From positions 186,001 through 250,000 of the forward strand of contig NCKB01000005.1 in assembly GCA_002279065.1 (NCBI GenBank): DNA of 64,000 nt. Direction: 5' to 3'. Under the pieces are notes generated by a model that was not told the origin of the DNA, ran no database searches, and saw only the letters and a list, made by a program, of their open reading frames with translations. Origin of the DNA: Lysobacterales bacterium 15-68-25 (GTDB lineage: Bacteria > Pseudomonadota > Gammaproteobacteria > Xanthomonadales > Rhodanobacteraceae). Both the position numbers and the translations under genes were made by a program. Shown here piece after piece: positions 1 to 64,000 of the stretch (its first letter is position 1; each line of letters begins with the position of its first letter).

Positions 1-1086
1 GCGCCGCGCCAGTGCCTCGTGTGGAAGCCGGGCTGCTGCGCGCCCCAGCAGCAGGGCGGCCGCCGGGAACAGCGGAAGGATGTAGAACGCCAGTTGCGAG
101 TGCGAGATCGAGAAGAACACGAACACCACGCCGACCCAGGCCAGCAGCAGGCGGTCCACCGGCGCGCCGCTCCACATCGCCCGCCAGCCGTCGCGGGTGA
201 ACGGCACCAGTGCGGTCCACGGGAACAGTCCCAGCAGCACCACCGGAATGAAGAAGCCGGGCGGCTTGCCGCGGTTGTCGGCCGAGGTGAGGAAGCGCGT
301 GAAGTGCTCGCGGATGAAGAAATAGTCGAAGAACTCCGGGTGCCGCCGCGTCACCTCGACGAACCAGGGCGCGGACACCGCCAGCAGCAGGATCAGCCCG
401 GGCAACAGCGAGACGCGGCCGAGCACGCGCCAGTCCCGCTGCCACAGCATGTACACCCCCAGCACCATGCCCGGCAGCACCACCCCGATCAGACCCTTGG
501 ACAGCACCGCCAGCGCCAGCGCTGCCCACATGCCGAGGTTGATCGCGGTCCGGCGCGGAGCCGACGCGGGATCGAACTGCGCCACCACGAAGCACGCCAT
601 GCCCAGCGCCAGGAACGCCGCCACGCCCAGGTCCAGCGTGCCCACGTGCGCGCCCACCGCGAACAGCATGCTGCTGCCGAGGATCGCCGCCGCATACAGC
701 CCGGCCGCGCGTCCCCACACCCGCCATCCGGCCCAGGCCACCGCGGCGATCGCCAGCAGGCCGGCCATCGCACCCCACAGCCGGGCGACCCACGGCTCGG
801 TGCCGAGCAGCGCGTAGGCTGCCGCCGTGCCCCAGTAATGGAGCGGCGGCTTGTCGAAGAACAGGAAGCCATCCAGCCGCGGCGTCACCCAGTCGCCACT
901 GGCGAGCATCTCGCGCGCCACTTCGGCGTAGCGGCCCTCGTCGGGTTCGGCCAGGCCGCTGCGCATCAGTCCGGCGATCCAGGCCACGCCCCACAACAGG
1001 GTGGCGAGCAGCGAGAGCAGACCCGCGCGTTCGGCGTGGGCCGTCGCGGTGCGGTGCGTGGAAAGGCCGGGACGGGCACTCAGCAT
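1..1086 (-). CDS. ArnT/PMT-type GT-C glycosyltransferase, 3' end outside window
   Basis: Integral-membrane glycosyltransferase of the GT-C superfamily (GT39/GT83, ArnT/PMT-like), which uses polyprenyl-phosphate sugars as donors and acts on the periplasmic face. Only the N-terminal 362 codons are present; the rest lies before base 1. A first membrane segment at about residues 22-42 is followed by the family signature EPDEGRYAEVAREM (47-60), whose acidic residues include the expected catalytic Asp. FFDKPPL (76-82) and many hydrophobic helices follow. ATG at 1086 is the only good start before the first helix. The acceptor (lipid A, another glycan or protein) cannot be told. Aminoarabinose transferase ArnT is one option, but no arn genes are visible nearby. 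Confidence 0.85.
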   Translation of the reverse strand, partial: MLSARPGLSTHRTATAHAERAGLLSLLATLLWGVAWIAGLMRSGLAEPDEGRYAEVAREMLASGDWVTPRLDGFLFFDKPPLHYWGTAAAYALLGTEPWVARLWGAMAGLLAIAAVAWAGWRVWGRAAGLYAAAILGSSMLFAVGAHVGTLDLGVAAFLALGMACFVVAQFDPASAPRRTAINLGMWAALALAVLSKGLIGVVLPGMVLGVYMLWQRDWRVLGRVSLLPGLILLLAVSAPWFVEVTRRHPEFFDYFFIREHFTRFLTSADNRGKPPGFFIPVVLLGLFPWTALVPFTRDGWRAMWSGAPVDRLLLAWVGVVFVFFSISHSQLAFYILPLFPAAALLLGRAAARLPHEALARR

Positions 1087-1203
1087 GTCGGATGGGCCAC
1101 GGTGGGTGGGGGCGTCCTGCCGGAGAACGTGCCACTGTGTCCGCTCACTCTTTCAGGACGTTTTCAGCGTGCCTGCAGTTCCCGCCCCGGAGTTTGCCCA
1201 CGA

Positions 1204-1677
1204 TCAAGCGATCGCATCGCTCCGTCCGCGCAAGGCCGGCTTGAGGCGCACGTAAAGCTGCTTGCGCACACGCGCCACCACCTCGCCGTCCGCAGCGGTG
1301 ATGTCGGTCTCGAACCAGCGCAGCACCTTGTCGCCGTGAGCCGCCGCCGAGCGCAGCTCGTCGACTACCGCATCGGGCATGTGGAATACCGCATGGACAT
1401 CGTCGCGGCCCGGCGCCACGAAATCGATGGCACCGGCCTTGTCCCATACCAGGTAGTCGCGTCCCAGCCGGTGCATCGCCAGCAGCATCCAGAACGGGTC
1501 GCTCATCGCGAACAGGTTGCCGCCGAACTGCGTGCGCACGTAGTTGCGGTTCCAGGGGCGCAGCCGCAGGGTCACCCTCGCCTCGCTCCAGTCCTGCGCG
1601 ATCGACCGCACGCGGATGCTGTTGAACAGGAACGGAGGCCAGAAGTTGATGAGACGGCGGAAGGTGTTCGGGCGCAT
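1204..1677 (-). CDS. DUF4442 / hotdog-fold thioesterase-like protein
   Basis: Predicted cytosolic protein of 157 aa in the DUF4442 group of the hotdog fold, related to acyl-CoA thioesterases (YiiD C-terminal type). Visible features fit: N-terminal RLINFWPPF, the central NRNYVRTQFGGNLFAMSD segment typical of DUF4442, and a C-terminal beta-rich part with VRKQLYVR. The start is the ATG at 1677; a longer reading frame upstream has composition unlike the body of the gene. It is divergent from the S9 peptidase gene and separated from it by a perfect inverted repeat. Substrate unknown; thioesterase activity is inferred from family only. Confidence 0.8.
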   Translation of the reverse strand: MRPNTFRRLINFWPPFLFNSIRVRSIAQDWSEARVTLRLRPWNRNYVRTQFGGNLFAMSDPFWMLLAMHRLGRDYLVWDKAGAIDFVAPGRDDVHAVFHMPDAVVDELRSAAAHGDKVLRWFETDITAADGEVVARVRKQLYVRLKPALRGRSDAIA

Positions 1678-1715
1678 GCGCGGGTTGGCGGGCAGGGCGG
1701 GAACGCACAGTCTAC

Positions 1716-1743
1716 CCAATCCATACGCAAAGGTATGGATTGG
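1716..1743. repeat. Perfect 11-bp inverted repeat in divergent promoter region
   Basis: CCAATCCATAC (1716-1726), a 6-base gap, then its exact reverse complement (1733-1743). It lies between the DUF4442 gene start (1677, minus strand) and the S9 peptidase start (1832, plus strand). There is no T-run on either side, so it looks more like an operator dyad than a terminator. Confidence 0.6.
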
Positions 1744-1831
1744 CGGTCCGCCGGACTGCGATCTTGGCGAGCGCAATCGGGGCGGAGATACTCCTCGCAT
1801 GGGGCACGCAACGTGCCCAAAGGGGGAATCT

Positions 1832-3823
1832 ATGGAGAGGATCGGCAGGTGGATGCTGGGAGCCGCGCTGGTGCTGGCGGCAGGTCCCGCATGGACGGAG
1901 GCGGTGTCGCTCTCGGATCTTGCTCGACACGCCGAGTACTCGGACCTGCAGATCTCGCCCGATGGGCAGCATGTCGCGGCGAAGGCGGTGGTCGACGGCA
2001 AGCCGGTGCTGGCCATCGTGGATCTGGTCACCCACAAGGGTGTGGTGGTCAAGCCCCGCGAAGGCAACCAGGTGTATCGGCTGTGGTGGGCCAGCAACCA
2101 GCGGATCATCTACGACGAGACCACCGATCTGGCCGGCTGGGACGCACCATTTGCGACCGGTGAGCTGTTCGGGGTGAATGCCGATGGCACGGGCGCCAAG
2201 CTGCTGTTCGGCTATCGCGCCGGCGGATCGTCCATTGCCACCCACATCCGCCATCCGCAATCCGAGCTGGCCAGCGCCGAGGTGGTCGATACGCTTCCTG
2301 GCGACGACCGGCACGTGCTGGTCGGGGTGTCGTCCTGGTACAGCTACAAGGACGGCGCATTCACCCAGCTCAACGTGATGAACGTGATGGACGGTACGAC
2401 GCGGCCGGCCGGCACTGCGCCGGTGCGTGATGCCTCGTTTGTGGTCGACCACCGTGGTGTGGCGCGGTTCGCCATCGGCGACGACGCGCACGCGCACCGA
2501 CAGGTGTACTACCGCACCGGCGAAAGCCAGCCCTGGAAGCTGCTGTTCGATGCACCGCTGGGCTCGTTTGCGCCGACGCCGCTCGTCTTCAGCGGCGACG
2601 ATCGGTTGGTCTACATGGACTGCGCCGCGCCGGGCAAGGTCGACGCGCTGTGCCCCTGGAAGGTGGACGGCGAGGCCATGCAGCCGGCGGTGTGGAGCAG
2701 CGACACGGTGGAGCTTTACCGCTTGATCAGGAGTCTGGACCACAAGGACCTCGTCGGCGTGGCCTCGATGCCGGGCTTGCCGGTGGTGCAGGCCATCGCG
2801 CCGCATGCAGACAGCATCGCGTTGATCGGCTCGCTGTCCCGGGCCCTGCCCGGTGAGAGCGTCTCCATCGAATCGACCTCGGAGGACGGCGGCAAGGCGA
2901 TCCTGCTGGCCAGTTCGGACATGGACCCGGGCACTTACTACCTGTGGGACCGCAAGAGCGGGCAGACTACCCCGCTGCTGAAAAGCCGCTCATGGATCAA
3001 CCCTAACCGCATGGCGGAAATGCAGCCGGTGTCGTTCAAGGCCCGCGACGGGCTGACGATCCATGGCTACCTCAGCACACCGCCGGGGCAGGAGCAGGCG
3101 CACCACTTGCCGATGGTGGTGTTCGTGCATGGCGGTCCGTTCGGCATCCGCGACTGGTGGGGGTTCGATCCCTACGTGCAGATGCTGGCGACGCATGGGT
3201 ATGCCGTGCTGCAGGTGAACTACCGTGGCTCGGGAGGCTACGGCGGGGCGTTCCAGGTGGCGGGCTACCGGCAGTGGGGCGGGGCGATGCAGGACGACGT
3301 CACCGATGCCACGAAATGGGCGATCGCCCAGGGCATTGCCGATGCCGGCCGGATCTGCATCTTCGGCGGAAGCTACGGTGGCTACGCCGCGCTGGAAGGC
3401 GTGGCAAAGGAACCGGGACTCTACCGTTGCGCGATCGGGTACGTCGGCGTCTACGACCTGGCGAAGCTGGAGCGCTGGAGCGATGCGACCGATTCATCCG
3501 CCGGGGAAAGTTTCTTCCGCGGCGTGCTGGGCAGCGACTCGGCGAAGCTGGCGGCCATCTCCCCCGACGCCCAGGCGGCGCAAATCAAGGCCCGGGTGAT
3601 GCTGGTGGTGGGCGGGCAGGACACGCGCGTGCCGCCGGATCAGGGGCGGGCGATGCGCGCGGCGTTACAGAAAGCCGGCAACGAGCCGGAGTGGTTGTAC
3701 GAGCCCGGTGAGGGACACGGCTTCTACGGCGAGGACCACCGCGCCAGCCTGTTCCAGAAGGTGGTCGGATTCCTCGATCGCAATATCGGAAGTGCTGCTG
3801 CCGGGGCCACCAAACCGCATTGA
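1832..3823 (+). CDS. S9 family (prolyl oligopeptidase-like) serine peptidase
   Basis: Secreted or periplasmic serine peptidase of 663 aa, S9C/dipeptidyl-peptidase-like. A signal peptide (about 1-23, ending GPAWTEA) is followed by a beta-propeller region (about 30-390) that gates access for oligopeptides, then an alpha/beta-hydrolase domain (about 395-660). The catalytic triad is visible: Ser514 in GGSYGGY, Asp597 in [10 protein letters not shown] and His629 in [11 protein letters not shown] at 1832 gives the signal peptide directly; the frame is open further upstream but encodes nothing recognisable. Single gene, convergent with the thioredoxin gene. The exact peptide preference cannot be read from sequence. 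Confidence 0.93.
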
Positions 3824-3836
3824 TCTCCGGAACCAT

Positions 3837-3862
3837 GCAGCGGCCCGCCCGCGGGCCGCTGC
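3837..3862. terminator. Hairpin between convergent genes
   Basis: GCAGCGGCCCGC and its exact complement are separated by two bases. It sits between the convergent S9 peptidase and thioredoxin genes. No T-run follows on either strand, so intrinsic termination is only a guess. Confidence 0.4.
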
Positions 3863-3876
3863 AATCTGGATGGGGT

Positions 3877-4734
3877 TCAGAACAGCAGCGAGGCCATGCG
3901 CCGGCGGTAGCGGCCGATCAGTTCGGCGTCGTCGAGGGTCGCGAAGGCGGCGATCAGGCGCTTCCTGGCCGCGCCGTCGTTCCAGGCGCGGGCCTTTTCC
4001 AGTACGGCGAGGAACTGGTCCAGGCCGGCCGCCGGTTCGTCCTCGATCAGCAGACGCACGCCGAGCAGGTCGCGCGCCTCCCAGTCGGACGGATCGGCCT
4101 CCACCCGCCGGCGCAGTTCCTCCAGCGACGGCGCGCCGGCCAGCTCGAGCTGGTGGCTCAGGCGCACGGCGCGGGCATCGGTGGCGAGGTTCGCCGGCAG
4201 GGCTTCGAGTTCGGCCCGGGCCGCATCCACGTTGCCAAGGCGCATCAGTGCCACCGCCAGGTCGAGCTTCAGCTCGGGCCGCTCGGGGGCGGCGGCGATC
4301 GCCTGTTGCAGGCGGTTGACCGCATCGGCCGCCGATTCGACCGGCGCAGCCGCCGCCTCGCCGGCGTCGGCCGCGCTGTCGTCCAGCGGCTGCACGTGGC
4401 GCGCGAGGAACTCGCGCAGCTGCCCCTCCGGCAGCGCGCCGGCGAAGCCGTCGAGGATCTGTCCGTCCTTGACCAGCATGACCGTGGGGATGGAGCGGAT
4501 GCCGAACATCGCGGCGAGCTGCTGGTTGGCGTCGACGTCGACCTTGCCGAGACGGAACGCGCCGTTGAACTCGACGGCCAGCTTCTCGAGCATCGGGCCC
4601 AGCGTGCGGCAGGGGCCGCACCAGGTCGCCCAGAAATCCACCAGCACCGGCGTATCGAGCGAGGCCTGCAGCACGTCGCTCTCGAAGTTGTCCTGGGTGA
4701 CGTCGAAGACGTGCGGGTGGGCAGTGTCGGTCAC
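3877..4734 (-). CDS. cnoX: Thioredoxin-TPR protein, CnoX/YbbN family
   Basis: Chaperone-type thioredoxin of 285 aa. Residues 8-112 form a thioredoxin domain with the active site WCGPC (Cys39, Cys42); residues 130-285 are helical TPR-like repeats (for example the ELKLDLAVALMRLGNVDAAR segment). This is the CnoX/YbbN layout. E. coli CnoX has lost one active-site Cys, whereas this protein keeps both and should be redox active, as in alpha-proteobacterial CnoX. The start is a GTG at 4734 with GGAG about 8 bases upstream. CnoX protects substrates from oxidative aggregation and hands them to GroEL and DnaK. Monocistronic and divergent from the pqi operon. Confidence 0.88.
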   Translation of the reverse strand: MTDTAHPHVFDVTQDNFESDVLQASLDTPVLVDFWATWCGPCRTLGPMLEKLAVEFNGAFRLGKVDVDANQQLAAMFGIRSIPTVMLVKDGQILDGFAGALPEGQLREFLARHVQPLDDSAADAGEAAAAPVESAADAVNRLQQAIAAAPERPELKLDLAVALMRLGNVDAARAELEALPANLATDARAVRLSHQLELAGAPSLEELRRRVEADPSDWEARDLLGVRLLIEDEPAAGLDQFLAVLEKARAWNDGAARKRLIAAFATLDDAELIGRYRRRMASLLF

Positions 4735-4861
4735 GGTGTCGCTCCGGTAGTCGATGGCGCCCCAGATCTGGGCCGGGCGGCAGCATATCAAGGGGGCGCG
4801 CCCGGCCGGCGCGGTCCAGCCCGGTTCAGCGCCACACGGCGAGATTTGCGAGAATCCGTCG

Positions 4862-5518
4862 ATGACCTGCCCGGAAACCGGCACCACACGCATGGGCGCC
4901 AAATCGCCATCCACCACCGCAGGGATGCTGATCTGCGAGCACTGCGACACGGTGTACCGTCGGCGCCCGCTGTCGCGCGGCGAGGTGGCCTGCTGCGAGC
5001 GTTGCCACAACATCCTCGAACGGCATGCCCGGCTGGGGCCGGACCAGTTGCTGGCGCTGACCTTCACCGCGATGGTGGTGTTCGTGCAGGCCAACATCTG
5101 GCCGATCGTCACGCTGGAGCTCAACGGCCGGCCGAGCAGCGCCACGCTGTGGGGCACCATCATCACCATGTGGCAGCAGCACGCCGAGGTGGTGGCGATC
5201 CTCGCCGCGCTGACGCTGTTCTTCTTTCCGATGGCGAAGATGCTGCTGTTCGGCTGGGTGTTCTGGTTCGCCCGGCGCGGCGAGCGCGGGCCGGGTTTCC
5301 GCAGCGCGATGATCGCGCTGCACCATCTCGGGCCGTGGACGATGAGCGAGGTATTCGTGCTCGGGGCGATGGTCGCCATCGTCAAGGCGCGGATCTATTT
5401 CCAGGTGGTGCCGGATCCGGGCATTTTCGCGTACGGCGCGCTGATGCTGCTGATCACCGTGTTCGGCACGGTGGACCTGCGTCACCTGTGGGACGTGACG
5501 CGGGAGCGGCCGCGATGA
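4862..5518 (+). CDS. pqiA: PqiA-family inner-membrane protein, first half
   Basis: Inner-membrane protein of about 218 aa. Near the N terminus is a zinc-ribbon-like CEHC...CERC pair, followed by four hydrophobic segments ending with the VFGTVDLRHLWD motif of the PqiA family. E. coli PqiA has two such modules in one chain; here each module is its own gene, and the next gene is the second. PqiA-type proteins are the membrane partner of MCE proteins in lipid transport between the envelope membranes. The start is uncertain: ATG 4862 or ATG 4892 both precede the zinc ribbon. It overlaps the next gene by ATGA, showing translational coupling. Confidence 0.85.
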   Translation: MTCPETGTTRMGAKSPSTTAGMLICEHCDTVYRRRPLSRGEVACCERCHNILERHARLGPDQLLALTFTAMVVFVQANIWPIVTLELNGRPSSATLWGTIITMWQQHAEVVAILAALTLFFFPMAKMLLFGWVFWFARRGERGPGFRSAMIALHHLGPWTMSEVFVLGAMVAIVKARIYFQVVPDPGIFAYGALMLLITVFGTVDLRHLWDVTRERPR

Positions 5519-6135
5519 GCGCATTGCCGCGAGCCGACGAGCTCGGCCTGATTGGCTGCCACGTATGCGGACTGGTCTGCCGCGACGGCCACGTGCACGA
5601 CCAGGCGTGCCCGCGTTGCGGTGCCCGCCTGCACCGACGCAAGTCGGCCAGCATCAGCCGCACCTGGGCGTGGCTGATCGCAGCGTTCATCTTCTACCTG
5701 CCGGCCAACCTGCTGCCGATCATGCGCACGGTGAGCCTGGGGGACGTGGACGACAACACCATCCTCAGCGGCGTGGTGGAGTTGTGGGTGAAGGGGTCGC
5801 CGGATCTGGCGGTCATCGTCTTCACGGCGAGCATCGTGGTGCCCATGCTGAAATTCCTCGTGCTGGGGACCTTGCTGGTCACTGCCCAGCGCGGCAGCGG
5901 CTGGGCGCAGCGCCAGCGCACGATGCTGTACCGTCTGGTGGAATTCATCGGCTACTGGTCGATGCTGGACGTGTTCGTGGTGGCGCTGCTCACCGCGCTG
6001 GTGCGCTTCAACGTGCTCAGCCAGGTCGAGCCGTTGCCGGGGGTGGTGTATTTCGGCCTGACCGTGGTGGCGACGATGTTCGCCTCGATGAGCTTCGATC
6101 CGCGCCTGATCTGGGACAACTTGGGACAACGATGA
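5515..6135 (+). CDS. pqiA: PqiA-family inner-membrane protein, second half
   Basis: 206 aa, homologous in layout to the preceding gene. The zinc-ribbon pair CHVC and CPRC (about residues 15-37) is followed by four membrane helices, with the PANLLPIMR motif at the first helix and a C-terminal SFDPRLIWD. Together the two genes equal one full-length PqiA/LetA protein. ATG 5515 overlaps the upstream stop, and its own stop overlaps the ATG of pqiB, so the operon is tightly coupled. Role: inner-membrane component of a Pqi lipid-transport system. Confidence 0.88.
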   Translation: MSALPRADELGLIGCHVCGLVCRDGHVHDQACPRCGARLHRRKSASISRTWAWLIAAFIFYLPANLLPIMRTVSLGDVDDNTILSGVVELWVKGSPDLAVIVFTASIVVPMLKFLVLGTLLVTAQRGSGWAQRQRTMLYRLVEFIGYWSMLDVFVVALLTALVRFNVLSQVEPLPGVVYFGLTVVATMFASMSFDPRLIWDNLGQR

Positions 6136-7805
6136 CTGAAGAAACCAACCCCGTCAGTGCGGACCTGCCGCAGCCGGTGGTGCATCGGCGCCGGCTGGGT
6201 GCATCGCTGATCTGGCTGGTGCCGATCCTTGCCGCCGCGGTGGGGCTGTCGCTGGTGGTGCACAGCTGGCTGCAGGCCGGGCCGTCCATCACCATCAGCT
6301 TCCAGTCCGCCGAGGGCCTGGATGCCGGCAAGACCCCGGTGAAGTACAAGAACGTGGTCATCGGCAAGGTCACCCACATCCACCTCAGCGCGGACCGCAG
6401 CAAGGTGCTGGTCAACGTGGCGCTGGACAAGAGCGCCGAGGGCTTCGCGCGTGCCGATACCCGCTTCTGGGTGGTGCGGCCGCGGATCGGCCTGGGTGGC
6501 GTGTCGGGCGTCGACACGCTGCTGTCCGGGGCCTTCATCGGTGCCGACGTGGGTACCTCGAAGGAAACGCGCTACGACTTCGATGGGTTGGAAAACCCGC
6601 CGGCGGTGACCTACGGCGCGCCGGGGAAGAGCTTCGTCCTGCACGCCGAGGACCTCGGTTCGCTGGACATCGGCTCGCCGCTGTACTTCCGCCGTGTTCA
6701 GGTGGGTCGGGTGGCGTCCTACGAGCTGGACAAGGACGGCAAGGGAGTCACCTTCACCATTTTCATCGACGGTCCCTACGACCAGTTCGTCACCCGCTCG
6801 TCGCGCTTCTGGAATGCCAGTGGCCTGGACGTGTCGCTGGGAGCGAACGGCCTGAAGGTGAATACCCAGTCGCTGGCGACCGTGCTGGCCGGTGGCGTGG
6901 CGTTCCAGGATCCGCCCGGGCCGCACGACGCCACGCCGGCACCGGAAGGCGCCTCCTACCGCCTGTTCGACGACAAGGCCACCGCGATGGCGCCGCCGGA
7001 CGGTCCGCCGCAGTACATCCGCATGCGCTTCGACCAGTCGCTGCGGGGGCTGGCCGTGGATGCACCGGTGGAGTTCCTCGGCATCAACATCGGCCGGGTG
7101 GTGTCGATCACCATGGACTACGACGCCAAGCACGAGCGCTTCCCGGTGACCGTCGGCGCGGTGGTCTATCCGCAGCGGCTCGGTCGCGCCTACGACAAAC
7201 TGGTGGCCCAGGCGCAGGAGAGCAATGGCAGCCCCGACCTCGCACCGATCATGGGCAAGCTGGTGGCCCATGGCCTGCGTGCACAGGCCCGCACCGGCAA
7301 CCTGCTGACCGGCCAGCTCTACATCGCGATGGATTTCCTGCCCAAGGCGGCGAAGGTGCCGTTTGACCCGAACGCGCGTCCACTGGAAATCCCGACTGCA
7401 CCGGGCAGCTTCGACAAGCTGCAGGAGCAATTGGCGGAGATCGTGGACAAGGTCCAGAAGATCCCGTTCGACAGCATCGGCAAGCACCTGGACCAGACCC
7501 TGGCCGATCTCGACGGCACGCTCAAGCAGGTCAATGGCCAGGTCCTGCCGGAGTTCAAGGGCACATTGAAGGACGCGCGCAGGACGCTGGGCAGCACCAG
7601 CAATGCGCTCGCGCCCGACTCGCCGTTGCAGCAGAACCTGCAGGGCACGCTGCAGGAACTGCAGCGCATGGCGCGCTCGCTGCGCGTGTTCAGCGATTAC
7701 CTCGGCACGCATCCGGAAGCGCTGATCCGCGGCCGCAAGAACGATCCCGCTCCCGCGAAGCCGCCGATCGAAGCCAAACCACCCAAGCAAGGGAGCAAGC
7801 CATGA
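6132..7805 (+). CDS. pqiB: PqiB-type MCE-domain protein
   Basis: 557-aa periplasm-spanning protein. One N-terminal membrane helix (about 22-45) is followed by three MCE (MlaD-like) domains at about 52-142, 167-228 and 294-395, and by a long helical C-terminal part that in E. coli PqiB forms a needle-like coiled coil. MCE hexamers stack into a tunnel that moves phospholipid between inner and outer membranes. The gene overlaps both neighbours by 4 bases. The order pqiA-pqiA-pqiB-pqiC matches the E. coli pqiABC operon with pqiA split. Confidence 0.92.
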   Translation: MTEETNPVSADLPQPVVHRRRLGASLIWLVPILAAAVGLSLVVHSWLQAGPSITISFQSAEGLDAGKTPVKYKNVVIGKVTHIHLSADRSKVLVNVALDKSAEGFARADTRFWVVRPRIGLGGVSGVDTLLSGAFIGADVGTSKETRYDFDGLENPPAVTYGAPGKSFVLHAEDLGSLDIGSPLYFRRVQVGRVASYELDKDGKGVTFTIFIDGPYDQFVTRSSRFWNASGLDVSLGANGLKVNTQSLATVLAGGVAFQDPPGPHDATPAPEGASYRLFDDKATAMAPPDGPPQYIRMRFDQSLRGLAVDAPVEFLGINIGRVVSITMDYDAKHERFPVTVGAVVYPQRLGRAYDKLVAQAQESNGSPDLAPIMGKLVAHGLRAQARTGNLLTGQLYIAMDFLPKAAKVPFDPNARPLEIPTAPGSFDKLQEQLAEIVDKVQKIPFDSIGKHLDQTLADLDGTLKQVNGQVLPEFKGTLKDARRTLGSTSNALAPDSPLQQNLQGTLQELQRMARSLRVFSDYLGTHPEALIRGRKNDPAPAKPPIEAKPPKQGSKP

Positions 7806-8419
7806 CGCGCCTGCGCAACCTGACCGGCCGGCTCGCGGCGCTGGGCGCCGCGCTGGCGCTCGGTGCCTGCGCCTCCGCGCCGACGCATTACTACACGCTG
7901 GTGCCGCTGGCGTCCGCCGCACCGGAGCAGGGCGGTTCGGGCCCGGCGTTCGAGCTGCTGCCGGTGAGCATCCCCGCCCAGGACGACCAGCCGCAGCTGG
8001 TGGTGCGCCAGGGTGGACAGGGCGTGGCGCTGCTGCAGGGGGAGCGCTGGATCGCGCCGCTGTCGGACGAGATCCGCAGCGCGCTGTCGGCCGATCTCGC
8101 CGGTGCGCTGGGGCACCCGGACGTCTCCGGCCTGGCCCACGCGGGCGGGCCGGTGGTGAGGATCAAGGTGGATGTACGCCGGTTTGATTCGCAGCCGGGC
8201 GGCTATGCCCTGCTGGAGGCTGGATGGAGCCTGCGCCTGCTCGAAGGCGACGGCGCCTCGCGCAGCCTGGCCTGCGCCAGCCGCTTCAACCAGCCAGTGG
8301 GGGCGGGCTACGACGCGCTGGTGCAGGGACACCAGCAGGCACTGGCCCGGCTTGCCGACCAGATCGCCCGGGCGGCCCGCGACCTTGCGGGCGGGGACGC
8401 GCGCTGCCCCGGCGGCTGA
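7802..8419 (+). CDS. pqiC: PqiC/ABC-type transport auxiliary lipoprotein
   Basis: 205-aa outer-membrane lipoprotein. The signal sequence ends in the lipobox LGAC (Cys about residue 23) and is followed directly by ASAPTHYYTL, the hallmark YYxL start of the PqiC/YmbA (DUF330) family. PqiC anchors the PqiB tunnel at the outer membrane. Last gene of the pqi operon; the start overlaps the end of pqiB. Confidence 0.9.
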   Translation: MTRLRNLTGRLAALGAALALGACASAPTHYYTLVPLASAAPEQGGSGPAFELLPVSIPAQDDQPQLVVRQGGQGVALLQGERWIAPLSDEIRSALSADLAGALGHPDVSGLAHAGGPVVRIKVDVRRFDSQPGGYALLEAGWSLRLLEGDGASRSLACASRFNQPVGAGYDALVQGHQQALARLADQIARAARDLAGGDARCPGG

Positions 8420-8467
8420 GCGCAGCGGCACCGTTCCGGCTTGGCGAGTCCTCGGCGCTTGGGCTAG

Positions 8468-11194
<2,727 letters not shown>

Positions 11195-11199
11195 GTCGC

Positions 11200-11736
11200 A
11201 TGAGCCGTCTGGTGAAACTGTCGTTCCTGCTTGGTCTGGCCGCGTTGCTCGCCGGCTGCGGATTCCACCTGCGGCAGAGCGTGGCCCTGCCGTTCTCGAT
11301 GCAGCGCATCCATCTCGCCGTGAACAACGGTGGCGACCTGCAGCGCAACCTGGCGCGCGCCCTACGCAACTCCGGCATCACCATCGAGGACGATTCGGGC
11401 CCCGGTGTCGCCGAGCTGGTCGTGCCGGTCGCGCGTTTCAGCACCCAGACGCTCAGCATCAGCGGCGGCGCCCGCATCACCGAGTACTCCGTGCAGTACC
11501 AGGTGAAGTTCAGCGTGGTCGATGCGACGGGCAAGGTCCTGTTGCCCGAGCAGACCGTGCAGATGTCGCGCGATTACAGCTACGACGCCACCAACACGAT
11601 CGGCAACGATGCCCAGGTGGAGGAGATCCAGCGCAGCCTGATCGACGACATGGTGCAGTCGATCCTGTTCCGCCTGCAGGCCGCCGCCCGCCACGCCGAC
11701 GCCGCGGCCGCTGCCGGCACCGCCGGCACGCCCTGA
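11200..11736 (+). CDS. lptE: LPS-assembly lipoprotein LptE
   Basis: 178-aa outer-membrane lipoprotein that plugs the LptD barrel and helps insert lipopolysaccharide. The signal peptide ends in the lipobox LAGC, followed by GFHLRQ, the conserved first residues of LptE/RlpB. A GTG at 11191 overlaps the leuS stop, but the ATG at 11200 has AGGGTGAG correctly placed upstream and is preferred. The alanine-rich C-terminal tail (last 15 residues) is not conserved. Confidence 0.93.
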   Translation: MSRLVKLSFLLGLAALLAGCGFHLRQSVALPFSMQRIHLAVNNGGDLQRNLARALRNSGITIEDDSGPGVAELVVPVARFSTQTLSISGGARITEYSVQYQVKFSVVDATGKVLLPEQTVQMSRDYSYDATNTIGNDAQVEEIQRSLIDDMVQSILFRLQAAARHADAAAAAGTAGTP

Positions 11737-11739
11737 GCC

Positions 11740-12753
11740 ATGCCGCTGGCACCCGCCCAGTGGCAGAAGGCGCTGGCGGCCGACCGGCTGCACGGCGTCT
11801 ACCTGCTTGCCGGCGAGGAGCTGCTGGTGCTGGAGGCGGCCGACGCCCTGCGCGCGCAGGCGCGCAAGCTCGGCTACAGCGAGCGTGACGTCCTTGAGGC
11901 CGGCCAGCATTTCGACTGGGACGATCTGGCCCGTTCCGCCGCCGGCCTGTCGCTGTTCGCCACGCGCCGCCTGCTCGACCTGCGCCTGCCCACCGGCCGG
12001 CCGGGTGTCGAGGGTGCCAAGGCGATCGGTGCGTTCTGCGACGACCTGCCGCCGGACGTCACCCTGCTGATCACCGCCACCGAGTGGAGCAGCAAGCATG
12101 AAGGCGCATGGACGAAAAAGGTCGATGCCGCCGGCGCGATGGTGGTGTTCAACGCACCGCGCCCGCACGAGTGGGCCGGCTGGATCGGCGCGCGGCTCGC
12201 CTCGCGCGGCCTCACCGCCACGCCGGATGCCGCGGCCCTGCTGGCGCAGCGTGTGGAGGGCAACCTGCTCGCCGCCGCGCAGGAGATCGACAAGCTGGTG
12301 GTCCTGCATGACGGCAAGAGCCGTATCGACGCGACCGAGATGGAGCAACTGGTCGCGGACAGCGCCCGCTACGACGCCTTCAAGCTCACCGACGCCGCGC
12401 TTGCCGGTGACGGCGGTCGCGCCCTGCGCGTGCTTGCCGGCCTGCGTGCCGAAGGCGAGGACCTGATTCCGCTGATGGGCTGGGTGGTCAACCAGCTGCA
12501 GTTGGCCCTGCGACTGGCAAATGCCCGTGACTTCGGCGCCCAGGCCAAGGCCGAGCGCTTGTGGCAGTCGCGCGAGCAGTTGTTCCGGCAGGCGCTTCGC
12601 CGGGCGCCGCGCGAGCACTGGCTGAAGTGCCTGGCCCGGGCCGCGCGCATCGACCGCATCGCCAAGGGCCGCGAACACGGCGATGCCTGGCGCGAGGCCG
12701 AACGGCTGATCGCGGCGATGGCCGAACCGCGTTCCGCCGCTGCGCTGGCATGA
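11740..12753 (+). CDS. holA: DNA polymerase III delta subunit
   Basis: 337 aa, the clamp-loader subunit that opens the beta sliding clamp. N-terminal GVYLLAGEELLVLEAAD and the central LLAAAQEIDKL segment are typical of HolA; the length is typical. It starts 3 bases after lptE and its stop overlaps the ATG of nadD (ATGA), so it is co-translated with both. Confidence 0.95.
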   Translation: MPLAPAQWQKALAADRLHGVYLLAGEELLVLEAADALRAQARKLGYSERDVLEAGQHFDWDDLARSAAGLSLFATRRLLDLRLPTGRPGVEGAKAIGAFCDDLPPDVTLLITATEWSSKHEGAWTKKVDAAGAMVVFNAPRPHEWAGWIGARLASRGLTATPDAAALLAQRVEGNLLAAAQEIDKLVVLHDGKSRIDATEMEQLVADSARYDAFKLTDAALAGDGGRALRVLAGLRAEGEDLIPLMGWVVNQLQLALRLANARDFGAQAKAERLWQSREQLFRQALRRAPREHWLKCLARAARIDRIAKGREHGDAWREAERLIAAMAEPRSAAALA

Positions 12754-13394
12754 AACCGCTGGCGATCCTCGGAGGCACCTTCGATCCGGTGCACATCGGC
12801 CACCTGTGCGTGGCCTGGGAGGCGTCCGAACTTCTGGACGCCGAGGTGCGACTGATGCCGGCCAGCGTGCCGCCGCACCGCACCCCACCGGTGGCCTCGG
12901 CCGAGCAGCGCGTCGCCCTGCTGCGCGCCGCGCTGGCCGGTCAGGACCGCCTGCAACTGGACCTGCGGGAACTGGAGCGCGACGGCCCCTCGTACAGCGT
13001 GGACACGCTGGAGGCGCTGCGCGCGGAGCAGGGCGACCGTCCGCTGGTACTGCTGATGGGGGCCGATGCATTCACCGGCCTGCCGACCTGGCATCGCTGG
13101 GAACGGCTGTTCGAGCTGGCGCACCTGGGGGTGTTCGCACGGCCCGGTTTCGAGGCCGACTGGCCGGCCGAGCTGGAAGCGGCCGCAAAGGGGCGGCTGG
13201 CAACGCCGGACGACGACTGGCGCAGGCAACCGGCTGGGCGAGTGCTGCACCTGGACGTGACGCCGCTGGACATCTCCGCCACGCGTATCCGCGGCCTGCT
13301 CGCGAGCGGTCGGGTGCCGCGCTACCTGCTGCCGGATGGTGTATTCGCCGACGCGTCGCTGCTCGACATGTACAGCAGGCCGCGCGCGCCCTGA
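12750..13394 (+). CDS. nadD: Nicotinate-nucleotide adenylyltransferase
   Basis: 214-aa cytosolic enzyme making deamido-NAD from nicotinate mononucleotide and ATP. It shows the nucleotidyltransferase motifs GGTFDPVHIGH (8-18) and SATRIR (about 177-182). In many proteobacteria rsfS and rlmH follow nadD directly. Here a four-gene stress module lies between them. Confidence 0.96.
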   Translation: MKPLAILGGTFDPVHIGHLCVAWEASELLDAEVRLMPASVPPHRTPPVASAEQRVALLRAALAGQDRLQLDLRELERDGPSYSVDTLEALRAEQGDRPLVLLMGADAFTGLPTWHRWERLFELAHLGVFARPGFEADWPAELEAAAKGRLATPDDDWRRQPAGRVLHLDVTPLDISATRIRGLLASGRVPRYLLPDGVFADASLLDMYSRPRAP

Positions 13395-13459
13395 CGGGGC
13401 CGCTTGCCTCCGGCCTGGCGTGCATGGGGATTCGGGGGCCGCTCACCGGCGTATGACGA

Positions 13460-14074
13460 TCAGGCCGTGCGGGGCACGAAACGCAGCGCCACCGAGTTCA
13501 TGCAGTAGCGCAGGCCGGTAGGTCGCGGGCCATCGTCGAACACATGGCCCAGGTGGCCGTCGCAGCCGGCGCAGCGCACCTCGGTGCGGATCATGCCGAA
13601 GCTGGCGTCACGCTTCTCGATCACGTTGGAAGCGGCGATCGGCTGCCAGAAGCTGGGCCAGCCGGTACCTGAATCGAACTCGGTAGCGGCATCGAACAGC
13701 GCGGTGGCGCAGCCGACGCAGCGGAACAGGCCGGGGCGGTCGGGCTTCTCGTGGTCGCCGCTGAAGGCGCGCTCGGTGCCGTCCTGGCGCAGCACGTAGT
13801 AGGCCATCGGCGACAGTCGCCGCCGCCACTCGGTGTCGCTGAGCTCTAGCCGGCGCACCGTGCAGGGGCCGAGCGGACGCCCGTCGTCGGCGAAGCACTG
13901 CAGGTGCACCTCGATCGGGCCGTCGGCGGTCCTGGCGGTGGCCGGGCCACGCTCGCCGGCGAACAGGCGCCGCACGCCCATCATCCCGGCCAGGGCGGCG
14001 AGGGCGCTGCCGCCCAAGGCGGCGCGCAGCAGGCGACGCCGCTCGGTCATCACGATTTCCTGGGTACGGGACAT
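13460..14074 (-). CDS. msrB: Tat-exported methionine-R-sulfoxide reductase MsrB
   Basis: 204 aa. It reduces methionine-R-sulfoxide in proteins. N-terminal ERRRLLRAAL followed by a hydrophobic stretch is a twin-arginine signal, so the enzyme should act in the periplasm, unlike the usual cytosolic MsrB. The catalytic domain (about 75-200) has zinc-binding CVGC and CAGC pairs, WPSFWQP, and RYCMNS with the catalytic Cys near the C terminus. The start is ATG 14074 with GGAGAA upstream; ATG 14050 is an alternative that keeps the Tat motif. A perfect SigF-type promoter precedes it, divergent from the sigma gene. No MsrA domain is fused. Confidence 0.92.
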   Translation of the reverse strand: MSRTQEIVMTERRRLLRAALGGSALAALAGMMGVRRLFAGERGPATARTADGPIEVHLQCFADDGRPLGPCTVRRLELSDTEWRRRLSPMAYYVLRQDGTERAFSGDHEKPDRPGLFRCVGCATALFDAATEFDSGTGWPSFWQPIAASNVIEKRDASFGMIRTEVRCAGCDGHLGHVFDDGPRPTGLRYCMNSVALRFVPRTA

Positions 14075-14109
14075 GGGGCTTCTCCGGCACCGGGCCGCGA
14101 CCACCTGCA

Positions 14110-14135
14110 TTCGTCCGGGCAGGTGGACAGGTTAC
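14110..14135 (-). promoter_or_regulatory. SigF-type promoter of msrB
   Basis: Read on the minus strand: GTAACC (14135-14130), 16 bases, CGAA (14113-14110). The expected transcript start is about 30 bases before the msrB ATG. Identical elements precede the sigma gene and the MxKDx gene. Confidence 0.8.
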
Positions 14136-14151
14136 GCCTCCGTCGTACGCA

Positions 14152-14177
14152 GTAACCGCGCGGCGGGATGCAGCGAA
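14152..14177 (+). promoter_or_regulatory. SigF-type promoter of the sigma factor operon
   Basis: GTAACC (14152-14157), 16 bases, CGAA (14174-14177). It lies upstream of the ECF sigma gene and back to back with the msrB promoter, so the sigma factor should drive its own synthesis. Confidence 0.8.
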
Positions 14178-14285
14178 CAACAGGGAGCCCACCCGCAGAG
14201 CGCCCGGATGTCCGCCGTCTTGACCCATGCCCCCGCGATAGGCGTAGATGGCGGCCTTGCCTTGTGCCAGGAGCCCGTCCGCGTC

Positions 14286-14867
14286 GTGGACGATTCATCG
14301 CTCAGCGACAACCAGCAGGCCGACCTGCGCCGCGCCGGGTGGATGGCGGCCGCGCAGGCGGGCGATCGCGCGGCCTACGAGCGCGTGCTGGGCGAATCGG
14401 TCGGTCTGGTCCGCGCGGTGGCCAGGCGGCAGGGCGTGCCGCAGGACCTCCTCGACGACGTGGTGCAGGAGACCCTGATCACGGTCCATCGGGTCCGGCA
14501 TACCTACGACCCGGCCCGTTCCTACCACGCCTGGCTGTCGGCCATCGCCGCCCGCCGGGCAATCGACAGTCTGCGTCAGCTCGGTCGTCGTGATCGGCGC
14601 GAACTGCACGAGCCGCTGGCCGTCGAGCAGCATGCCGACGAACGGCAGGCGAACGATGCCGCCGAACAGGACGAGCGTGCGGCCGCGCTGCGCGAGGCCA
14701 TCGCCTCGCTGCCCCCGGGCCAGCGCGAGGCGGTCGAACAGCTCGGTCTGCGCGAGCACACGCTGGCCGAGGCGTCCGCATTGACCGGGCGCTCCACCGG
14801 TGCGCTGAAAGTGAACCTGCACCGCGCCCTCAAGGCGCTACGCAACCGACTCCACGGAGAACACTGA
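14286..14867 (+). CDS. sigF: ECF RNA polymerase sigma factor, SigF-like
   Basis: About 193 aa from the GTG at 14286. Sigma-70 region 2 (DLLDDVVQETLITVHR, then YHAWLSAIAARRAIDSLR) and region 4 with helix-turn-helix (LPPGQREAVEQLGLREHTLAEAS...GALKVNLHRALKALR) are present; region 3 is absent, as in ECF factors. An in-frame ATG at 14208 would add 26 residues, but that stretch uses codons such as ATA and GTA that are rare in its neighbours, so the GTG (AGGAG 12 bases upstream) is preferred. The downstream gene is an NrsF-type anti-sigma factor, which places it in the SigF/NrsF group. It is preceded by its own GTAACC-N16-CGAA promoter. Confidence 0.88.
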   Translation: MDDSSLSDNQQADLRRAGWMAAAQAGDRAAYERVLGESVGLVRAVARRQGVPQDLLDDVVQETLITVHRVRHTYDPARSYHAWLSAIAARRAIDSLRQLGRRDRRELHEPLAVEQHADERQANDAAEQDERAAALREAIASLPPGQREAVEQLGLREHTLAEASALTGRSTGALKVNLHRALKALRNRLHGEH

Positions 14868-14868
14868 C

Positions 14869-15543
14869 GTGGCCGACGCGCCCAACCACCAGTTGCTGAT
14901 CCATGCGCTGGGTGCCGACCTGGCGCCGGTCCGGCGCCTGCGTCCGCCGCTCTGGCGCACGTTCGGCTGGACGCTGCTGCTGGCGGCCATGGCCGCGCTG
15001 TTGGTCTGGCATTACGGGCTCACGCCGATGTTGACCCGCTGGCGCGGCGCGCCCGACCTGGCCTGGGCGGGCATCGGCGCCGTGCTCACCGCGCTGGTCG
15101 CCGGCTGGGTGGCGTTCTCGCTGGGTGTGCCGGGGCGTCCGGTGGCGCGCGCCTGGCTGGTACTGCCTCCGGCGCTGCTGTGGATCGGCGCCAGTGGTGT
15201 GGGTTGCCTGCGTAGCTGGGTGGCACCGGACACCGTGGTGGCCGCCACGATGGCCGAGGCGCGCGGCTGCCTGGAGTTCATCCTCGCCTTCTCGTTGCCG
15301 CTGTCGGCGCTGCTGGTGTGGTTGCTGCGTCGAGCGTATCCGCTGCGTCCGGTGCTGACGGCGGCGATGATCGGCGTGGCCAGCGCGGCCGGTTCGGCCA
15401 GCTTGCTGGAGATCTGTCACGAGTTCGATGCGGCGGCGACCGATCTGGCAGTGCACGCCCTGGCCGTGGGGCTGGTGATCGGCGTGAATGCGCTGTGCGG
15501 CGGGCGGCTGTTGCGTCCGCGTCGCCCGATCGCCGCGAGGTAA
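14869..15543 (+). CDS. nrsF: NrsF-like anti-sigma factor (DUF1109)
   Basis: 224-aa inner-membrane protein with six hydrophobic helices (first at about 29-48, last near 195-212) and a short cytosolic N terminus, the DUF1109/NrsF layout. NrsF proteins hold their ECF sigma factor at the membrane and release it on oxidative or heavy-metal stress. Several Cys residues lie within or near the membrane (for example in GVGCLRSW, ARGCLEF and LLEICHEF) and could sense oxidants; this is inference. The GTG start is 1 base after the sigma stop, with GGAG upstream. The stop codon lies inside the -35 element of the next gene's promoter. Confidence 0.88.
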   Translation: MADAPNHQLLIHALGADLAPVRRLRPPLWRTFGWTLLLAAMAALLVWHYGLTPMLTRWRGAPDLAWAGIGAVLTALVAGWVAFSLGVPGRPVARAWLVLPPALLWIGASGVGCLRSWVAPDTVVAATMAEARGCLEFILAFSLPLSALLVWLLRRAYPLRPVLTAAMIGVASAAGSASLLEICHEFDAAATDLAVHALAVGLVIGVNALCGGRLLRPRRPIAAR

Positions 15544-15565
15544 CCGTCGACGCGCTTCTGGCGAA
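15540..15565 (+). promoter_or_regulatory. SigF-type promoter of the MxKDx repeat gene
   Basis: GTAACC (15540-15545), 16 bases, CGAA (15562-15565). The TAA inside GTAACC is the nrsF stop codon. The transcript start would be about 45 bases before the ATG at 15617. Confidence 0.8.
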
Positions 15566-15616
15566 AAGGCAGGCGTGTGGCATCGGCCACACGTCCATTT
15601 TCCAGGAGAACGTCGC

Positions 15617-15967
15617 ATGAAAATTCTCGCCAAGCTCGCCCTCGGTCTCGCTTTCGCCGGCCTCGCCGCAGGTTTTGCCGGCACGGCACTCGCGCAGGAC
15701 AGCATGGGGCAGGACAGCGGCATGAAGCACGACGCCATGAAGGGTGACTCGATGAAGCGCGACTCGATGAAGCACGACTCGATGAAGCACGACTCGATGA
15801 AGCACGACTCGATGAAGCACGACGCCATGAAGGGCGATTCGATGAAGCACGACTCGATGAAGCACGACGCCATGAAGGGTGACTCGATGAAGCACGACTC
15901 GATGAAGCACGATGCCAAGAAGGGCGATTCGATGAAGCACGACGACGCCATGAGCGGCGGCATGTGA
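15617..15967 (+). CDS. Secreted pentapeptide MxKDx repeat protein, methionine-rich
   Basis: 116 aa. A clear signal peptide (1-26, ending GTALA) is followed by 15 tandem five-residue units (36-110) of the form MK[HGR]D[SA], then a short Met-containing tail. The mature chain is almost only Met, Lys, His, Asp, Ser, Ala and Gly, with Met every fifth residue. It matches the MxKDx pentapeptide family, whose biochemical role is not established. Strong RBS (AGGAGAA) and its own SigF-type promoter. The pairing with a Tat-exported MsrB and SigF/NrsF suggests a sacrificial methionine pool for hypochlorite or a similar oxidant, as described for MrpX in Azospira. Metal binding by Met/His/Asp is an alternative. 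Confidence 0.9.
   Translation: MKILAKLALGLAFAGLAAGFAGTALAQDSMGQDSGMKHDAMKGDSMKRDSMKHDSMKHDSMKHDSMKHDAMKGDSMKHDSMKHDAMKGDSMKHDSMKHDAKKGDSMKHDDAMSGGM
15722..15946 (+). repeat. 15-bp coding tandem repeat, 15 units
   Basis: Fifteen near-identical 15-base units of the form ATGAAGCACGACTCG encode the pentapeptides. A higher-order 45-base period (MKHDA-MKGDS-MK[HR]DS) recurs four times, once with an AAG in place of ATG. Copy number could change by slippage or recombination without breaking the frame. Confidence 0.9.
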
Positions 15968-16058
15968 CGCGTCCGGCCCCGGGCGGGTGCTACTGGGCCG
16001 CGCCGCACCGGGGCCGACGATTCCGGTCCGGGGACCGATCCCTGCCGGAGCGGAGCGC

Positions 16059-16064
16059 TATAAT
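16059..16064 (+). promoter_or_regulatory. -10 element upstream of rsfS
   Basis: Perfect TATAAT. It overlaps an in-frame ATG (16063) that therefore cannot be the rsfS start. It supplies rsfS-rlmH with a housekeeping promoter of their own. No clear -35 hexamer is seen. Confidence 0.65.
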
Positions 16065-16110
16065 GGCGGCGCGCGATCCCGCGCTGCTCTCCGTACCGAG
16101 GCCCCTCCTC

Positions 16111-16500
16111 TTGGCTAATTCCGCCCGCACCGACAAGCCGGTTCCCACCTCCAGGCTGCGCCAGCAGGTGCTCCACGCGCTGGAGGACCTGAAGGCCAAG
16201 GACATCCGCGAGATCGACGTCCGCGGTCGTACCTCGATCGCCGACCTGCTGGTGATCGCCTCGGGTACCTCGACCCGCCACGTGAAGTCCATCGCCGACG
16301 AGGTGGTGAAGTTCGCCAAGAAAGCCGGCGTGATGCCGCTGGGCGTGGAAGGCGAGCAGGAAGCCGAGTGGGTGCTGGTCGACCTCGGTGACGTGATCGT
16401 CCACGTGATGCTGCCGCGCATCCGCGAGTTCTATGGCCTGGAGCGGCTGTGGACGGTGGGTGACCGCGAGCCGGACGCCGGCGCCGCCAGCGTCGGCTGA
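16111..16500 (+). CDS. rsfS: Ribosome silencing factor RsfS
   Basis: About 129 aa. It binds ribosomal protein uL14 and blocks subunit joining when nutrients are scarce. Conserved DIREIDVRG, SIADLLVIASGTSTRHVKSIAD and GVEGEQEAEWVLVDLGDVIVH segments are present. Start chosen is TTG 16111 (GAGG 9 bases upstream), because the upstream ATG at 16063 falls inside the -10 box. Followed by rlmH 12 bases later; both act on the large ribosomal subunit. Confidence 0.92.
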   Translation: MANSARTDKPVPTSRLRQQVLHALEDLKAKDIREIDVRGRTSIADLLVIASGTSTRHVKSIADEVVKFAKKAGVMPLGVEGEQEAEWVLVDLGDVIVHVMLPRIREFYGLERLWTVGDREPDAGAASVG

Positions 16501-16512
16501 TCCGCCGTATCG

Positions 16513-16983
16513 ATGCGCGCACGGCTGATCGCCGTCGGCGAGCGCATGCCCGGCTGGGTCGCTGAAGGCTTCGCCGAGTACCGCAAGCGGTTGTCGCACG
16601 AGCTGCCGCTGGAGCTGGTCGAGCTCAAGCCCGGTGCCCGCGGCAAGGGCCGCGACGACGCGAAGGCGATCCTTGACGAGGGCGCCGCGATCCTCGCCGC
16701 GATCGGTCGCGACACCCACGTGGTCGCACTGGACGGCCGCGGCAGGACCTGGTCCAGCGAGGACCTCGCCACCCAGCTTCAGCAGTGGCGCATGGCCGGT
16801 CGCGACCTGGCCTTCCTGATCGGCGGCCCGGACGGCCACGCGCCCGACGTGCTGGCACGGGCCGACCAGCGCTGGTCGCTCGGGCCGTTGACGCTGCCGC
16901 ACATGCTGGTGCGGCTGGTGCTGGCCGAACAGCTCTACCGCGCCACCACCATCGTTGCCGGGCATCCGTACCACCGCGCCTAG
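16513..16983 (+). CDS. rlmH: 23S rRNA pseudouridine1915 N3-methyltransferase
   Basis: 156-aa SPOUT methyltransferase that methylates pseudouridine 1915 in helix 69 of 23S rRNA. The C-terminal SAM-binding trefoil knot is visible: FLIGGPDGH, LSLG-like WSLGPLTLPHMLVRLVLAEQLYRA, and the conserved terminal HPYHRA. Full length; in the same cluster as rsfS. Confidence 0.97.
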   Translation: MRARLIAVGERMPGWVAEGFAEYRKRLSHELPLELVELKPGARGKGRDDAKAILDEGAAILAAIGRDTHVVALDGRGRTWSSEDLATQLQQWRMAGRDLAFLIGGPDGHAPDVLARADQRWSLGPLTLPHMLVRLVLAEQLYRATTIVAGHPYHRA

Positions 16984-17031
16984 GCTGCCGGAGCGGGGGA
17001 CGGCTATGCTGCCGGCTTCTCCCCGTCCCAT

Positions 17032-17484
17032 ATGCCGATGACGCTCTCCATCCGCTCCGCCGATATCCACGACCTCGATCGCCTGGCGCCGCTGTTCGAC
17101 GCCTACCGCCAGTTCTACCGCCAGCCGCCGGACCTGGCGCGGGCTCGGGCCTTCCTTGCCGAGCGCTTCGCCCATCAGGAATCGCTGGTGCTGCTGGCCG
17201 AACAGGGTGGTGAGGCGATTGGCTTCACCCAGCTCTACCCCCTGTTTTCCTCCGTACGCACCGTGCGTACCTGGTTGCTCAACGACTTGTTCGTGGCTCC
17301 GGCTGCGCGGCGCAGCGGCGCCGGGCGGGCGCTGCTGAAGAGTGCCGCGGAGCAGGCGCGGATGCTCGGTGCAGCCAGCCTGAGCCTGTCCACCGCGCTG
17401 GACAACGCGCCTGCGCAGGCGCTCTATGAGTCGCTGGGCTGGGTGCGTGACACGCAGTTCTGCGAATACAGCCTCACGCTCTGA
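17032..17484 (+). CDS. GNAT-family N-acetyltransferase
   Basis: 150 aa. GNAT fold with acetyl-CoA loop [20 protein letters not shown] (about 84-103) and a typical C-terminal [11 protein letters not shown]. The N-terminal [16 protein letters not shown] helix resembles RimI-like small-molecule or protein acetyltransferases, but the substrate cannot be read. ATG 17032 is preceded by CCCGTCCCAT without a strong RBS. It sits between rlmH and maf. Confidence 0.85.
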
Positions 17485-17510
17485 TCGCCGCCGCGCCATC
17501 CGGACCGCTC

Positions 17511-18071
17511 ATGCTCTATCTCGCCTCGCAGTCGCCGCGTCGCCGCCAGCTGCTCGAGCAGATCGGTGTCGCCTTCGAAGTCGTCCATGTCGACGTGCCC
17601 GAGCAGCGCTCGCCCGAGGAGTCGCCCCGGCACTACGTCAGCCGCGTCGCGCGCGACAAGGCACGCGCCGGCCTGGCCCGCATCGGCGATCCGCATGCGA
17701 TCGTGCTCGGCAGCGATACCGAGGTGGTGCTCGACGACGAGGTGTTCGGCAAACCGGTCGACGCCCCCGATGCGGCCGCCATGCTGCGCCGCCTGTCCGG
17801 GCGCACGCACGAGGTGATCTCGGCGGTATGGCTGGTCGGCGTGCACCATGAGGACAGCGAGCTGTGCGTGTCGCGGGTCCGCTTCGCCGCACTGGATGAC
17901 GCCACCATCACCGCCTACGTCGCCACCGGCGAGCCGTTCGGCAAGGCGGGCGCCTACGCGATCCAGGGCCGCGGTGCGACCCTGGTCGAGCATCTGGAGG
18001 GCAGCTATAGCGGCGTGATGGGACTGCCGGTGTTCGAGACGGCCAGATTGCTGGCGCGCTTTGGCGCCTGA
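17511..18071 (+). CDS. maf: Maf-family nucleoside triphosphate pyrophosphatase
   Basis: 186 aa. Hydrolyses non-canonical or methylated nucleoside triphosphates to monophosphates. Motifs: [14 protein letters not shown] (7-20), [10 protein letters not shown] with the catalytic Asp, and the C-terminal [12 protein letters not shown]. These fit the dTTP/UTP (YhdE) branch. Convergent with the CPBP protease gene. Confidence 0.93.
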
Positions 18072-18086
18072 GGCCAGGCCCGGCGC

Positions 18087-18992
18087 TCAGCCTCCCGGGT
18101 GCAGCACGATGAACCAGCCGGCCACGGCAAGCGCGTTGTTGATGCCGTGGGCGAGCACCGATGGCCATAGCGAGCCCGAGTGCAGGCGCAGCCAGGCGCA
18201 GCCGAGGCCGAGCATGGCGAGGTTGGGCAGTGCGTACCAGCGCCAGCCCAGGTCCGGCAGGTGCACCATGGCGAACAGCGAGGCGCTCAGCAGCATCGCC
18301 AGCGCGACGCGCGTGCCGCTCTGGCCGGGACGGTTCGACGTGCGTTGCCGGAATCCCAGCAGCGAGGAAAACAGCACGCCGCGGAACATCGTCTCCTCCA
18401 CCAGCGGGCCGAGCGTGACGGCGAGCGTGGCCAGCGCGATCCGGCCCGACAGCGAGGCTGCGCGGCCCATCTGCGAAATGGCCTGGGTGACCGGATGGTC
18501 GCCGGCCAGCCAATGGGTCAGCAGGCCGCCGATCACTGGCACGCCCACGCCCAGCGCCAGCGCCGCTGCGTAGAACGCCGGGCTGGCCGCAGGCGCAAAG
18601 CCGAACCCCCGACTGGCCTGGCCCAGCCGCCACTGGTGCGGCCAGCGACGATGCGCCAGCCACAGCGTGATGCTGGCGGCGAGCAGCAGCGTGACGGCGG
18701 TGACTGCCGTGCGCACGTCCGGATTCGCCATGGCCGACACCAGCAGCTTTCCGGTTTGGCCGTCCGGGCCAGCACCGGCATGGGCGAATCCGATCCTCGC
18801 GCCCAGCACGATACCGGCCACGAAGGCCGACCCGAAGCCGATCACCAACTGCAGGCAGAAATACAGCACCAGCAGGGCCAGGGCTTCGAGCACCCCCGGG
18901 GCCTTCACGGGCGCGGGAAGCGGGGGCGGCGGCGGGGACGCGGACAGGGCGTCGGTGACGGCATTCAAGGTGGGGCGATCCGGGGAAGCCAT
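18087..18992 (-). CDS. CPBP-family intramembrane metalloprotease
   Basis: 301-aa integral-membrane protein of the CPBP/ABI (Rce1-like) family. A Pro-rich cytosolic N terminus (about 1-40) precedes about eight hydrophobic helices. The family motifs are present: EETMFRG (glutamate pair and Arg), the [10 protein letters not shown] His motif, and LAHGINN. Such proteins cleave membrane-embedded peptides or prenylated substrates; the target here is unknown. The start is ATG 18992; ATG 19050 would add a weakly supported leader. Divergent from the TerC gene. Confidence 0.85.
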
Positions 18993-19069
18993 GGACAGGC
19001 CGACGCTAGCGGCAGGGTCCGTCCGGCCGCAATCCCTGCCAACGGTCATGGGTGCCCCGGGGCTGCTTG

Positions 19070-19075
19070 TATAGT
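19070..19075 (+). promoter_or_regulatory. Possible -10 element of the TerC/CBS gene
   Basis: TATAGT preceded by TTG, about 44 bases before the ATG at 19119. No convincing -35. Confidence 0.35.
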
Positions 19076-19118
19076 TGGGCTTCCCTGCACGGAGGACCCG
19101 GGCGCCCGCGCGCCACCC

Positions 19119-20678
19119 ATGTTCGCATTCGACTGGCTTGCCGACCCCACCGCCTGGGCCGGCCTCCTCACCCTGCTGGTGCTGGAGGTGGTGCTGGGCA
19201 TCGACAACCTGGTGTTCGTGGCGATCCTTGCCGATCGCCTGCCGCCGGCCCAACGCGACCGCGCCCGGGTCAGCGGACTGGCCATCGCGCTGGCCATGCG
19301 GCTGGTGCTGCTCGGTGCGATGAGCTGGCTGGTGAAGCTGACCGCGCCGATCATCGAGTGGCACGGGTTCGCGTTGTCCTGGCGCGACATCATCCTGCTG
19401 CTGGGCGGCGCTTTCCTGCTGTTCAAGGCCACCCTGGAGCTGCACGAGCGGCTGGAGGCCGGCGGCATCAGCGAGCACGGTGGCCGCGCGCCCTCGCGGT
19501 TCTGGCTGGTGGTGGCGCAGATCGTGGCGCTGGACGCGGTGTTTTCGCTGGATTCGGTGATCACCGCGGTCGGCATGGTCGACCAGCTGTCGGTGATGAT
19601 GATCGCGGTGGTCGTGGCGATGGTGCTGATGATCAGCGCCAGCAAGCCGCTGACCGCCTTCGTCAACGCGCGGCCGACAGTGATCGTGCTGTGCCTGTCG
19701 TTCCTGCTGATGATCGGCTTCAGCCTGGTCGCCGAGGGCTTCGGCTTCCACATTCCCAAGGGCTACCTGTACGCGGCGATCGGCTTCTCGATCATGATCG
19801 AGGCGTTCAACCAGACCATGCGCCGCAACCGCCAGCGCAGCCTGCTCGGCAGCGCGCGACACCTGCGCGACCGTACCGCGCAGGCCGTGTTGCGCCTGCT
19901 CGGTGCCGGCGGCATGGAGGACGACGGCGAGCCGGCCAAGCCGGCCGCCACCGACGACGAGGCACCGCCGGTGGCGGTGTTCGGCAAGGACGAGCTGTCG
20001 ATGGTGCAGGGCGTGCTGGACCTGGCGCAGCGCCCGGTGCGCTCGATCATGACACCGCGTCCGGAGATCCGCTGGATCGATCCGCGCGACGACGTGGCCA
20101 CGGTGCGGCGTGAACTGGCGGAGGCCGGCCACGGCTGGTTGCCGCTGGCCCACGACGACCTCGACGAACTGCTCGGCGTGGCCTCCACCCGCGACCTGCT
20201 CGGCTGCCTGCTCGACCACGGCCGGATCGAGCCGGAGCGGGTGCTGCACAAGCCGCTGATGGTGCTGGAGTCGCTCAGCGTGCTGCGGCTGATCGAGGAG
20301 TTCCGCCGCGCGCCGCTGCAGGTGGCGCTGGTGGTCGACGAGTACGGCAGCCTGCTCGGCCTGGTCACGCCGAGCGACGTGCTGGAGGTGATCGCGGGTG
20401 AATTTCCCGACGCCCTTGGCGGCGATCCCTCGGCCAGCCAGGACGAGGACGGTGCCTGGCTGTTCGATGCCGGCCTGGACGTGCGTCGTGCCGAGCAGCT
20501 GCTGGGACGACGCCTCGAGGTGGACGACAGCTTTTCCACCCTGGCCGGACTGGTACTCGAGCGCCTGGGCCGGCTGCCGGAGGTGGGCGACAGCGTGGTC
20601 GCCGACGGCTGGCGCTTCGAGGTGGTGGCGATGGACGGCGCGCGCATCGGCCGCCTGCGGGTGGTGGCGGCCGAGTGA
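19119..20678 (+). CDS. TerC-family membrane protein with CBS and CorC/HlyC domains
   Basis: 519 aa. Residues 1-235 are the TerC membrane domain ([16 protein letters not shown], then [15 protein letters not shown], each with acidic residues in a helix). Residues about 300-425 are a CBS pair ([16 protein letters not shown] onwards), and 430-515 a CorC/HlyC transporter-associated domain. This is the E. coli YoaE/YegH layout. TerC-type proteins are linked to metal (manganese) export in the secretory path; the exact role of this subtype is unproven. ATG 19119 chosen because it starts directly before the first helix. Confidence 0.9.
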
Positions 20679-20693
20679 GCGGTCACCGGTGGG

Positions 20694-21089
20694 TCAGCCG
20701 GTGATCATGGCCCGGATGACGCCGATGCCGGCCAACACCAGCACCGCCAGCCAGGCCAGCATGCCGACGGCAAAGCCGCCCTCGCGCTTGGCCGGGTCGC
20801 GCAGATAGCCGGCCATGTACCAGACGCGACCGACGATCCACACCAGTCCGGCGACGCCCGCCCAGCCGGCGAAGCCGTGCGTGGCGGCCAGCCACAGCGC
20901 CGGCAGGAACATCACCGTCTGTTCCAGCGTGTTCATCTGCACGCGGTAGGCGCGCTCGAACCCTTCGTGGCCGGTGGTGGCCGGTGCCTTGATGCCGTAC
21001 TTGACGCGTGCCTTCCCGACCGCGAACACGGTCGCGGAGAGCAGCAGCACGTTGAGCAGGGTGACCAGGGCAGGCAGTTGCACGAGCAT
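20694..21089 (-). CDS. MAPEG-family membrane protein
   Basis: 131 aa, four hydrophobic helices. The FERAYRVQMNTLEQTVMFLPALW segment (about 45-67, read here only as key residues E46, R47, N54, E57) is the glutathione-binding signature of microsomal glutathione S-transferase-like MAPEG proteins. Possible role in glutathione-dependent detoxification of hydrophobic compounds. Convergent with the TerC gene, divergent from the zinc peptidase gene. Confidence 0.88.
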   Translation of the reverse strand: MLVQLPALVTLLNVLLLSATVFAVGKARVKYGIKAPATTGHEGFERAYRVQMNTLEQTVMFLPALWLAATHGFAGWAGVAGLVWIVGRVWYMAGYLRDPAKREGGFAVGMLAWLAVLVLAGIGVIRAMITG

Positions 21090-21205
21090 CGTTGTTCCTC
21101 GGTAGCATCGGCGGCCGATCGCGCCGCCGCCGATCGTGGCAGGAGCGGGGGTGAGACGCTATCGTCGCGATGTGGCGCCCCGGAGCGGCGCGGGAGGACA
21201 GGCTC

Positions 21206-22066
21206 ATGCGGTGGGACCGGGCGCGTCGCAGCGACAACGTGGAGTTCGACAACGGCGGCGGTGGCGGGCCGCGCTTCGGCGGCGGCCGCGGACTCGGCCT
21301 GGGCGGCATCGTGATCCTGGCGATCCTCGGGCTGGTGTTCTTCAAGGATCCGACCGCGCTGCTCAGCCAGGTCGATACCGGCAGTGCACCGCCGACACGA
21401 TCCACCACGCCGGTGGACACCAGCAATCCGCAGGTTGATTTCGTGCGCGCCATCCTTGGCGACACCGAGGACGAATGGGGCCAGATCTTCGCTGCGCGGG
21501 GCGGTCACTACGACCCACCCAAGCTGACCCTGTTCACCGGACGGGTCAACACTGCCTGCGGTGCGGCCACCGCCGCGGTGGGGCCGTTCTACTGCCCGGG
21601 CGACCGTCATGTTTACCTGGATCTGGCGTTCTTCCAGGAGCTGCAGGACCGCTTCCACGCCTCGGGTGATTTCGCCCGGGCCTACGTCATCGCACACGAG
21701 GTCGGCCACCACGTGCAGAACCTGCTCGGTGTGTTCGCCAAGGTCGACCAGGCACGCCGTCGCGGCGCCACGCTGCAGGGCGCCGACGGCCTGTCGGTGC
21801 GCCAGGAGCTGCAGGCCGACTGCCTCGCCGGCGTGTGGGCGAACCATGCCGAACAGCGCAACCACTGGCTCGATCCGGGCGACCTGGAAAACGCGCTCAA
21901 CGCGGCCAGCCAGATCGGCGACGACACCCTGCAGCGCGAGTCGCGCGGCGAGGTGATGCCCGACTCGTTCACCCACGGCACCTCGGCGCAGCGCGTGCAC
22001 TGGTTCAAGGCCGGTTTCGACAGTGGCGCCGTGGGCAGCTGCAACACCTTTGCCGGGCCGGTCTGA
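21206..22066 (+). CDS. YpfJ-type neutral zinc metallopeptidase
   Basis: 286 aa, single-pass membrane protein. A Gly-rich N terminus (FDNGGGGGPRFGGGRG), then a membrane helix at about 33-49, then a periplasmic domain with the zinc-binding HEVGHH (164-169) and a downstream QADCLAGVW that likely gives the third ligand. YpfJ/KPN_02809 family; physiological substrate unknown. The ATG at 21206 has GGAGGACAGG upstream and is better than the earlier in-frame starts. Confidence 0.9.
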   Translation: MRWDRARRSDNVEFDNGGGGGPRFGGGRGLGLGGIVILAILGLVFFKDPTALLSQVDTGSAPPTRSTTPVDTSNPQVDFVRAILGDTEDEWGQIFAARGGHYDPPKLTLFTGRVNTACGAATAAVGPFYCPGDRHVYLDLAFFQELQDRFHASGDFARAYVIAHEVGHHVQNLLGVFAKVDQARRRGATLQGADGLSVRQELQADCLAGVWANHAEQRNHWLDPGDLENALNAASQIGDDTLQRESRGEVMPDSFTHGTSAQRVHWFKAGFDSGAVGSCNTFAGPV

Positions 22067-22211
22067 GTCGACCCGGTCGCTGGGCGCCGATCTCGGCAAC
22101 GGCAGCTAAAGGGGCCGCGGGCGCACGTCCACCGATCTCGCGCCGGCGGACGCGAGTCTGGATAGAATCCGCCGGCTGCGCGCCGAGGGGTGCGCTCCCC
22201 CGGTCCGCTCG

Positions 22212-22598
22212 ATGGTCCATCCCTGCCTCGCCTGCGGCGCGTGCTGCGCCTTTTTCCGCGTCGCCTTCCACTGGTCCGAAGCCGAGTCCTTCCTCGGCGG
22301 CACAGTGCCGGAGGAACTCACCGCCAAGCTCGATCCCCATCGCCTGGTGATGCGCGGCACCGAAGCCAAGCCGCTGCGCTGCGTGGCCCTGCAGGGCGAG
22401 GTCGGCGTACAGGCCAGCTGCGGCATCTACCCGCGACGCCCCTCGGTGTGCCGCGAGGTCGCGCCGTCGTGGGAGTTCGGCGAGGCCAGCGCGCAGTGCG
22501 ACAAGGCGCGGGTCGCGCACGGCCTCGCACCGCTGACGCCGGAGGACTGGATCGATCCCAGCGGCGCAGGCGCGCCGCCGTTGCCGCGCAGCGCCTGA
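22212..22598 (+). CDS. YkgJ-family cysteine-cluster protein
   Basis: 128-aa cytosolic protein with the N-terminal cysteine cluster CLACGACC (Cys5, 8, 11, 12) and further conserved Cys residues in LRCVAL, SCGIY, SVCREV and AQCDK. It belongs to the YkgJ zinc- or iron-chelating family, whose role is not known. Monocistronic, 145 bases after the zinc peptidase gene. Confidence 0.87.
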   Translation: MVHPCLACGACCAFFRVAFHWSEAESFLGGTVPEELTAKLDPHRLVMRGTEAKPLRCVALQGEVGVQASCGIYPRRPSVCREVAPSWEFGEASAQCDKARVAHGLAPLTPEDWIDPSGAGAPPLPRSA

Positions 22599-22638
22599 GC
22601 GTCGGTCCCTCGCGCTTCGGCGAGGCCGCGGTCCGTGC

Positions 22639-22689
22639 TTGCACCCGGCAGATTACGCACGTAATCTCAAAATGAATTACATGCGTAAT
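22639..22689 (+). promoter_or_regulatory. Promoter with double BlaI-type operator
   Basis: -35 TTGCAC (22639-22644), 17 bases, -10 TAATCT (22662-22667). Two dyads of the form ATTAC-N4-GTAAT lie at 22652-22665 and 22676-22689, 10 bases apart. The first covers the -10 element; the second ends 12 bases before the ATG. The same geometry precedes the BlaI-type gene at 38 kb. Confidence 0.78.
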
Positions 22690-22701
22690 CTGGAGGGTGT
22701 G

Positions 22702-23283
22702 ATGGACCAGGGGCGATCGCGGCAGGCCATAGCACGGTCGTCGGCTCGGCTTGGGCTCGGCTGTGCGGGGCTGTGCGTGGCTACGGTGCTGGCCGGCTGC
22801 GCGGGGACGCCGACGTGGCCGGAGCGGCCGCCGGTGCATGAAGGCGCGGCCTCTTGGCACGCGGTCGAGCCTCCGGGCACCGCCCACTACCAGCTCGCCC
22901 TGGGCGAGGTCTCCAGCGGCGGCACCGCGCTGGTGCGGGTGACGCCGACGTATCCCGCCGGCGAGCTGGCGGCATGTCCGCCGGTAGTCGAGGTGATCGC
23001 GAAGCTCATCGTCGACACCCGTGGCCGCGTCACCGAGGTGCGGCCGGAGATCGTGCAGGCTGCCCCTGCGGACCGCAGCCCATTCCTCGAGGCCACCCGC
23101 GCCGCGGCGATGCAGTGGCGGTTCGATCCGCTGCAGATCAACCACTGGTCGGCCGACGCCAACGGCGAGAGCCACGTGGTGGACAGCCGCACCGAGCCCT
23201 TCAGCCTGGACTACGTGTTCCGTTTCAGCTGCCACGCCGGCCGCGCCGGGGTCAGCACCGGCGACACGGTCGCCGTGCGCTGA
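22702..23283 (+). CDS. TonB C-terminal-domain lipoprotein
   Basis: 193 aa. Lipoprotein signal with lipobox LAGC (Cys33) and no membrane anchor otherwise. The C-terminal part (about 90-185) resembles the TonB C-terminal domain: PPVVEVIAKLIVDTRGRVTEV, then a conserved AAAMQWRFDP. The same pattern occurs at the end of the M56 protease at 36.5 kb. ATG 22702 has GGAGGG directly upstream. Its promoter carries the double operator of the BlaI-type repressor. Function is unknown; without a TonB anchor it is unlikely to energise receptors by itself. Convergent with the dioxygenase gene with no gap. Confidence 0.8.
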   Translation: MDQGRSRQAIARSSARLGLGCAGLCVATVLAGCAGTPTWPERPPVHEGAASWHAVEPPGTAHYQLALGEVSSGGTALVRVTPTYPAGELAACPPVVEVIAKLIVDTRGRVTEVRPEIVQAAPADRSPFLEATRAAAMQWRFDPLQINHWSADANGESHVVDSRTEPFSLDYVFRFSCHAGRAGVSTGDTVAVR

Positions 23284-24084
23284 TCAGGCGACCGCGTCGA
23301 AGCGGTAGATGTCCATCGCGAGGAGGCCGAGATCGACGCCGGCGTCCAGCCGCTGCGAGCGCGCCGCTTCGCCCGCGGTCCCCTGGGCGACGAACAGCGG
23401 CAGCAGGTGCTCGTCGGTGGGATGGGCACGCTCGGCGAACGGCGCCTGCCGGCGATAGTCCAGCAGGGCGGCGGTGTCGCCCGCCGCCAGCCGCTGCTCG
23501 ACCCAGCCGATGAAGGGGCGCACATACGGCGCCTCGTGGTCGGCGTCGTAGCCGGCGCGGAAGTCGTGCAGGTTGTGGGTGATCGAGCCGGAACCGATCA
23601 CCAGCACGCCCTCATCGCGCAGGGGCGCCAGCGCCCGGCCCAACGCGTAGTGATGCGCCGGTCCGAGCATCGGCTGGATCGACAGCGGCACCACCGGGAT
23701 GTCGGCATCGGGGTACATCAGCCGCAGCGGCACCCAGATGCCGTGGTCGAGGCCGCGCTCCGGGTCGACGTGCGCCGGGAGCCCCGCCTGGTCGAGCAGC
23801 GCGACGATGCGCGAAGCGAGCCCGGGATCACCGGGCGCGGGGTACTGCAGTTCGTAGAGTGCGCGCGGGAAGCCGCCGAAGTCGTGCACGGTCTCCGGTC
23901 GCGCCGCACCGCCGACGAGCGGCGCACGCGCGAGGTAGTGGGCGCTGGCCACGACGATCGCAGGTGGGCGCGGCAGCGCCGCCGCGAGCCCCGTCAGCCG
24001 CTCGCCGGTCAGGCCGGGCTGCAGCGCGGTCATCGGCGAGCCGTGCGAGATATAGAGGCTGGGCAGGGTCGTCATGTCGTCCAT
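23284..24084 (-). CDS. DODA-type extradiol aromatic ring-opening dioxygenase (YgiD-like)
   Basis: 266-aa member of the LigB/DODA class III extradiol dioxygenases, like E. coli 4,5-DOPA dioxygenase YgiD. Metal-ligand motifs are visible: SLYISHGSP near the N terminus, SAHYLARAP, and GSGSITHNLHD. Natural substrate unknown. Two starts are possible, ATG 24084 and ATG 24075; neither has a strong RBS. Stop codons of this gene and the TonB_C lipoprotein abut. Confidence 0.9.
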   Translation of the reverse strand: MDDMTTLPSLYISHGSPMTALQPGLTGERLTGLAAALPRPPAIVVASAHYLARAPLVGGAARPETVHDFGGFPRALYELQYPAPGDPGLASRIVALLDQAGLPAHVDPERGLDHGIWVPLRLMYPDADIPVVPLSIQPMLGPAHHYALGRALAPLRDEGVLVIGSGSITHNLHDFRAGYDADHEAPYVRPFIGWVEQRLAAGDTAALLDYRRQAPFAERAHPTDEHLLPLFVAQGTAGEAARSQRLDAGVDLGLLAMDIYRFDAVA

Positions 24085-24155
24085 GATGGGGGCTGGCCAC
24101 AGCGGTTGCGCAGTCGGCGGTGCGCACAGACTGTTGCCCGTCGCGAACGACCGGC

Positions 24156-25721
24156 TCAGCTTCCGTCGGCGCTTGCGTCCAGCCCGCGGCGCAACGGGTC
24201 GAGCAGACTGCCGTAATGCGCGGCGCGCGAGGTGTCCCGACGCAGCGGCTGGCGCACCTGCGAGGCACTGGGCGTGCGCACGCTGCGCATGGCGCGGTGA
24301 TAGTCGAGGCAGGCCGGGTCGAACGGCAGGCCGCAGAAGTCGAGCAGGGCGCGGATTTCGTCCTCCGGCCGCTCCAGCAGCGCCTCGTAGCGCTGTACCC
24401 GCACGCGCTGCGGACGGGCCGCCTGCCAGGCTGCCATCGCCCGTTGGTAGTCGCGCGTGTAGGCGGCGATGTCGGCCAGATCGCAGGCGAAGTGCGGCAG
24501 CCGGTAGAACTGCTGCTTGAAGCAGGACCAGCCCGCTTCCAGTGCGTCGCGCCGCGCATCGACGATGCGCGCACCCGGCAGCATCGCGGCCAGCAGGCCG
24601 GCGTGTAGCCAGTTCTCCGGCAGCTTGTCGGTGTGCCGCGGGCGACGCGTGCGCCAGCGCGCGGTGCGTTCGAGGTAGCGCCGGCCCAGCCGCGCCCAGT
24701 CCTCTGCGCCCGCCGCCGGCAGCCACGCCGGCAAGGGCTGACGGCGTCGGTTCGACTCCTCGGCGATCACCGCGTCGAGATCGTCCAGTTCGCTGGCGCC
24801 CTCGACCTGCGGGTGCGCGGCGAGGATCTGCTCGAACAGCGTGGAGCCCGAACGCGGCAGTCCGACGATGAAGACCACCTCTTCGCCCAGCGCCGGATCG
24901 ACGGGCGCGGGCAGGTGTCGCGTGGCCTGGACCAGCTGCGCCACGTGCGCGCTGAAGGCCGGTGCCTGCCACGGCGCGAGCCGGCGCATGCGGGCGTTGG
25001 CCTCGGCTAGCGCGGCGAACGCCTCGGGATGGCGTCCGTGGTCCTCCAGCGCCTTGCCCAGCGCGAAGCCCATCGCGATGCGATCGCTGTCGACGAGGTC
25101 CGGCCGCGCCAGCTGCGCCTGCAGTGCCGCGACGTCCCCGGCGGAGAGCGGCTGGGTCTTGATGTTGCCCAGTCCGCGCCAGGCGTCGCCGCAGGCCGGG
25201 TGCACGGCGAGCGCAGCGCGGTAATGCGCCGCGGCGTCCCCGAAGCGGCCCAGGTGTACCAGCGCGTCGCCGGCCAGGATGTGCGCGGGCAGCAGGTCCG
25301 GTGCCAGCGCGGTGGCGCGTTCCAGCGCGCGCACGGCTTCCTCGCTGTCGCCGAGTTGCTGAAGGTTGCGGCCGAGGTTGAACCAGGCCATCGGGTAGTC
25401 CGGGGCGGCGACGCAGGCCTGTCGCCAGGCGGCCAGGGCTTCGTCCAGCTCGCCGCGCTGGGCCAGCGCACTGGCCAGGTCGTTCATCGCCAGCGCGTCG
25501 CCCGGTGCCAGCGCCAGCGCCCTGCGCAGGACGGTCGCGGCCTCGTCGAAGCGGCCGCGGCGGGTCGCGGCGATGCCTTTCAGTCGCAGCACCTCGGCCT
25601 GCCGGGGCACGAGCCGGAGCAACAGGTCGAGCAGGCGGTCGGCGGCGTCGAGCTGGCCGTCGCGGATGGCCCGGGCGGCGGCATGCAGGCGCTCGCGCTC
25701 GGAGGCGGAGAGGCCGGCCAT
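24156..25721 (-). CDS. TPR-containing sulfotransferase
   Basis: About 521 aa. Residues 5-230 are TPR repeats (for example GRFDEAATVLRRALALAPGD and GDSEEAVRALERATALAPD). Residues 260-500 are a sulfotransferase domain with the PAPS 5'-phosphosulfate loop VGLPRSGSTLFEQIL and a later RRDALEAGWSCFKQQF segment that fits the 3'-phosphate site. TPR-sulfotransferases are common in proteobacteria but rarely characterised; the acceptor is unknown. ATG 25721 is preferred over TTG 25745; neither has a good RBS. No sulfate-activation genes lie nearby. Confidence 0.87.
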   Translation of the reverse strand: MAGLSASERERLHAAARAIRDGQLDAADRLLDLLLRLVPRQAEVLRLKGIAATRRGRFDEAATVLRRALALAPGDALAMNDLASALAQRGELDEALAAWRQACVAAPDYPMAWFNLGRNLQQLGDSEEAVRALERATALAPDLLPAHILAGDALVHLGRFGDAAAHYRAALAVHPACGDAWRGLGNIKTQPLSAGDVAALQAQLARPDLVDSDRIAMGFALGKALEDHGRHPEAFAALAEANARMRRLAPWQAPAFSAHVAQLVQATRHLPAPVDPALGEEVVFIVGLPRSGSTLFEQILAAHPQVEGASELDDLDAVIAEESNRRRQPLPAWLPAAGAEDWARLGRRYLERTARWRTRRPRHTDKLPENWLHAGLLAAMLPGARIVDARRDALEAGWSCFKQQFYRLPHFACDLADIAAYTRDYQRAMAAWQAARPQRVRVQRYEALLERPEDEIRALLDFCGLPFDPACLDYHRAMRSVRTPSASQVRQPLRRDTSRAAHYGSLLDPLRRGLDASADGS

Positions 25722-25817
25722 GCGTGGATCGCGGGCGGCGTTCAAGCGGATGGGGCAGGACAGGTCATCGCGCGATCTTACGTGCCGCGGGTCGGTGCCG
25801 GCGAGTCCCGTTCCCCG

Positions 25818-25847
25818 AAAAAAGACACCGCGCCATGGCGCGGTGTC
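25818..25847 (-). terminator. Rho-independent terminator of deaD
   Basis: On the minus strand a perfect 12-bp stem (GACACCGCGCCA and complement, no unpaired loop bases) is followed by six T. It lies just after the deaD stop. Confidence 0.85.
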
Positions 25848-25853
25848 GGGAGC

Positions 25854-27683
<1,830 letters not shown>

Positions 27684-27732
27684 GGGAAACCTCGGGGTGG
27701 CACGCCGGTCGGCGTGCGGGAGAATGGCGGCT

Positions 27733-27738
27733 ATTGTA
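27733..27738 (-). promoter_or_regulatory. -10 element of deaD
   Basis: TACAAT on the minus strand, about 50 bases before the deaD ATG, giving a leader of roughly 45 bases. No clear -35. Confidence 0.5.
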
Positions 27739-27797
27739 GCAGTCCGCGGGCCGCCGGCCCGCGCCGTAATGCATTCAAGGCACAGGAGATTCAGGGC

Positions 27798-28547
27798 ATG
27801 GGCAAGCGTCTGGTGGGGAAGGTTGCACTGGTGACCGGAGCGTCCTCGGGGATCGGCGAGGCGACGGCCGTCGCGCTTGCCGAGGAGGGAGCGCGGGTGG
27901 CGGTCACCGCGCGCCGCCGCGATCGGCTGGAGAAACTGGCACAGACCCTTGCCGTGCTGGGTGCCGAGCCGCTGGTGCTGGAGGCCGACCTGCTCGATGA
28001 AACCGAGGCACAGCGCGTGGTACGCGAGACCGAGGCGCATTACGGACGTCTGGACGTCCTGGTGAACAACGCCGGCGTGATGTACCTGGAGCCTGTCGCC
28101 GAGGCCGATCTCGGTCGCTGGCGGCAGATGCTGGAGCTCAACGTGCTCAGCCTGATTGCCTCGACGCAGGCGGCGCTGGCCGGCATGACCGCGCGGGGCG
28201 ATGGCCACATCGTCAACATCTCTTCCACCGCCGGGCGCATCGCCAACCCCAACGCGGCCGCCTACTCGGCGACCAAGTTCGGCGTGGTGGCGTTCTCCGA
28301 GGCGCTGCGCCGCGAGGTCTACAAGCACGGCATCCGTGTCACCGTGATCGAGCCGGGCGTGGTGGAGACCGAGCTGCGCGACCACATCGGTCACGCTGCG
28401 ACCAGGGACGCGCTGAACGCATGGGCCGACAGCATGCGCCAGCTGCAGTCGCGCGACGTGGCCGAGGCGATCGCGTTCTGCGTGACGCGGCCTCCCCACG
28501 TGAACATCAACGAATTGCTGATGCGGCCGACCGACCAGGAGCGTTGA
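27798..28547 (+). CDS. SDR-family oxidoreductase (YdfG-like)
   Basis: 249-aa classical short-chain dehydrogenase. NAD(P) motif TGASSGIG (about 13-20), NNAG, catalytic Ser in ISSTAGR, and YSATK giving Tyr and Lys. Basic residues after the second strand (TARRRDR) suggest NADPH. Closest in pattern to 3-hydroxy acid dehydrogenase YdfG-type enzymes. AGGAG is 10 bases before the ATG at 27798. Divergent from deaD. Confidence 0.92.
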   Translation: MGKRLVGKVALVTGASSGIGEATAVALAEEGARVAVTARRRDRLEKLAQTLAVLGAEPLVLEADLLDETEAQRVVRETEAHYGRLDVLVNNAGVMYLEPVAEADLGRWRQMLELNVLSLIASTQAALAGMTARGDGHIVNISSTAGRIANPNAAAYSATKFGVVAFSEALRREVYKHGIRVTVIEPGVVETELRDHIGHAATRDALNAWADSMRQLQSRDVAEAIAFCVTRPPHVNINELLMRPTDQER

Positions 28548-28611
28548 GTGCGGCGGCCGGCTCAGGCGGCGGGGGTATGATCGGCCCTTGGCCAGGCTCC
28601 AGGAGGCAAGG

Positions 28612-29460
28612 ATGAGCAGCTTCGAGACCCTTTCCGAACAGGCGTGTTTCGGTGGCGTGCAGGGCTTCTACCGGCACGATTCGGTCGTGTGCGCAGGCCC
28701 TATGCGCTTCGCCGTGTACCAGCCGCCGCAGGCGGTGCAGGGCAGGCGACCGGTGCTGTACTACCTGGCCGGTCTCACCTGCACCGAGGAAACCGCCACC
28801 ATCAAGGCCGGGGCCCAGCGCTTCGCGGCGCAGTACGGCATGGTGCTGGTGATGCCGGACACCAGTCCGCGCGACACCGGCATCGAGGGTGCCACCGGTG
28901 ACTGGGAGTTCGGCGAAGGGGCGGGCTTCTATGTCGACGCCACGCAGGCGCCGTATGCCGCCCGGTTCCGCATGTACAGCTACGTGGTCGAAGAGCTGCC
29001 GGCGCTGGTCGCACGGCATTTTCCGGTCGACCCATCCCGCAGCAGCATCTTCGGCCACTCGATGGGTGGCCACGGCGCGTTGACCATCGCGCTGCGCCAT
29101 CCGGATCGCTATCGCTCGGTGTCGGCCTTCGCACCGATCGTGGCGCCCAGCCAGGTGCCGTGGGGCCGTAAGGCATTGCCGCGCTATCTGGGGGAGGATC
29201 GCGAGGCATGGGCGAACTACGATGCCTGTGAACTGGTGCGCCGCCAGACCTTCCCCGGCACGATCCTGGTCGACCAGGGCGAGGCGGACAAATTCCTCGA
29301 GGGACAGCTCAAGCCCGAGCTGTTCGACCAGGCCTGTGCCGAGGCCGGGCAGGCGTTGCTGCTGCGCCGGCATCCCGGCTACGACCACAGCTACTGGTTC
29401 ATCAGCACCTTCATCGAGGACCACCTGCACCACCACGCGCTTGCGCTCGGGCTGGTGTGA
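28612..29460 (+). CDS. fghA: S-formylglutathione hydrolase
   Basis: 282 aa esterase-D family enzyme that hydrolyses S-formylglutathione to formate and glutathione in formaldehyde detoxification. LTCTEE, GHSMGGHGA with the nucleophile Ser, and the late GYDHSYWFI with the catalytic His are diagnostic. AGGAGG lies 5 bases before ATG 28612. The usual partner, glutathione-dependent formaldehyde dehydrogenase, is not in the window. Its stop overlaps the next gene's GTG. Confidence 0.96.
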   Translation: MSSFETLSEQACFGGVQGFYRHDSVVCAGPMRFAVYQPPQAVQGRRPVLYYLAGLTCTEETATIKAGAQRFAAQYGMVLVMPDTSPRDTGIEGATGDWEFGEGAGFYVDATQAPYAARFRMYSYVVEELPALVARHFPVDPSRSSIFGHSMGGHGALTIALRHPDRYRSVSAFAPIVAPSQVPWGRKALPRYLGEDREAWANYDACELVRRQTFPGTILVDQGEADKFLEGQLKPELFDQACAEAGQALLLRRHPGYDHSYWFISTFIEDHLHHHALALGLV

Positions 29461-30008
29461 GCGGGGCGATCGCCTGGCGCACGGCGCGGCTGTCCTGCCG
29501 GCTCGCCAAACCGGACGATGCCGAAGCGCTTTGGCGCTACCGCACCACCAACCGCGAGCACCTTGCGTCGTGGGAGCCGCTGCGTGACGAGGCGTACTAC
29601 ACGCAGGCCCACGCCCGCCGCACGCTGGAAGAATGGATGGCTGGCGTGGCCCAGGATCGGGTCTACCCGGTCCTCATGTTCGATCCCGGCGAGCGCGAAG
29701 TGCTCGGCAGCTTCACGTTCTCCAACGTGGTGCGCGGAGCGTTCCAGGCCTGCCAGCTCGGCTACGGCCTGGCCGGCGACCAGCAGGGCAAGGGGCTGAT
29801 GCGCGAAGCGCTGGCGCCGGCGCTGGACTGGGCGTTCGGCACGCTGGGTCTGCACCGGGTGATGGCCAACTACCTGCCGCGCAACGCGCGTAGCGGTCGA
29901 CTCCTCGCCGCGCTCGGCTTCGAGCGCGAGGGGTTGGCGCGGCGCTACCTGCAGATCGCCGGCACGTGGGAAGACCACGTGCTCACGGCGAAGATCGCGC
30001 CGGATTGA
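29457..30008 (+). CDS. RimJ/RimL-type GNAT N-acetyltransferase
   Basis: 183 aa. N-terminal TARLSCRLAKPDDAEALWRYR, central YGLAGDQQGKGLMREALAPAL as the acetyl-CoA loop, and NARSGRLLAALGFEREG are typical of the RimJ branch, which acetylates the N terminus of ribosomal protein S5. Whether S5 is the substrate here is not certain. GTG start overlapping the fghA stop (GTGA), so translation is coupled. Confidence 0.88.
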   Translation: MSGAIAWRTARLSCRLAKPDDAEALWRYRTTNREHLASWEPLRDEAYYTQAHARRTLEEWMAGVAQDRVYPVLMFDPGEREVLGSFTFSNVVRGAFQACQLGYGLAGDQQGKGLMREALAPALDWAFGTLGLHRVMANYLPRNARSGRLLAALGFEREGLARRYLQIAGTWEDHVLTAKIAPD

Positions 30009-30012
30009 TGGA

Positions 30013-30040
30013 CGTGGCGGCGCCGCGATGCGCCGCCACG
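30013..30040. terminator. Hairpin between convergent genes
   Basis: CGTGGCGGCG and its exact complement flank an 8-base loop, between the GNAT gene and rhlE. No T-run on either strand; termination is uncertain. Confidence 0.35.
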
Positions 30041-30050
30041 AAGTCCGGCT

Positions 30051-31388
30051 TCAGGCCTTGGCCGCCGGACGCCCGCGCCGGCGGCGCGAGCGGTTGCCCG
30101 CGGCATGTTCGCCACCGGCGCCGGCCTGCACGTGGCCGTGCGGGCGGTGGTTCGGGCTGGCCTTGCCCTGGCCCGCCGGACGGTTGCCCGGGGGGCGGCC
30201 CTGGCGCTGGTTGCCCTGCACCGGCTTGGGCGCACCCGGGTCCAGCCGCAGCGGCGCCGAGGGCTCGAAGCCGGCGACCGGATCGATCGCGATCTCCTGC
30301 TTGACCAGCTTGAGGATGTCGCGCAGCAGGCCCGACTCGTCGTGGCTGACCAGCGACACCGCCAGACCGGTGGAGCCGGCGCGGCCGGTGCGGCCGATGC
30401 GGTGCACGTAGTCCTCGGCGACCATCGGCAGGTCGAAATTGATCACCATCGGCAGCTGGTCGATGTCGATGCCGCGAGCGGCGATGTCGGTGGCCACCAG
30501 TACGGTGATCCGGCCGCTCTTGAAGTCGCCCAGGGCACGGGTGCGGGCGTTCTGGCTCTTGTTGCCGTGGATCGCCGCGGCGCGCACGCCGGACACCTCC
30601 AGGAACTTCACCAGCTTGTCGGCGCCGTGCTTGGTGCGGCTGAACACCAGGGTCTGGCGACGGCTGTCGGCGGCCAGCACGTGCAGCAGCAGGTCGCGCT
30701 TGCGCGCCGCATCCACCGGATGCACGTGGTGGCTGACCAGCGGCGCCACGGTGTTCGGCGGGGTCACCGAGACTTCCTTCGGCTCGCGCATGAACTGCAT
30801 GGCCAAGGCCTTGATCGCCGGGGCGAAGGTGGCCGAGAACAGCAGCGTCTGGCGCTGCTTCGGCAGCGCCGAGAGCACGCGCTTGAGCGCCGGCAGGAAG
30901 CCCATGTCGAGCATGCGGTCGGCCTCGTCCAGCACCAGCGTGTCGATGCCGCCGAGGTCGATCGTGCGCTGCTGCATGTGGTCGATCAGCCGGCCCGGGG
31001 TGGCGATCACCACGTCCACGCCGCGGCGCAGGGCGTTGATCTGCGGCCCCATGCCCACGCCGCCGAAGATGGTGGTGGTGGCCACGCGCACGTACTTGGC
31101 ATAGTCGCGGAAGTTGTCGTTGACCTGCGCGGCCAGCTCGCGGGTCGGGGTGAGCACCAGCACGCGCGGGCGACGGGTCTGCGGTGCGCCGGCGTCGATC
31201 AGCTTGTGGATCACCGGCAGGGCGAACGCTGCCGTCTTGCCAGTGCCGGTCTGGGCCGCGGCCAGCAGGTCGTGGCCGGCGATCACCAGCGGGATGGAGC
31301 CGGCCTGCACCGGCGTGGGTTCGGCGTAGCCCTGGTCGGTCAGCGCACGCAGCAACGCGGGCGCAAGGCCCAGCGATTCGAAGGACAT
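30051..31388 (-). CDS. rhlE: DEAD-box RNA helicase RhlE
   Basis: 445 aa. Core helicase (about 1-370) with N-terminal MSFESLGLAPALLRAL, PTPVQ, AAQTGTGKTAAF, VLDEADRMLDMGF, SATF and HRIGRTGR, matching RhlE. The C-terminal tail is basic and Gly/Arg/Pro-rich (ending RRRRGRPAAKA) and likely binds RNA without sequence preference. ATG 31388 with AGGAG 8 bases upstream. It is distinct from deaD 4 kb away, which has an extra RNA-binding domain. Confidence 0.95.
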   Translation of the reverse strand: MSFESLGLAPALLRALTDQGYAEPTPVQAGSIPLVIAGHDLLAAAQTGTGKTAAFALPVIHKLIDAGAPQTRRPRVLVLTPTRELAAQVNDNFRDYAKYVRVATTTIFGGVGMGPQINALRRGVDVVIATPGRLIDHMQQRTIDLGGIDTLVLDEADRMLDMGFLPALKRVLSALPKQRQTLLFSATFAPAIKALAMQFMREPKEVSVTPPNTVAPLVSHHVHPVDAARKRDLLLHVLAADSRRQTLVFSRTKHGADKLVKFLEVSGVRAAAIHGNKSQNARTRALGDFKSGRITVLVATDIAARGIDIDQLPMVINFDLPMVAEDYVHRIGRTGRAGSTGLAVSLVSHDESGLLRDILKLVKQEIAIDPVAGFEPSAPLRLDPGAPKPVQGNQRQGRPPGNRPAGQGKASPNHRPHGHVQAGAGGEHAAGNRSRRRRGRPAAKA

Positions 31389-31786
31389 GGAAACTCCTGA
31401 GGTGGCCCTTCGCGCTCCCTGATACCGCGCGCCAGGCAATGAACATCGGCGGCCGCGCACCGGGGGAGGGTGGGCTGGCCGGGTGTCGCGCGCGCTACCG
31501 GGGTGGGGAAATTGGCAAGGGTTCAACCCTCGCCGCGATCTCCGCTAGGGAGTCGGAGGCGTCTACGAGCCGGTCAATGGTAACCGAATCGCGCTGTGGA
31601 TGCTTGCAATGCAGCAATCGAATTCGCCAGGGCACAAGGCGCCCGGGTTGCCCGTGTCCGACGGATCGCTTGCCATGAAGGGAGGGGGCGAAGATAGTGC
31701 CCTCGGCCATGTCGAATGGATCGAAGTCGTGCGATGGGGCCACAAGGGCATCGGAACACGCTCACATTGAAGTGAAGGAGGCAGCG
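31389..31786. other. 398-base intergenic region between rhlE and the EF-hand gene
   Basis: Divergent spacer with no supported gene. Its lower-GC part (about 31,500-31,790) has less codon-like structure than the surroundings. It must hold promoters for both genes, but I see no clear -35/-10 pair. A GGGTTCAACCC dyad near 31,531 is not part of a tRNA. Confidence 0.6.
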
Positions 31787-32095
31787 ATGGTTCGCACGAA
31801 CGTAGTCCTGGTTTCCGTTCTCTTTTGCATGCTCGGGGTCTGCGCGGCGCCAGCGATGGCCGGGCCCAAGATCCAGCCGGGAGTCAGAAATCCCGGTATG
31901 ACCGATGCTCCTCCGTTCGAGGATCTGGACAAGAACCACGACGGCAAACTGATGCGTAGCGAGATTCCCAGGAACGTCGAAGCGCTCAAGCAGCTCCGTG
32001 CGCATTTCAACGAAGCGGACCTCGACGGGAATGGGTCGTTGTCGAAGTACGAATACCAACGCTACGTCTCCAACATCGTTTCCAGCGGCGTTTGA
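31787..32095 (+). CDS. Small secreted EF-hand protein
   Basis: 102 aa. A signal peptide (about 1-25, ending APAMAG) is followed by two EF-hand loops: DLDKNHDGKLMRSE (about 47-60) and EADLDGNGSLSKYE (about 79-92), with Asp/Asn at the Ca2+-binding positions. A periplasmic or secreted calcium-binding protein of unknown role. AAGGAGG precedes ATG 31787. It is convergent with the M4 metalloprotease, a calcium-dependent enzyme, but nothing shows that they interact. Confidence 0.85.
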   Translation: MVRTNVVLVSVLFCMLGVCAAPAMAGPKIQPGVRNPGMTDAPPFEDLDKNHDGKLMRSEIPRNVEALKQLRAHFNEADLDGNGSLSKYEYQRYVSNIVSSGV

Positions 32096-32138
32096 CGCCG
32101 CACGCTGCGGGCTGGCGTCGCCGTCCGCCCGGGGGGGC

Positions 32139-32170
32139 AAAAAAAAGAGCCGGCCCTCGCGGGCCGGCTC
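32139..32170 (-). terminator. Rho-independent terminator of the M4 protease gene
   Basis: On the minus strand, GAGCCGGCCC and its complement with a 4-base loop, followed by eight T. It lies 26 bases past the stop. Confidence 0.88.
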
Positions 32171-32195
32171 GATGGTGCGACCTGGTTGCCGGGGT

Positions 32196-33881
<1,686 letters not shown>

Positions 33882-33975
33882 TCAATCGGAAAAAACCGTA
33901 GGAAAGTGCGCCTGGCGAGGGGCGAGGCCGGGCGTGCTAGCCTCGGCGGTCGCCTTCCGCCGGAGTCGTCACCGC

Positions 33976-35208
33976 ATGTCCTTCGTCGCAGCGCTTCGCC
34001 AGCTCGATACCCGCCAGCGGCATACGGTGCTGGCCAGCTTCCTGGGCTGGACCCTCGACGCCTTCGACTTCTTCCTGCTGGTGTTCGTGATCGGCAACAT
34101 CGCGGGGGAGTTCGGCACCACGCCCAAGTCGGTCGCCTTCAGCATCCTGCTGACGCTGGCGGCGCGGCCGATCGGCGCGCTGCTGTTCGGGCGGCTGGCC
34201 GACCGCTACGGTCGCCGCCCCGTGCTGATGGTCGACGTGCTGCTGTTCTCCGCGCTGGAGCTGGCCTGTGCTTTCGCGCCCTCGCTGAACGCGCTGCTTG
34301 TGCTGCGCTTCCTGTTCGGTATCGCGATGGGTGGCGAGTGGGGCATCGGCGCGTCGCTGGTGATGGAGTCGATCCCTGCATCGTCGCGCGGCGCCGTGTC
34401 CGGGCTGCTGCAGAGCGGTTATCCCTGCGGCTACTTCCTGGGGGCGCTGGCCTACTGGCTGGTGTTCGGCGTGTTCGGGATGGGCTGGCGAGCGATGTTC
34501 GTGGTCGGCGCGCTGCCGGCGCTGCTGGTGCTGTACCTGCGTGCCAGGGTGCCGGAATCCCCGGTGTGGGAGGCCCGCCGCCGCGCCGGGCCGCCACGCC
34601 ACGTCCTGCATGCGATGCGCGGACACTGGAAGCGGCTGGTCTACATGATGCTGCTGATGGCGGCGTTCAACATGTTCAGCCACGGCTCGCAGGACATGTA
34701 CCCGACCTTCCTCAAGTCGCAGCTGCACCTGGGCACCGGCGAAGTCACCCTGCTGACCATGCTGCTCAATGCCGGCGCAATCGTCGGCGGCCTGTTCTTC
34801 GGCGCGTGGTCGGAGCGGGTCGGACGGCGCCGGGCGATGGTGGTGGCGGCCCTGCTGGCGCTGCCGTGCATCCCGCTGTGGGCCTTCGGCGGTTCGCTGG
34901 TGACGCTGGGCCTCGGGGCGTTCCTGATCCAGGTGATGGTGCAGGGCGCCTGGGGCGTGGTGCCCTCGTTCCTCAACGAGATGTCGCCGGACGAGGTACG
35001 CGGCACGCTGCCCGGCTTCGCCTACCAGCTCGGCAATCTGCTGGCCGCCAGCACGGCCTACGCGCAGGCCTGGCTGGCCGAGGCGAACGGCGGCAACTAT
35101 GCCGCGGTGATGGCGCCGTGGATGGCCGCGGTGGCGGTGCTGCTGGCGTTGCTGGCCTGGCTCGGGCCGGAGGTCCGGGGCGTGCGCTTCGGTGGCGGGC
35201 AGGGCTGA
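33976..35208 (+). CDS. MFS transporter, carboxylate:H+ symporter-like
   Basis: 410 aa, about 12 membrane helices. MFS motif A appears as GRLADRYGRRPVLM between helices 2 and 3, and again as GAWSERVGRRRAM in the second half. N-terminal GWTLDAFDFFLLVFVIG fits the SHS/JEN lactate and sialate-type subgroup; substrate not certain. ATG 33976 with CGGAG upstream. No catabolic genes adjoin to name a substrate. Confidence 0.85.
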   Translation: MSFVAALRQLDTRQRHTVLASFLGWTLDAFDFFLLVFVIGNIAGEFGTTPKSVAFSILLTLAARPIGALLFGRLADRYGRRPVLMVDVLLFSALELACAFAPSLNALLVLRFLFGIAMGGEWGIGASLVMESIPASSRGAVSGLLQSGYPCGYFLGALAYWLVFGVFGMGWRAMFVVGALPALLVLYLRARVPESPVWEARRRAGPPRHVLHAMRGHWKRLVYMMLLMAAFNMFSHGSQDMYPTFLKSQLHLGTGEVTLLTMLLNAGAIVGGLFFGAWSERVGRRRAMVVAALLALPCIPLWAFGGSLVTLGLGAFLIQVMVQGAWGVVPSFLNEMSPDEVRGTLPGFAYQLGNLLAASTAYAQAWLAEANGGNYAAVMAPWMAAVAVLLALLAWLGPEVRGVRFGGGQG

Positions 35209-35214
35209 TACAAT
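35209..35214 (+). promoter_or_regulatory. -10 element of the SlyD-like gene
   Basis: TACAAT preceded by TGA, immediately after the MFS stop codon and 33 bases before the ATG at 35247. It suggests separate transcription from the MFS gene. Confidence 0.5.
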
Positions 35215-35246
35215 CGCGCGCTTTGCACGATCCGAAAGAGACCGAC

Positions 35247-35732
35247 ATGAAGGCTGGCAAGGACAAGGTGATCTCGCTGCACTACACCCTCACGGTGGAC
35301 GGCGAGAAGGTGGAAAGCTCGCTGGACGGCAACGAGCCGTTGTGGATCCTGCTCGGCCACGGCCAGCTGATCCCGGGGCTGGAGAAGTCGCTGGAGGAAC
35401 GCGAGGCGGGCGAGTCGTTCCAGGTCGAGGTGCCGCCGTCCGAAGGCTACGGCGAGCGCCAGGAAGGCCAGATCCAGCGCGTGCCGAAGAAGTACTTCCA
35501 GCAGGCCAACAAGCTCAAGCCGGGCATGGCCACGACGCTGGCGCTCAAGCAGGGCGGCCACCGCGTGGTGGTGGTGCACAAGGTGGGCATGACCACGGTG
35601 GACGTGGACCTGAACCATCCGATGGCCGGCAAGACCCTCACCTTCGACGTCACCATCAACGAGGTGCGCGAGGGGACCGAGGAAGAGATCCAGCACGGTC
35701 ACGCGCATCCGCCGGGCGCCGCGGCCCACTGA
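35247..35732 (+). CDS. slyD: SlyD-type FKBP peptidyl-prolyl isomerase
   Basis: 161-aa cytosolic FKBP with inserted-flap domain. The FKBP part (VISLHYTLTVDGEKVESS, LGHGQLIPGLEKSLE) surrounds the IF chaperone domain (about 70-125, VPPSEGYGERQEGQIQRVPK). The C-terminal tail is short (HGHAHPPGAAAH) and has few metal-binding His compared with E. coli SlyD, so it may be weak in nickel binding. It is a folding helper, and the gene has its own promoter and terminator. Confidence 0.93.
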   Translation: MKAGKDKVISLHYTLTVDGEKVESSLDGNEPLWILLGHGQLIPGLEKSLEEREAGESFQVEVPPSEGYGERQEGQIQRVPKKYFQQANKLKPGMATTLALKQGGHRVVVVHKVGMTTVDVDLNHPMAGKTLTFDVTINEVREGTEEEIQHGHAHPPGAAAH

Positions 35733-35755
35733 GGCCTGCGGTTCCGAGGTAACGA

Positions 35756-35790
35756 GAAACGGCGCCCCGGGGCGCCGTTTCGTTTTTTTT
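35756..35790 (+). terminator. Rho-independent terminator of slyD
   Basis: GAAACGGCGCCCC and its exact complement, then G and eight T (35783-35790). No T-run on the minus-strand side. Confidence 0.88.
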
Positions 35791-35810
35791 GCGACCGGGG
35801 TGCGGTCGCG

Positions 35811-36380
35811 TCAGTCCAGCAGCCGTTTGCCGAACTCGAAATGGTCGCGCCAGTACGGCCCGTCGATGTCGTCCAACCGCACCGTGCCGCCGCTGTTGGG
35901 CGCGTGGACGAAGCGGCCCTTGCCGACGTAGACGCCGACGTGGCTGACGTCGCCGCGGCTGCCGAAGAACACCAGGTCGCCGCTGGCCAGATCGGTCATG
36001 CGCTTGATCTTGCGACCGTCCATCGCCGCCATTTCGCGTGAGCTGTGCGGCAGCAGGATGTCGGCCGCGTGCCGGTAGATGTAGTCCACCAGCCCGCTGC
36101 AGTCGAAGCCGGATTCAGGCGTGTTGCCGCCCCACTTGTACGGCGTGCCGACCAGCGCCATGGCACGGAACAGCACGTCGTTGGCGACCTGTGCGGTGGC
36201 GGCCGAGGGCGCGCGCGCGGGCAGGTCGGCGAGGTCGGAGTGCGATGCTTTGAAGGTCGACTCGCGGCGGTGCGGCGCGCTGGAGCAGGCCGCCAGCAGC
36301 GCCAGAGCCAGCGCGGCGCCGGTGCCCCTCAGCAGGCGCGCGATCGGGCGGGTCGGCGAGCAGGTGGCTTGCGTGGTCAT
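35811..36380 (-). CDS. NlpC/P60 (C40) cell-wall hydrolase lipoprotein
   Basis: 189 aa. Lipobox LAAC (Cys32), then an NlpC/P60 domain (about 65-189) with the catalytic Cys94 in FDCSGLV, His147 in SHVGVYVG and a third polar residue at His159 (FVHAP). Such enzymes cut the gamma-D-glutamyl-diaminopimelate bond in peptidoglycan stem peptides, as MepS/Spr does. The length and single-domain form match MepS-like lipoproteins. Confidence 0.92.
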   Translation of the reverse strand: MTTQATCSPTRPIARLLRGTGAALALALLAACSSAPHRRESTFKASHSDLADLPARAPSAATAQVANDVLFRAMALVGTPYKWGGNTPESGFDCSGLVDYIYRHAADILLPHSSREMAAMDGRKIKRMTDLASGDLVFFGSRGDVSHVGVYVGKGRFVHAPNSGGTVRLDDIDGPYWRDHFEFGKRLLD

Positions 36381-36464
36381 GCGATGGGCCCAGGCCGGAA
36401 TGGCCTGAGCCTATCAGGGGAACAAATTACTTTCCAAGCATCGTCTTATGGGCGGTTCTGCAGG

Positions 36465-37682
36465 TTATTTGCCAGGTTTGGCTTCCTGGTTTGCCGTCGG
36501 CAGCAGCTGAAGACTGAATTCAACCGGCACCCTGGCATGGCTCTCGATCGGCTGGCCGTTGCGCAGGGCCGGGTGAAAGCGCCAGCGCATCGCCGCCTCG
36601 CTGGCCGCGGCGATCAGGTTGCCGGAGGTGGTGGTGCTGGCCTTCGGGTCGTAGTCCACCTGTTTCACCGATCCGTCCGGATTGACCAGGACATTCAGCA
36701 CGACCGTGCCCTGCTCCTGGTTTCTGATCGATGCCGCGGGATAGCTCGGTTGCGCGCTGGCATTGAATGTCAGGTCCTGAGTCGCGCCGGCCGGGGCACG
36801 GGTCGTCGGCATGGCCTGCGCGGACAGGGCTAGGCCGGTGCCCACCAGCGCCAGGCCGAGCGTGCCGGCGATGCGGACGGATGTACGGGTGCGGTGGCGT
36901 CGGATCATGGTCAGTCGCTCCTTCAGCTGCGGCTCGGCGAGCCAGGGGATGAGCACCGGCGCGATATCCATGCCGGTGCTGGAAAGCAGGGTGTGCGCGT
37001 ACGCGGAGGCATCCGCGTCGTCGGCGCGCAGGGTGCGCTCGTCGCAGGCCAGTTCCTGGTCGAGGCGGAACCGCGGCAGGGCCAGCCAGGCCAGCGGGTG
37101 GAACCACAGGAGGGCGGCAGCGATCTCCGCCAGCAGGGACCACAGCGGATCGAGGCGGCGCAGGTGGGTGCATTCGTGGGCGAGTACCATCCGCATGCGG
37201 GCCCGGTCGCCGTCGCGGGCGAAGTCGGCCGGCAGCAGCACGAAGCTGCGCGGTGCCCACAGCACGGCAGGGCCCTGCGGGTGCACGCGCAGCCGGCGCG
37301 GATCCAGTCCGGGGGCCGCGGCGGCCACCCGCGCCCGCAGGGACGGCGGTGCCGGCCGGGCCGCGCGACGCAGCCGGACGTAAGCGATGCCGAGCCGCAG
37401 CAGCGCGAGGGCGGCGCCCGCGCTCCACAGCAGCAGCCAGGTGTCGTGCGTGCGGGGCGTTGCCGCGAGCACGGCAGCGGCGCTCTCGCGGGCCTGCGCC
37501 AGCACGGGTGGCAGTACGTACGCCGGCATCGCCCGCATCGGCAGCCACGGCACGAGGGCGAGCAGCAGCGGCCACAGCCATAGCGTGAAGGCCGGGCCGG
37601 CGCCGAGCAGGCGCCGCGTCGGGCGACGCAGGGCGAGCGCGAGTACCAGTCCCAAGGTGACGTCGAGCAGCACGGTGGCCAT
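36465..37682 (-). CDS. M56-family (BlaR1/MecR1-like) membrane protease with TonB C-terminal domain
   Basis: 405 aa. Several N-terminal membrane helices (about 5-20, 35-50, 82-102), then a zinc protease site HECTH (169-173) with Glu210 in DQELACDE as third ligand. A further helix lies at about 272-292, and a periplasmic TonB C-terminal-like domain at about 305-395 (GTVVLNVLVNPDGSVKQV, AAMRWRFHP). BlaR1-type proteins carry a beta-lactam sensor at this place; here a TonB_C domain replaces it, so the signal is different and unknown. The ATG is 1 base after the BlaI-type stop. The pair should form a sensor-protease/repressor switch. Confidence 0.9.
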   Translation of the reverse strand: MATVLLDVTLGLVLALALRRPTRRLLGAGPAFTLWLWPLLLALVPWLPMRAMPAYVLPPVLAQARESAAAVLAATPRTHDTWLLLWSAGAALALLRLGIAYVRLRRAARPAPPSLRARVAAAAPGLDPRRLRVHPQGPAVLWAPRSFVLLPADFARDGDRARMRMVLAHECTHLRRLDPLWSLLAEIAAALLWFHPLAWLALPRFRLDQELACDERTLRADDADASAYAHTLLSSTGMDIAPVLIPWLAEPQLKERLTMIRRHRTRTSVRIAGTLGLALVGTGLALSAQAMPTTRAPAGATQDLTFNASAQPSYPAASIRNQEQGTVVLNVLVNPDGSVKQVDYDPKASTTTSGNLIAAASEAAMRWRFHPALRNGQPIESHARVPVEFSLQLLPTANQEAKPGK

Positions 37683-37683
37683 C

Positions 37684-38067
37684 TCAGCGCGCCTTGCGGT
37701 CGATCGCGTCGATCAGCGCGCGCAGCTCGGCGATGTCCTTGTCGCTGAGTTTTTCATGGCGGCTGAAATGCGCCAGCAGCGGCGCCACGCGGCCGCCGAA
37801 CACGCGGTCGAGCAGGCTGCGGCTCTCCTGCGACTGCCACTGCTCGCGGCTCAGCAGCGGGCGGTACAGGTAGCGGCGGCCGTCGCGGTCGGCCGCCACC
37901 GCCTGCTTGCCGAGCAGCCGGTTGAGCAGGGTGCGGATGGTCTTCTCGTGCCAGCCGGTGCCGGCCAGCGCGGCGACGATTTCTTCCGAGCTGCGCGGGG
38001 CCTGGTCCCACAGCACGGCCATGACCTGGCTCTCGGCGTCGGTGATGCTCGGGGTCGCGTCGTTCAT
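37684..38067 (-). CDS. BlaI/MecI-family transcriptional repressor
   Basis: 127-aa winged-helix repressor. ITDAESQVMAVLWDQAPRS begins the domain; GWHEKTIRTLLNRL is the recognition helix region; the C-terminal half (SREQWQSQESRSLLDRVFGG onward) is the dimerisation part, which in BlaI and MecI is inactivated by proteolysis. ATG 38067; a longer upstream frame would run through the operator and is rejected. There is no Shine-Dalgarno: the place is taken by eight consecutive C (G on the plus strand, 38071-38078). First gene of an operon with the M56 protease. Two dyads upstream imply autorepression. Confidence 0.93.
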   Translation of the reverse strand: MNDATPSITDAESQVMAVLWDQAPRSSEEIVAALAGTGWHEKTIRTLLNRLLGKQAVAADRDGRRYLYRPLLSREQWQSQESRSLLDRVFGGRVAPLLAHFSRHEKLSDKDIAELRALIDAIDRKAR

Positions 38068-38070
38068 TGC

Positions 38071-38078
38071 GGGGGGGG
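38071..38078. repeat. Homopolymeric G8 tract in the BlaI-type 5' leader
   Basis: Eight G on the plus strand (C in the mRNA), positions -4 to -11 before the ATG, where an RBS would normally lie. Slippage here would change leader length, not the protein. Confidence 0.8.
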
Positions 38079-38085
38079 CTTTGGG

Positions 38086-38136
38086 ATTACGCGTGTAATT
38101 GAATATTAAATTACACGTGTAATCTTTTGAGCGCAA
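38086..38136 (-). promoter_or_regulatory. Promoter with double operator of the BlaI-type/M56 operon
   Basis: On the minus strand: -35 TTGCGC (38136-38131), 17 bases, -10 TAATTT (38113-38108). Dyads ATTACACGTGTAAT (38123-38110) and ATTACACGCGTAAT (38099-38086) are 10 bases apart; the first overlaps the -10. Spacing from -35 to first dyad is 7 bases, the same as at 22.6 kb. TACA/TGTA half-sites agree with known BlaI/MecI operators. Confidence 0.82.
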
Positions 38137-38316
38137 GCCGTTCGTCCACCTTGCCGCCGCTCGCCAGGGTCTTCGATCCGACGGAAGGCATGGGTAGGCA
38201 GGGGCGTGCGACTTCGCGCGACACCGATGCGCATCGTGCGGCCCGTGCGACGGGCTCGCTCGAATCGCACCCGCGGGGTGGGGAAGGGCCGTCGCCGGCG
38301 CGGCTACACTGGGCGG

Positions 38317-39108
38317 ATGGACTCACCCACTTTCACGCTCCGACGCGGCACTGCGCCGCTGCTGATCAGCCTGCCGCACGATGGCAGCGCGATTCCCGAC
38401 GACATCGCCGCGCGCATGCATCCGGCGGCTCGGCGTTCTCTGGACACCGACTGGCACGTCGGCCGGCTCTATGGGCCGCTGGCCGAAGCGTTGGGCGCCA
38501 GCCTGCTGCGCCCGGTGATGTCGCGTTACGTGGTGGACCTCAACCGCCCGGCCGATGGCCATGCGCTGTACCCGGGACGTCGCGAGACCGGGCTGGTGCC
38601 GACCATCGGTTTCGACGGCGTGCCGCTCTACCCCGACGGCGCCGAGCCCGATGCTGCCGAGACCGTTCGGCGGGTCGACCTGTTCTGGCGTCCCTACCAC
38701 GAGGCGCTGCAAGCCGAGCTTGCGCGCCTGAAGGCGGTGCACGGCGGGGTGGTGCTATGGGAAGGCCATTCCATCCGCGCCATGGTGCCGATGCTGTTCG
38801 ACGGGCGCCTGCCGGACTTCAATCTGGGGACCGCCGACGGCGCAAGTTGCGGCGAGGCGTTGCAGCAGCGCCTTGCCGCACGGCTGGCAGCGCAGGACGA
38901 CTACAGCTACGTGGTGAACGGGCGCTTCAAGGGGGGGTACATCACGCGGCAGTACGGTCGCCCGGCCGACGGCGTGCAGGCGATCCAGCTTGAGCTGGCG
39001 CAGTGCAACTACATGGACGAGGCGACGCTGGATTATCGGGTGAGCCTGGCGGCGCCGGTGCAGGCGTTGATCGGCAACCTGCTGCGCTGCTGCCTCGACA
39101 TCGCCTGA
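38317..39108 (+). CDS. hutG: N-formylglutamate amidohydrolase
   Basis: 263 aa of the FGase family. It would hydrolyse N-formyl-L-glutamate to formate and glutamate, the last step of one histidine-degradation route. Typical segments: LLISLPHDGSAIPDD (metal ligand His), DTDWHVGRLY, VVDLNRP, LWEGHSI and FKGGYITRQYG. No other hut genes are in the window, so the histidine-pathway role is inferred from the family. ATG 38317 has only a weak RBS (GGGCGG). Confidence 0.9.
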   Translation: MDSPTFTLRRGTAPLLISLPHDGSAIPDDIAARMHPAARRSLDTDWHVGRLYGPLAEALGASLLRPVMSRYVVDLNRPADGHALYPGRRETGLVPTIGFDGVPLYPDGAEPDAAETVRRVDLFWRPYHEALQAELARLKAVHGGVVLWEGHSIRAMVPMLFDGRLPDFNLGTADGASCGEALQQRLAARLAAQDDYSYVVNGRFKGGYITRQYGRPADGVQAIQLELAQCNYMDEATLDYRVSLAAPVQALIGNLLRCCLDIA

Positions 39109-39118
39109 GCGGGCGTGC

Positions 39119-39790
39119 TCAGTCGGGCTCGCCGACCCGGCGGGTGAGGCGCTCCAGCGCTTCATGGTAGGTAGGCCAGATCGCCTCGTGGCTGCGCACG
39201 TGCATGCCCAGGTCGTTCATGTGGCCGTTGGTGAGGCTGTAGCACCAGGCGTGCACGGTGAGCTCCTGGCCGCGCTCCCACGCGTCCATCACCATCGTGG
39301 TGTGGCACACGTTGACCACCTGCTCCAGTGCGTTGAGCTCGCACAGGCGCACGTTGCGGTCGACCATGTTCTCCAGTCCCCCCAGCATCCCGTGGTGCTT
39401 CTGCGCGACGTCGCCGACGTGGCGCAGCCAGTTGTCGACCAGCCCCATCCGGCGCTGGTCGAGCACCGCCTGCACGCCGCCACAGCCGTAATGGCCGACC
39501 ACGATGATGTGCTCCACCTTGAGCACGTCGACGGCGAACTGGATAGTGCTCAGGCAGTTCAGGTCGGTGTGCGAGACCACGTTGGCCACGTTGCGCTGCA
39601 CGAAGATCTCGCCCGGCGGCAGGTCGACGATCTGCGTGGCGGGCACGCGCGAGTCGGAGCAGCCGATCCACAGGTACTTGGGTGACTGCTGCCCGGCCAG
39701 CCGCTCGAAGAACGCGGGGTCGGCTTCGCGGACGTTGGCGGACCAGCGGCGGTTGCTGTCGATCAGGTCCTGCAGCGGGTTGTGGCTCAT
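39119..39790 (-). CDS. can: Beta-carbonic anhydrase
   Basis: 223-aa zinc enzyme interconverting CO2 and bicarbonate. Zinc ligands Cys44, His100 and Cys103 are visible in CSDSR (with the Asp46-Arg48 dyad) and HYGCGG. The length and sequence match the E. coli Can branch. ATG 39790 with GAGGA upstream. Convergent with hutG. Confidence 0.96.
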   Translation of the reverse strand: MSHNPLQDLIDSNRRWSANVREADPAFFERLAGQQSPKYLWIGCSDSRVPATQIVDLPPGEIFVQRNVANVVSHTDLNCLSTIQFAVDVLKVEHIIVVGHYGCGGVQAVLDQRRMGLVDNWLRHVGDVAQKHHGMLGGLENMVDRNVRLCELNALEQVVNVCHTTMVMDAWERGQELTVHAWCYSLTNGHMNDLGMHVRSHEAIWPTYHEALERLTRRVGEPD

Positions 39791-39870
39791 CGGATTCCTC
39801 GGCGGGCGCGCCGTCAGGCGGCGGGACGCCCTGCGCTTGGGGCCGCCATGGTAACCGAGCCGACGGTGCC

Positions 39871-40662
39871 TCAGCGCTGGCAGCGCGGGCAGGCGTAGAA
39901 CGGTCGGCTGGCCACCATCGATTTCTCGATCGGGCTCTGGCATCGCGGGCACGCTTCGCCCGCGCGTTCGTACGCGCGGAAGCGGAACGGCGTGTCCTGC
40001 AGGTGCCCGGCGCCGCGACGGCCGCGCGTGCGGTAGGAGCGGCGCGGCAGGTCGAGGATGGCCTCGGCCAGCATCGCGCGCTCGGTGTCGTCGAGGTCGC
40101 AGGGGCGGCGATCGTGGTCCAGGCCGGCTTCCCACAGGATCTCCACCCGCAGGTAGTTGCCCAGACCGGCGACGAAGGCCTGGTCCAGCAGCAGCGCGCC
40201 AAGCCGTCGCCGCGCGAAGCGCGGGTCACGCAATCTTGCTTCGACCGTGACCGCATCGAGCGCGGTGTCGAGCGCGTCCGGTCCCAGTCGCCGCAGGAAC
40301 GGATGCTCGTGCACCTGCGCGGTCGGCCACATCTCGATGTCGGTAGCGCTGTACAGCAGGATCGCCTTGCGTGCAGTTTCCAGCGCCACCCGCAGACTGC
40401 GGCCGGTCACCGGTCGCTCGCCGGCATTCGCTACACGCCAGACGCCGTAGAGCTGGTTGTGCGAATACAGCGTCAGGCCGTTGTCGAAGCGGGTGAGCAG
40501 CGCCTTGCCATGTGGCGTGATGGCCTCGATGCGGCGACCTGCGAGCTTCGCTTCGTAGCGCTTCAGTGCCGGCGGTGCGAACCAGGCCCGGACCAGCGGC
40601 TCGCCCGCTACGGCTTTGGCCAGGGCATCGGCGGCACGCCGGATTTCCGGTCCTTCGGGCAC
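39871..40662 (-). CDS. nei: Endonuclease VIII (DNA glycosylase/AP lyase)
   Basis: 263 aa. It removes oxidised pyrimidines and nicks abasic sites. After a GTG start (40662), the protein begins with Pro2-Glu3 (PEGPEIRRAADAL), the catalytic N terminus of the Fpg/Nei family. KALLTRF carries the conserved Lys, GLGNYLRVEIL is the H2TH region, and the C-terminal zinc finger has CPRC...CPRC. LYSHNQLYGVWRV marks Nei rather than Fpg. The start is 4 bases after the SDR stop, so the two are co-transcribed. Confidence 0.95.
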   Translation of the reverse strand: MPEGPEIRRAADALAKAVAGEPLVRAWFAPPALKRYEAKLAGRRIEAITPHGKALLTRFDNGLTLYSHNQLYGVWRVANAGERPVTGRSLRVALETARKAILLYSATDIEMWPTAQVHEHPFLRRLGPDALDTALDAVTVEARLRDPRFARRRLGALLLDQAFVAGLGNYLRVEILWEAGLDHDRRPCDLDDTERAMLAEAILDLPRRSYRTRGRRGAGHLQDTPFRFRAYERAGEACPRCQSPIEKSMVASRPFYACPRCQR

Positions 40663-40666
40663 GGCT

Positions 40667-41455
40667 TCAACTGAGTGCGCGGGTGCGCCCGCCGTCCACC
40701 GGAACGCTGGTGCCGTTGATGTAGGCGGCGGCCGGCGTGCACAGGAACGCCACCAATGCCGCCACCTCGGGGGCCTCGCCGAAGCGCCGCGCCGGCACCG
40801 ATGCGGCCAGTTCGTCCGCGACCGCTTCGACCGATCGGCCGGAGGCGGCGGCCTTCGCGGCGAGCAGGCTGTCCAGCCGCGCCGTGCGCGTGTAGCCGGG
40901 CAGCACGTTGTTGACGGTGATGCCATCGGCGGCAAGCTCGCCGGCCAGCGTCTTGGCCCAGCCCGCCATGGCGGCGCGGATCGTGTTGGAGACGCCGAGT
41001 CCGGGAATCGGCTCCTTCACCGAGGTCGAGATCACGTTGACCAGCCGGCCGTAGCCTTCCGCCCGCATCCCGGGCAGGACCGCCTGCAGCAGCGTCTGCG
41101 CCGCCAGCAGGTGCTGGCGGAACGCGGCTTCGTACGCGGCGCGGTCCGCATCGTGTGCGCTGCCGCCGGCCGGACCGCCGGAGTTGTTGACCAGGATGTG
41201 CACCGGTCCGGCTGCCACCAGGGTTGCCGCCATGTCAGCGAGAGCGGCGGTGTCGGCCATGTCCACTGCGTGCCAGCCGTGCAGTTGCCCGTGCGGGCGC
41301 GGCAGCGACTGGGCAACGGCCTCGAGGGTGTCTGCCGATCGCGCCAGCACGCTGACACGGGCGCCCAGTTGGGCGAGCTCGACCGCGACAGCGCGCCCGA
41401 TGCCCTGCGAGGCGCCGCATACCAGGGCGTGTCGTCCTTCCAGGCTCAGATGCAT
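40667..41455 (-). CDS. SDR-family protein with atypical active site
   Basis: 262 aa. Cofactor loop CGASQGIG (about 13-20), NNSGG, and C-terminal GTSVPVDGGRTRAL indicate an SDR of the 3-oxoacyl-ACP-reductase-like group. The usual YxxxK is missing: the segment reads STSVKEPIPGLGVSNTIRAAM, with no Tyr before the expected Lys position. This belongs to a known divergent SDR subgroup whose catalysis is unclear. First gene of a two-gene unit with nei. Confidence 0.88.
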   Translation of the reverse strand: MHLSLEGRHALVCGASQGIGRAVAVELAQLGARVSVLARSADTLEAVAQSLPRPHGQLHGWHAVDMADTAALADMAATLVAAGPVHILVNNSGGPAGGSAHDADRAAYEAAFRQHLLAAQTLLQAVLPGMRAEGYGRLVNVISTSVKEPIPGLGVSNTIRAAMAGWAKTLAGELAADGITVNNVLPGYTRTARLDSLLAAKAAASGRSVEAVADELAASVPARRFGEAPEVAALVAFLCTPAAAYINGTSVPVDGGRTRALS

Positions 41456-41477
41456 CGGACGGTCTCTCTGGTTCGGA

Positions 41478-41801
41478 TCAGTGAGCGATCCAGCGCAGTG
41501 CGAAGGCCGCGATCAGGAACGCCCAGGCGAGCAGGGGGAACATCCGCCACAGCCGCCGCCAGCGGTTGAGCACCGGATCCTCCAGCGCGGGGATCACCGG
41601 CGAGCGCAGCGCGTTCTGCAGACGCATCCAGCGCATGGGCGTGCTGACGGCAAGGCCGCGCTCGTCCTGCGCGATGATCTTCCACTTGTCCGGGTGCTGC
41701 TGCCGCAGGCGGCTGGCCAGCCGGCCCAGCGCAACGTAGTGCAGCAGGAAACTGGCGACGCCGGCCAGCAGCAGTCCCAGATAGAGCAGGCCCAGCGGCA
41801 T
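41478..41801 (-). CDS. Small two-helix membrane protein of unknown function
   Basis: 107 aa. Hydrophobic helices at about 3-25 and 87-104 enclose a cytosolic loop rich in basic residues (LASRLRQQHPDKWKIIAQDE, LRSPVIPALEDPVLNRWRR). Not recognised as a named family. Its ATG shares one base with the stop of the MalM-like gene (TGATG), so translation is coupled to it. Confidence 0.78.
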   Translation of the reverse strand: MPLGLLYLGLLLAGVASFLLHYVALGRLASRLRQQHPDKWKIIAQDERGLAVSTPMRWMRLQNALRSPVIPALEDPVLNRWRRLWRMFPLLAWAFLIAAFALRWIAH

Positions 41802-42595
41802 CAGTTGGCGCTCCCGATCCAGTGGCCGGGCAGCGTGCTCAGCGTCTTGAGCAGGCCATCGCCCTTGGGCGCCTCGCCGCACACGGCCTGGTCGACGGCA
41901 GTCTTGTAGCTGTCGTTCATCAGCCCGACCCAGATCGTGCCGTCGGGCCCGTGCGGGATCTTGAAGCTGCCCTTCGAGGTCATGTTCACCGGTGCCTCGG
42001 CCGAGAACGCGGCGGGCGACTGCTCCCAGTAGGTGTTGCCCGATTGCTGGTCGCCGGAGGAGTAGATCACCAGATAGCGTGCCTTGGGGTTGTCGATCGT
42101 GGCACTGCCGAACGCGCCGGTAGTGGACTTGCTCCAGCCCATGTATTCGCACAGCGGGACGTCCTTGCCGTCGATCGGCTGGAACGCATCATCCAGTACC
42201 ACCGTGGTCGGCGCGAACAGGTAGGCGGAGTGCAGCCACCGTCCGTTCAATTCCGACTTGATCGCCACGCGGTAGGGCATCTTCACGTCCGGCGGCAGCT
42301 TGAACGCGAGAAAGTGGCTGCGCACGCCGTTGAGATTGGCCACCGGGCTGTTGGGACCGAGCTCGAACTTCTTCGGCTGCCAGGGCAACAGCGTGCGGTA
42401 CGAGAAGTCCGCGAAGCTGGTACAGCATGGCGTGGCGTCCTGCAGGTGCTGCTTGGCCAGCTTGAGCGCATCGCCGGTGTCGGTCGGCGGGCGAAGGTTC
42501 GGCGGGACGAACACCTTGGCGCTGTGGCACGCACCCAGGGCGAGGCACAGACCCAGGACGGCGAACAGGACGGGGAGTTTCGGCAGCATGCGCAT
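41801..42595 (-). CDS. MalM-like periplasmic lipoprotein
   Basis: 264 aa. Lipoprotein signal with lipobox LGAC (Cys about 23). The body resembles the MalM family of the E. coli maltose operon: CCTSFADFSYRTLLP, then a beta-sandwich-like part with FKLPPDVKMPYRVAIKSE and YLFAPTTVVLDDAFQPI. MalM's role is unknown even in E. coli, and no maltose genes are nearby. Located between asnS and a small membrane protein gene, same strand. Family assignment rests on pattern only. Confidence 0.7.
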   Translation of the reverse strand: MRMLPKLPVLFAVLGLCLALGACHSAKVFVPPNLRPPTDTGDALKLAKQHLQDATPCCTSFADFSYRTLLPWQPKKFELGPNSPVANLNGVRSHFLAFKLPPDVKMPYRVAIKSELNGRWLHSAYLFAPTTVVLDDAFQPIDGKDVPLCEYMGWSKSTTGAFGSATIDNPKARYLVIYSSGDQQSGNTYWEQSPAAFSAEAPVNMTSKGSFKIPHGPDGTIWVGLMNDSYKTAVDQAVCGEAPKGDGLLKTLSTLPGHWIGSAN

Positions 42596-42613
42596 GCAGT
42601 GGACTCGCGAAGG

Positions 42614-44029
<1,416 letters not shown>

Positions 44030-44109
44030 GGATTGAAACTCCTGCTGCGGCGCCGCATCTGGACGCCTGGATTGTGGGAAGAGATGACCGGGTGGGATGC
44101 CGACGAGGG

Positions 44110-44150
44110 TCGGAACCGGTCAAACCCGCATGATAATGTAGGTTCCGACG
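44110..44150. repeat. Inverted repeat in the asnS/IscA divergent region
   Basis: GTCGGAACC (44110-44118) and its complement GGTTCCGAC (44142-44150), centres 32 bases (about three helical turns) apart. A GATAAT at 44133-44138 between the arms could be a -10 for the plus-strand gene. Confidence 0.5.
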
Positions 44151-44194
44151 GACCCGCGAGCCTTTGCCGGTCGCCACGTAAACGGTTGCACGCC

Positions 44195-44521
44195 ATGACG
44201 ATTTCCATCACCCCCGCCGCCAGCCAGCGGATGCGCCACTTCCTCGACCAGACGCCTTCGGCGCCCGGCGTGCGCTTCGGCGTCAAGCGCACCGGCTGCT
44301 CGGGCTTCGCCTACGTGGTGGACCTGGCCGACGAGGTCGCCGCCGACGATCAGGTGATCGAGATCGACGGCCTGTCGGTGGTGGTCGACGCCAAGAGCCT
44401 GCCGCTGGTCGACGGCACCGTGATCGACTTCCAGCGCCAAGGGCTCAACGCCAGCTTCGTGTTCCACAACCCCAACGCCACCGGCGAGTGCGGCTGCGGC
44501 GAGAGCTTCACGGTCGGCTGA
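44195..44521 (+). CDS. iscA: A-type iron-sulfur carrier, IscA-like
   Basis: 108 aa. Carries Fe-S clusters to target proteins. The three ligand cysteines are Cys35 (TGCSGFAY) and Cys99/Cys101 (GECGCGESF). Sequence pattern is nearer to IscA (GVKRTGCSG...GLNASFVFHNPN) than to ErpA. No other isc or suf genes adjoin. ATG 44195; no strong RBS. Confidence 0.92.
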   Translation: MTISITPAASQRMRHFLDQTPSAPGVRFGVKRTGCSGFAYVVDLADEVAADDQVIEIDGLSVVVDAKSLPLVDGTVIDFQRQGLNASFVFHNPNATGECGCGESFTVG

Positions 44522-44564
44522 CCAGCCCCGGCGGGTGGCCGCCGTTTCCCCTCGAATCAATCGC

Positions 44565-44594
44565 TTGCGGTCGCCGCCGGGCGCACCGTACAAT
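44565..44594 (+). promoter_or_regulatory. Promoter of the rpsF-rpsR-rplI operon
   Basis: -35 TTGCGG (44565-44570), 18 bases, -10 TACAAT (44589-44594), about 108 bases before the rpsF ATG. Confidence 0.6.
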
Positions 44595-44658
44595 TCCGCT
44601 TCTGTCCAGAGCGCAAAGGCTCCGGGCGGAACCTTGCCTCACCGCACCGACGGGAGGC

Positions 44659-44680
44659 TGCCAGGCCTGAAAAGGCCGCA
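44659..44680 (+). promoter_or_regulatory. Leader hairpin before rpsF
   Basis: Stem TGC, a CA bulge, GGCCT, GAAA tetraloop, AGGCC, GCA. It lies 21 bases before the ATG and just before the RBS (AAGGAG). A bulged hairpin at this place could be the S6:S18 feedback site, but the canonical CCG bulge is not clear. Confidence 0.4.
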
Positions 44681-44701
44681 TCCACAAGGAGTTACCCAAC
44701 A

Positions 44702-45124
44702 ATGACCCTGCGTCATTACGAAGTTGTGTTCCTGGTCCACCCTGACCAGAGCGAACAGGTGCCGGCGATGATCGAGCGCTACAAGGCGCTGATCGAGGCC
44801 GACGGCGGCAAGATCCACCGCCTCGAGGACTGGGGCCGTCGCCAGCTGGCGTACCCGATCGTCGACCTCGCCAAGGCGCACTACGTGCTGCTGAACATCG
44901 AGGTCACCCAGAACGCGCTGAACGAGCTCGAGTCGGGCTTCCGCTTCAACGACGCCGTGCTGCGCCACCTGTGCATCCGCCGCGACGAGGCCGACACCGA
45001 GCCGTCCTTCATCCTGAAGTCGAAGGAGAAGGACGACGCCAAGGGTTCGCGTCGCCGTGACGACGACAACGACGGCGACGACCGCCGCGGCAGCCGCGAC
45101 AACGATCGCGACAGCGACGACTGA
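44702..45124 (+). CDS. rpsF: 30S ribosomal protein S6
   Basis: 140 aa. Conserved [19 protein letters not shown] start, RRQLAYPI and a C-terminal acidic/basic tail rich in Asp, Arg and Gly (about 115-140), longer than in E. coli. In E. coli the S6 tail is glutamylated; this tail has mostly Asp. AAGGAG upstream. First gene of the operon with rpsR and rplI. Confidence 0.97.
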
Positions 45125-45141
45125 TCAGGAGCACACCAGCC

Positions 45142-45372
45142 ATGTCCAAGTTCTTCCGCCGCCGCAAGTTCTGCCGCTTCACCGCCGAGAAGGTGAAGGA
45201 GATCGACTACAAGGATCTCAACACGCTGCGCCAGTACGTGACCGAGAACGGCAAGATCGTGCCGAGCCGCATCACCGGCACCAAGGCCCGCTACCAGCGC
45301 CAGCTGGCGACCGCGATCAAGCGCGCCCGCTTCCTGGCCCTGTTGCCGTACACCGACAACCACGACGTCTAA
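45142..45372 (+). CDS. rpsR: 30S ribosomal protein S18
   Basis: 76 aa. [14 protein letters not shown] and [20 protein letters not shown] are diagnostic. S18 pairs with S6 on the platform of the small subunit. 17 bases after rpsF. Confidence 0.97.
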
Positions 45373-45479
45373 GTCGTGTCCCGCGTGCCGGGCTCCGGTC
45401 CGGCGCGCGGGCGCCCACTCTTCGGACAACCGTCCACGGCTGCGCCGGGCCACACCGGTGCTAACGAAAGGAAAAAACC

Positions 45480-45929
45480 ATGGAACTGATTCTTCTCGAG
45501 AAAGTCCGCAACCTCGGCAACCTGGGCGACAAGGTCAGCGTGAAGCCGGGTTACGGCCGCAACTACCTGCTGCCGCAGGGCAAGGCCGTGCCGGTCACCG
45601 CCGCCAACCTCGAAGCCTTCGAGAAGCGTCGCGCCGAGTACGAAGCCAAGGCCGCCGCGCAGCTGTCGGGCGCCGAGGGCCGCAAGGCCAAGCTGGAAGG
45701 CGTCGAGGTGACCATCGAAGCCAACGCCAGCCCCGAGGGCAAGCTTTACGGCTCGGTCGGTCCGCGCGAGATCGCCGAGGCCCTGCAGGCCGCCGGCCAC
45801 GACGTGCACAAGAACGAAGTGATCCAGGGCGAAGGCCCGATCCGCAACACCGGCGAGTACGAGGTCGTGGTGTCGCTCCACGCCGACATCCAGACCACCG
45901 TCAAGGTGATCGTGGTCGGCGAGAAGTAA
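45480..45929 (+). CDS. rplI: 50S ribosomal protein L9
   Basis: 149 aa. [21 protein letters not shown] with the [16 protein letters not shown]-binding loop, then the long central helix and C-terminal domain ending [10 protein letters not shown]. Full length. GAAAGGA before the ATG. 107 bases after rpsR; a terminator follows. Confidence 0.97.
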
Positions 45930-45950
45930 GCCCACCCCCTCCCGGTTTTG

Positions 45951-45985
45951 GAAACGGGCGCCGCGAGGCGCCCGTTTTCGTTGGT
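45951..45985 (+). terminator. Rho-independent terminator of rplI
   Basis: AAACGGGCGCC, GCGA loop, GGCGCCCGTTT, then TTCGTT. Ends the rpsF-rpsR-rplI transcript ahead of dnaB. Confidence 0.75.
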
Positions 45986-46008
45986 GGCCAGGGTGGCCGC
46001 GCTCCGGG

Positions 46009-46038
46009 TTATCCACGCCCGGCCACAGCTTATCCACA
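46009..46038 (+). promoter_or_regulatory. Two DnaA boxes upstream of dnaB
   Basis: TTATCCACG (46009-46017) and a perfect TTATCCACA (46030-46038), same orientation, 21 bases apart (two helical turns). They lie 118-147 bases before the dnaB ATG. GGCCACAG flanks the second box on both sides. Confidence 0.65.
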
Positions 46039-46155
46039 GGCTGGCCACAGACTTGTTGTCTCGTTCCGCGCGACGCGTCCGCGTATGCTGATTCGTCGGC
46101 AGCCTGCGCTGGCGCGTGTCGCCCGCGCAGCCATTTCCCTGTGAGGTATCGCTCC

Positions 46156-47553
46156 ATGTCCTTCGTTCCCGAGCGCAAAGGCGAGCGCGCGCCCAGCATC
46201 GAGTCGCTACGCGTGCCGCCGCACTCCATCGACGCCGAACAGGCGGTACTGGGCGGCCTGATGCTGGCGCCCGACGCGCTGGACAAGGTGGCCGACCGGC
46301 TCTCCGAGGGCGACTTCTACCGCAAGGACCACCGGCTGATCTGGCGTGCGATCACCGAGCTGGCGAACAAGGGCATGCCCTGCGACGCGGTGACCCTGGG
46401 CGACTGGTTCGAGGCGAACGGCCTGGCCGAGATGGTCGGCGGCGCTAGTTACCTGGCCGAGCTGGCCAACACCACGCCCAGCGCAGCAAACATCGGCGCC
46501 TACGCGGACATCGTGCGCGAGAAGTCGATCCTGCGGCAGTTGATCGACGCCGGCGTGGCGATCAGCGAGGACGGTTACCTGCCGGACGGCAAGAGCGTGC
46601 AGGAGGTGCTGGAAAGCGCCGAGCAGCGCGTGTTCAAGATCGCCGAGTCCGGCTCGCGCGGCAAGAAGGATTCGGTCTCCATGCGCGAGGCGGTCAAGGA
46701 CGCCTTCCGCATGCTGCACGAGCGCTACCAGAACCGCGGCCAGCTCACCGGCATCTCCACCGGCTTCAACGACCTGGACGAGCTCACCTCGGGACTGCAG
46801 CCGTCCGACCTGATCATCGTCGCGGCGCGACCCTCGATGGGCAAGACCGCGTTCTCGGTGAACATCGCCGAGGCCGCCGCGCTGCGCGGCAAGAAGGCGG
46901 TGGTGATCTTCTCGATGGAAATGTCGGCCTCGCAGCTGGCCTTTCGCATGATTTCCTCGATCGGCCGCATCCACCAGCAGCACCTGCGCAACGGTGACCT
47001 GGAGGAGGAGGACTGGCCGCGCGTCACCAACGCCATCGCGATCCTCTCCGAGGCGAAGATCTTCATCGACGACACGCCGGGCCTGTCGCCGGTGGAGCTG
47101 CGTTCGCGCTCCCGCCGCCTGCACCGCGAGCACGGCGGGCTCGGCCTGATCGTGATCGACTACCTGCAGCTGATGCAGGTGCCCGGAAACAAGGAGAACC
47201 GCGCCACCGAGATTTCAGAAATCTCGCGTTCACTCAAGGGCCTCGCCAAGGAGCTGAACGTGCCGGTGATCGCCCTTTCCCAGTTGAACCGCTCGCTGGA
47301 GCAGCGCGCGGACAAGCGGCCGATGATGTCCGATCTGCGCGAGTCGGGCGCCATCGAGCAGGACGCCGACGTGATCATGTTCATCTACCGCGACGAGTAC
47401 TACAACAAGGAGTCGCCGGACAAAGGCCTGGCCGAGATCATCATCGGCAAGCAGCGTAACGGCCCCACCGACACGGTGAAGCTGACCTTCCTCGGCCACT
47501 ACACCAAGTTCGAGAACTACGCGCCGGATTCGTTCGTCGGCGCGTTCGAGTGA
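46156..47553 (+). CDS. dnaB: Replicative DNA helicase DnaB
   Basis: 465 aa. The hexameric 5'-3' helicase at the replication fork. N-terminal domain (HSIDAEQAVLGGLML) that binds primase, then a RecA-like motor with Walker A ARPSMGKTAF and Walker B LIVIDYLQLMQ, plus RDEYY and GKQRNGPTD near the end. No intein. ATG 46156 has TGAGG upstream; the GTG at 46141 is less likely. Confidence 0.97.
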   Translation: MSFVPERKGERAPSIESLRVPPHSIDAEQAVLGGLMLAPDALDKVADRLSEGDFYRKDHRLIWRAITELANKGMPCDAVTLGDWFEANGLAEMVGGASYLAELANTTPSAANIGAYADIVREKSILRQLIDAGVAISEDGYLPDGKSVQEVLESAEQRVFKIAESGSRGKKDSVSMREAVKDAFRMLHERYQNRGQLTGISTGFNDLDELTSGLQPSDLIIVAARPSMGKTAFSVNIAEAAALRGKKAVVIFSMEMSASQLAFRMISSIGRIHQQHLRNGDLEEEDWPRVTNAIAILSEAKIFIDDTPGLSPVELRSRSRRLHREHGGLGLIVIDYLQLMQVPGNKENRATEISEISRSLKGLAKELNVPVIALSQLNRSLEQRADKRPMMSDLRESGAIEQDADVIMFIYRDEYYNKESPDKGLAEIIIGKQRNGPTDTVKLTFLGHYTKFENYAPDSFVGAFE

Positions 47554-47629
47554 TTTCCCTCTTTCCGGCGCGGTCGTTCGGGGCACCTGTCCCCGGAAGG
47601 GATGCGTCGCTGCCCGTCGATCCACGACC

Positions 47630-48718
<1,089 letters not shown>

Positions 48719-48802
48719 CACGGCCTGCAGGTGGGCTCGTCTCGTCGGCTGCGATGCGTGCCGGCTAAGCTTGCCGCTTCGTCGATCCGGCAGGAACCAC
48801 CG

Positions 48803-50179
48803 ATGGCCAAGGCCAAGACCGCCTACGTCTGCACCGAATGCGGTGCCGAGCACTCCAAGTGGCAGGGGCAGTGCGTCGAGTGCGGAGTCTGGAACACGCT
48901 GAGCGAGATCGTGCTGCAGCCGGCGGTGAAGTCGGCGGGCGCGGCCCGCGGCGGTTACGCCGGCAAGGCGGCCGGTGCGACGAAGGTGACCCCGCTGACC
49001 GAGGTGGCGGTGACCGCCGAGTCGCGCACGCTCACCGGCATCGGCGAGCTGGACCGGGTGCTCGGTGGCGGCCTGGTCGACGGCTCGGTGGTGCTGATCG
49101 GCGGCGATCCGGGCATCGGCAAGTCCACCCTGCTGCTGCAGATGCTGGGCACGCTCGGCAGCCAGCTGCCCAGTGTCTACGTGTCGGGCGAGGAGTCGCT
49201 CGCCCAGGTCGCAGCCCGCGCGCAGCGATTGGATCTGCCGCTGGCGCCGTTGCACGGCCTGGCCGAGACCTGCATTGAGCGCATCCTGGAGCAGGCCGTC
49301 GCCAGCCGGCCGCGCGTGCTGGTGATCGACTCGATCCAGACCATCTGGACCGAGCTGCTCACCGCGGCGCCGGGTTCGGTGAGCCAGGTGCGCGAGTCGG
49401 CGGCCAAGCTCACCCGCTTCGCCAAGGAAACCGGCACGTCCGTGTTCCTGGTCGGCCACGTGACCAAGGAGGGCGGTATCGCCGGCCCGCGCGTGCTCGA
49501 GCACATGGTCGACGCGGTGCTGTATTTCGAGGGCGAGTCCGGTTCGCGTTTCCGCGTGCTGCGCGCGTTCAAGAACCGCTTCGGCGCGGTCAACGAACTG
49601 GGTGTGTTCGCGATGAGCGAGAAGGGCCTGCGCGAGGTGCCGAATCCGTCGGCGATCTTCCTTTCCGCGCACAGCGGCCCGACGCCCGGCAGCGCGGTGA
49701 TGGTGACCCGCGAGGGCACCCGGCCGCTGCTGGTGGAAGTGCAGGCGCTGGTCGACCAGAGCTCGCTGGGCAACCCGCGCCGCGTGGCGCTGGGCCTGGA
49801 GCAGAACCGGCTGGCCATGCTGCTGGCCGTGCTGCACCGGCACGGTGGCGTGGCGGCGTACGACCAGGACGTATTCGTCAACGTGGTCGGCGGCATCCGC
49901 GTGCAGGAGACCGCGGCCGACCTGCCGGTGCTGCTGGCGGTGCTGTCTTCGTTGCGCGACCGGCCGCTGCCGGACAAGACCATCGCGTTCGGCGAGGTCG
50001 GCCTGTCGGGCGAGATCCGCCCCGTGCCGAATGGCGAGGAGCGGTTGAAGGAGGCTGCGCATCACGGCTTCCATCGCGCCATCGTGCCGAAGGCGAACGC
50101 GCCGAAGCGGGGGCGGGTGGGCGAGATGGAGGTGGTTAGCGTGGAGCGCCTGTCCGAGGCGATCGACGCCTGCCGCTGA
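48803..50179 (+). CDS. radA: DNA repair protein RadA
   Basis: 458 aa. Branch-migration helicase acting in recombination. N-terminal C4 zinc finger (CTEC...CVEC), RecA-like motor with Walker A GGDPGIGKST, the RadA-specific KNRFGAVNELGVF motif, and a C-terminal Lon-protease-like domain (from about 285, GEIRPVPNGEERLKEA near its end). ATG 48803 with CAGGAA upstream. Confidence 0.96.
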   Translation: MAKAKTAYVCTECGAEHSKWQGQCVECGVWNTLSEIVLQPAVKSAGAARGGYAGKAAGATKVTPLTEVAVTAESRTLTGIGELDRVLGGGLVDGSVVLIGGDPGIGKSTLLLQMLGTLGSQLPSVYVSGEESLAQVAARAQRLDLPLAPLHGLAETCIERILEQAVASRPRVLVIDSIQTIWTELLTAAPGSVSQVRESAAKLTRFAKETGTSVFLVGHVTKEGGIAGPRVLEHMVDAVLYFEGESGSRFRVLRAFKNRFGAVNELGVFAMSEKGLREVPNPSAIFLSAHSGPTPGSAVMVTREGTRPLLVEVQALVDQSSLGNPRRVALGLEQNRLAMLLAVLHRHGGVAAYDQDVFVNVVGGIRVQETAADLPVLLAVLSSLRDRPLPDKTIAFGEVGLSGEIRPVPNGEERLKEAAHHGFHRAIVPKANAPKRGRVGEMEVVSVERLSEAIDACR

Positions 50180-50198
50180 GGCCCGCAGGGCCGCTTCG

Positions 50199-51062
50199 CT
50201 ACGAGGCGAACACCACCGTCTTGTGGCCGTCGACCAGCACGCGGTCGTCCAGCACCAGCCGCAGCGTGCGCGCCAGCACGCGGCGCTCGATGTCGCGACC
50301 GATGCGGATCATGTCTTCCGGGGTGTCGCTGTGGCTGACCCGTTCGATGTCCTGCTCGATGATCGGTCCTTCGTCGAGGTCGGCGGTGACGAAATGCGCG
50401 GTGGCACCGATCAGCTTGACCCCGCGGCGGTGTGCCTGGTGGTACGGCCGCGCGCCCTTGAAGCCGGGCAGGAACGAGTGGTGGATGTTGATGCAGCGTC
50501 CGGCGAGCTTGCCAGCCAGCTCGTCGGACAGCACTTGCATGTAGCGGGCGAGCACCACCAGGTCGGCGCCGGACTGCTCGATCACCGCCCACACCCGAGC
50601 CTCCTGCGCGGCCTTGTCGGCGCGGTCGGCCGGCAGGTAGTGGAACGGGATGTCGTCGAAATCCAGGTGGCGGTAGGTCTCGCGCGGGTGGTTGGCGACG
50701 ATGCCGACGATGTCCATCGGCAGTTCGCCGATGCGCCACCGATACAGCAGGTCGGCCAGGCAGTGGTCGAACTTCGACACCATCAGCAGCACGCGGCGGC
50801 GCTGGTCGCGCGGGCGCAGCGTCCACTGCATGCCGAAGCGCTGGGCGACCACCTTGAAACCGGCGCGCAGGTCGTCCGCTTCCACGTCCGGCGTGCAGGG
50901 CCGGAACACCAGCCGCATGAAGAACTGCCCGGTCTGGGCGTCACCGAACTGCTGCGCCTCGAGGATGTTGCTGCCCTGTGCGGCGAGGTGGCTGGACACC
51001 GCGCCCACGATGCCGGGGCGGTCGGCGCAGGAGAGCGTCAGGACGAACTGCGCGGCTTCCAT
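50199..51062 (-). CDS. purU: Formyltetrahydrofolate deformylase
   Basis: 287 aa. Releases formate from 10-formyl-tetrahydrofolate, feeding formate to PurT and balancing one-carbon units. The N-terminal ACT domain ([20 protein letters not shown]) likely senses Met or Gly. Formyltransferase domain motifs: [17 protein letters not shown] and [15 protein letters not shown]. Convergent with radA; same strand as the next gene. Confidence 0.95.
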
Positions 51063-51072
51063 GTCCCGGTCG

Positions 51073-51873
51073 TTACATGCTGCGGTGGAGGATCAGTTCG
51101 AGCACTGCCTTGGTGCCGAAGAAGGCCAGCACCAGCAGCGCAGTGCCCGACAGCGTGAGGTTCACCGCGCGACGGCCGCGCCAGCCGTAGCGCCAGCGGC
51201 CGAACAGCAGCGCGCCGAACACCAGCCAGGCGAGGATCGACAGCACCGTCTTGTGCACCAGGTGCTGGCCGAACAGGTTGTCGACGAACAGGGTGCCGGT
51301 GACCAGGGTCAGGGTCAGCAGGGCGAAGCCGGCGCCGATCAGCTGGAACAGCAGCGACTCGGTGAGGGTCAGCGGCGGCAGGGCGCGCAGCCAGGGGCCG
51401 AACTGGCGGTGGCGCAGGCCGCGTTCCTGCACCGCCAGGCCGATCGCCAGCACCGCGGCGATCGACAGCACGCTGAAGGCGAGCAGGGCGATCGTCACGT
51501 GCAGCTTGATCTGCCAGTCCATCGGCTCGGGTACGGTAGGCGGAGCGATGAAGCCGTCGATGGCCACCAGCAGGGCCGATAGGGGAAACACCGCCACGCC
51601 CAGTATGGCGACCGGCCGGGTCAGGTTCACCAGCAGGGTCAGTGCCGACACCACGCAGGCGACCAGCGACAGCGCGGCGAAGAAGTGCAGATCCAGCGCG
51701 CCACGGTGCATGCTCAGCAGTGCCGTGGCGTGCAGCAGGACGGCGGCGGCGGCCACCACCAGCGGCATGCGTCCCCCGGGTGGCCGGCCCTCCCCGAGCA
51801 GCGGCCAGGCGAGCGCAGCCGTGGCGATCAGGTAGAGGGCGACAGCCAGCAGGTTGAGCGCGGAAAGGATCAT
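51073..51873 (-). CDS. CcsA-like inner-membrane protein (YpjD family)
   Basis: 266 aa, about eight membrane helices, CcsA/CcmC-like fold. A His in [17 protein letters not shown], others in LDLHFFAAL and [16 protein letters not shown] resemble haem-ligand positions of cytochrome c assembly proteins. The WWD motif is not seen, so this is the YpjD/CorE-like subgroup usually next to ffh rather than true CcsA. Start at ATG 51873 (MILSALNLL); an earlier ATG-less extension is rejected. Divergent from ffh. Confidence 0.85.
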
Positions 51874-51952
51874 GGCCGGGCAGTGTCGCACAGCCATCCG
51901 CGGCTCGGGCAGGGGTGCGGCGGACGATCCTGCCGGATGCCGGGCGGTTGGC

Positions 51953-51958
51953 TATAAT
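51953..51958 (+). promoter_or_regulatory. -10 element of ffh
   Basis: Perfect TATAAT 30 bases before the ffh ATG. No clear -35. Confidence 0.65.
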
Positions 51959-51987
51959 CGGGCGCTTTCCACCCTGGTTTCCCCCGC

Positions 51988-53370
51988 ATGTTCGAGTCGC
52001 TCAGCCAACGCCTCTCTGCCACCGTCAACCGCCTGCGCGGTCGCGGTCGCCTGACCGAGGAGAACATCCGCGAGTCGCTGCGCGAGGTGCGCATCGCGCT
52101 GCTCGAGGCCGACGTCGCCCTTCCGGTGGTGCAGGCGCTGATCGAGCGCGTGAAGGTGCGCGCGGTCGGCCAGGAGGTGCTCAAGAGCCTGTCGCCGGGC
52201 CAGGCTCTGGTGAAGGTGGTCAGCGACGAGCTGACCGCGGTGATGGGCACGGTGAACACCGAGCTCAACCTCGCCCAGACCCCGCCGGCGGTGGTGCTGA
52301 TGGCCGGTCTGCAGGGTGCGGGCAAGACCACCACGGTGGGCAAGCTGGCCCGCTTCCTGACCGAGCGCAAGAAGAAGCGGGTGATGGTGGTCAGCTGCGA
52401 CGTGTACCGTCCGGCGGCGATCGAGCAGCTGCGCACGCTGGCCGAACAGGTCGGCGTTGCCTTCTTCCCCTCCGAGGCGGGCCAGAACCCGGTCGACATC
52501 GCGAAGAACGCGATCGCTGCCGCCCGTCGCGAGGTCATCGACGTGCTGCTGGTGGACACCGCCGGCCGCCTCAGCGTCGACCAGGCGATGATGGACGAGA
52601 TCAAGGCGCTGCACGCCGCGATCACCCCGGTCGAGACCCTGTTCGTGGTCGATGCGATGACCGGCCAGGACGCGGCCAACACCGCCAAGGCCTTCGCCGA
52701 GGCGCTGCCGCTCACCGGCGTGGTGCTGACCAAGACCGACGGCGATGCCCGCGGCGGTGCGGCGCTGTCGGTGCGCTACGTCACCGGCCGGCCGATCAAG
52801 TTCCTCGGTGCCGGCGAGAAGTCCGATGCGCTGGAGCCGTTCCATCCGGATCGAGTCGCCCAGCGCATCCTGGGCATGGGCGACGTGCTGTCGCTGGTCG
52901 AGGAGGTCGAGCGCAAGGTCGACCAGGAAAAGGCGCAGAAGCTCGCCACCAAGGTGATGAAGGGCGAGCGCTTCGACCTGAACGACATGAAGGACCAGCT
53001 CGAGCAGATGTCCAACATGGGCGGCCTGGCCGGTCTGATGGACAAGCTGCCGGGTATGGCCAGCGTGCCGGACAACGTGAAGTCCAAGGTCAACGACGGC
53101 GAGCTCAAGAAGATGGTCGCGATCATCCAGTCGATGACCAAGAAGGAGCGCCGCCACCCGGACCTGCTGAACGGCTCGCGCCGCGCCCGCGTGGCCCGCG
53201 GCTCGGGCACCCAGCCGGCCGACGTCAACCGCCTGCTCAAGCAGTACATGCAGATGGAGAAAATGATGTCCAAGCTGGCCAAGGGCGGCACCAAGGGCCT
53301 GCTGCGGCAGATGCGCGGCGCCATGAAGGGCATGGGCGGGATGGGCGGCGGGCTGCCGCCGATGCGCTGA
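51988..53370 (+). CDS. ffh: Signal recognition particle protein Ffh
   Basis: 460-aa SRP54 GTPase that, with 4.5S RNA, targets nascent membrane proteins to FtsY. N domain 1-85, G domain with GLQGAGKTT, DVYRPAAIEQL, DTAGR and TKTDGDARGG, and a Met-rich M domain (from about 330) that binds signal peptides and RNA. The C terminus ends in a Met/Gly-rich tail (KGMGGMGGGLPPMR). The 4.5S RNA gene is not in the window. Confidence 0.97.
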   Translation: MFESLSQRLSATVNRLRGRGRLTEENIRESLREVRIALLEADVALPVVQALIERVKVRAVGQEVLKSLSPGQALVKVVSDELTAVMGTVNTELNLAQTPPAVVLMAGLQGAGKTTTVGKLARFLTERKKKRVMVVSCDVYRPAAIEQLRTLAEQVGVAFFPSEAGQNPVDIAKNAIAAARREVIDVLLVDTAGRLSVDQAMMDEIKALHAAITPVETLFVVDAMTGQDAANTAKAFAEALPLTGVVLTKTDGDARGGAALSVRYVTGRPIKFLGAGEKSDALEPFHPDRVAQRILGMGDVLSLVEEVERKVDQEKAQKLATKVMKGERFDLNDMKDQLEQMSNMGGLAGLMDKLPGMASVPDNVKSKVNDGELKKMVAIIQSMTKKERRHPDLLNGSRRARVARGSGTQPADVNRLLKQYMQMEKMMSKLAKGGTKGLLRQMRGAMKGMGGMGGGLPPMR

Positions 53371-53391
53371 CTGCCGCCACAAAAGCTTTCC

Positions 53392-53419
53392 GGGAGGCCC
53401 TTGACGGGTCTTCCTTTTT
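53392..53419 (+). terminator. Terminator after ffh
   Basis: GGGAGGCCC, TTGAC loop, GGGTCTTCC (two G-U pairs), followed by five T (53415-53419). Confidence 0.65.
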
Positions 53420-53432
53420 CCCTGAAACCCGC

Positions 53433-53438
53433 TAAAAT
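53433..53438 (+). promoter_or_regulatory. -10 element of the rpsP operon
   Basis: TAAAAT in the same GC-TAAAAT-GC context as other -10 boxes here, 67 bases before the rpsP ATG. Confidence 0.5.
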
Positions 53439-53504
53439 GCCGCGTTTACCGCGCACGGTCTCGTGCGTGTGGCCGGCGATTCCGGCATCTCTGGAGCTTT
53501 TACT

Positions 53505-53759
53505 ATGGTCAAGATTCGTCTTTCGCGCGGTGGCGCCAAGGGCCGTCCGTTCTACCACATCGTCGTGACCGATCAGCGCAACAAGCGCGACGGCCGCAGC
53601 ATCGAGAACGTGGGCTTCTACAACCCGGTCGCGGCCGGCAAGGACAAGCGCCTCGAGCTGAACGTCGAGCGCGTCAAGGAGTGGGTGGGCAAGGGTGCGC
53701 AGCTGACCGACAAGGTCGCGGCCCTCGTCAAGGAAGCCGGCAAGCAGCAGGCGGCCTGA
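53505..53759 (+). CDS. rpsP: 30S ribosomal protein S16
   Basis: 84 aa. [21 protein letters not shown] and [16 protein letters not shown] are diagnostic. First gene of rpsP-rimM-trmD-rplS, a classic operon joining ribosomal proteins with rRNA/tRNA maturation. CTGGAG is 9 bases before ATG 53505. Confidence 0.97.
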
Positions 53760-53761
53760 GC

Positions 53762-54277
53762 ATGGCTGCAGCCGGTCGACGCGTCCTGATGGGACGCATC
53801 GTCGGGCTGTACGGCGTGCAGGGCTGGCTCAAGATCGAGTCCTGGTCCGAGCCCCGCACGCGGATTTTCGATTACCAGCCCTGGCAGCTCTCAGCGGCGC
53901 CGGGCGAGGTCATCGAGGTGTCGGGCGTCAAGGGGCGTCCACAGGGCAAGGGGCTGGTCTGCCACCTGCCGAACGTGGACACCCGCGAGCAGGCAGCCGC
54001 ACTGGTGGGCAAGGACATCCATGTCGCCCGCGAATTGCTGCCACCGACAGGCAAGGATGAGTATTACTGGGTCGATCTCGAAGGGCTTGAGGTCGTCACC
54101 ACCGAAGACGTGGCGTTGGGGCGGGTCAGTCACCTGTTCGCGACCGGGGCCAATGACGTGGTGGTGGTGAGGGACGGCGAGCGTGAGCGGCTGATTCCCT
54201 TCATCCAGGGTAGTTATGTGCGTTCGGTGGATCTGGAAGCCGGGCGCATGGTGGTGGACTGGGATCCCGAGTTCTGA
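53762..54277 (+). CDS. rimM: Ribosome maturation factor RimM
   Basis: 171 aa. Assists assembly of the 30S head around S19. N-terminal RimM domain (MGRIVGLYGVQGWLKIESW) and C-terminal PRC-barrel (YYWVDLEGLEVV, then LIPFIQGSYVRSVDLEAG). Starts 2 bases after rpsP. Confidence 0.95.
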   Translation: MAAAGRRVLMGRIVGLYGVQGWLKIESWSEPRTRIFDYQPWQLSAAPGEVIEVSGVKGRPQGKGLVCHLPNVDTREQAAALVGKDIHVARELLPPTGKDEYYWVDLEGLEVVTTEDVALGRVSHLFATGANDVVVVRDGERERLIPFIQGSYVRSVDLEAGRMVVDWDPEF

Positions 54278-54313
54278 GCCCGCGCCTGGCTGGCCGGTGA
54301 CCGGAGGATCTTG

Positions 54314-55087
54314 ATGCGCATCGACGTCGTTACGCTTTTTCCCGACTTCATGCGCCAGTGCGCCGCCGTCGGCGTCGTCGGGCGCGCGCAGCAGCGGGAG
54401 CTGTTTCAGGTGGAAACCTGGAACCCGCGCGACTTCGCCACCGACAATTACCGGACCGTGGACGGCCGCACGTGTGGCGGTGGCCCCGGGATGGTGATGC
54501 TGATCGAACCTCTGCGTGCGGCCCTCAGGGCGGTGCGGGAGGCGGCACCGGAGCCGGTGCATGTGGTTTACCTCAGTCCGCAGGGAGCGCGGCTGACGCA
54601 GGACAGGGTGATGTCGCTGGCGAAATTGCCGAGGCTTGCCCTGCTCTGTGGACGTTATGAAGGAGTGGACGAGCGTCTGCTGGCGCACGAGGTCGACGAG
54701 GAGCTTTCCATCGGCGATTATGTGCTGTCCGGCGGCGAGCTGGGTGCCGCGGTGATCATCGATGCCGTGGGCCGCTTGCAGGACGGCGCGTTGAACGACG
54801 CGCAGTCGGCGCAGCAGGATTCGTTCTCGGACGGCCTGCTGGATTGTCCGCATTACACGAAACCGGTGCATGACGCACTGGGTGACGTGCCGGCGGTGCT
54901 GTTGTCCGGCGATCACGCGGCCATACGCCGCTGGCGCCTGAAGCAGTCGTTGGGACGGACCTGGCTGCGACGGCCCGATCTGCTGGCGCGACGGAGCCTG
55001 GATGCAGAGTCCGCCGCGCTGTTGGAAGAATTCCGCCGCGACTATCTGCGGCACCACGAAGCGGCCGTCGCAGACCGCGGTAATTGA
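54314..55087 (+). CDS. trmD: tRNA (guanine37-N1)-methyltransferase
   Basis: 257-aa SPOUT enzyme that methylates G37 next to the anticodon and so prevents frameshifting. [36 protein letters not shown], and the knot sequence [14 protein letters not shown] are visible. ATG 54314 is 6 bases after GGAGG; an upstream TTG at 54311 is less likely. Confidence 0.96.
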
Positions 55088-55105
55088 ATCGACACAGGTG
55101 TTGCC

Positions 55106-55489
55106 ATGAACAAGATCATCGAACAGTTCGAATCCGAGCAGATCACCCGCCAGCTGCCGGAATTCGGCCCCGGCGACACGGTGGTGGTCAACGTCAAGGT
55201 GAAGGAAGGTAACCGCGAGCGCGTGCAGGCGTTCGAGGGCATCGTCATCGCCAAGCGCAGCCGCGGCCTGCATTCGGCCTTCACCGTGCGCAAGATTTCC
55301 CACGGCACCGGCGTGGAGCGCGTGTTCCAGGCGCACAGCCCGACCATCGAGTCGGTGCAGGTCAAGCGCAAGGGCAAGGTGCGTGGCGCCAAGCTGTACT
55401 ACCTGCGCAACCTGGAGGGCAAGGCTGCGCGCATCAAGGAAGACATCGCCGCCGCCGCTGCCGCCAAGGCCGCGAAGGCCGCCGAGTAA
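55106..55489 (+). CDS. rplS: 50S ribosomal protein L19
   Basis: 127 aa. [31 protein letters not shown] and the [24 protein letters not shown] core are diagnostic. The tail is Ala/Lys-rich. Last gene of the operon; a strong terminator follows. Confidence 0.97.
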
Positions 55490-55509
55490 GACTGCCTACG
55501 CAGGGCATG

Positions 55510-55547
55510 AAAAAGCCGCGGAGCATTGGCTCCGCGGCTTTTTTTGT
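55510..55547. terminator. Bidirectional terminator between rplS and fimX
   Basis: AGCCGCGGAGC, ATTG loop, GCTCCGCGGCT, with seven T on the plus side and five T on the minus side. It serves both convergent genes. Confidence 0.9.
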
Positions 55548-55599
55548 TGGGCTTTCCGGTTGAGTGGCGGGTGGGAACGCGCCACGACTCCTCAATGGA

Positions 55600-57645
55600 T
55601 CAATTGATCAGCCTCTGTGGCTCCTGCAGGAAGTTGCCCTGCACGAAATCCACGCCACAGGCGAACAGCAGCGAGGTGCTGCTGGCGTCCTCCACCCACT
55701 CGGCCACCGTGAGCCTCTTGAGATCGCGCGCCTGATGGCAGATCTCGGCGATTTTCCTCTGGTTTTCCGGGTGCTGGGGCAGCTGCGCCATGTAGGAGCG
55801 GTCGATCTTTAGGTAGTCCGCGTCGACGTGGTTGAGCAACTGGAACGAGTTGAGTCCCGAGCCGAACTGCTCCAGTGCGAAGCGGCCGCCGAGCTTCTTC
55901 CAGCCAGTGACGAACTCCTGCGCCGGGCGGAGCAGGGTCACCACCTTGCTTTCGGTCATTTCCAGCACGATCTGGCCGTTCTTGAGGGCGGCCTTGCGTA
56001 GCTGCTCGCCGAGCCAGGGCAGCATGGTGGCATCCTGGATCGAGTCGGCGGTCAGCTTCACGAAGAACGTGGTCTGGATGCCCTGGCTGTCTCGGGCCCG
56101 CAGCGTCTCGATCGCCTTGGCCAGCACCCAGCGGTCGATCGCCGTGGTCATGCCGTGCTTCTCCGCGATCGGCATGAAGAATCCCGGCAGCACTTCTCCC
56201 TGTGGCCCGTTCATGCGCAGCAGGATCTCCGAGTATTCGCCCTCGGCGTCCTGCAGGCTGATGGTGTGCTGGTGGTACAGCACGAAGCCATCCTGGGAGA
56301 GCGCGTGCTGGAGCAGCTGCAGCCAGTAACGCTCGCGCTCGGCGTCGGCCTTCTCGCGGGCGGCCGGATCGTGCAGCTCGACCTTGCCGCCGCCCTGGCT
56401 CAACGCGCTGCGCAGGGCCTGGCCAGCCTGGTTGAGCAGCAGCTCGGCGTTGGCGTTCTTCTCACCCAGCAGGCTGCCGCCGACGCTCGCCGAAACCGTC
56501 AGCGATTGCGAGCCGAGGTCGAAGATCTCGCTGGCGATGCGTTTCTGCAGGTCGGCGATCCACTGCTTGACCGACTCGTCGTTGCGGTTGCGCAGGATGA
56601 CGCCGATCGTGTGCTCGGACAGTAGGCCGGCCACGTCGTCCTCGCCGACCTGCGCATTGACCCGGTGTGCGAATGCGGCCATCAACTCGTCGGCCTTGCC
56701 CATGCCGACGCTGTCGAGGAGCGACTGCCAGTTGTCCGGCTCGATCAGCAGCAGGCTTTGCCCCTTGGTGCCCTTGGCGGCGGCGGCGACCGCATCGTCG
56801 ATGCTCTCCAGCGTACGCGCACGGTTGTACAGGCCGGTGACGGGGTCGCGGTGCAGCTGTTCGATCAGCTGTGGGTCGACCTGCTGACGACGGAATACGA
56901 TCTGCAGGCAGGGTTCGCCCTCGAACGTGGCATGGGCGAACTCGACCGTGGCCTGGAACGTGCTGCCATCGGAGCGGCGCGCCTGCAGATCGATGTGCGG
57001 CGCAGCCTTCTCGTCTCGGGCGTGGCTGCGCAGCAGGTTCTTGAAGGGCTCGGCGTCCATGCTGCTGATCAGGTCGAGCACGGGCAGGCAGAGCAGGTCG
57101 TCGAAATCGTCGTAGCCGAAGGTTTCCAGGTAGGCCCTGTTGGCCCGCACGTGCATGCCGTCGTGGACGAACGCGATCGGGTCGGTGGAGGAATCGAGCA
57201 GGGCATCGGCACGGCGCTCGGATTCCCTCAGCGCCGCCTCCAGCAGGCGCACCTGGCGCCGTGTCTGCAGCGCCTCGTGTTCGCGCTGCAGCACGGTCAT
57301 CAGCTGTCTTGGCTGGCTGCGGATCGCGATGCCCCGCACGCCGGCATTGAACATGTCGGCCACCGTCTGGTTGTCGATCTGGGCCACCAGCGCGACCAGC
57401 GCGAGATCGCGGCCGTGTGCCTCCAGCTGTTGCGCGACGTCGCGCAACGCAAGCTTTGCCGGCAGCGGATCGTAAAGCACGACGTCCGGGATCAGTTCGT
57501 CCAGCGCCGCCTGGATCTCCTCCGGCGTGGTCGCCCGCGCCGGCCGGACGGCGACGCCGCCATTGCGGAGCAGGCTGATGATCTGTTCGGCGTCCTCCAC
57601 GGAGGCTTCGACGAACAGGATCTTGATCACGGAATCTTTTTTCAT
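55600..57645 (-). CDS. fimX: FimX-type type IV pilus regulator (REC-PAS-GGDEF-EAL, degenerate)
   Basis: About 681 aa. Receiver-like domain (about 8-125) lacking a clear phospho-Asp, PAS (about 140-255), degenerate GGDEF (about 265-420; GLLSEHTIGVIL where GGDEF should be) and degenerate EAL (about 435-681; SEILLRMNG instead of EALLR). It therefore should neither make nor cut c-di-GMP but bind it through the EAL domain, as FimX of Pseudomonas and Xanthomonas does, where it controls pilus assembly with PilZ and PilB. ATG 57645 used; a GTG at 57651 is in frame. No pil genes are in the window. Confidence 0.88.
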   Translation of the reverse strand: MKKDSVIKILFVEASVEDAEQIISLLRNGGVAVRPARATTPEEIQAALDELIPDVVLYDPLPAKLALRDVAQQLEAHGRDLALVALVAQIDNQTVADMFNAGVRGIAIRSQPRQLMTVLQREHEALQTRRQVRLLEAALRESERRADALLDSSTDPIAFVHDGMHVRANRAYLETFGYDDFDDLLCLPVLDLISSMDAEPFKNLLRSHARDEKAAPHIDLQARRSDGSTFQATVEFAHATFEGEPCLQIVFRRQQVDPQLIEQLHRDPVTGLYNRARTLESIDDAVAAAAKGTKGQSLLLIEPDNWQSLLDSVGMGKADELMAAFAHRVNAQVGEDDVAGLLSEHTIGVILRNRNDESVKQWIADLQKRIASEIFDLGSQSLTVSASVGGSLLGEKNANAELLLNQAGQALRSALSQGGGKVELHDPAAREKADAERERYWLQLLQHALSQDGFVLYHQHTISLQDAEGEYSEILLRMNGPQGEVLPGFFMPIAEKHGMTTAIDRWVLAKAIETLRARDSQGIQTTFFVKLTADSIQDATMLPWLGEQLRKAALKNGQIVLEMTESKVVTLLRPAQEFVTGWKKLGGRFALEQFGSGLNSFQLLNHVDADYLKIDRSYMAQLPQHPENQRKIAEICHQARDLKRLTVAEWVEDASSTSLLFACGVDFVQGNFLQEPQRLIN

Positions 57646-57780
57646 GGACACATCGGTCGGTTCAGGGGGCGCCGGCCGGCCACGGCCGACGCGCGCCAGT
57701 CATGGCGCACATGCAAGGTTTGTAGCGGATTCCCGCGGTGGCCGCCAGCACGGCGAAGCGTCGATGCGGCGACCGGGTGC

Positions 57781-58800
57781 TCACAATGGAAGCTTGGAGG
57801 GGGCGCCGGCCACTTCCCGCACCAGCCGGGGCACCAGATAGCCCGGCAGGCGGCCGCGCAGTTGCTCGAGCAGGCCAAGTGCCAGTTGGTCGTCGACCTC
57901 GAAATGAGCTGCGCCCTGCACACGGTCGAGCTGATGCAGGTAATAGGGGAGCACCCCCACGGCGAACAGGGCTTCGGACAGCTCGGTCAGCGATACCGCG
58001 TCGTCGTTGACGTCGCGCAGCAGCACCGCCTGATTGAGCAGGGTGCAGCCTGCTTCGCGCAGGCGGCGGCAGGCCTCTGCCACGCTTCCGTCGATCTCGC
58101 GGGCGTGGTTGACGTGCAGCACGACCACCTTCTGCTGGGGCAGCGCGGTCAGCCAGTCGACCAGCGCCCCGTCGACCCGGGCGGGCAGCACCACCGGCAG
58201 GCGGGTATGGATGCGCAGGCGCGTGACCTGGGGCAGCCCCGCCAGGCCCGCCGACAGCTCCTCCAGCTTGGCGGTGGCCAGCGCCAGCGGATCACCTCCG
58301 GAGAGGATCAGCTCGGTGAGACTCGGATCGCTCCGCAGGTGATCGAGCGCGCGACGCCAGTGGCCGGCGGCGGCCATTTCCTCGCCGTAGGGAAAATGCC
58401 GCCGGAAGCAGTAGCGGCAGTTGATCGCGCAGCTTCCGCTGGCGATGAGCAGGGCCCGGCCGTGGTACTTGTGCAGCACGCCCTGAGCCTCGCGGGCGGC
58501 CAGGTCGCCGACCGCGTCGACGACGAAACCCTCGGCCTGCTCCAGTTCGGCCAGTTGCGGCAGCACCTGCAGCAGCAGCGGATCGCGGGCGTCACCTGGC
58601 TGCATGCGCGCCACGAACGCCCTCGGCACGCGCAGGGCGAATCCGGCGTCGGCTTCCGGCAGCGCGCCGGACAAGTGGCCCAGATCTAGCAGGGCGAGCA
58701 GTTCGAGCGGATCGGTGACAGCGTCACGCCATTGCTGGCGCCAGTCTCCGGTGACGGCGCCGGCCGGGGTAATGCGGGCGCCGGGGCTTGCGGTTATCAT
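57781..58800 (-). CDS. epmB: EF-P beta-lysylation protein EpmB
   Basis: 339-aa radical-SAM lysine 2,3-aminomutase-like enzyme. The cluster motif CAINCRYCFRRHFPY supplies three Cys for a 4Fe-4S cluster. It turns alpha-lysine into beta-lysine, which EpmA then attaches to EF-P. Divergent from efp with 85 bases between the starts, so enzyme and target are encoded head to head. EpmA is not in the window. Confidence 0.95.
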   Translation of the reverse strand: MITASPGARITPAGAVTGDWRQQWRDAVTDPLELLALLDLGHLSGALPEADAGFALRVPRAFVARMQPGDARDPLLLQVLPQLAELEQAEGFVVDAVGDLAAREAQGVLHKYHGRALLIASGSCAINCRYCFRRHFPYGEEMAAAGHWRRALDHLRSDPSLTELILSGGDPLALATAKLEELSAGLAGLPQVTRLRIHTRLPVVLPARVDGALVDWLTALPQQKVVVLHVNHAREIDGSVAEACRRLREAGCTLLNQAVLLRDVNDDAVSLTELSEALFAVGVLPYYLHQLDRVQGAAHFEVDDQLALGLLEQLRGRLPGYLVPRLVREVAGAPSKLPL

Positions 58801-58885
58801 GGACGGCCTTGTATCGGGCGCGAGCCCGTCTGGTTGACCATTTTAGCCGCTCGTCCGGGCGGATTCTTCGATTGGAGCGCACTGC

Positions 58886-59455
58886 ATGGCCACCGCTGGT
58901 CTGAACGACGTCAAGAAGGGGATGAAGATCCTCCACAACAACGACCCGTGGGTCATCACCGACGCCGACTTCATCAAGCCCGGCAAGGGCCAGGCGTTCA
59001 CCCGCATCTTCATTCGCAACCTGAAGACCGGCCGCACCACCGAGCAGACGATGAAGTCGTCCGACTCGTTCGAGGTCGCCGACGTGGTCGACACCGACAT
59101 GCAGTTCCTCTACTCCGACGGCGAGTTCTGGCACTTCATGCAGCAGGAGACCTTCGAGCAGCACCAGGCCACCAAGGTCGGCGTCGGCGACGCCGCCAAG
59201 TGGCTCAAGGGCGAGGAGGAGTGCGTGGTGACGCTGTTCAACGGTGAGGTCATCGCCGTGCAGCCGCCGAACTTCGTCGAGCTGAAGATCACCGAGACCG
59301 ATCCGGGCGTCCGTGGCGACACCTCCGGCGGCGGCGGCAAGCCGGCCACCCTGGAGACCGGCGCCGTGGTCCGCGTGCCGCTGTTCGTGGGCACGGACGA
59401 GGTGATCAAGGTCGATACCCGCACCGGCGAGTACGTCAGCCGCGTCGGCAAGTAA
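58886..59455 (+). CDS. efp: Elongation factor P
   Basis: 189 aa. Relieves ribosomes stalled on polyproline. Three beta-barrel domains; the modification site Lys34 lies in IKPGKGQAF, the form used by the EpmA/EpmB pathway rather than rhamnosylated Arg32 (here Pro32). This agrees with the divergent epmB. The C-terminal GEYVSRVGK is conserved. Confidence 0.97.
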
Positions 59456-59487
59456 GCCGTTCGATCCCGGCAGGTGATCGACGAGAG

Positions 59488-59521
59488 GGGCGGGCGCCGC
59501 GAGGTACCGCCCTTTGTCGTT
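59488..59521 (+). terminator. Possible terminator after efp
   Basis: GGGCGG and CCGCCC separated by 13 bases, followed by TTTGTCGTTT. Weak stem, long loop. Confidence 0.35.
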
Positions 59522-59592
59522 TCTGCATCGAACCGTTTTGTATCAGGCACGCAGGCCATGACCGCCTGCCTATCCCGCACAGTGAGGTGAAG

Positions 59593-60924
59593 ATGAGTGT
59601 CACGCCCCCGCAACCCGTCGACCTGGTGATCGAGGCCCGCTGGGTGGTGCCGGTGGAGCCGCACGCGGTGGTGCTGGAGCGGCACGCCGTGGTGGTCGAC
59701 GCCGACCGCATCGTGGCGCTGCTGCCGATCGCCGATGCGCGTGCCGCCTATGCGCCGCGCGAGCGGGTTGAGCTGGGCGAGCACGCGCTGATCCCCGGCC
59801 TGGTCAACAGCCACACGCACAATCCGATGACCCTGCTGCGCGGCCTGGCCGACGACCTGCCGCTGATGACCTGGCTGCAGGAGCACATCTGGCCGGCCGA
59901 GGCGAAGGTGATCGGGCCGGAGTTCGTGCGCGATGGCGTCGAGCTGGCGGTGGCCGAGATGCTCCGTGGCGGCACCACCTGCGCCAACGAGAACTACTTC
60001 TTCCCCGATGCGATCGGTGCCACCTACCGCAAGCTGGGCTTCCGCGCCCTGGTCGGCCTGCCGGTGATCGAGTTCCCCACCGCCTGGGCCAGGACCCAGG
60101 ACGAGTACTTCGAGCGTGCCGCCGAGGTGCACGACAGCTTCCTCGGCGATCCGCTGGTCGGTACCGCGTTCGCGCCGCACGCGCCGTACACCGTTTCCGA
60201 CGCCAGCTTCGAACGCATCCGCGTGCTGGCCGACCAGCTCGACATCCCGGTCCACCTGCACCTGCACGAGACCGCGCACGAGGTCGAGGAGGAAAAGAAG
60301 AAGAGCGGCCTTCGTCCGTTCCAGCGCATGCAGAAGCTGGGGCTGGTCAACGACCGCCTGATCGCCGTGCACATGACCCAGGCGACCGACGGCGAGATCG
60401 CCGCCTGCGCCGAGGCCGGCGTCTCGGTGGTGCACTGCCCGGAGTCGAACCTCAAGCTGGCCTCGGGCTTCTGCCCGGCGGAGAAGTTCCGCCGTGCCGG
60501 CGTCAACCTGGCGATCGCCACCGACGGCTGCGCCTCGAACAACGACCTGGACATGTTCGGCGAGATGCGCACCGCGGCGATCCTGGCCAAGGCGGTGGCG
60601 CAGGACGCGGCCGCGTTCGACGCCGCCTCGGCGCTGCGCGCCGGCACGCTCAACGCCGCCCGCGCGATGGGGCTGGAGGAGCAGATCGGTTCGATCGAGC
60701 CGGGCAAGCAGGCCGACCTCGCCGCGGTGCGGCTGAGCGACCTGGAAACCCAGCCGCTGTTCCACGTCGCCTCGCAGCTGGTCTACGCCGCCGGCCGTCA
60801 CCAGGTCACCGACGTGTGGATTGCCGGTCGCCGCAAGCTGGCCGGACGCGAGCTGGTCGGGATGGATCTGCAGGCCATGCTGGCGCGTACCCGGCAGTGG
60901 CGCGAGAGGATTGAGGCGGTATGA
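59593..60924 (+). CDS. mtaD: 5-methylthioadenosine/S-adenosylhomocysteine deaminase-family amidohydrolase
   Basis: 443-aa metal-dependent amidohydrolase of the TRZ/ATZ group. Metal ligands: HTH (74-76) in VNSHTHNPM, a His in HLHLHETAHE, a further His in VHM, and the late ATDGCASNND Asp. Likely deaminates methylthioadenosine or S-adenosylhomocysteine. In related genomes it adjoins ubiG, whose reaction makes S-adenosylhomocysteine, which fits the layout here. ATG 59593 has GAGGTGA upstream. Exact substrate not proven. Confidence 0.88.
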   Translation: MSVTPPQPVDLVIEARWVVPVEPHAVVLERHAVVVDADRIVALLPIADARAAYAPRERVELGEHALIPGLVNSHTHNPMTLLRGLADDLPLMTWLQEHIWPAEAKVIGPEFVRDGVELAVAEMLRGGTTCANENYFFPDAIGATYRKLGFRALVGLPVIEFPTAWARTQDEYFERAAEVHDSFLGDPLVGTAFAPHAPYTVSDASFERIRVLADQLDIPVHLHLHETAHEVEEEKKKSGLRPFQRMQKLGLVNDRLIAVHMTQATDGEIAACAEAGVSVVHCPESNLKLASGFCPAEKFRRAGVNLAIATDGCASNNDLDMFGEMRTAAILAKAVAQDAAAFDAASALRAGTLNAARAMGLEEQIGSIEPGKQADLAAVRLSDLETQPLFHVASQLVYAAGRHQVTDVWIAGRRKLAGRELVGMDLQAMLARTRQWRERIEAV

Positions 60925-61184
60925 ATACCAAGCATCTCTACCTGGTCATGCTGAAGCGCCGCCCGGTGGTCGATCCGGCGGCGATCGAGGCCCACCGCGC
61001 TTTCCTCGAGGCGCTGCGCGCGCAGGGCGTGCTCGAGCGCTCGGGGCCGTTCACCGACAAGAGCGGCGGCGCCTACCTGATCCATGCCGACGATCTCGCC
61101 GCGGCACAGGCGATCGTCGACCGCGATCCGGCCAGCACCAGCGGCGGCTGGGACGTCACCATCCACGAGTGGCAGGCGCGCTGA
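60921..61184 (+). CDS. YciI-family protein
   Basis: 87 aa, ferredoxin-like YciI/YCII fold. LYLVMLKRRPVVDPAAIEAHRAFLEAL, SGPFTDKSGGAYLI with the conserved Asp, and DRDPAS are typical. Biochemical role unknown. ATG overlaps the stop of the deaminase gene by 4 bases. Confidence 0.88.
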   Translation: MNTKHLYLVMLKRRPVVDPAAIEAHRAFLEALRAQGVLERSGPFTDKSGGAYLIHADDLAAAQAIVDRDPASTSGGWDVTIHEWQAR

Positions 61185-61206
61185 GCGCACGCCGGGAGTC
61201 ATCATC

Positions 61207-61917
61207 ATGCCGACCATGCACGCCAACGTCAGCCCCGAGGAAATCGCCCGCTTCGACAAGCTGGCCGACCGCTGGTGGGATCCGGACGGCGAATCGCGAC
61301 CGCTGCACGACCTCAATCCGGTGCGTGCCGCGTACGTTGCCGATCGCATCCTGCTGAAGGGCGCGAAGGTGGCCGACGTGGGATGCGGTGGCGGCCTGCT
61401 CAGCGAGGCGCTGGCGGCGGCCGGTGCGCAGGTCACCGGCATCGACCTCGGCGAGAAGGTGATCGAGATCGCGCGACTGCACCTGTACGAATCGAACCTC
61501 GCGGTCGACTACCGCATGCAGTCCTCGGCGGAACTGGCGGCGGCCGAGCCGGCCTGCTTCGACGCGGTGTGCTGCATGGAGATGATCGAGCACGTGCCGG
61601 ACCCGGAGGCGCTGGTCAACGACCTGGCCGCCATGCTCAAGCCCGGCGGCAGGCTGTTCATGTCCACCCTCAATCGCACGCCGGTCGCCTTCGGCGCGGC
61701 GATCCTGGGGGCGGAATATCTGATGCGCATGCTGCCGCGCGGCACCCACCACTACGCGCAGTTCCTCAAGCCGTCGGAGCTGGCGCGGCTGCTCCGCCAC
61801 GCCGGGCTGGAGCTGGAGGACGTCTCCGGGCTCGGCTACAACCCGCTGACCCGCAAGGCGTGGCTGAGCCGCATCACTGCCGTGAACTACCTGCTGTGCG
61901 CGCGCAAGCCGGCATGA
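61207..61917 (+). CDS. ubiG: Ubiquinone biosynthesis O-methyltransferase UbiG
   Basis: 236-aa SAM-dependent enzyme doing both O-methylations in ubiquinone synthesis. FDKLADRWWDPDGESRPLHDLNPVR and the SAM motif VADVGCGGGLLSEALA are diagnostic; FCxMEMIEHV-like CCMEMIEHVPDP follows. Its stop overlaps gph (ATGA). Confidence 0.97.
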   Translation: MPTMHANVSPEEIARFDKLADRWWDPDGESRPLHDLNPVRAAYVADRILLKGAKVADVGCGGGLLSEALAAAGAQVTGIDLGEKVIEIARLHLYESNLAVDYRMQSSAELAAAEPACFDAVCCMEMIEHVPDPEALVNDLAAMLKPGGRLFMSTLNRTPVAFGAAILGAEYLMRMLPRGTHHYAQFLKPSELARLLRHAGLELEDVSGLGYNPLTRKAWLSRITAVNYLLCARKPA

Positions 61918-62591
61918 AGACCCTGCCTGACCGTGTCGAGGGCGTGCTGTTCGACCTCGACGGCACCCTGCTGGACAGCGCGCCGGATCTCTACGCCGCA
62001 TTGGCCCGCCAGTGCGCGGAAGAGGGTGTCGCGCCGCCGGACTTCGCGCTTGTGCGCGAGGTGGTTTCGCGCGGCTCCCGGGCGATCCTGCGCTGCGCAT
62101 TCGGCGATCGCGGCGAGACCGCGGTCGAGGCGCTGGTGCCGCGCTACCTCGCGCTGTACGAGCAGGCGGTCGCCGAGGACACCCATGCGTTCGACGGTGT
62201 CGAGGCGCTGCTGGCCGCGCTGGAGCGACGGGGTATCCGCTGGGGCGTGGTGACCAACAAGCCGGGCTTCCTGACCGATCCGCTGCTGGCCCGCATCGGC
62301 TGGTCCACGCGCGCTTCGGCGGTGGTCTCGGGCGACACGCTGCCGGTGAAGAAACCCGATCCAGCCCCGGTGCGGCTGGCCTGCGAAACGGCGGGCATCG
62401 ATCCGGCGCGTAGCCTGTTCGTCGGCGATGACCGCCGCGACGTGCAGGCCGGTGCGGCAGCGGGCCTGTACACCGTCGCCGTGCGCTGGGGCTATCTCGA
62501 CGGCGGCGACCCGGACACCTGGCAGGCCGACGCGGTGATCGATCATCCCGACCAGCTTCTCCGCCTGCTGGCGCCGGAGGTCTCCGCATGA
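61914..62591 (+). CDS. gph: Phosphoglycolate phosphatase-like HAD hydrolase
   Basis: 225-aa HAD enzyme. FDLDGTLLDSAPDL carries the nucleophile Asp; VVTNKPGF, KKPDPAPV and FVGDDRRDVQAG give the other HAD motifs. Position after ubiG is conserved, as in E. coli-related operons. Could be Gph or MupP-type (N-acetylmuramate 6-phosphate phosphatase); sequence alone does not settle it. Confidence 0.87.
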   Translation: MKTLPDRVEGVLFDLDGTLLDSAPDLYAALARQCAEEGVAPPDFALVREVVSRGSRAILRCAFGDRGETAVEALVPRYLALYEQAVAEDTHAFDGVEALLAALERRGIRWGVVTNKPGFLTDPLLARIGWSTRASAVVSGDTLPVKKPDPAPVRLACETAGIDPARSLFVGDDRRDVQAGAAAGLYTVAVRWGYLDGGDPDTWQADAVIDHPDQLLRLLAPEVSA

Positions 62592-63436
62592 TCGATACGC
62601 CGCACGGCCCGCTGCAGAGCTATGTCGACAAGTGGCTGGCGGTGCAGCCGCAGCAGCGCGTGGCGCTGGTGTTCGTCGATCCGCGTCGTCATGCCGGGCA
62701 CATCGCGCTGGCCGCGCTGGAGCAGGAGCTGCTCGGCGCCGCCTACGGCATCCGCGAGCCGCAGGTGGCTGCGGTCAAGCTCAACTGGTGGGCCGAGGAA
62801 CTGGCCGGGGCGGCGCAGAGCGGCGGCCGCCATCCGCTGACCCAGGTGCTGTTCGACGACGAGCGTGCGCAGACGCTTCCTGCCGAGCTGTGGCTGGCTC
62901 CGGTGCGCGCCGCGATCGAGCAGCTGGAGGAGGGCACTGCGGCTGATTTCGGTGCGCAGCTCGCCGCTGCCGAGCCGTTGCACGGCGCGCTGGCAGAGCT
63001 GGAGACCGCCTGGTGGTTCGGACGCGGCGCCGATCCGCGACGGGCACGCCGCGTCGCGGCGCTGGCCCACCTCGGCCATGCCTTGCGCCGCCTGCAGGAT
63101 GATGCCGAGCGTGATCGTCTGCCGCTGCCCATGGCGCGGCTTGCGCGCTTCGGTCTGTCGCGCAGCGCATTGCGCACGCCCGGCGATGCGCGTGACCAGG
63201 CACTTCGCGCCCAGCTCGGCGATCTCGCCGCGGCATGGCGTGAGGCGATGGCGCTGCCGGGGCCGCTTGGCGTGTTCCGGGCGCTGGAGGCCCGCGAGTC
63301 GGTGCGGCTGGCGAAGGCCGCGGCGGGCGCCGGCGACCCGCTGGCGGCGCTGCAACGCGGCTTGCCGGGTAACGGCTTCGGCCTGACCCTGGCGGCATGG
63401 AACGCCGCGCGGCGCTGGCGCCTCGCCGGAGCCTGA
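62588..63436 (+). CDS. Squalene/phytoene synthase-like protein
   Basis: 282 aa with the all-helical layout of the squalene/phytoene synthase family, but the family's Asp-rich motifs are weak: RRLQDDAERDRLPLP resembles the second motif, while the first (DxxxD) is not seen. It may be catalytically inactive or have a changed role. It overlaps the gph stop, so it belongs to the ubiG operon. No carotenoid or hopanoid genes lie nearby. Confidence 0.75.
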   Translation: MIDTPHGPLQSYVDKWLAVQPQQRVALVFVDPRRHAGHIALAALEQELLGAAYGIREPQVAAVKLNWWAEELAGAAQSGGRHPLTQVLFDDERAQTLPAELWLAPVRAAIEQLEEGTAADFGAQLAAAEPLHGALAELETAWWFGRGADPRRARRVAALAHLGHALRRLQDDAERDRLPLPMARLARFGLSRSALRTPGDARDQALRAQLGDLAAAWREAMALPGPLGVFRALEARESVRLAKAAAGAGDPLAALQRGLPGNGFGLTLAAWNAARRWRLAGA

Positions 63437-63553
63437 GCTGGCATTGGCCAGAGGACGCAGCGTTTCCCCGGTGCACCTGTTGCGACCGGTGATCCCGCCC
63501 CTACATTGGCAGTTCCATGCGAGTCCGCTCGCACCCCGTTCCAGGATGTTCCC

Positions 63554-64000
63554 ATGCACAGCCACGAAAACACCGTCCGCCTGATGCCCGACGTCGCCCA
63601 CCAGGCGCAGCCGCACCTGGCCGGAGCGCTGGACTGGGTAGGCATGGACGGGATCCAGGTGCCGGTGCGCTTCGATGCCGGCGACGGCGAGGTGCAGCGC
63701 ACCAGCGCCCAGGTCGGTGCCTTCGTCAACCTCACGCGGCCGGACAAGCGGGGCATCCACATGTCGCGGCTGTACCTGCTGGTCGATCGCCATCTGGGCA
63801 GCAGCGAGGCGCTCAGTGCCAAGGGGCTGGAGGGGCTGCTGCAGGCGTTCCTCGAGTCGCACAAGGACCTCTCCGATCGCGCGCGACTGAGCATCCGCTT
63901 CGATGCGCTGGTGCGCCGCACCGCCCTGCGCAGCGGCAACAGCGGCTGGCGCAGTTACCCGGTGTCGGTCGAGGCCAGCCTGGGTCCCGACGGTTTCCGG
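63554..64000 (+). CDS. folE2: GTP cyclohydrolase FolE2, 3' end outside window
   Basis: First 149 codons of a type IB GTP cyclohydrolase, the first enzyme of folate synthesis, which can work with metals other than zinc. N-terminal MPDVAHQAQPHLAGALDWVGM and VNLTRPDKRGIHMSRLY are diagnostic. CCAGGA is 9 bases before ATG 63554. FolE2 genes are often induced by zinc limitation; no Zur site is recognised here. Confidence 0.93.
   Translation, partial: MHSHENTVRLMPDVAHQAQPHLAGALDWVGMDGIQVPVRFDAGDGEVQRTSAQVGAFVNLTRPDKRGIHMSRLYLLVDRHLGSSEALSAKGLEGLLQAFLESHKDLSDRARLSIRFDALVRRTALRSGNSGWRSYPVSVEASLGPDGFR

Follow-up and report, generated by a model that had tools for sequence, protein, structure and literature searches.

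Gene products and predicted promoters of the sigF-nrsF locus

The window, the whole stretch of 64,000 nucleotides that was analysed, comes from a soil bacterium of the Dyella group and harbors the following features.

13460..14050, minus strand: msrB, exported methionine-R-sulfoxide reductase with a Tat-like signal (judged by eye); SelR 2e-47
14110..14135, minus strand: predicted sigma-F promoter of msrB; exact GTAACC-N16-CGAA match
14152..14177, plus strand: predicted sigma-F promoter of sigF-nrsF (autoregulation); exact GTAACC-N16-CGAA match
14208..14867, plus strand: sigF, ECF sigma factor; Sigma70_r2 and Sigma70_r4_2
14869..15543, plus strand: nrsF, six-helix membrane anti-sigma factor; PF06532, 69.6 bits against a cut-off of 26.8
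15540..15565, plus strand: predicted sigma-F promoter of the MxKDx gene; exact GTAACC-N16-CGAA match
15617..15967, plus strand: Met-rich MxKDx repeat protein, signal peptide and about 90 residues; TIGR02953

The three exact motifs lie where the original prediction had placed them (minus strand 14135-14110, plus strand 14152-14177 and plus strand 15540-15565), and a simple scan of positions 13380-16150 revealed no sigma-70-like promoter. The form given for the Caulobacter SigF promoter proved correct, GTAACC-N16-CGAA being printed in the excerpted text of PMC3511200. Likewise, the predicted pairing of an ECF sigma factor with an NrsF-family anti-sigma factor was borne out by PF06532 above its cut-off, and the predicted export of MsrB and of a Met-rich repeat protein by the Tat-like signal of the former (by eye) and the above-cut-off TIGR02953 match of the latter (92 vs 41 bits), a family member with 17 Met and 10 His in its ~90 residues.

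SigF carries the sigma2 and sigma4 domains expected of ECF16 (PF04542 and PF08281, both above cut-off), and NrsF combines the DUF1109/NrsF family with six helices of transmembrane length in its predicted structure (mean pLDDT 82), as ECF16 anti-sigma factors do. NrsF falls below the narrower NCBIfam equivalog NF042994 (22 vs 300 bits), is only 22-24% identical to three aligned NrsF proteins of the type scoring best with PF06532, and gave no match to PDB structures at E 0.001 or better with its predicted model, nor to PDB sequences at E 0.01 with an NrsF profile. Cysteines C113, C134 and C183 are predicted to lie at the periplasmic face, assuming that the N-terminus is inside. Known ECF16 members have two conserved cysteines, at C129/C131 and C179/C181; C134, taken as the first of these, is invariant in all 21 sequences of an alignment built without the Caulobacter, Brucella and Bradyrhizobium proteins, C183 lies one alignment column off the second, and of 17 relatives of this type three have lost it, while all 17 have the extra C113.

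MsrB scored 176.7 bits with TIGR00357 (cut-off 113), in agreement with its SelR/MsrB domain, and contains RYCMNS and two CxxC motifs, which we take to be the catalytic cysteine and the CxxC pairs. The longest msrB reading frame begins at 14110, where its ATG overlaps the -10 element; with a transcript start about 7 bases after CGAA that ATG would be excluded as the start codon, and the starts compatible with the promoter are 14074 or 14050, the latter giving MTERRRLLRAALGG. The third GTAACC overlaps the stop codon of nrsF (TAA 15541-15543).

Distribution of the promoter motif in the genome and the family

In 100 shuffles of the window GTAACC-N16-CGAA occurred 0.01 times on average, and none of the shuffles reached three sites. 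Six exact sites were found genome-wide, so that the predicted regulon is not self-contained, as had been supposed: three further sites precede the gene of an exported MsrA, a cytochrome b561/YedY-like pair and a molybdenum-cofactor (Moco) operon starting with moeA. Across 31 spacings (N6-N36) the genome holds 70 GTAACC-Nk-CGAA sites, 64 of them at the 30 spacings other than N16 (~2.1 each); against this rate the six N16 sites give only P ~0.02 from their number, and the argument was therefore not rested on counting. A crude gene caller was tried as an intergenic score and rejected: GC-rich DNA gave it long spurious ORFs, so that it placed the six N16 sites without exception, and 28 of 35 other sites, inside reading frames. 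Triplet GC periodicity, adopted thereafter and covering 35 of the 64 other-spacing sites, was 0.03-0.15 at the six N16 sites vs 0.02-0.58 at the others, of which 3 of 35 had values of 0.15 or less (Mann-Whitney P 0.0003). The six sites thus show the low periodicity of non-coding-like sequence, and their placement is stronger evidence than their number. A fitting gene with a plausible start codon follows each of them at a distance of 30-181 bases. The genome also has two motif sites with GTAAC followed by a base other than C, near neither of which dsbD or cutA was found. In congeners more sites of the GTAAC type were observed than those assigned, and some chance sites per genome are therefore likely.

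Conservation supports the reading of these sites as real promoters. GTAAC-N17-CGAA was present upstream of sigF in all 79 relatives examined, at a single spacing, with exact GTAACC-N16 in 50. At the sequence level the predicted sigF promoter matches the autoregulated ECF16 form, (T/C)GTAAC-N17-CGAA, although the base preceding GTAAC is here most often G (50 of 96 sites) instead of T or C. The msrB promoter is exact in two congeners (G002 and G003) and a GTAACT variant in a third (G001). MsrB matches were near full length in 18/18 NrsF-positive genomes and only partial in the 10 NrsF-negative ones; among the 18, GTAAC-N17-CGAA stands directly before msrB in five, and in 12, from 12 other genera, as a divergent promoter before a CcdA-thioredoxin gene followed by msrB. 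In two congeners a cutA-dsbD unit likewise follows a promoter of this type, and a third has an identical site. In the genome of the window itself no exact copy of the motif turned up ahead of cutA-dsbD, and the unit was not found in the small part of that genome examined. In these relatives the CcdA-thioredoxin and cutA-dsbD products are likely electron donors for the thiol Msr enzymes.

The site before msrA was exact in 16 of 18 NrsF-positive and in none of 10 NrsF-negative genomes of the family (Fisher 5e-6), a comparison of 28 genomes that did not include G013, which has two NrsF, or G008, whose NrsF is weak and scores below the cut-off. By genus the counts are 13/15 and 0/10, with genus g24 on both sides. 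The spacer letters vary between genera, and the exact site is missing in two NrsF-positive genomes, G021 and G012. The cytochrome b561 gene has a site in 5 of the 7 genomes that possess it and moeA in all four species of the genus examined; both sites occur together in these four species, with partly different spacers. The pair lacks a site in NrsF-positive G012 and is present in G055, which has no NrsF. The moeA orthologues of G015 and G023 have no site, and the moeA promoter was found in this genus only; these counts exclude a 50-residue cytochrome match in G017 (E 2e-4, L145) and a weak match to MoeA (L175). The operon reads moeA-moaA-moaC-mobA-moaD-moaE, of which moeA, moaA, moaC and moaE were assigned via Pfam and mobA and moaD by eye.

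Thirteen genomes had a TIGR02953 match; GTAAC-N17-CGAA precedes the MxKDx gene in 10 of them and in all eight over the cut-off, including G020, where gene and site lie away from the sigF locus. Of 77 relatives, 57 have no site after nrsF, which makes the MxKDx slot a feature of the minority. Other occupants were also seen after nrsF, namely a DUF2282 bufferin precursor in place of MxKDx in G026 and L294, followed in G026 by MNIO and DUF2063 genes, and a catalase-family protein in L305.

The original prediction also proposed a variant of known systems with a different reductase. This stood insofar as MsrB and MsrA are added, but the site before the YedY-like pair brings a molybdoenzyme into the predicted regulon, where it joins MsrB and is not replaced by it. 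The YedY-like protein reached 105.5 bits with NCBIfam MsrP, below the cut-off of 207 for a canonical MsrP; MsrP is its best NCBIfam model, sulfite dehydrogenase models also match, and its best PDB sequence match is 1xdq, a bacterial sulfite oxidase that is presumably E. coli YedY/MsrP. Its AlphaFold model was poor (mean pLDDT 46.6) and was left unused. The partner matches PF01292 (prokaryotic cytochrome b561, 74.8 bits) and no ferric-reductase-type family among its Pfam matches, as would mark an MsrQ/YedZ-type protein; MsrQ, we assume, belongs to another family than this cytochrome.

The proposed regulon and rival explanations

From the sequence comparisons, sigF-nrsF is quite probably the hub of a small stress regulon that repairs oxidised methionine outside the cytoplasm, and the promoter pattern suggests one coordinated programme which includes the distant methionine-repair and molybdenum-cofactor genes. 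The likeliest course is that NrsF is relieved by an oxidant or a metal, whereupon sigma-F turns on envelope methionine-sulfoxide repair. NrsF, as a six-helix membrane protein, would keep sigma-F inactive until hypochlorite, peroxide or a thiol-reactive metal acts on its periplasm-facing cysteines, as characterised ECF16 systems imply; released sigma-F with RNA polymerase would read GTAAC(C)-N16-CGAA, known here as a conserved element, and raise its own operon together with exported MsrB and MsrA. MsrB and MsrA serve the two stereoisomers of methionine sulfoxide. The cytochrome b561/YedY-like pair, also raised, may reduce methionine sulfoxide with quinol electrons, the Moco operon would supply the cofactor of the YedY-like molybdoenzyme, and the Met-rich peptide would spare envelope proteins by being oxidised itself and then re-reduced.

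The assignment of the molybdenum branch to this repair competes with a tentative, somewhat doubtful alternative, in which the same stress calls on the cytochrome b561/YedY-like pair and the Moco operon for a different oxidoreductase reaction in the envelope, with sulfite or an N- or S-oxide as example substrates. The sub-cut-off MsrP score, the sulfite dehydrogenase matches and the cytochrome b561 partner point that way; MsrP as best NCBIfam model, 1xdq as best PDB sequence match and the promoter type common to the pair and two Msr genes argue against it. Rather unlikely is a response mainly to metal stress, in which the Met- and His-rich MxKDx protein would buffer Cu(I) or a similar ion outside the cytoplasm, in the manner of the SigF-controlled DUF2282 (bufferin) operons of Caulobacter, and the Msr enzymes would be secondary. 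The composition of that protein, the bufferin precursor in the slot of G026 and L294 and the congener site before a unit starting with cutA, of a family named for divalent-ion tolerance, are consistent with such a role, as is the answer of Caulobacter sigma-F to Cr and Cd, reportedly not ROS generators (excerpts of PMC3511200). Against this, four of the six predicted units are devoted to Msr enzymes, to an MsrP-like enzyme or to cofactor supply for it, none of the six contains a recognised metal pump, and the slot in L305 holds a catalase-family protein.

It is improbable that another ECF sigma factor with similar specificity, or more than one, uses these sites, with the named pair not the sole driver; Caulobacter sigF is partly driven by a second regulator (excerpts of PMC3511200), but the msrA site goes with NrsF across the 28 genomes, and every one of the 79 relatives examined has the motif next to sigF. 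Very improbable is regulation of the local units alone (msrB, sigF-nrsF and MxKDx) with the three distant sites lying close to plausible genes by chance: at any one spacing this genome is expected to hold about two sites, yet the msrA site separates NrsF-positive from NrsF-negative genomes with spacers that differ between genera, and the moeA and cytochrome sites recur throughout the four species of the genus with spacers partly different.

Returning to the repair regulon, we give even chances to a bolder form of it, in which sigma-F/NrsF in this genus directly commands Moco synthesis and a cytochrome b561-fed YedY-like reductase, and the slot after nrsF is a plug-in site. Envelope oxidation would then switch on, in addition to thiol-dependent repair (MsrA, MsrB, CcdA-Trx or DsbD), a full repair branch that depends on Mo, and the slot would be filled lineage by lineage with a Met-rich sink, a copper-binding bufferin or a catalase-like protein. 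If the regulon is true, it would form a coherent envelope methionine-sulfoxide repair system in which one promoter type governs the Msr enzymes for both stereoisomers, a Met-rich sink, a molybdoenzyme together with the pathway to its cofactor and, among the relatives, likely electron donors. It suggests that envelope oxidation is linked by regulation to Moco synthesis, singles out the cytochrome b561/YedY-like pair as a candidate methionine-sulfoxide reductase and, with a motif of single spacing outside coding sequence, could be traced through the family by sequence.

Comparison with known systems

Among the matches listed in the open-licence literature, no paper was found with an ECF16/NrsF system controlling Moco synthesis, and none on such a regulon in Rhodanobacteraceae; the sources cited here are represented by excerpts. 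Caulobacter sigma-F/NrsF shares the identical GTAACC-N16-CGAA, a small regulon with a YedY homologue and NrsF cysteines that matter, but differs in its two DUF2282/DUF692/DUF2063 operons, its answer to Cr and Cd and its msrA homologues, reported unchanged, and the excerpts mention no MxKDx protein (PMC3511200). The Neisseria ECF sigma/anti-sigma pair resembles the present one in controlling msrAB, although it was compared by description only and the excerpts mention neither a Met-rich peptide nor a Moco operon (PMC3420878, PMC3511200, PMC3240639, PMC2893595). Bradyrhizobium EcfF/OsrA (ECF16) has three methionine-sulfoxide reductases in its regulon, with electrons proposed to come via a DsbD-like protein and a membrane thioredoxin, whereas no Met-rich peptide or Moco operon is mentioned in the excerpts (PMC3420878). 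The S. meliloti ECF16 pair gave no response to H2O2, Cd or chromate, according to the excerpted text (PMC6180224).

Azospira SigF/NrsF-MrpX-YedYZ likewise joins a Met-rich sink and an envelope methionine-sulfoxide reductase to SigF/NrsF, the reductase there being YedYZ (as cited in the excerpts of PMC4623255 and PMC8315932). Genes for MsrA and MsrB, both predicted to be exported, are found on two perchlorate islands as well; the Moco gene of these islands, moaA, is discussed for perchlorate reductase, and the excerpts report no sigma-F promoter with it (PMC4623255). Brucella BcrS/AbcS-bcrXQP (ECF16) likewise has an ECF sigma factor with an NrsF-type anti-sigma factor and GTAAC(C)...CGAA promoters that serve the system itself and a neighbouring operon; this HOCl-inducible system pairs an MXKDX Met-rich peptide with an envelope methionine-sulfoxide reductase, BcrS driving the peptide and MsrQP from the same motif under HOCl (excerpts of PMC8315932). 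MsrQP and peptide form one operon there (PMC8315932), whereas here MsrB, MsrA and the cytochrome b561/YedY-like pair are separate units and a Moco operon is added. Much of the regulon is thus known already from the ECF16 systems of Caulobacter, Azospira, Brucella and Bradyrhizobium, and the new elements are the cytochrome b561/YedY-like pair and the cofactor operon, for which the promoter was seen in no other genus.

The sigma-F locus and its predicted promoters

The three copies of GTAACC-N16-CGAA (the exact site) that the original prediction placed in the window, before msrB (minus strand, 14135-14110), the sigma factor gene (plus strand, 14152-14177) and the MxKDx gene (plus strand, 15540-15565), were all exact, compared with a mean of 0.01 such sites in shuffled windows. 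Family matches confirmed the predicted identities of the ECF sigma factor, MsrB (SelR, 2e-47), the NrsF-family anti-sigma factor (PF06532, 69.6 bits, cut-off 26.8) and the MxKDx repeat protein (TIGR02953, 92 bits, cut-off 41). The MsrB start codon is most likely 14050 or 14074, and the protein exhibits a Tat-like signal by eye, MTERRRLLRAALGG, with DRRRFLR read in the signals of two relatives. The MxKDx protein, which may serve as a sink, is preceded by a signal peptide (by eye); its mature part comprises about 90 residues, of which 17 are Met, 16 Lys, 18 Asp and 10 His. The locus is flanked by a cytidylyltransferase-family gene (nadD-like, by eye) on one side and rsfS on the other, rsfS-like frames also being located downstream of the locus in two relatives (L180, L191). 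A stem-loop at 15574-15593 in the MxKDx mRNA leader, terminator-like on the minus strand, was also observed (1 found, 0.7 expected).

Conservation at sigF was assessed in the best 80 of 158 matches from named genomes, 71 of them titled Dyella, Rhodanobacter, Frateuria or Fulvimonas and 9 other, mostly MAGs; some are of the same species as the 18 NrsF-positive genomes described below, and 79 were usable as L229 ends before sigF. The looser variant GTAAC-N17-CGAA was present upstream of sigF in 79/79 and the exact site in 50; no other spacing between N10 and N23 occurred in more than one of the 79 windows. A divergent site was detected in 71 of these 79 (exact in 62), four of the eight without it having an exact site on the minus strand about 1 kb farther. 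A site 3' of nrsF was present in 20 of the 77 that could be compared there, 18 of these sites being exact, and absent in 57. These 20 site-bearing slots hold 18 Met-rich MxKDx-like proteins (by eye), with a DUF2282 bufferin precursor in place of MxKDx in L294 and, in L305, a catalase-family protein that by eye has a membrane or signal segment at its N-terminus. The slot of G026 (L194 3461-5466, outside the 80) likewise contains a DUF2282 bufferin precursor, followed by MNIO and DUF2063 genes; bufferin clusters adjoined by sigma/NrsF genes have been described (PMC12452194).

Exact sites elsewhere in the source genome

The regulon had been described as self-contained, which was not borne out, because the source genome (3.89 Mb, 22 contigs) contains exactly six exact sites, three of them outside the locus:

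Exact sites outside the sigma-F locus
Contig C4, 105 bases upstream of the MsrA gene (PMSR, 2e-56)
Contig C17, 181 bases upstream of the cytochrome b561 gene (PF01292)
Contig C11, 131 bases upstream of moeA (Pfam)

The C4 MsrA carries a lipoprotein-type signal (by eye). The cytochrome b561 gene is followed by an overlapping gene for a molybdoenzyme of the YedY/sulfite oxidase kind (251 residues; Tat and lipobox features by eye), which scores 105.5 bits against the MsrP model, below the 207-bit cut-off. The C11 operon runs moeA, moaA, moaC, a mobA-like frame, a moaD-like frame and moaE, with mobA and moaD read from frames by eye and the others being Pfam matches. MsrB and MsrA therefore come in addition to an MsrP-like molybdoenzyme, so that the proposed variant with a different reductase holds for the presence of MsrB and MsrA but not for a replacement, the sub-cut-off MsrP-like enzyme being there as well. 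The cytochrome b561/YedY-like operon has a 23-codon ORF in its leader (L014 1640-1711), which overlaps the operon start codon (ATGA). A second molybdopterin oxidoreductase-domain protein (L017, C11:113621-114061) lies away from all six sites and, for the part scanned, far below the MsrP cut-off.

By count, 64 of the 70 GTAACC-Nk-CGAA over k 6-36 have spacings other than N16, and six at N16 are thus only mildly unusual (P 0.02). Placement differs between the two groups, the other-spacing sites lying mostly within coding-like sequence: triplet GC periodicity was 0.03-0.15 at the six N16 sites versus 0.02-0.58 at the 35 of 64 other-spacing sites measured, only 3 of which were at or below 0.15 (P 0.0003). 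A simple gene caller was uninformative as a placement test. We infer that the sites are bound by this sigma factor.

Footprints across the family

A total of 28 genomes were compared, chosen from a set of 147 in which NrsF was detected at E 0.001 in 57: 18 have NrsF (the source, three congeners and a single genome from each further genus) and 10 lack it. The exported msrA has the exact site in 16/18 NrsF-positive versus 0/10 NrsF-negative genomes, the exceptions being G012 (NrsF of other type) and G021, and the variant in 17/18, with spacer letters varying from genus to genus; second MsrA copies in G007 and G009 have no site. Of the seven genomes possessing the cytochrome b561 gene, five have the exact site before it (four species of the genus plus G026) and G012 and G055 do not. 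The moeA gene has the exact site in all four species of the genus examined, compared with none of 25 further MoeA loci, among them the orthologues of G015 and G023 and paralogues from the genus itself. TIGR02953 matched at E 0.001 in 13 genomes, and in 10 of these, including 8/8 above the cut-off, the variant precedes the MxKDx gene; the three without it (G007, G012, G017) are all below; in G020 the gene lies away from sigF with the exact site still upstream. In G013 (L195), two NrsF genes of other type about 1.2 kb apart were observed, and the surrounding region contains three exact sites of sigma-F type.

The divergent promoter precedes a CcdA-thioredoxin gene and then msrB in 12/18 NrsF-positive genomes, all of other genera (exact in 9, variant in 3), the gene order being read from frames in three and from match coordinates in the others; the G011 version is DsbD_TM plus Redoxin/AhpC-TSA, and in G020 a contig end parts the gene from msrB. 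Within the genus, a cutA-dsbD unit has an exact upstream site in G001 and G002 (L325, L349), and G003:C1:3670186 has the same letters as the G002 site. None of the sites listed for the source genome precedes such a unit, and dsbD was not found in the small part of that genome examined. CcdA-thioredoxin and DsbD could plausibly supply electrons to thiol Msr enzymes.

Probable signal, possible sensing and known systems

NrsF C134 is invariant in 21 aligned sequences and is taken to correspond to the first of the Cys residues conserved in OsrA and NrsF. C113 occurs in 17/17 and C183 in 14/17 of the Rhodanobacteraceae type, the latter being offset by one column relative to a Cys in the other type. 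In the structure model (pLDDT 82, six long helices), all three would lie at periplasmic helix ends if the N-terminus is inside, and these cysteines may sense stress, by analogy with Bradyrhizobium and Caulobacter (PMC3420878, PMC3511200). What the sequences show directly is the presence, position and conservation of the elements and the families of the genes; the enzyme activities of the predicted regulon products and its inducing signal are presumptive, induction by an oxidant or metal being likely because of published ECF16 systems. Against this, Caulobacter sigma-F genes were reportedly not induced by ROS generators (PMC3511200), and in S. meliloti neither H2O2 nor Cd nor chromate elicited a response of the pair (PMC6180224).

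The promoter motif is already published (PMC3511200, PMC8315932), and perchlorate islands have been reported to carry msrA and msrB genes whose products are predicted as exported (PMC4623255). Among the papers listed by our literature searches, we found no report of Moco synthesis under such sigma-F/NrsF control, or of a cytochrome b561/YedY-like pair within such a regulon. ECF16 sigma factors have been published as regulators of Msr enzymes in Brucella, together with an MXKDX peptide (PMC8315932), in Azospira, with a Met-rich peptide (cited in PMC4623255, PMC8315932), and in Bradyrhizobium, where a DsbD-like electron supply was proposed (PMC3420878), and msrAB of Neisseria is likewise under ECF control (cited in PMC3420878, PMC3511200).
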